Below, piece after piece: positions 1 through 22,140 of a stretch of 22,140 nucleotides of DNA (position 1 is the first letter of the stretch; every line of letters starts with the position of its first letter). The translations under genes were made by a program, and so were the position numbers. The notes below the pieces were generated by a model. That model searched no databases, was not told where the DNA came from, and was given only the letters and a program-made list of their open reading frames with translations. This DNA is from a virus: the IMG/VR virus record IMGVR_UViG_3300042350_001348, positions 1-22,140 of that record. The stretch is one strand, 5' to 3'.

Positions 1-19
1 AAAAACTCTGGCATAAAGC

Positions 20-1243
20 ATGCTGCTTACCCTGCTCCAAAGCGCCGGGGCAGGGCCTTCCGCGCAAACACTCACTCAGGCAGCGCGATTTGACAACGCT
101 CAAGCGTTCTATAGCGCTGTTGTCTCGTCTGTCAGCGATGTTGTTCAGACGGCTCGTTTTGACAACGTTCAAGCGTTCTACAGCGCTGTTCTCTCGCCTG
201 TCAGCGATGTTGTTCAAGCAACAAGATTTGACAACGCTCAAACTTTCTATAGCGCTGTTGTCTCGCCTGTTAGCAATGTTGTTCAAACGGCACGTTTCGA
301 CAACGCTCAAACTTTCTACAGCGCTGTTGTCTCGTCTGTCAGCGATGTTGTTCAAGCAACAAGATTTGACAACGCTCAGACTTTCTACAGCGCTGTTGTC
401 ACAATTGATAGAAATCTTGTTCAGACAGCGCGTTTTGATAACATTGAGACTTTCTACAGTCCTGTTGTCACGACTGTTAGCAATGTTGTTCAAGCGGCAC
501 GTTTTGATAACATTCAGACTTTCCATAGCTCTGTTGTCGAGACTGTTAGTAATGTTGTTCAAACGGCGCGTTTCGATAACGCTCAGACATTTTACGCAGC
601 TACAGTTGTATTTTTCAATGCGTTACAGCCATCACTCGTCAGCAATACGCAGACGTTTTATAGTGCCACAGTTGCAGCGGGACCAGTATCACTCGCCCCG
701 TCGATTGTCACCAACAATCAGACGTTTTATGCAGCTACGGCTCTATCTGTCATTACACTGGAGCCGCCATTCGTCAGCAACACGCAGACGTTTTATGCAC
801 CAGATGTTCTTCGTGGAACAGTAACACTACTTGCTGAACGATTTGATAATGTTCAGACATTCTATCAAGCGAATGTTAGACTAGACGAACTTGTTGTTCT
901 ATCCGGTGTTTCTGCAACAGCAGCCGTTGGAACACCGACATTTTCTCTTGATTGTAGATTTGCAGTTACAGGAAATAGCGTAACGTCTTTCAATGGGAAC
1001 GTTGTTGTAACAACAACCGTGTTCTCGTATGATGCTAATGCGTTTGATAAAAACAGAATTGTTTACGTTGAAGCGAAGACACCTGCAATTGCTAGGTATG
1101 TTTATGTTGAAGCTCAACCAAGAACGCTGTATGTTGAACCAAAATCGACAGCGCGAACAGTTGTGATAGATAGAGACATTAGACAAGTGTATATAAGCCG
1201 TGGTACAACAAGCAAAGAACGTACAGTAGATATAGGAACATAA
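20..1243 (+). CDS. Tandem-repeat phage structural protein (RFDN..TFY repeats)
   Basis: This 407-residue protein is built mainly from about twelve tandem units of 22-23 residues (residues 22 to about 295). The consensus is A-R-F-D-N-A-Q-T-F-Y-S-A-V-V followed by a Val/Ser-rich tail. A non-repeated C-terminal part of about 110 residues has beta-strand character and several V-Y-V-E-A/P segments. There is no signal peptide, membrane segment or catalytic motif. An in-frame TAA at 14-16 fixes ATG 20 as the first possible start; the bases before it read as the end of another frame (K-T-L-A-stop), so an upstream gene may end there. No good ribosome site is visible in the short leader. It lies directly upstream of tail genes and ends one base before the next ATG. 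The role is inferred: a repetitive virion surface or tail-associated protein. The family is not recognised by name. Confidence 0.75.
   Translation: MLLTLLQSAGAGPSAQTLTQAARFDNAQAFYSAVVSSVSDVVQTARFDNVQAFYSAVLSPVSDVVQATRFDNAQTFYSAVVSPVSNVVQTARFDNAQTFYSAVVSSVSDVVQATRFDNAQTFYSAVVTIDRNLVQTARFDNIETFYSPVVTTVSNVVQAARFDNIQTFHSSVVETVSNVVQTARFDNAQTFYAATVVFFNALQPSLVSNTQTFYSATVAAGPVSLAPSIVTNNQTFYAATALSVITLEPPFVSNTQTFYAPDVLRGTVTLLAERFDNVQTFYQANVRLDELVVLSGVSATAAVGTPTFSLDCRFAVTGNSVTSFNGNVVVTTTVFSYDANAFDKNRIVYVEAKTPAIARYVYVEAQPRTLYVEPKSTARTVVIDRDIRQVYISRGTTSKERTVDIGT
83..900 (+). repeat. About 12 tandem 69-bp coding repeats
   Basis: The units are 69 bp (23 codons), with one or two of 66 bp. Units 1-5 are nearly identical at the DNA level, with the recurring core caacgctcaaactttcta. 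Units 6-12 have drifted and units 9-11 use V-S-N-T-Q-T-F-Y or V-T-N-N-Q-T-F-Y in place of R-F-D-N. This gradient suggests recent tandem expansion at the 5' end of an older array. All spacing is a multiple of three, so the frame is kept. Confidence 0.9.
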
Positions 1244-1244
1244 T

Positions 1245-1562
1245 ATGTCGTTTAGATGGACTAATAAAGACAAAGACGAAGTGTTGGACTACAGCGTTGA
1301 TTGGTCACGCTGGCTTGGCGCTGCCACTATCTCTAGTGTATCATGGTTTGTTGATAATGCTTCTGGTGTCAAGACAGCCTTCACTAATGGTAGTGTAGTG
1401 AATGGGCTACAAAATGTAACAGCCACCAACACAAACACTGTTGCTACCATCAATTTGGGACTCGGCACTAATAACACTGAATACAAAATCTATTGTCGCA
1501 TTACAGACAGCACTGGTTCCATTGCAGAGCGTACAGTGAAGCTTCGTATCAAGGAGCAATAA
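1245..1562 (+). CDS. Small phage fibre-tail adaptor-like beta protein
   Basis: This is a 105-residue protein with an N-terminal K-D-K-D-E-V-L-D-Y-S-V-D-W-S-R-W-L motif. A single beta-sandwich-like domain follows, ending in I-Y-C-R-I-T-D-S-T-G-S-I-A-E-R-T-V. The pattern D-E-V-L-D-Y..(V/I)-D-W-S.W-L plus a C-terminal G-x-x-A-E-R-(S/T) strand is known from small phage virion proteins often called fibre-tail adaptors, encoded beside tail and fibre genes. The match is by eye. A Shine-Dalgarno-like AGGA at 1234-1237 precedes ATG 1245, and the stop overlaps the next start in a TAATG. It has no signal peptide or transmembrane segment. A joining role in the tail is inferred from the family and the position. 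Confidence 0.7.
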   Translation: MSFRWTNKDKDEVLDYSVDWSRWLGAATISSVSWFVDNASGVKTAFTNGSVVNGLQNVTATNTNTVATINLGLGTNNTEYKIYCRITDSTGSIAERTVKLRIKEQ

Positions 1563-2284
1563 TGGCATACAACTATCTAGAAATCACCAATACCCTGCTT
1601 CGTTCTTTGAATGAGGTGGAGCTTACTTCTGTTAATTTCCTCACCTCTAAAGGCTTCTATGCTCATGCTAGGGACGCTGTCAACAATGCTCTTCGTGACA
1701 TCAATCAGATTGGGCAAGATTGGCCCTTCAATCACGTAGAGCAGACAGACGTATTGTCCGATGGTGTTAGCCGTTATGCCTTCCCGGCAGATTCTGCCAA
1801 GATTGATTTTGATAGCTTTCGAATCAAAGAAGACGCTACGTTTGGCAACAATACTGTGCGTCTGGAAGTGATTACATATGACGACTATCTGAAGCACTAT
1901 GTAGACCTTGAATATTCAACAGATACTAGCCGACTTGATGTACCTAGAAAGGTATGCCATGCTCCTAGTGAAGAATATGTCGTTGTGCCTCCTCCTAATG
2001 AAGACTACGAACTTGTCTACGAATACTATCGTATTCCTGTAGACCTTATCAATCCTACAGATGTTCCTTTTGTTCCTGAGCGATATAAGCATGTCATTCT
2101 TGATGGTGCCAAATATTATGCTTATATGTTCAGAAGCAATGAACAAGCTGCCAATATTGCTAAAGGCAAGTTTGAAGAAGGATTGAAGAGAATGCGTACT
2201 ATCCTTATTAATAGGTATGAGTACATCACTTCAACATATATCCCGCAAGGCAGTATGATTGTTACCGGATCGAGAATATCATAA
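1562..2284 (+). CDS. Tail adaptor / tail tubular protein A-like
   Basis: The protein has 240 residues from ATG 1562, with AAGGAG at 1551-1556 as ribosome site. A longer reading starting upstream would run through the previous gene and is rejected. The helical N-terminus contains Y-L-E-I-T-N-T-L-L-R-S-L-N-E-V-E-L-T-S, then a helix ending in W-P-F. This is a layout seen in head-to-tail adaptor or tubular-A-like proteins of aquatic podoviruses. The middle is beta-rich and the C-terminal part is helical (R-Y-K-H-V-I-L-D-G-A-K-Y-Y-A-Y-M-F). It sits immediately before the large nozzle-like protein, the same order as gp11-gp12 in T7 relatives. The specific assignment to gp11 rests on order and general shape, not on a strong motif. 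Confidence 0.7.
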   Translation: MAYNYLEITNTLLRSLNEVELTSVNFLTSKGFYAHARDAVNNALRDINQIGQDWPFNHVEQTDVLSDGVSRYAFPADSAKIDFDSFRIKEDATFGNNTVRLEVITYDDYLKHYVDLEYSTDTSRLDVPRKVCHAPSEEYVVVPPPNEDYELVYEYYRIPVDLINPTDVPFVPERYKHVILDGAKYYAYMFRSNEQAANIAKGKFEEGLKRMRTILINRYEYITSTYIPQGSMIVTGSRIS

Positions 2285-4240
2285 ATGGATAGGTGGCAAA
2301 CATACCCTGTTGAGTTTCGTGGTGGCTTGGTAACAAGCCTATCGCCGCTTCAACAGGGCATTCAAGAACCCGGCAGTGCCCGTGTTTTGCGTAACTATGA
2401 ACCATCTGTTGACGGTGGGTATAGGCGTATTTTAGGATGTCAGAAGTTTGATACAGCAGTAGTTCCTTATTACGGAAATGCTGTTGTTCAAGGAGGCGGG
2501 CAAACAGGAACAACGCTGTTGCTTGCTGGTGTTACAGCACCACCTGTTGTAGGCAGCACCATTACCATTGGTGCCAACACCTACACCATTGCTTCTGGTG
2601 GTGTTAGCTATAACAGCACATTGCAGTCGTTGACGCTCACTCTGACATCATCTTTGGTGTCTAGTCCTGCTGACGGCGCTGCTGTTACGTTCAGTAATAA
2701 CAATAGTCTTATTACAGGCGTTGCAGCATGGGATGGCTCTGTCGTTGCTGTAAGAAGCAGTGATGTTTATAAAAGCACTGGTAGCGGATATACACGAATA
2801 AATGTTCCTTCACATGGCACTGTATTAGTAAATGGTGGTTCTCAAACAGGCTCGTCGCTGGCTGTCGATGGTTTGACATCAGTGCCGCAAATTGGGGATA
2901 CATTCACCATTGCTGGTGTCAATCTAACATACATCATCACTGCATTGCCAACTGTCACTGCTGGTGGCGCTACATTGGCAATATCGCCTGCGCTTAATAG
3001 TAGTCCTGCTGATAATGCTGTCATCACCTTTAGAAGCACTAAATTCACTACAGGCACCAAAGCTAGATTTGAACGCTATCGCATTGGTTCTACGGAGAAA
3101 ATCGTTGGTGTTAATGGTGTTAGCTTTCCTTTTGTTTACGATAACACTACCTTTAAGAAGCTCACAACAGTGCCTGATATTGAAGGTGCTGAATATGTAG
3201 CTTGGTTTAAGAATAGTTTGTTCTTTGCTAAGGGAGATGCTGTTTACTTTTCTTCTCCGTTTTCCGATACAGACTTTAGCGCTGCTAGTGGTGGTGGTGT
3301 AATTAATGTTGGTGGAAACATAACAGGACTCGTTGTCTTTAGAGAACAACTCATTATTTTCTGCGAACAGGCTATTAAGCGTATCACTGGGTCCACCATT
3401 GCAGACTATCAACTGCAGCCAATTACAGAAAAGATTGGATGTGTATCTCCTGACACCATCAAAGAAGTTGGTGGGGATGTTATGTTCTTGGGGCCTGATG
3501 GCTTGCGATTGTTGTCTGCCACAGATCGTATTGGCGACTTCGGTTTGGCTTCTGTATCTAATCGGATACAGACAGAACTAACACAGCTTATTAGAGGTAG
3601 CACCTCCTTTTCTTCTGTCACTATCAAATCTAAAAGTCAATATCGATTGTTTGGATATTCCGCTAATATCACTTCCGATAGTGCTAAGGGAATATTGGGA
3701 ACACAGTTTTCTGATAGAGTGGAATGGGCAGAACTTAGAGGAATTAAAGCTTATACAGCAGACAGCGACTATCATGAACGCGAAGAACTAATCATTTTTG
3801 CTAATAATGATGGATATGTTTATAAGCTTGAAGAAGGAAACACTTTTGATGGAGTCAACATCAAAGCTTCTTTCTACACTCCTTATTTGCCCATCAGCGA
3901 TCCGCGAATTAGAAAGACTTTGTATAAGCTTTACACATACTTAGACCCTCAAGGAAGTGTAACCATTACCTTGAGCATGAAGCTTGACTTCGATGACAAA
4001 GGTAGTGTACAACCGGACGCTATTACGCTTTCTAACGCTACCAGTAATGTTGGTATTTTTGGAAATGCGTTGGCTAATTATGGCGCCGTTGTTTTTGGTG
4101 AGAAGCTATTGAGAGTGTTTGATTCTCAAATAGTTGGGAGTGGTTTCTCAGTTTCGTTGCAGTTTGAGAGCAATAGCAATGATCCTCCATACAGCTTTGA
4201 CGCTGTTACAATTGAATACGCATCTCACGATAGGCGCTAA
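2285..4240 (+). CDS. Tail nozzle / tail tubular protein B-like
   Basis: This is a 651-residue, beta-rich protein. The N-terminus (Q-T-Y-P-V-E-F-R-G-G-L-V-T-S-L-S-P) resembles tail nozzle or DNA-stabilisation proteins of podoviruses. Two related inserts of about 72 residues, at 66-139 and 180-251, share Q-T-G-(S/T)-(S/T)-L, T-(I/F)-T-I-(G/A), L-T/A-I..S-P-A-D and A-(V/A)-(I/V)-T-F. The rest, with repeated hydrophobic and aromatic strands (for example G-L-V-V-F-R-E-Q-L-I-I-F and V-M-F-L-G-P-D-G-L-R-L-L), suggests a beta-propeller-like body. The length is near that of T7 gp12 (about 790) without matching it. ATG 2285 directly follows the previous stop, and the ribosome site is weak, suggesting translational coupling. 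Role: distal tail tube through which DNA leaves. Confidence 0.7.
   Translation: MDRWQTYPVEFRGGLVTSLSPLQQGIQEPGSARVLRNYEPSVDGGYRRILGCQKFDTAVVPYYGNAVVQGGGQTGTTLLLAGVTAPPVVGSTITIGANTYTIASGGVSYNSTLQSLTLTLTSSLVSSPADGAAVTFSNNNSLITGVAAWDGSVVAVRSSDVYKSTGSGYTRINVPSHGTVLVNGGSQTGSSLAVDGLTSVPQIGDTFTIAGVNLTYIITALPTVTAGGATLAISPALNSSPADNAVITFRSTKFTTGTKARFERYRIGSTEKIVGVNGVSFPFVYDNTTFKKLTTVPDIEGAEYVAWFKNSLFFAKGDAVYFSSPFSDTDFSAASGGGVINVGGNITGLVVFREQLIIFCEQAIKRITGSTIADYQLQPITEKIGCVSPDTIKEVGGDVMFLGPDGLRLLSATDRIGDFGLASVSNRIQTELTQLIRGSTSFSSVTIKSKSQYRLFGYSANITSDSAKGILGTQFSDRVEWAELRGIKAYTADSDYHEREELIIFANNDGYVYKLEEGNTFDGVNIKASFYTPYLPISDPRIRKTLYKLYTYLDPQGSVTITLSMKLDFDDKGSVQPDAITLSNATSNVGIFGNALANYGAVVFGEKLLRVFDSQIVGSGFSVSLQFESNSNDPPYSFDAVTIEYASHDRR
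2480..2701 (+). repeat. Inserted beta-domain, copy A
   Basis: Residues 66-139 of the nozzle-like protein. This is the first of two homologous modules in the same protein; the second is at 2822-3037. Shared features are Q-T-G near the start, a T-(I/F)-T-I strand and S-S-P-A-D before a final T-F strand. The copies differ at most positions in DNA, so the duplication is old. Confidence 0.75.
2822..3037 (+). repeat. Inserted beta-domain, copy B
   Basis: Residues 180-251 of the nozzle-like protein. It is the second copy of the module at 2480-2701, separated from it by about 40 residues that read like one propeller blade (A-A-W-D-G-S-V-V-A-V). Its end, N-S-S-P-A-D-N-A-V-I-T-F, matches copy A closely. 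Confidence 0.75.
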
Positions 4241-4251
4241 AGGAAAAGTAC

Positions 4252-6537
4252 ATGGCTGGCTACATTAGGCAAGACACAACAAACAACATTGCTGACGGAA
4301 ACGTCATCAATGCTTCAGACTTTGACAACGAATATAACGCTATTGAAGCAGCATTTAATGCAACGACAGGGCATACTCATGACGGCACTTCTGCTGAAGG
4401 TGCTGCCATTACGAAGATTGGACCTACACAGGATGTTGTAGCTAGTGCGACAGCGTTGACGCCTAAGACGGATAACACTGTTGACTTGGGTAGCTCTGCG
4501 CTGGAGTACAAAGACCTGTACATTGACGGCACAGCCAACATTGACAGCCTTGTTGCCGACACTGCTGACATCAATGCAGGCACTATTGATGGTGTCACTA
4601 TTGGCGGTGCTAGCGCTGGTGCTGCTACGTTCACCACTGTTGGGGCTACGACAGGTAACATCACCACCGTCAATGCTACCACTGTTGACACCACCAACAT
4701 CGAGGTAAGCAACGTCAAAGCCAAGGACGGCACTGCGTCAATTACGCTGGCTGACTCCACCGGCGTGGCTTCATTCTTGGCAGCACCTGTGTTGTCGGCG
4801 CTGACGGCCTCGCAGGCGGTGTTTACTGACGCCTCAAAGAACTTGGTGTCCAACGCCATCACGGGCACGGGCAATGTGGTGATGTCCACCTCCCCCACGC
4901 TGGTGACGCCTATCCTTGGCACTCCCACCTCGGTCACGCTGACCAACGCCACGGGCTTGCCGCTCTCGACGGGCGTGACGGGCACCCTTGCAACGACGAA
5001 CGGCGGCACGGGGCTGACTTCCTTCACCTCCGGTGGGGTGGTGTATGCCTCCAGCACAAGTGCGCTGACCACGGGGAGTGCGCTGACGTTTGATGGAACA
5101 AATGTGCTTGGTGTTGGAACATCTACTCCAAACACTATTGGATATGGCGGCGCGGTGCTTGGCCTTTATGGGGCTTCAAACACAGGCGGCAACATTTGGC
5201 TAACTAGCGATGCCACGGCTGCTGGCAACCGTGCAGGACGTATTGGCTTTGGCACTGAGGGCAACTCCACCAACAAAGAATTGGTGCGCCTGACCACAGT
5301 GACTTCCGGTTCAACCGCCGGTAATTTGGGTGGCGACCTTCTGTTTTTGACAAAGCCGGATGGGGGCGCGCTGACGGAGCGTTTAAGGCTCGACTCCTCC
5401 GGCAACCTCGGGATTGGGACGAGTTCGCCTGATTCAAAACTGCACGTTGTCAGCGGTGCAAGCACTACGCTTGCTCAACTTCGTATTGGTTTTAACGGAA
5501 CATCCGTTAATTATTACGATGCCAATACGCATTATTTCCGAGATGGTTCTGGCCCGACGAACAGAATGATTCTCGACGCCTCCGGCAACCTCGGCTTGGG
5601 GGTGACGCCGAGTGCTTGGCAATCTGGACGTACAGCGTTTCAGTTTGGTGCTGTTGCTTTTTTGCGGGGTGACTCTTCTGCATCAGAGATTGGCGCAAAC
5701 GCATTCTTTAACGGCACAAACTGGATTTACACCACAACTGGTGCAGCAAGCAGACTAAATCAAGCAGCAAGTGTTTTTTCTTGGCACACCGCCCCCTCCG
5801 GCACCGCAGGCAACACGATCAGCTTCACGCAGGCGATGACGCTGGATGCTAGTGGGAATTTGGCTCTCGGCGGCACGACAAACAAAGTTACCGGATTGAG
5901 CGGTAGTGGCACGGGCATGACCATTCAAGCGTCTGCTGCGCCGATTCTTGGAATTTGGGACACTTCAGACGCAACTTACTATTTAAATCTTGGTCAAATA
6001 TCAGAAAACTCGTATTTGTGGAACATCGGTAACGGGTTTTTGTCTTTCGGCACCAACAACACCGAACGCGCCCGCATCACGAGCGGGGGTAATTTGTTGG
6101 TTGGAACCACCACCAACAACGCTTCCGGTGGCGTGATCCAAGTCTCCAACGGCATCACCTTCCCCGCAACTCAATCCGCCTCAAGCGACGCCAACACGCT
6201 GGATGATTATGAGGAAGGTACTTGGACGCCAAATCAAGGTTCGGGGTTAACAGTTGTAGGAGCATTTAGCTCTTCCGCCGTATATACCAAAATTGGAAAC
6301 CTTGTTTATGTGCGAGGGTATGTGCAAGGGGCAACCAGTATTTCCATAGCAGCGGGTGGAGTGCTAACTTCAAATCTGCCGTTTTCAAACGGCTTTGACG
6401 CTTGCGGTGGTAATTGCACAAATTATAACGTAAACCAAACTTCTGGGGCTTATATACAAAATGGTACAAGTGCTAATGCAACATCAGCAATAACTGCGTC
6501 ACAACAAATCATATTTGGCTTTACTTATCGAGTTTAA
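4252..6537 (+). CDS. Tail fibre protein
   Basis: This 761-residue fibre begins with a virion-attachment-like N-terminus: D-F-D-N-E-Y-N-A-I-E-A-A-F-N-A-T-T-G-H-T-H-D-G-T-S. Such a segment is common in fibres of aquatic podoviruses. The shaft is Thr/Gly/Ala-rich, with N-G-G-T-G-L near residue 250 and four spaced copies of a (L/I)-(D/T)-(A/S)-(S/G)-G-N-L-x-(L/I/V)-G motif (about residues 380, 440, 530 and 607). The C-terminal domain starts with D-D-Y-E-E-G-T-W-T-P near residue 651, a conserved fibre-tip motif, and no S74-type self-cleaving chaperone is seen. A good ribosome site (AAAGGAAAAG) precedes ATG 4252. DNA from about 4,690 to 6,240 is visibly richer in G+C than both flanks, consistent with module exchange. 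It probably binds the host surface. Confidence 0.88.
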   Translation: MAGYIRQDTTNNIADGNVINASDFDNEYNAIEAAFNATTGHTHDGTSAEGAAITKIGPTQDVVASATALTPKTDNTVDLGSSALEYKDLYIDGTANIDSLVADTADINAGTIDGVTIGGASAGAATFTTVGATTGNITTVNATTVDTTNIEVSNVKAKDGTASITLADSTGVASFLAAPVLSALTASQAVFTDASKNLVSNAITGTGNVVMSTSPTLVTPILGTPTSVTLTNATGLPLSTGVTGTLATTNGGTGLTSFTSGGVVYASSTSALTTGSALTFDGTNVLGVGTSTPNTIGYGGAVLGLYGASNTGGNIWLTSDATAAGNRAGRIGFGTEGNSTNKELVRLTTVTSGSTAGNLGGDLLFLTKPDGGALTERLRLDSSGNLGIGTSSPDSKLHVVSGASTTLAQLRIGFNGTSVNYYDANTHYFRDGSGPTNRMILDASGNLGLGVTPSAWQSGRTAFQFGAVAFLRGDSSASEIGANAFFNGTNWIYTTTGAASRLNQAASVFSWHTAPSGTAGNTISFTQAMTLDASGNLALGGTTNKVTGLSGSGTGMTIQASAAPILGIWDTSDATYYLNLGQISENSYLWNIGNGFLSFGTNNTERARITSGGNLLVGTTTNNASGGVIQVSNGITFPATQSASSDANTLDDYEEGTWTPNQGSGLTVVGAFSSSAVYTKIGNLVYVRGYVQGATSISIAAGGVLTSNLPFSNGFDACGGNCTNYNVNQTSGAYIQNGTSANATSAITASQQIIFGFTYRV

Positions 6538-6540
6538 TTA

Positions 6541-6567
6541 ACTAAGTCGGATGGCTTAGTCGGACAC
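6541..6567 (+). other. Short inverted and direct repeat between fibre and next gene
   Basis: The gap between the fibre stop and the next start holds ACTAAG (6541-6546) and CTTAGT (6555-6560), able to pair with an 8-base loop, and overlapping direct copies of AGTCGGA. There is no T-run after it, so it is at best a weak hairpin and not a convincing intrinsic terminator. A strong ribosome site (AAAGGAG, 6578-6584) follows. Confidence 0.35.
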
Positions 6568-6589
6568 ATTTTCAACAAAAGGAGCCATC

Positions 6590-6841
6590 ATGGCAATCAC
6601 GAAAGAAACCAAAGTAGATCAGATCACAGTCACCGAGAACGGCATTGTGCTGTACCGTGAGGCCACACGAATTCTTGAGGACGGTGAGGAACTGACCAAG
6701 AAATACCACCGCAACAGTCTCACGCCGGGGCAAGACCTGACGGGTGTGCCTTCCAACGTGCAGGCCATCTGCAACGTGGCGTGGACGCCGGAAGTCATTG
6801 CTGCACACCAAGCCCAACAAACTGCTGGAGCCCAACCATGA
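6590..6841 (+). CDS. Conserved small phage protein downstream of the tail fibre
   Basis: An 83-residue soluble protein beginning M-A-I-T-K-E-T-K-V-D-Q-I-T-V. It has I-L-E-D-G-E-E-L in the middle and V-Q-A-I-C-N-V-A-W-T near the end. Small proteins with this layout (a beta N-terminus, x-E-D-G-x-E-L, a Y-H-R segment and A-I-C-N-x-x-W-T) are frequent next to fibre genes in aquatic and proteobacterial phages, but no function is established. The start is fixed by AAAGGAG six bases upstream. The stop overlaps the next ATG (ATGA), so translation is probably coupled. An accessory role in fibre assembly is possible from position only. Confidence 0.75.
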   Translation: MAITKETKVDQITVTENGIVLYREATRILEDGEELTKKYHRNSLTPGQDLTGVPSNVQAICNVAWTPEVIAAHQAQQTAGAQP

Positions 6842-7170
6842 CAACCTTCACTTGGATCATCGAATGGATGCAGTGCAAGCCCACTGAGGGCGACAACACC
6901 GACGTAGTTGTCACTGCTGGCTGGCGCTGCAACGGCGCTGACGGCGACTACGCCTCTACGGTGTACGGCACCTGTTCATTCCCCGCGCCCGAGGGCTCCT
7001 TCACGCCCTACCCATACCTGACGCAAGACATGGTGCTGGGCTGGTGCTGGGACAACGGCGTGAACAAGGACGCAACTGAAGCTGCGGTGCAGTCGCTGAT
7101 CGCAAATCAGATCAACCCGCCCGTCGTGCAATTGCCGCTGCCATGGTCATCCGCCCCGCAAACGGCCTGA
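6838..7170 (+). CDS. Conserved phage hypothetical protein, Trp/Cys-rich
   Basis: A 110-residue protein starting at ATG 6838, which overlaps the previous stop by ATGA. An upstream in-frame ATG at 6781 would put 57 bases inside the previous gene and is not preferred. Motifs are T-F-T-W-I-I-E-W-M-Q-C, V-V-V-T-A-G-W-R-C-N-G-A-D-G-D-Y, Y-G-T-C-S-F and a C-terminal N-P-P-V-V-Q-L-P-L-P-W. This arrangement recurs in phage proteins of unknown function. Four cysteines (C12, C30, C42 and C64 counted from M1) could pair or bind metal, but that is not shown. It is G+C-rich relative to the rest of the window, like its neighbours at 6590-7582. Confidence 0.75.
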   Translation: MTTFTWIIEWMQCKPTEGDNTDVVVTAGWRCNGADGDYASTVYGTCSFPAPEGSFTPYPYLTQDMVLGWCWDNGVNKDATEAAVQSLIANQINPPVVQLPLPWSSAPQTA

Positions 7171-7406
7171 TTGGCTGGACCCTTCGTCGCACGGGCTTCG
7201 CGGGAGTAACGCTCCCGTGGGGCATCTACATCTTGCCCGAGCGCTTGCAAGATGCTAGACTAGTACGGCATGAACAAGAACACGCTAAGCAAATAGACGA
7301 GCTTGGTGTGTTTAACTTTTATGTTCGTTATCTGTGGTTCACCCTCCGCTACGGCTATCGAAACAACCCTCTGGAGGAACAAGCCCGAAAGGCAGAAGAC
7401 AAATGA
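7143..7406 (+). CDS. Minimal HExxH metallopeptidase-like phage protein
   Basis: An 87-residue protein with a zinc-binding H-E-Q-E-H at residues 43-47. It is followed by Q-I-D-E-L-G-V-F-N-F-Y-V-R-Y-L-W and N-N-P-L-E-E-Q-A, where Glu78 or Glu79 is a candidate third zinc ligand. The H-E-x-x-H...F-Y..Y-L-W...N-P-x-E-x-x-A pattern is that of a small gluzincin-like family found in phages. Its substrate is unknown. Residues 17-31 are hydrophobic but short. It overlaps the previous gene by 28 bases and the next start by ATGA. Position just upstream of the holin and lysozyme suggests a lysis or virion-processing role, an inference. Confidence 0.72.
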   Translation: MVIRPANGLIGWTLRRTGFAGVTLPWGIYILPERLQDARLVRHEQEHAKQIDELGVFNFYVRYLWFTLRYGYRNNPLEEQARKAEDK

Positions 7407-7582
7407 ACGACACCAAAATCACCCTGACCCTCGGCCTCGTCAACGGCATCCTGCAGTATTTGGGCACACGCCCATACGCTGAAGTTTTCCCGTTGGTGCA
7501 GGAGATTCAGAAACAGGCTGCTCCACAGGTGCCTGCTCCACAGGGCGCTGAAGAGCCGCAGCTTGCGGGTTTGAACGACTGA
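7403..7582 (+). CDS. Small conserved phage protein (59 residues)
   Basis: This starts at ATG 7403, overlapping the preceding stop (ATGA). A longer reading from 7334 lies inside the previous gene and is rejected. It reads M-N-D-T-K-I-T-L-T-L-G-L-V-N-G-I-L-Q-Y-L-G, then P-Y-A-E-V-F-P-L-V-Q-E-I, with a Pro/Ala/Gln-rich tail. The pattern L-T-L..V-N..L..L-G..P-Y..V..L-(I/V)..I is common in tiny phage proteins encoded beside holins. It is probably two short helices with no membrane segment. Function unknown. Confidence 0.7.
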   Translation: MNDTKITLTLGLVNGILQYLGTRPYAEVFPLVQEIQKQAAPQVPAPQGAEEPQLAGLND

Positions 7583-7583
7583 A

Positions 7584-8066
7584 ATGATTGAAATAGTAAG
7601 CGGTGGTATATTTGGTTCTCTCTTGGGCGGGCTATTTCGGCTTGCTCCAGAGATTATCAAGTTTTTTGATAAAGCTAATGATCGCAAACATGAGCTTGCG
7701 ATGTTTACGCTGCAAACTGATTTGGAAAAAGTCAGAGGTCAATTTCGTCTTGAAGACAAGTATGTTGATCACAGCGTAAATCAACTTGAAGCAATTCAAG
7801 AAGCATTCAAAGAACAATCTGCCACCGCTACTGCCTCATACAAATGGGTTGCTGCATTATCTGCATTGGTGCGACCAGTTATTACATATACCCTGTTTGG
7901 CTTGTATGTAGCATTTAAGATTGTCATAATTAGTTATGCTATCGATACAAATGCAACGTGGTATGATATTGCTACAAAACATTGGACTGTTGAAGATTTT
8001 GGCATGCTCAACATGATTTTGACATTCTGGTTTGTGGGTAGGGCAATTGAGCGTTATCGGCAGTGA
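7584..8066 (+). CDS. Holin, three-helix gene-transfer-release type
   Basis: This 160-residue protein resembles the family described as a holin of three transmembrane segments for gene-transfer release. The N-terminus has G-G-I-F-G-S-L-L-G-G-L-F-R-L-A-P-E-I, a family hallmark, followed by D-R-K-H-E-L-A-M and a charged helix (about residues 30-80). Strong hydrophobic segments follow at about 88-118 (possibly a hairpin of two) and 138-154. The C-terminal tail is basic (E-R-Y-R-Q). Its job would be to form lesions in the inner membrane so the lysozyme can reach the cell wall. It is placed directly before the lysozyme gene, whose GTG start overlaps this stop (GTGA). Confidence 0.8.
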   Translation: MIEIVSGGIFGSLLGGLFRLAPEIIKFFDKANDRKHELAMFTLQTDLEKVRGQFRLEDKYVDHSVNQLEAIQEAFKEQSATATASYKWVAALSALVRPVITYTLFGLYVAFKIVIISYAIDTNATWYDIATKHWTVEDFGMLNMILTFWFVGRAIERYRQ

Positions 8067-8533
8067 CAGCAGAAGCTATCCGCATTGCCAAAGAAGTTTT
8101 ATGCAAACCATTTGAGGGGTATGCTAGACGTCTTCCCAACGGAGATTGTCATGCCTATCCCGATCCCGGTACAGGCGCACAGCCTTGGACGATAGGATGG
8201 GGCAGCACAGGCCCTGAAGTGAAGCATGACACTGTGTGGACACAACAACAGGCTGAAGCGTCTCTAGACAATCATTTGTTACACTTCTGTGCTGGGGTAT
8301 TGACAATGTCTCCAACACTATTGCAAGAGTCTCCGAGACGTCTTGCTGCAATTATTTCTTTCGCGTATAACTGCGGACTCGGAAACTATCGCATCTCCAC
8401 TCTTAAGAAGCGTGTTGATGCTAAAGACTGGAATGGTGCACGTGAAGAAATCGTCAAATGGAATAAAGCCGCTGGTAGAATAATGACAGGTCTTACCAGA
8501 CGTAGACAAGCAGAAGCGCAACTAATGATATGA
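8063..8533 (+). CDS. Endolysin, GH24-type lysozyme
   Basis: This is a 156-residue phage lysozyme (muramidase) that cuts the peptidoglycan glycan strand. The signature K-P-F-E-G at 15-19 gives catalytic Glu18. A-Y-P-D-P (31-35) supplies the Asp, and P-W-T-I-G-W-G-S-T (41-49) holds the conserved Thr and Gly-rich loop. The spacing from Glu to Asp is longer than in T4 lysozyme. The helical part contains F-A-Y-N-C-G-L-G-N-Y and ends G-L-T-R-R-R-Q-A-E-A-Q-L, typical of the family. There is no signal peptide or N-terminal anchor, so export depends on the holin encoded just before it. The start is GTG at 8063, overlapping the holin stop. Confidence 0.92.
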   Translation: MTAEAIRIAKEVLCKPFEGYARRLPNGDCHAYPDPGTGAQPWTIGWGSTGPEVKHDTVWTQQQAEASLDNHLLHFCAGVLTMSPTLLQESPRRLAAIISFAYNCGLGNYRISTLKKRVDAKDWNGAREEIVKWNKAAGRIMTGLTRRRQAEAQLMI

Positions 8534-8841
8534 ATATTCCATCTTCGCTGAAGATCATTGGTAGAGAATACGATGTCGTAAAACTAGACTACGACAATGA
8601 ACAAGTTGGTGGAGTAGATTTTGATAATTGCACAATAGGAATTAAATCAGGACAACAAAAACTATTAGAGGCTGATACACTACTTCATGAATCTCTACAC
8701 ATCATTGATGAAATATTCCAACTTGAGTTAACAGAGCGTCAGGTATATTGTGTTGTCAGTGGTATAATGGCCCTACTTAGAGATAATGAAACTCTTTTGC
8801 CATATATTAACGATGCCCTTGTTTCACCGAGAAAACTATGA
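8530..8841 (+). CDS. Small HExxH metallopeptidase-like phage protein
   Basis: This is a 103-residue zincin-like protein. The motif T-L-L-H-E-S-L-H-I-I-D-E-I-F places His53, Glu54 and His57. Glu69 in L-T-E-R-Q-V is a likely third ligand. The N-terminal half is a beta-rich segment with I-G-R-E-Y-D-V and a strand before the helix. Such proteins (L-L-H-E..H..D..L....E..V....G....L..N) are found in many phages and look like stripped-down ImmA/IrrE- or SprT-like folds; their targets are unknown. It is coupled to the lysozyme upstream and to the large repeat protein downstream by ATGA-type overlaps. Confidence 0.75.
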   Translation: MNIPSSLKIIGREYDVVKLDYDNEQVGGVDFDNCTIGIKSGQQKLLEADTLLHESLHIIDEIFQLELTERQVYCVVSGIMALLRDNETLLPYINDALVSPRKL

Positions 8842-11800
8842 GTAAATTCACCGCAAAGCAAAAAGAAATTGTAGCCCGTAAGCTTGGCTATGACGGTCCT
8901 ATGCAGGGCTTTGATGAGTTTTTGCAAAGCTCTCCTGCTTTGGCTATAAAGTATGGCATGGTTGCTAAAAAATATATGGCTAAGGGTGGTGTTGTTAATA
9001 AGTATGCTGCTGGTGGTAGTGTTTGGGGCGGCAAAACATTTTCCGGCCACACGCTGCCAGACAACTGGGACAACTTATCTGGCGCGCAAAAGATCAACTT
9101 CTTCAACCAGAACGCCATCACCCCTGAACAGATTAAAGCCGCCGCCCCAAACACTACAGACGCAGACATTCAATCTTGGCGCACGTATATGGGGTATACA
9201 GTGGCACCAGCGCCTGCACCTACATCAGCGCCGACAGCAGCGCCTGCACCAGCGCCAGCAGCACAGTGGGGAGGGCGGACCTTTTCCGGACACACGCTAC
9301 CAAGTGACTGGGACAACTTATCTGGCGCGGATAAGATCAAGTTCTTTAACGAAAAAAACGTAACCCCTGAACAGATTAAAGCCGCCGATCCAAACGCCAC
9401 GGACGCAGACATTCAATCGTGGCGCAATTATATGGGGTACACGGCAGGGGCACCAGCAGCGCCTACGCCAGCGCCGACAGCGCGTCCTACGTTGACGCCT
9501 ACGCCAGCGCCTACGCCTGCACCTACGCCGCGTCCTACGCCTGCGCCTACGTTGCGTCCTACGTTGGCGCCTACGCCAGCGCCGACAGCGCGTCCTACGT
9601 TGACGCCTACGCCTGCGCCTACGTTGCGTCCTACGTTGGCGCCTACGCCTGCGCCTACGTTGCGTCCTACGTTGGCGCCTACGCCAGCGCCGACAGCGCG
9701 TCCTACGTTGACGCCTACGCCTGCACCTACGCCTGCACCTACGCCGCGTCCTACGTTGACGCCTACGCCTGCACCTACGCCGCGTCCTACGTTGACGCCT
9801 ACGCCAGCGCCGACAGCGCGTCCTACGTTGACGCCTACGCCTGCACCTACGCCTGCGCCTGCGGGCGCTGTTACACCAAAAACAAATCCTGCTACGGCAT
9901 ATACAGACACTGGTGTTCCGATTGTTGGTTCAACGCAGCAAGTGACAGCGCAACAAACCGCTACGCAAGATTTGAGTCTTGATACTACGAGGTCTGAATA
10001 TCAACTTGGCGTTGCTCCTACAGGAACCGTAGTAAAAACAGATTCTGCAGAACAGGCAACTGCAGGTGAAGGTGGCGAGGGTGAAACATATGAAACCAGC
10101 ACAGCATTGACTGATGTGCAGGATCAAATGAATAAGCTCATTGCAGAAAAAGGCACGTTGTCAGAAGGTTCTAAAGCTGTAGCTCAAACAGGAATTTTGT
10201 CTGGGGGTGCTACAGCTAAAGCTGTCGAGCCTGCCACTGCCGCAAAAGTGTCGGCTGTTAAACCATTAATTACAGCAGAGGATATGCTTGCAGCAGCAGC
10301 CACTGTTGCTGACGTTGGTGGTCCGTCTTCTGCTACTGCTCAAACTACAAACGAAAAATTCATAGCAGAAGTTGCAAAACTGACAGGTTCTACACCAGAA
10401 GCAAAAGCTGCAACCGACTACACTCTCGGCACTGCTGGTGCTGCTACGATGGCACCTACTACGGTGGGGGAAGCAGCAAAAGCTGGTGAAATTCCTGAAG
10501 CCATTGCAGAGCAAAGCACGGCTACGTCTACTCTTGAAGCACAACAACGCGATGTTGTTGAGAAAGAACTTGTAGATGTTGCTCGTCAGAATCTACAGAT
10601 TACAGAGCCTATTAAGGCTATAGCGGCTGTAGCTGACAAACTTAATCAAGCTGCTATTGTCATTGCACAGCAGGCTAATTTTGACCAAGCGTTAGCTTCG
10701 ACAGAGCAAGGACGGGTTGAATCTGCTTCGACAATTCAGGGACAGCTTACGTCTTTGATGCAGCAGTTTAACGATGGCACTCCTGCATGGGCTGCTGGCG
10801 CTATGCGAGCGGCTAATGCCGCTATGGCAGCGCGTGGTCTTGGTGGTAGTAGCATGGCAGGTGCTGCCATTGTTCAAGCGACTATGGAGGCTGCTACACC
10901 CATTGCTGCTGCAGATGCTAAGGTGTTTGAACAGATGCAATTGACGAATCTAAACAATCGTCAACAGGTTGCTTTGGCAAATGCTGCTGCTTCTCAAAAT
11001 CTTCAGCTTGCCAATCTGAACGCTCGTCAACAAGCTGCGTTGCAAAATAGCTCTAATGCGTTTGCGTTGCAATCACAAAGCTTGTCTAACCAACAGGCTG
11101 TTGTTCTTGCTAATGCTCAGATTGCTGCTGCTGTGCAACAGAAAAACCTTGATGTTAAAACATCGGTGGCGCTGACCAATGCAGCAAAGTATGCTGAAGT
11201 TAACAATCTCAATTTGTCATATCGTCAGCAAGCAAACCTGCAACGTTCTGCTGAGAACATTCAGATTGACATTGCCAATCTAAACGCTCGTCAACAAACC
11301 TCGTTGGCTAATCTGCAAGTGAGGGCATCTATCAAGGGTCAAGAGCTTAGTAACGAACAGCAGATGGCTGTGTTGCAAAGCACTCAAAACTTTGAGGCTG
11401 CACAATTTGATGCAACAGCACAACAACAATCTTTCATTGCTGAGTTTAATGCCAATGCTGCGCTAAAGGGACAAGTGCTGTCAAATGAACAGCAAACTGC
11501 CTTGTTCAATGTTAGCAACGTTATGCAAGAACGAGGCATGAAGTTTAATGCTGAACAACAAGTGAATTTGTTGAACACGACAAATGCAATGCAGGTTGAT
11601 CTTGCAAACTTGTCGAACAAGCAACAGACAGCGCTTGCCAACGCGCAGATTGAGGCTGCACTAAAAGGACAAGAACTCAGCAATAAGCAGCAAGTGAACA
11701 TCACTAATGCTGCACGTGTTGCTGAAATTGCTCAAGTAAACTTCACTGCAGAGCAGCAAACCGCACTAGCTAACGCGCAATTTATCCAGCAGATTAACCT

Positions 11801-12578
11801 GCAAGATATGAGCAATGAGCAGGCTGTAGTGCTTGCTAATGCTGCCACCACAGCCTCAATGGACATGGCAAATCTGAACGCAAAGCAACAAGCTGCTGTT
11901 CAGAATGCTCAAGCCTTTTTGGCAATGGACATGGCAAATCTTGACAACACGCAGAAGACATCGTTGTTCAAGGCGCAACAGCTTGCACAGGTTGCGTTGT
12001 CCGATGCTGCTGCTGAAAATGCAGCAAAGCAATTTAATGCCTCAAATAAACAGCAGGCTGATCAGTTTTCTGCATCGCTAACAACTCAGGTGTCGCAGTT
12101 TAATGCTGCACAGACCAACGCTATTAATCAGTTTAACGCTGGTCAAGAGAATGCGATGGAGCAGTTTAACTCGCAGATGAAGACGCAGCGTGAGCAATTT
12201 AATGTAACCAATCGCACTGTCATTGATCAAGCTAATGCTCAGTTGTTGGCACAGGTTAGCACTGCCAACACTGCTGCTGTCAACGCTGCCAACTTCGCTA
12301 ACGCACAAGCCATGAACAACATGACGATGGCTCAGTATAATAACGAAGTGCAGCTATATCGCGACCAAGTGAAGATGGTGTACGATAGCTATGAACGTGC
12401 AGAAGATAGGGCTGCGTCTATGGCTACAGCGTTGTTGACAGCCGATGTTAAACGAGAAGAAATTGACGCTAACACAAGTGCCTCATATGGTAAATTGATT
12501 GGTGCATTCCTCGGCACTTCTACTGGTGAAAAAGCAGTAGACAAGGTTGTTGGTTGGCTCGGTGGGCTATTCGGTTAA
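8838..12578 (+). CDS. Giant repeat-rich virion/ejection protein
   Basis: A 1,246-residue protein with a modular layout. A basic N-terminal segment contains Y-M-A-K-G-G-V-V and A-A-G-G-S-V (residues 46-62). Two 59-residue modules lie at 63-121 and 144-202. A Pro/Thr/Ala minisatellite linker covers about 209-343. A mixed helical region covers about 345-690. A long Gln/Asn/Ala helix covers about 700-1160 with 22- and then exact 11-residue periodicity. The hydrophobic C-terminal tail is G-K-L-I-G-A-F-L-G....[10 protein letters not shown]. No signal peptide or enzyme motif was found. Size, composition and position after the lysis genes and before two other large proteins suggest an internal core or ejection protein. 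A tape-measure-like or fibre role is the alternative. ATG 8838 overlaps the previous stop by ATGA. Confidence 0.7.
9024..9200 (+). repeat. 59-residue module, copy 1
   Basis: Residues 63-121 of the giant protein, [17 protein letters not shown] through W-R-T-Y-M-G-Y-T. The second copy lies at 9267-9443. About four fifths of residues agree between copies. The core L-S-G-A-x-K-I-x-F-F-N....[15 protein letters not shown] looks like a compact helical domain. Confidence 0.85.
9267..9443 (+). repeat. 59-residue module, copy 2
   Basis: Residues 144-202 of the giant protein, [12 protein letters not shown] through W-R-N-Y-M-G-Y-T. It is separated from copy 1 by an Ala/Pro linker of about 22 residues. 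DNA identity is high (for example attaaagccgccg and gcagacattcaatc in both), so the duplication is fairly recent. Confidence 0.85.
9463..9870 (+). repeat. 36-bp Pro/Thr/Ala minisatellite
   Basis: The array is built of hexamers (cctacg, cctgcg, ttgcgt, ttggcg, gcgcgt), most often arranged as 36-bp units. They encode P-T-P-A-P-T-(A/L/P)-R-P-T-L-(A/T), with a few 12-bp insertions of P-T-P-A. About ten units are present. The unit has no stop codons in several frames, which produces long meaningless open frames on both strands. In the protein it should act as an extended proline-rich spacer. Confidence 0.9.
10935..12260 (+). repeat. 22-/11-residue helical repeats (hendecads)
   Basis: From residue 700 the giant protein repeats an L-x-N-L-(N/S)-x-(R/K)-Q-Q-x-A-L-x-N-A pattern about every 22 residues. 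From residue 1065 to 1141 (12030-12260) seven consecutive 11-residue units start with Q-F-N, Q-F-S or Q-A-N. An 11-residue period is the signature of a right-handed coiled coil or a long amphipathic helix. The copies are divergent in DNA, so the pattern is kept at protein level. Confidence 0.85.
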
Positions 12579-12587
12579 GGAATAACA

Positions 12588-12788
12588 ATGCAAAATTACA
12601 AAAAGTTTATGGCGCAAGTTGAAGAGCGCATTAGTGGCATGAGTCGTAAGCCGTCTAAGTCGGACGGCATCATGGCTCGAAAAGAGAAAGCTGCTAGTGC
12701 AGATCAAGACTACATCGACACTGTTGCTTCTTACATCGCCACCATTAGAAAAGCTGCACAGAAAGTGAAGGCAAAGAATGTCTCCTGA
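12588..12788 (+). CDS. Small basic phage protein (66 residues)
   Basis: A 66-residue, lysine- and arginine-rich protein: M-Q-N-Y-K-K-F-M-A-Q-V-E-E-R-I-S-G-M-S-R-K-P-S, then K-A-A-S-A-D-Q-D-Y-I-D and a C-terminal helix with R-K-A-A-Q-K-V-K-A-K. TAAGGAA before ATG 12588 is a good ribosome site. The stop lies 8 bases inside the next gene. The net positive charge would suit binding to DNA or to an acidic partner inside the head, but there is no recognised domain. It sits between two putative virion proteins and is most likely a virion-associated or assembly factor. Confidence 0.65.
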   Translation: MQNYKKFMAQVEERISGMSRKPSKSDGIMARKEKAASADQDYIDTVASYIATIRKAAQKVKAKNVS

Positions 12789-13236
12789 TTTTCTTCATCA
12801 ACCTATTCCGGGTATCTCATTGACGGGAGCACCCGGTAATGCTCCTTGGGAACAACCTCCTAAGTATACGTCGATTGATGAAGTCGTTGATTACTATTCT
12901 GATCTTCTAGTTGAAGAAGAAACAATTGGTAATGTTATCGACGTCATCAAGCGCAATGTTCCTTTGCTGACAATTGCTGAAGGTATTATGCGTACCGGTA
13001 TTATGCAAGGTATGCATACTATTGATGCTGGTATGTTGGTTAAGCCTATATTGGTTGAACTACTCATTGCACTTGCTGAAATCTACGGTGTCAAATATGT
13101 CATTCAGGCAAGCGACATTGAGACGAATAGATTTATGCCGATTGATGCTGTTGAGAAAGTGGTGGCAGAAACTGTCACTGAGATGCAGGAAGTCAAAGAA
13201 GAAACTGGCGGCATTGTCGCTAGGAGGAAAAAGTAA
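12778..13236 (+). CDS. Conserved phage virion-associated protein (PIPG.SLT..PWE motif)
   Basis: A 152-residue protein with an N-terminal P-I-P-G-I-S-L-T-G-A-P-G-N-A-P-W-E-Q-P-P. The P-x-P-G-x-S-L-T...P-W-E-x-P-P stretch, followed by a D-E-(V/A)..Y/F..L helix and a G-x-H-(T/S)-(I/V)-D-(A/V)-G-M-L-(V/I)-K-P segment, recurs in conserved hypothetical proteins of aquatic phages, including T4-like cyanophages. No biochemical function is known to me. Residues about 60-110 form hydrophobic helices but not clear membrane spans. The C-terminus is basic (A-R-R-K-K). It overlaps the previous gene by 11 bases and the next start by one (TAATG). Confidence 0.72.
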   Translation: MSPDFLHQPIPGISLTGAPGNAPWEQPPKYTSIDEVVDYYSDLLVEEETIGNVIDVIKRNVPLLTIAEGIMRTGIMQGMHTIDAGMLVKPILVELLIALAEIYGVKYVIQASDIETNRFMPIDAVEKVVAETVTEMQEVKEETGGIVARRKK

Positions 13237-14906
13237 TGGGATTCAGTCTTGCTGGTTTCGGCGCTGGTCTTGCTGAAAGCGTCTACGAACGCATTGAGGA
13301 AGAGCGTAAGTTTTCCAATCTTGCTTTGCAGGGGCGCATTGAACGTGCGTCTGTGCTGAAGATGCAGCAAGACAAAGAAGCTAAGGCAATTGAAGAAGAA
13401 TTGCGTCAGCGTAGGGATAGGCTTGTAGAGCTTGGTGTTACCGATCAAACTCTTCAAAAGGCATATCTGACTTCACCGCTTGCATACGAAACACTTGAGA
13501 AAGCTCAGAAGAGTGGACTCAATGTTGATCCTGCAAAGCTCATTACAGTGAATCAAGACAAGCTGTTTACTGGCACTTCCGATGAGTTGATTAGGAAAGC
13601 TACTGCCGCACAGGACGAAGTTGCACCAGCAACCATTGCTACTGGCGAAGGTCGGTCATGGCTGTCTCCGTCTGCTGGTCAAATGCAACGCAGGTTTGAA
13701 CAAACTGCTGGTGCACGTGGAATGACTCTGCAGGATGTAGCACGTGCTGAATCTGCTGCTCGTCCAAAGATGCCAGAGCCTGCTGCAACCATCAACTTTG
13801 GTTTGCTGAAGAAGGAAGATACGTCAACGATTGAGAACAGGCAAGGCATCCTTGATCGAAAGGCTGCAGACGCTATTGCTGCTGATCCTAACAGCCCAGA
13901 AGCTAAGGCAGCTAAGAAAGCTGCTGACGACTATCGTGCTGCGTCGGCATCTGTTATTCCTCCAAAGGAAGACAAGACAACGTGGAAACAACGACTTGAG
14001 CGTTTTGAAACAGCCTATGCCGATGCTGCAGATAAGTTTGGCCCTGATAGCAAAGAAGCTGTTGCTGCTAAAAATCGTGTTGATGCCTATCGTGCAACAA
14101 CGTCTAATCTGACAGAAGATCAGCTAGATCACGCGAAGAAGCTCTCTCGCGCTCAAGCCATTGTCTTTGATAAGACTCTGACAAATGTCACCGAGCAAGA
14201 TAGGAAATGGGCAGAAGGCTATCTGCGCGAATATGACGCATATAAGAAGCGACAAGAGGCTGCTGGTAAATCCGATGAAAAGATTCCGTCGCCTAATTCG
14301 CTAATCAGCATTGGTCGCACTGCTGGTGCTAATGCTGTTCGTGCAACGTTTGGTGCTGGCGCTTTGGGTAAGCAGTTGTCGTTTATTACCAATGCTGATG
14401 GTAGCACTTCTATGCAGTATTCTGGTGATAAGCCAGATGTACAAAAGCAACTTATCCGTCGCGAACAAGAAGGTATTGTTGCCTCAATGCGTCCGTATAT
14501 GACATCGGATGGTAAAGTGGCAGATAAGAAGGTTGAAGTTGCGCTGCAGTCTTTTGGCATCACGCTTGATGCCAATCGACGCCCTGTGTTGATTGAGGCT
14601 CCAGCACCAGCAGAGCCTCGTCAGGCTCCTGCGCTGCCGTCACGTACTCCTACAGCGGCTCCAGCGGCTTCTGCTGCTCCAGCAAGGTCTACCCGTCCTG
14701 CAACGCCTACACAGGTTGCTGATGAATTCGCCAACATTGGTGCGCCTGCGGGTGGTGCAGCAGCGCCGCGCACTCAGCAACGCCCAGCTAAACCAGCGTC
14801 TGTGCCGGGTGCTCCTACCGGTCACTCTGTTGGAGACTACGTTGAGGGCAAGGGCTATGCTGTGTATAACAAGCAGGGCAAGCTAATTGGCTATGCCACA
14901 GAATAA
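13236..14906 (+). CDS. Alanine-rich putative virion/ejection protein (556 residues)
   Basis: This is a mostly helical protein. The N-terminus (G-F-S-L-A-G-F-G-A-G-L-A-E-S-V) is followed by a charged coiled-coil-like helix (about residues 20-65, rich in Glu, Arg and Gln). The middle is Ala/Lys/Asp-rich with phrases such as D-P-N-S-P-E-A-K-A-A-K-K-A-A-D-D-Y-R-A and G-P-D-S-K-E-A-V-A-A-K, which look like a degenerate internal repeat. An Ala/Pro/Arg linker at about 450-525 leads to a short C-terminal domain of about 30 residues, with G-H-S-V-G-D-Y-V-E-G-K-G-Y and ending K-L-I-G-Y-A. No catalytic motif or signal peptide is visible. The ribosome site AGGAGG at 13221-13226 is the best in this block. 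An internal virion or ejection role is inferred from context. Confidence 0.65.
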   Translation: MGFSLAGFGAGLAESVYERIEEERKFSNLALQGRIERASVLKMQQDKEAKAIEEELRQRRDRLVELGVTDQTLQKAYLTSPLAYETLEKAQKSGLNVDPAKLITVNQDKLFTGTSDELIRKATAAQDEVAPATIATGEGRSWLSPSAGQMQRRFEQTAGARGMTLQDVARAESAARPKMPEPAATINFGLLKKEDTSTIENRQGILDRKAADAIAADPNSPEAKAAKKAADDYRAASASVIPPKEDKTTWKQRLERFETAYADAADKFGPDSKEAVAAKNRVDAYRATTSNLTEDQLDHAKKLSRAQAIVFDKTLTNVTEQDRKWAEGYLREYDAYKKRQEAAGKSDEKIPSPNSLISIGRTAGANAVRATFGAGALGKQLSFITNADGSTSMQYSGDKPDVQKQLIRREQEGIVASMRPYMTSDGKVADKKVEVALQSFGITLDANRRPVLIEAPAPAEPRQAPALPSRTPTAAPAASAAPARSTRPATPTQVADEFANIGAPAGGAAAPRTQQRPAKPASVPGAPTGHSVGDYVEGKGYAVYNKQGKLIGYATE

Positions 14907-14915
14907 GGAATACTA

Positions 14916-17900
14916 ATGCGTTTCGTTCCTCTGTCAGAGGCAACTAACGAACAAGACAAGGCGCAGACTAATCCCCTGCGCTTTGTTCCGTTGGAAGCTG
15001 AAGCACCTGCTGCAACAAAGTTTGTACCGGCTAGTCAGGCTATTTCAATTGATGAAATTCGTAAGCAAGCCGACGAAGATCGTAAAACCTTTCAAGCAGA
15101 AACCGGACTAGCACCATCAACAATGGCACCTGTTGAAGGTGCTGGTGGTGCTGCTTTTGGTGTGTTTGCTGTACAAGGAAAACAGCGTCAGCAAAACATT
15201 GAAAAGCGTAAGGAAGAACAGAAGGCTCAGGAGATTCCGTTCGAACAACTCGTTAAGCGAGACGACTACTTCAATATCGCCAACAGCTACATGAAGGCTG
15301 TTGGGCAACCAACGTTTGATGCAAAGAAAGAGTCTCGCGAAGACTTTGTAAATCGCTTCTATAGTCAGCGTCGATTTGCTGAATTCAACACTGTATTCGG
15401 AACAATTCCAGAACTGGCGGCGTTGAAGAATGCTGGTCTTGACGACAAAGAATCCATTGCTCTCGGTAGGCGTCTATACGAAAAAGCTGAAGCTGCACCG
15501 GGTACTGGTCGTGCTGCTTTCGACATTGCCAAATCTATTCTGGCTGATCCGACAACATATGCTGGTTTGGGATTTGGCAAAGCAGCGTCTTCTATTGTTG
15601 CTCGTCAAGGCGTAAAGAAGCTGTCAGAAGACGTTGCCACCCGTGCTGTAGAAAAGCAAGCATTGGGACGGACAGCAAAACGTGCTGAAATTGGTGTATC
15701 TGCTGGTGCAGAAGCTGCCATTGCTGGTGCTGCCGACATCACTGCTCAACGCGCTGAAGTTGAAACAGCACGTGTGATGGGTGAAGAAGTGCCCGAATAT
15801 AGTGCTACACGCACTTTGTTTGCGTCTACGATTGGTGGTGTGGTCAGCGGTGTAGTCTCTGCCAAAACAACGAAGGTTCCGACAATTAAGGAGCGTGGTG
15901 AAATTATTGGCGAAGAGCTTACTCGTCGCAACATCACCACAGCAAGTCCGTCTGCACCGTTGACACCGACTGAAGAGAACATTGCTAACGCAATGACACG
16001 TGACTTTGAAACTGTGCATTCACAGTATGTCAAAGCCTATGGCAAATCTCTTCTCAACCAAATCGATCCTGCAACGGCTGTAACGGACAGCAAAGTACAG
16101 GAAGCCTACAGCAAAACTGCTGTGAAGATGGCTTTGCAATTGATGAAGGACAATCCTACGCAGTTTGGTTTTAACCCTGCGAAGGAACTCATCAGCGATG
16201 CTGTATATCGAACCCTGTCGCAGATTGATAAGGTTGACGACACAGCGCTAGAGTCTGCCATTAACAAAGTTGGTTTGCGTCCAGATCAGTTTGCAGCAAT
16301 GACGAAGACGACAGCGTCTGAAGCTGGTCAAATCTTGCAGAGCTATTCTGTTGCTGCAAAGGCTTTGAAGCGTCTGCGTGAAATCGATCCCGGCTTCAAC
16401 AAGCAGATGGAAGAGCTTTATGGAGTTGATAACGATCAAGTTGGTGCGCTGTCAAAGATTGGTCAAGGCATTCAGCGTGTTGAGCGTGAATCTAAAGCCA
16501 TCATCACTTCCGGTATCGACACGCTGGCACGTAACATCGTCGGTAACACCATCGGCGTCACCATGAAGACAGGTGTGCAGATGCTTGAAGGCATTCGCTA
16601 CAGCGTCGGTACTGCGCTTAGCGCCGCTGATGGCGAGAAGCTGACGGTGCTGCAGAAGACAATGGGAGATGCCTTCAAAGATTCTCTAGGCATGTTCTAT
16701 TACATGAAAAAGAATGGATTGGCAGAAGACGTCACTGAGAAGGTGTTGGCTAACAATCCTTCGCTGCTCAGTCGCATCTCTAGCGCTACACAAGACACAG
16801 ACTTAAATGATGTTAGCAAACTTGCACGTTGGTCACAAACTCTTAACAGCGCAATGGACGGCATGTATCGTCGTGCATCGTTTTCTGCATCGTTGGAACG
16901 AGAACTTCGTCGTGTTGGTGTCGATCTGTACAAAGATGTTCTAGCAAAGAATAAAGAGATTCCAACGTCTATTCTGAAGAAAGCATTGGACGAATCATTC
17001 AAAGACACATTCTCATACACACCTCAGATGTATGCGAAGTCGTTCTCATCGTTTGAAGATACTTTCGAAAAGGTGGGAGCACAGTTTGTTCGTGTTGCTG
17101 AAGCACCCGGTATGTCGTTGGCAATTCCGTTCCCACGCTTTGTAACCAACGCCATTGCTTTCCAATACAAATACAGCCCGTTGGGTTTTATTGGCGCAAC
17201 AGAATATGTTACTCAAGCGGCTAAGCTACGTGCTGCTGGTCAGCTTGATAAGGCTGAAATGGTGGCACGTGAAGGGGCTACAAAGGCTGTTCAAGCCACT
17301 GTTGGACTCGGCATGCTTGCTGCAGCCTATGACTATCGCAAGAACAATCCTGATCTGAACTGGAATGAAGTGAAGGTAGGTGGTGGAATTGTTGATATAA
17401 AGGCAATTTTTCCGATAGCACCATATCTCGGATTGGCTGATTGGCTTGCACGTGACGTAGAGGGTGGCACTGGCAGTGCTCCAAAGAAAGACATTGTCGA
17501 GTCTATTCTCGGTTTCAAAGTTCCTGCTGGCACTCAGCATACTCTGTTGCAAACAGCACAAGAAGTGTTTGATAGCGATGAAAAGGGTGCGAAGTTCCTT
17601 GAAGGGCTCGGCAAAACTGCTGGCGACTTCATGGGTCGCTTTACTCAGCCGTTTGTTACAAAGCAAATCTTCGACTTGTTCGACCTGATTCGTGGTGATG
17701 AAGCTGTGATGGCGCGTGATCCGAATGTTCTCACCGCTGAAACTGGTGCTGGTCGTGCTGCAGAAGCTGCTGTACAGCGTGTGCAGGCTAAGCTGCCTGT
17801 TGTCAAAGAAGAGTTGGCACCAGCTATTGTCAGGTTTAAGGAACAAGAGACACCGTCAAAGGAAGGTGAGTTCTTCAATCGACTCGTTGGCTTTAGAACA

Positions 17901-18392
17901 ACGACAAGCCGAAGCAATGCTGAAGAAGAAATTATCAGGCACAGCACAGACTTGTACAAAGTGTATGGACGTCCTAGTGGTGACAAAGAATTTGATCGCA
18001 TGTACATCCAGAACACCAACAAGTATGCACTCGACTTTGTTGATGAAGCTATTCGTCGTCCTGACTATAAAGCTGGAACAAGCGAAGAAAAGAAAATGAT
18101 GATTGACAACGCCATCAAGAAGGCTGTTGAAATCTCTAAGGATAGGACAGAAGGAACCTTTCAAGAGAAGTTTCCTGACAAAATTGATCGCATTCGTTAT
18201 CTGCGTTTACCAAGCGAAGAGAAGAAGATTGTTAACCAGCGTTACGCACGTGATCATGGTGGCAGGACAATGGAGGAAGACAAAGCCTATAACTTGCTTC
18301 CAAACTACAGCGACTTTGGAAATACTAAATACGCCAAAGGCGGCATGGTACAACAGATGACTAGCTTGTTCGGGAAACACTCATGGGCTTGA
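14916..18392 (+). CDS. Large putative internal virion/ejection protein (1,158 residues)
   Basis: The N-terminus carries three copies of (R/K)-F-V-P at residues 2-5, 22-25 and 35-38. Then comes a Glu/Lys/Gln-rich segment. Several Ala/Gly hydrophobic stretches could insert in a membrane: E-G-A-G-G-A-A-F-G-V-F-A-V, A-G-A-E-A-A-I-A-G-A-A, T-I-G-G-V-V-S-G-V-V-S, and later V-G-L-G-M-L-A-A-A-Y. A P-F-P-R-F-V-T-N-A-I-A-F-Q-Y-K-Y-S-P segment in the second half recurs in large aquatic phage virion proteins. The C-terminus holds Y-A-K-G-G-M-V. The length and last-but-one position in the block recall the large ejection proteins of podoviruses (T7 gp16-like in position only; no transglycosylase motif found). 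AAGGAA before ATG 14916 supports the start. Confidence 0.7.
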   Translation: MRFVPLSEATNEQDKAQTNPLRFVPLEAEAPAATKFVPASQAISIDEIRKQADEDRKTFQAETGLAPSTMAPVEGAGGAAFGVFAVQGKQRQQNIEKRKEEQKAQEIPFEQLVKRDDYFNIANSYMKAVGQPTFDAKKESREDFVNRFYSQRRFAEFNTVFGTIPELAALKNAGLDDKESIALGRRLYEKAEAAPGTGRAAFDIAKSILADPTTYAGLGFGKAASSIVARQGVKKLSEDVATRAVEKQALGRTAKRAEIGVSAGAEAAIAGAADITAQRAEVETARVMGEEVPEYSATRTLFASTIGGVVSGVVSAKTTKVPTIKERGEIIGEELTRRNITTASPSAPLTPTEENIANAMTRDFETVHSQYVKAYGKSLLNQIDPATAVTDSKVQEAYSKTAVKMALQLMKDNPTQFGFNPAKELISDAVYRTLSQIDKVDDTALESAINKVGLRPDQFAAMTKTTASEAGQILQSYSVAAKALKRLREIDPGFNKQMEELYGVDNDQVGALSKIGQGIQRVERESKAIITSGIDTLARNIVGNTIGVTMKTGVQMLEGIRYSVGTALSAADGEKLTVLQKTMGDAFKDSLGMFYYMKKNGLAEDVTEKVLANNPSLLSRISSATQDTDLNDVSKLARWSQTLNSAMDGMYRRASFSASLERELRRVGVDLYKDVLAKNKEIPTSILKKALDESFKDTFSYTPQMYAKSFSSFEDTFEKVGAQFVRVAEAPGMSLAIPFPRFVTNAIAFQYKYSPLGFIGATEYVTQAAKLRAAGQLDKAEMVAREGATKAVQATVGLGMLAAAYDYRKNNPDLNWNEVKVGGGIVDIKAIFPIAPYLGLADWLARDVEGGTGSAPKKDIVESILGFKVPAGTQHTLLQTAQEVFDSDEKGAKFLEGLGKTAGDFMGRFTQPFVTKQIFDLFDLIRGDEAVMARDPNVLTAETGAGRAAEAAVQRVQAKLPVVKEELAPAIVRFKEQETPSKEGEFFNRLVGFRTTTSRSNAEEEIIRHSTDLYKVYGRPSGDKEFDRMYIQNTNKYALDFVDEAIRRPDYKAGTSEEKKMMIDNAIKKAVEISKDRTEGTFQEKFPDKIDRIRYLRLPSEEKKIVNQRYARDHGGRTMEEDKAYNLLPNYSDFGNTKYAKGGMVQQMTSLFGKHSWA

Positions 18393-20113
18393 TCAACAAA
18401 CTCACCAGCAAAGTAGCCAGCAAAGCTCTGACAAAGGCTGCACCGAAGGTGGTGTTGTCTCTGTCAGAGCAGATGGCAGAGGAAGCTGCACCGGCAGCAC
18501 CAGTTAAGAAGGCTCTGGTAGCCCCTAAAAAGGCTTCTAAGGCTGTGAAAGCAGCAGAGCCTAGTCCACCTACGTCAACGCTTGCTGACGAGCCTGTAGA
18601 GGCTGCTGCCGATGAGCCTGTTGTGCTGTCGTTGTCTGAGCGCATGGCTAAGGAAAGCAATGTTGCTGCACAGACTGATGAGATGTTGGCAGCGCCAGAG
18701 TCTAAATACAACTTCCCCAACAAAGCTTTCAGCGACGAAGACTACGCTGCTGCTGAAGCCTATTTGAAAGACAACAGCACTGCTAACGTCTTCAACGCGA
18801 AGAAGCTTGACGAAGAAGCCTTTGCTAATGAGCTTCAAAGCACAGCAGCATGGCTCAAGGGCATTCCCTACAAAGAACAGCCTCCGTTGCCGTATAAGCC
18901 GAAGGACTATGTTCCGTCTGAAGAGGTTGGTGCTGACTTCAAAGCAAAGCCGATGGTGGACGTTGAAGATGTTCCTGAGCCTCAGGTTGCCTCTGAGTTT
19001 CTTAGTGGCGACTTAAAGAGCTTCATCAAGACAAAGCAGCGCAACGCTGTTCTTGAAGACATTCGCAAATATCGGGAATACAACTATTCGCGTATTAAAC
19101 GCATGCCAGATACTGAGAACTTTGACGATGTTGTCATTGGTGTTGCTCAAGGAGACTTCAGAGGTAAGTATGGCAGGGAAGCCGATCTAAGCACTCGCAA
19201 AGATAAGCGATTGCTTATGAAGACGTTGCAGGCAAAGCAAGAGGAACTAGACAGCCTTCGTAGGAAGCATGCTAATGTTCCTGCCAAGGTGCTATATCAC
19301 GGCAACGTAAAGTCGAACATTGAGGCAATCAAAGAATCTGGCTTTGCTAGACCTTCGACGTTTACAAGTCAGCACGATGAGCTTAATGTTGGTGCTCCGT
19401 CGTTGACAAGTGATGTCAATCTAAACTTCACCAGCACCAGATTCGGTGGCAAAAACCCTGAAAAGTTTGTCTCATATGAGATGCCATATGCTGACTACGT
19501 GTTCTCACGTGTCAACATGTCAACAGATCAATATGCGAATAAAGACCTCAACACCATTGCCAGATCAATCACTGGTGTTCCCGGTAGGGCTCGTCCGTTA
19601 AATCTTCCGAGAGCAGACATGTATGAAACAGAGTCTGCGATGCCAGAGATGGACAAGATGCGTAGGCGCTCTGATGTTCAGACGCAGATGGAAATTGCTG
19701 AGAAGATTCCTCAGTATGAGAAATATAGGGAGCGTCAGAAACAAGCTGGAGAAAATATTAACAAGATTGTCTCTGACACTAAAGGCACTACCATGACTCA
19801 GAAGCAAGCGTTAGACACCTATCGCAACGCTAAAGAATATCTGTACGCCATCTCCAACATAGGCAAGCTTACGACAGCGAAGACGGGTATGGGTCACAGC
19901 TATGGTAGTGCCATTGCTCAGTTGGAGTTTAAGGCACCAGTGTTTAAGCGGGCAGCAGATGTGTTGCGACAGAACAACGCTACAGAAAAAGCTGACAATC
20001 TGCAGCAGCTATACAATCTTGTCAACGTAAGCGACACCGATACGAAGGCTGCTGGCAAGGTCGTTGCTCTCACCGACAAATTTAACAAAGGCGGCTTAGT
20101 AAGCCGCAAATAA
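18383..20113 (+). CDS. Putative ejected effector with possible ART-like core
   Basis: A 576-residue protein whose start overlaps the previous stop by 10 bases. The N-terminal 100 residues are Ala/Lys/Pro-rich and repeat V-V-L-S-L-S-E-(Q/R)-M-A-(E/K)-E at about 23-34 and 80-91. Residues about 300-380 read V-L-Y-H-G-N, then I-K-E-S-G-F, H-D-E-L-N-V-G-A-P-S-L-T-S-D, R-F-G-G and V-S-Y-E-M-P. A strand-ending Y-H-G, a later S-L-T-S-D and a downstream Glu is an order seen in ADP-ribosyltransferase-like folds of phage polyvalent proteins, but the match is weak. The C-terminal part is helical and ends F-N-K-G-G-L-V-S-R-K. It is last in the + strand block. Virion cargo is inferred; a purely structural role is the alternative. 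Confidence 0.6.
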   Translation: MGLINKLTSKVASKALTKAAPKVVLSLSEQMAEEAAPAAPVKKALVAPKKASKAVKAAEPSPPTSTLADEPVEAAADEPVVLSLSERMAKESNVAAQTDEMLAAPESKYNFPNKAFSDEDYAAAEAYLKDNSTANVFNAKKLDEEAFANELQSTAAWLKGIPYKEQPPLPYKPKDYVPSEEVGADFKAKPMVDVEDVPEPQVASEFLSGDLKSFIKTKQRNAVLEDIRKYREYNYSRIKRMPDTENFDDVVIGVAQGDFRGKYGREADLSTRKDKRLLMKTLQAKQEELDSLRRKHANVPAKVLYHGNVKSNIEAIKESGFARPSTFTSQHDELNVGAPSLTSDVNLNFTSTRFGGKNPEKFVSYEMPYADYVFSRVNMSTDQYANKDLNTIARSITGVPGRARPLNLPRADMYETESAMPEMDKMRRRSDVQTQMEIAEKIPQYEKYRERQKQAGENINKIVSDTKGTTMTQKQALDTYRNAKEYLYAISNIGKLTTAKTGMGHSYGSAIAQLEFKAPVFKRAADVLRQNNATEKADNLQQLYNLVNVSDTDTKAAGKVVALTDKFNKGGLVSRK

Positions 20114-20126
20114 CTATCGCGGCTTA
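20091..20126. terminator. Three-arm inverted repeat between convergent genes
   Basis: GCGGCTTA (20091-20098), TAAGCCGC (20100-20107) and GCGGCTTA (20119-20126) allow two mutually exclusive 8-bp stems that share the middle arm. The two genes stop back to back at 20113 and 20114, so the structure covers both 3' ends. On the - strand the inner hairpin is followed by CTTTGTTAAATTT, moderately U-rich. On the + strand only a short TT follows. A bidirectional terminator is likely but the T-runs are weak. Confidence 0.55.
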
Positions 20127-20314
20127 TTCTGCTGAATGCGATAGATGTTGTCGAAGTAGGCGCAATTGAAACCACGCTGCCACTCCTTCCCTTTCAAGCT
20201 GTCGATGTTGTACTTGCTGGCAATCCAGCCGCGAGAGAAAGCGTAGTAGCCTTCTTGAAACGCGAACATCGACTCTTTCGAGATGAAGTGGTCTTTGTCG
20301 AAATATGATTTCAT
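20114..20314 (-). CDS. Small protein resembling ribosome modulation factor
   Basis: This is a 66-residue protein read on the - strand from ATG 20314, overlapping the previous stop by ATGA. The segment F-A-F-Q-E-G-Y-Y-A-F-S-R-G-W (17-30), then Y-N and E-W-Q-R-G-F-N-C-A-Y (44-53), follows an A..x-G-Y..(A/G)...G......W..G-(W/F)...A layout. That layout is typical of the ribosome modulation factor (RMF/CrpP-like) family, small helical proteins, the best known of which binds the 30S subunit and promotes 70S dimerisation. The usual C-P or N-P-Y between the two halves is only partly present (K-Y-N). The assignment is tentative; a plain phage hypothetical protein is the alternative. It is the last gene of a three-gene operon, ending against the convergent late block. 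Confidence 0.6.
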   Translation of the reverse strand: MKSYFDKDHFISKESMFAFQEGYYAFSRGWIASKYNIDSLKGKEWQRGFNCAYFDNIYRIQQNKPR

Positions 20315-20802
20315 ATCATTTCCCTCAACTGTGAAATTGGAAGGTTGTAACAGTCTGCTTTGATAACGTATTTGTTATCAGTATCCAATTGACCTTTCTT
20401 CATAAACACAGCGTCTTTGAAGAATCGATCTTTGTCGATTACACCACACCACCATGCTGTAGTCAAATCTTTTTTGACACGTACAAACGCATAGACATCA
20501 CAGTCTTGAGTGGTGTTGAAGTTGGCAACGCTGTTGCTGTAGTGCGGCAGGGGTGGTACAGACGTTGACTTTGATTTGACGTCTATCCTTATCCCATTGG
20601 CAATGATGTCATAGTCAAATGTGTTTACATGAATAGCATTGAATGACTGCTTCTTAAGCACATACATTGCCACTTCCTCACCAATAAAGCCAACGAGATT
20701 GCCCATTCCATTTGTGATGCTGTTCTTGAGCGTTCCCATTTCCTTTACTTTTTTTCTGGCTCTATTCACCATTACATTCGTTATATTAACTTCAATCGTC
20801 AT
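20311..20802 (-). CDS. PD-(D/E)XK nuclease-like protein
   Basis: Starting at ATG 20802 gives 163 residues and an 11-base overlap with the upstream gene; a GTG at 20829 would add nine residues. Neither has a clear ribosome site, so coupling is likely. The core reads V-G-F-I-G-E-E-V-A-M-Y, then T-F-D-Y-D-I-I-A-N-G-I-R-I-D-V-K-S-K. The Glu of G-E-E, the Asp of D-Y-D and the D-V-K form the E...D...(D/E)-x-K active site of this nuclease superfamily. Further on, D-C-D-V-Y-A-F-V-R-V and W-W-C-G-V-I continue the sheet as in phage and restriction-like members. The substrate is unknown. Recombination, DNA processing or host DNA breakdown are options. Confidence 0.75.
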   Translation of the reverse strand: MTIEVNITNVMVNRARKKVKEMGTLKNSITNGMGNLVGFIGEEVAMYVLKKQSFNAIHVNTFDYDIIANGIRIDVKSKSTSVPPLPHYSNSVANFNTTQDCDVYAFVRVKKDLTTAWWCGVIDKDRFFKDAVFMKKGQLDTDNKYVIKADCYNLPISQLREMI

Positions 20803-20992
20803 TGAGTTTGGCTCGTTCAAAGAACTCACCGAGATAGATGGTGAAGAACGGAATCTTAATAAGAAGTCCTACATAGCACAACAATATTGTTTCTTCGTCG
20901 TCTTCGCTATTCTTTCCAGCGCGATAGCAAATATCTTCGTTATGTTCAATGTCAATACCAAAACCAAAACGTGGGCGAACAAGAATATCCAT
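20792..20992 (-). CDS. Small acidic phage protein, unknown
   Basis: A 66-residue protein on the - strand. A strong ribosome site (AGGAAG) ends five bases before ATG 20992. The N-terminal half, with R-P-R-F-G-F-G-I-D-I-E and K-N-S-E-D-D-E-E-T, is charged. The C-terminal half, I-L-L-C-Y-V-G-L-L-I-K-I-P-F-F-T-I-Y-L-G, is hydrophobic but broken by Lys and Pro and reads better as beta-strands than as a membrane helix. I do not recognise a domain with a function. It is first in an operon with the nuclease-like and RMF-like genes and directly downstream of the terminator that follows the reductase gene. Confidence 0.65.
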   Translation of the reverse strand: MDILVRPRFGFGIDIEHNEDICYRAGKNSEDDEETILLCYVGLLIKIPFFTIYLGEFFERAKLNDD

Positions 20993-21003
20993 ATCATCTT
21001 CCT

Positions 21004-21034
21004 AAAAAGCCGTCGAGGTTTCCCTGCGACGGCT
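21004..21034 (-). terminator. Intrinsic terminator after the ribonucleotide reductase gene
   Basis: On the - strand AGCCGTCG (21034 to 21027) and CGACGGCT (21015 to 21008) form a perfect 8-bp G+C-rich stem with an 11-base loop. A run of five T (the last stem base plus 21007-21004) follows at once. It begins about 20 bases after the reductase stop. The ribosome site of the next gene starts just past the T-run, so read-through or a promoter close by must supply the three downstream genes. Confidence 0.85.
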
Positions 21035-21053
21035 CTGTTATATCACTGACGTA

Positions 21054-22140
21054 TTACCGAACGGGGCATGCGCCAGAAGCGCAATCTGCATCATCCAAGC
21101 CAATGCTGGCTTCATCAACGCGAGAGATGAGCCTTGTCGATGCGACCAATGCTTCATATTGCTCTTGTGTGATTTCTTCCAACGGAGCCTGCTTAAAGCC
21201 ATGTTCGCTGTGCAGCAAAAATGACAGGCTCTTATGAGAATTCTTGTAATACTTCTTCAAGTATTTACGAATCTCAGGAAGCTCTTCTTTTCGATAGTAG
21301 ACGGTGCAGCTAACGCTGTTATCACTCCAGTTTTCCTGCAGCCACTTAATCGTCTCAAGCTGATCCAGCGCTGTCATGTCCTTAGCCAGCACAGCATGAT
21401 CGGGATGACGAAACGGGAATGATACCACCACCGTGCTGCGATCTTCGCTGCCGTCGAAGTTCTGCTGATACTCAACGTGATAGTTGTGATCGCGACACAC
21501 TTGCACCAACGGGTGATTGCTGCTGATACGAATGCGACGAATCATATACCGAGCATACGCAGGGTGACAACCGGGAGTGACACCGGGCAGCAGAGACAGC
21601 GTACCGGAAGGCTTCACCGTTGTCAGCTTCACAGACGGAGGAAACTCGTTGTCATAGCTATATTGCTTATCAAACTCACGAAGCTCTTCGTATGCCTTAC
21701 GCAGCCAACTCTTCTGTTCGTCAGTGCATTGCATGACACCAGTGATGCCGATGCCCATACGCATGTTCTTGTGAACAATCTCTTCCGTCGCCTTCAGATG
21801 ACAAGGCAACGCCAGCGAATGCTTGTTGATGCGATAGAGCAGCTTTGCAATGTCGATGAACTCTTCATAAGACTCAACATTGGGCAGGAAGATTTCAGCG
21901 AGACAACAGGTTTCTTTGTCAGCAAGGCTTTGCTCGGCGCATGGATTATATCCTTGTACATCGTAGTCGGGATAACGAGTGTCACCAAGCAAACCAACCT
22001 TACGCGACAGCTTCAAATTGATGAGTCCATAAGGCTCACCCTTACCTTCATAGCCATCCCAAAAGAATTCATGAAGGTCGGTCACATCATTACAGACAAC
22101 GCTGTTGTTTGACATCGCCCGCCATGACGGAATGTTGCCC
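21054..22140 (-). CDS. nrdJ: Class II (cobalamin-dependent) ribonucleotide reductase, C-terminal part
   Basis: This gene runs off the right edge: the frame stays open upstream of the ATG at 22115 (N-I-P-S-W-R-A-M-S-N-N-S-V), so that ATG is internal. The protein makes deoxyribonucleotides from ribonucleotides using adenosylcobalamin as radical source. Counting from Met 22115, N-P-C-A-E at 57-61 provides the active-site Asn, Cys59 and Glu61. Cys70 lies exactly 11 residues later, the spacing of C408 and C419 in the Lactobacillus leichmannii enzyme. K-P-S-G-T-L-S-L-L-P-G-V-T-P-G-C-H-P is the conserved loop. The tail C-A-S-G-A-C-P-V-R has the redox pair spaced as C731 and C736, three residues from the end. 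The part holding the other active-site Cys (C119) is outside the window. It supplies dNTPs for phage replication. Confidence 0.95.
   Translation of the reverse strand, partial: GNIPSWRAMSNNSVVCNDVTDLHEFFWDGYEGKGEPYGLINLKLSRKVGLLGDTRYPDYDVQGYNPCAEQSLADKETCCLAEIFLPNVESYEEFIDIAKLLYRINKHSLALPCHLKATEEIVHKNMRMGIGITGVMQCTDEQKSWLRKAYEELREFDKQYSYDNEFPPSVKLTTVKPSGTLSLLPGVTPGCHPAYARYMIRRIRISSNHPLVQVCRDHNYHVEYQQNFDGSEDRSTVVVSFPFRHPDHAVLAKDMTALDQLETIKWLQENWSDNSVSCTVYYRKEELPEIRKYLKKYYKNSHKSLSFLLHSEHGFKQAPLEEITQEQYEALVASTRLISRVDEASIGLDDADCASGACPVR

Follow-up and report, generated by a model that had tools for sequence, protein, structure and literature searches.

The repeat-bearing ORF (8838–12578, + strand) encoded a protein of 1246 aa within a 22,140-base virus fragment, referred to here as the window. 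The gene order of the window was tail tube genes, a lysozyme gene, the 1246-aa gene, and genes for proteins of 152 aa (12778–13236), 556 aa (13236–14906) and 1158 aa (14916–18392), the last three also on the + strand; after the 1158-aa gene region, a B12-type ribonucleotide reductase was found on the opposite strand. The relatives and the gene order place the fragment with the HMO-2011-like podoviruses. Another ORF of 407 aa (20–1243, +), the first half of which consisted of 23-residue repeats (RFDNxQTFYSAVV) with a 69-nt period, is probably a structural protein.

The downstream genes were compared in the 72 loci that had 6.5 kb or more of downstream sequence, some of these loci being overlapping contigs. 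A homologue of the 152-aa protein lay downstream in 72/72 loci, a homologue of the 1158-aa protein in 65/72, and a 66-aa gene in 36/72; a homologue of the 556-aa protein was recognised in 29/72. The repeat gene is the opening gene of a conserved late module. The 70 complete homologues of the 1158-aa protein formed two length groups (1035–1371 and 1680–1888 aa), which suggests an inserted domain. Searches of the neighbour proteins against PHROG and Pfam gave no family with a relevant function. The annotation of Pelagibacter phage HTVC033P places a putative ferrochelatase gene and two genes for 2OG-Fe(II) oxygenases immediately upstream of the homologue of the repeat gene.

The 1246-aa protein contained no Cys, and residues 700–1246 contained no Pro. 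By-eye comparison of homologue sequences showed a conserved N-terminal head with a KGG motif (residues 1–60; 8838–9017, +). A short KGG-hydrophobic motif was shared by this N-terminus and the C-termini of the 1158-aa ORF and of a 576-aa ORF (18383–20113), and is possibly a common targeting or docking signal. A module of about 80 residues (FSGHTLP...WDNLSGA...YMGY) occurred twice in the N-terminal part (9039–9481, +; a 243-nt repeat, 81%) and recurred in a 989-aa ORF, different in its remainder, of loci L025 and L026. The Pro-rich PTPAPT tract (9459–9892, +) had 52 Pro in residues 206–345, was built of tandem repeats at the DNA level, and varied in length among close relatives. Between this tract and the helical core lay an Ala/Thr-rich stretch. 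The core anchor (residues 632–697; 10731–10928, +), with the pattern W-A-x-G ... R-G-L-x-x-S-S ... P-I-A-x-x-D-A, served as HMM anchor in 354 ORFs and was represented by alignment A1 (12 of 32 ORFs found). It was followed by a spacer of 324 residues (10929–11900, +) and by the C anchor (residues 1022–1135; 11901–12242, +), both delimited by the HMM anchors.

Homologues of the repeat protein were found in 22 phage records by tblastn (20 labelled hypothetical, one with an odd name, one without annotation), in at least hundreds of IMG/VR relatives among the matches listed, and in 13 GTDB contigs, which are probably of viral origin and were placed in genome bins. The 1246-aa protein was not covered by any Pfam or PHROG family. 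The BFVD search gave four matches under 1e-3, the top one being A0A6J5QPN3 (60% identical), and these were taken for homologues.

The C-terminal tail (12261–12575, +) was exchanged among homologues. Among 273 relatives, the C-terminal end carried a Peptidase_S74 motif in two and was of the CxVARE type in 13. The Peptidase_S74 chaperone replaced the C-terminus in L009:2436–5906 and L231:1997–6217, one of them confirmed by Pfam, and was absent from the C-terminus of the window protein in a Pfam search. The protein could accordingly be read as the stalk of an external fibre or appendage and not as an ejection protein, since a fibre chaperone ends these two relatives, the Pro-rich tract resembles a stalk, and HMO-2011 has many genes annotated as tail fibre just upstream. 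However, Peptidase_S74 was rare, and the conserved partners were the downstream 152- and 1158-aa genes; we regard a fibre as unlikely.

The 22-residue repeats occupied residues 700–1051 (10935–11990, +) in 16 units, each predicted to form a helix and a turn on the basis of repeat analysis, AlphaFold2 and the capping pattern. Gln stood at position 10 in 15/16 units and at position 11 in 12/16, while position 9 was R/K in 8/16 and E in 5/16; the (R/K)-Q-Q signature given to these units in the original prediction held in about half of them. Seven hendecads (residues 1065–1141; 12030–12260, +) followed, starting with QFN, QFS, QFN, QFN, QFN, QFN and QAN. Unit spacing was exact in both zones and the residues varied between units, and the seven repeats that had been called exact were therefore exact in spacing only. 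Tandem Repeats Finder reported no repeat at the DNA level in the 11- and 22-mer zones.

Within residues 680–1180, identity at lags of 11, 22, 33 and 44 was 6.6, 10.6, 5.7 and 12.5 SD over shuffles, and the QFN zone had a lag-11 identity of 8.5 SD over shuffles. Fourier analysis of hydrophobicity over residues 700–1064 gave peaks at 2.75, 2.2 and 7.34 residues above the 95% shuffle maximum, all of them harmonics of 11 or 22, and the period of 3.67 residues of a classic hendecad helix was absent from this spectrum. The predicted 11/22-residue signal was thus present. The 3.67 period was strong in the 22-mers for charged residues, Gln and Asn, and was shown by the large hydrophobic residues of the QFN zone; position 2 of the QFN unit was a large hydrophobic residue in 98% of cases, nearly always F. 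A solenoid that wraps DNA was set aside, because residues 700–1051 have 20 K+R against 22 D+E and the zone is therefore without positive charge.

The length of the repeat zone was measured as the spacer, that is, the residues between the flanking HMM anchors. Loci overlapped, the same contig being fetched repeatedly, so counts were made by distinct spacer; relatives share ancestry, so these counts are not independent trials. In the first set, 102/102 distinct spacers were 5 mod 11, and 89/102 had a length of 104+110n residues. The enlarged set comprised 354 ORFs with 266 distinct spacers, with the best 80 matches kept per scan, and its frequencies are not a census. Among the matches listed, 265/266 distinct spacers were 5 mod 11, the single exception being L298 with 89 residues, and 203/266 were of the form 104+110n. 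The latter series had spacers of 104 (117 distinct spacers among those listed), 214 (21), 324 (40, including the window, with 104 + 2 × 110), 434 (16) and 544 (9) residues. A second series had spacers of 60 (1), 170 (5), 280 (3) and 390 (1) residues, and the other listed lengths were 16 (4), 38 (4), 93 (40), 115 (1), 126 (1) and 159 (2). Among the 99 listed spacers of more than 110 residues, 86 belonged to 104+110n, nine to 60+110n and four to neither. The 93-residue class (e.g., L101 and L102) was short of precisely one hendecad, missing where the repeat zone begins. The length of the QFN zone (114 in all 102 rows) was an HMM extrapolation and was not used.

The strict 11-residue grid with its step of 110 residues is the main result, and the N- and C-terminal lengths followed no such rule. 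The 236 complete N-terminal parts had 183 lengths and the 258 C-terminal tails had 55 lengths, in both cases spread across all residues mod 11. In the four nearest relatives of the window, the part before the core was 529–631 residues long (0 to 102 residues different from the window), and the spacer was 324 residues in all. Parsimony on the anchor tree required 26 changes of length class; well-supported branches forced five changes for the 214 class, four for 324, four for 434 and five for 544. No description of the 110-residue step was found in the open-licence literature, a scope that does not exclude print elsewhere.

Two AlphaFold2 models were built. The window model covered residues 572–1246 and used alignment A3 of 36 family sequences (the window, 15 n=2, 13/16 n=1, 5/8 n=3 and 2/5 n=4 sequences). 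The n=0 model was that of a short relative and used alignment A2 (42/44 distinct n=0 spacers, the two from named phage records being left out). The window model had helices of about 16 residues starting at model residues 180, 202, 224 and onwards by 22, with a pLDDT of 73–88 over residues 181–390 and a pTM of 0.42; its QFN zone had a pLDDT of about 33 and is unreliable. In the n=0 model, the 22-mer zone appeared as long helices with weak confidence (pLDDT 46–65), and the QFN 11-mers formed one long helix (pLDDT 69–84). The two models conflict over the 22-mer zone, where the window model scores better; repeats can lead AlphaFold2 to predict regular solenoids too readily.

Helix capping was analysed in 811 units of 22 residues from 89 of the 102 spacers. 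Position 7 was S/T/D/N in 97% of the units; a hydrophobic residue stood at position 6 in 94% and at position 14 in 100%, and Gln at position 10 in 88%. Gly accounted for 26% of the residues at position 3 and for no more than 3% at any other position, and Pro was absent. We take these motifs to be a helix end (3), a turn, a hydrophobic staple (6), an N-cap (7) and a capping-box Gln (10). Because of this capping pattern, the solenoid is preferred for the 22-mers, and the zone is predicted to be a helix-turn-helix alpha-solenoid. For the QFN part, the predicted long hendecad helix is supported. The hendecad helix of the original prediction was thus retained for the QFN part and given up for the 22-mer zone, and a single helix of up to 460 residues was not supported, in view of the helix-turn-helix arrangement that the window model and the capping pattern give for the 22-mers.

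The alternative, corresponding to the tube of the original prediction, is a hendecad helix without breaks, several copies of which would form an alpha-helical barrel with a Gln/Asn lining, a pilot tube like that of phiX174 H. According to PMC7354561, phiX174 H has hendecads and N/Q/R at 18/23 lumen residues. The 11-residue length grid, the 3.67-residue period of charges, Gln and Asn in the 22-mers, and the QFN zone modelled as a single helix all agree with such a tube. However, S/T/D/N at position 7 in nearly all units and Gly at almost no position other than 3 mark helix ends, and the window model has a turn in every unit. Moreover, 438 residues (324 + 114) at 1.5 Å each would extend for about 660 Å, more than the typical interior of a podovirus head. 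A pilot tube is therefore considered rather unlikely.

Covariation was enriched between residues 3 and 4 apart, a helical spacing, which together with the AlphaFold2 models supported the alpha-helical nature of the zone. Within single length classes, the effective sequences were too few to tell the solenoid from a straight helix. In a turn test fixed beforehand, a turn at unit positions 4–5 corresponded to an anti-diagonal at s = 11 of 44. In the pooled covariation, this anti-diagonal ranked 1/44 at half-width 3, second at half-width 2 and third at half-width 4; of the five data sets, that of the 434 class went against it, the effective sequences numbering 9 to 46. This pattern lends weak support to a turn at positions 4–5. 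A beta-solenoid, prompted by the peaks at 2.2 and 2.75 residues, was rejected, as both models were all-helical and the covariation maxima lay at separations 3 and 4. Comparison of the window model with solved structures gave no significant match (best Foldseek E 0.09, best VIA Z 5.8); the n=0 model had three Foldseek matches (best E 9.2), and a PDB profile search gave just weak coiled-coil matches (seven at E up to 1).

Class consensuses showed that the spacer was composed of five distinct 22-mer types, recurring as blocks. In a comparison of 18 chosen proteins, the Y blocks of the n=3 and n=4 proteins were clearly duplicates of each other (identity 0.34–0.75). A separate lag analysis gave these proteins a lag-110 identity of 0.31–0.55. 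Block recombination is a possible origin of the 110-residue step, and these plain duplicates agree with the view that the step is just a side effect of homologous 330-bp blocks recombining, with only the 22/11 grid being structural. Against it, every Y block that had a partner in its own protein (27/27) was nearer to a block of another virus than to this partner, and the duplications are therefore old; the n=1 class had its best self-match at lag 66, not 110, in 17/21 rows, yet was exactly 110 residues longer; and the divergent 60/170/280/390 group likewise stepped by 110. We give this view close to an even chance. A bolder reading would see a new class of alpha-solenoid whose building unit is a single 22-residue helix with its turn; five such units (110 residues) would complete one superhelical turn, and the rod would extend by whole turns only, as a quantised ruler in the genome-delivery machine. 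We hold it to be unlikely.

Our main reading, with a probability of roughly 0.45, is that HMO-2011-like podoviruses make the protein late as a structural component, most likely of the genome-delivery module, and that its 22-mer solenoid is a spacer or rod that can be lengthened. From a flexible, Pro-rich arm at the N-terminus, the chain would run into the conserved helical core and on through the alpha-solenoid of 22-residue helix-turn units; next would come the long QFN hendecad helix, which probably self-associates, and last the exchangeable C-terminal tail. The number of solenoid units would set a distance, and selection would tolerate lengths on the 11-residue grid, mostly in complete 110-residue blocks, each of five 22-mers. 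The measuring rod of the original prediction thus gains from the quantised spacer length. Presence in virions, a role in DNA delivery and the reason for the 110-residue step are what we infer; a search of the open-licence literature, with print elsewhere not excluded, gave no proteomics of virions for any of the relatives.

A fixed length quantum across deeply diverged viruses would predict which length variants work, and would link the number of residues to a distance in space or to a superhelix turn. The HMO-2011-like viruses that carry this protein are very common short-tailed bacterial viruses of aquatic habitats. Should the protein belong to the ejection apparatus, the T7 and P22 sets would have in it a giant counterpart with no detectable relation to them.

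Homologues with the core and C anchors were found in HMO-2011 (Puniceispirillum phage; ADW08438.1), CRP-1, CRP-2, phiM6, Slicky01, MQM1 and HTVC115P; all were annotated as hypothetical, and a homologue of the 152-aa protein followed in each. Their spacers were 104 residues in HMO-2011, CRP-1 and CRP-2, 38 in phiM6, 60 in Slicky01, 16 in MQM1 and 170 in HTVC115P, compared with 324 in the window. Like T7 genes 14-15-16 and P22 genes 7-20-16, the module consists of clustered late genes with a very large last gene. However, gp14-like ejection proteins have 181–240 aa according to the review PMC8954989, and the window protein has 1246 aa. With hhalign, alignments A1, A2, A4, A5 and A6 showed no detectable similarity to 15 T7, P22 and SIO1 proteins: the probability did not exceed 0.8, and reversed controls reached 1.5. 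The targets were single sequences, which limits the sensitivity. Designed helical repeat proteins (DHR) were among the top look-alikes of the window model; they are artificial, and the matches were not significant. The pilot tube of phiX174 H is a DNA conduit of Gln/Asn-rich helices (PMC7354561) and was absent from the PDB profile matches. Like phiX174 H, the QFN zone had an 11-residue period, power at 3.67 and a predicted long helix; in contrast, the tube domain of phiX174 H has 121 residues, and the 22-mers of the window resemble helix-turn units. The phiX174 H protein, though no relative by sequence, is the nearest working analogue of the Gln/Asn-rich hendecads.
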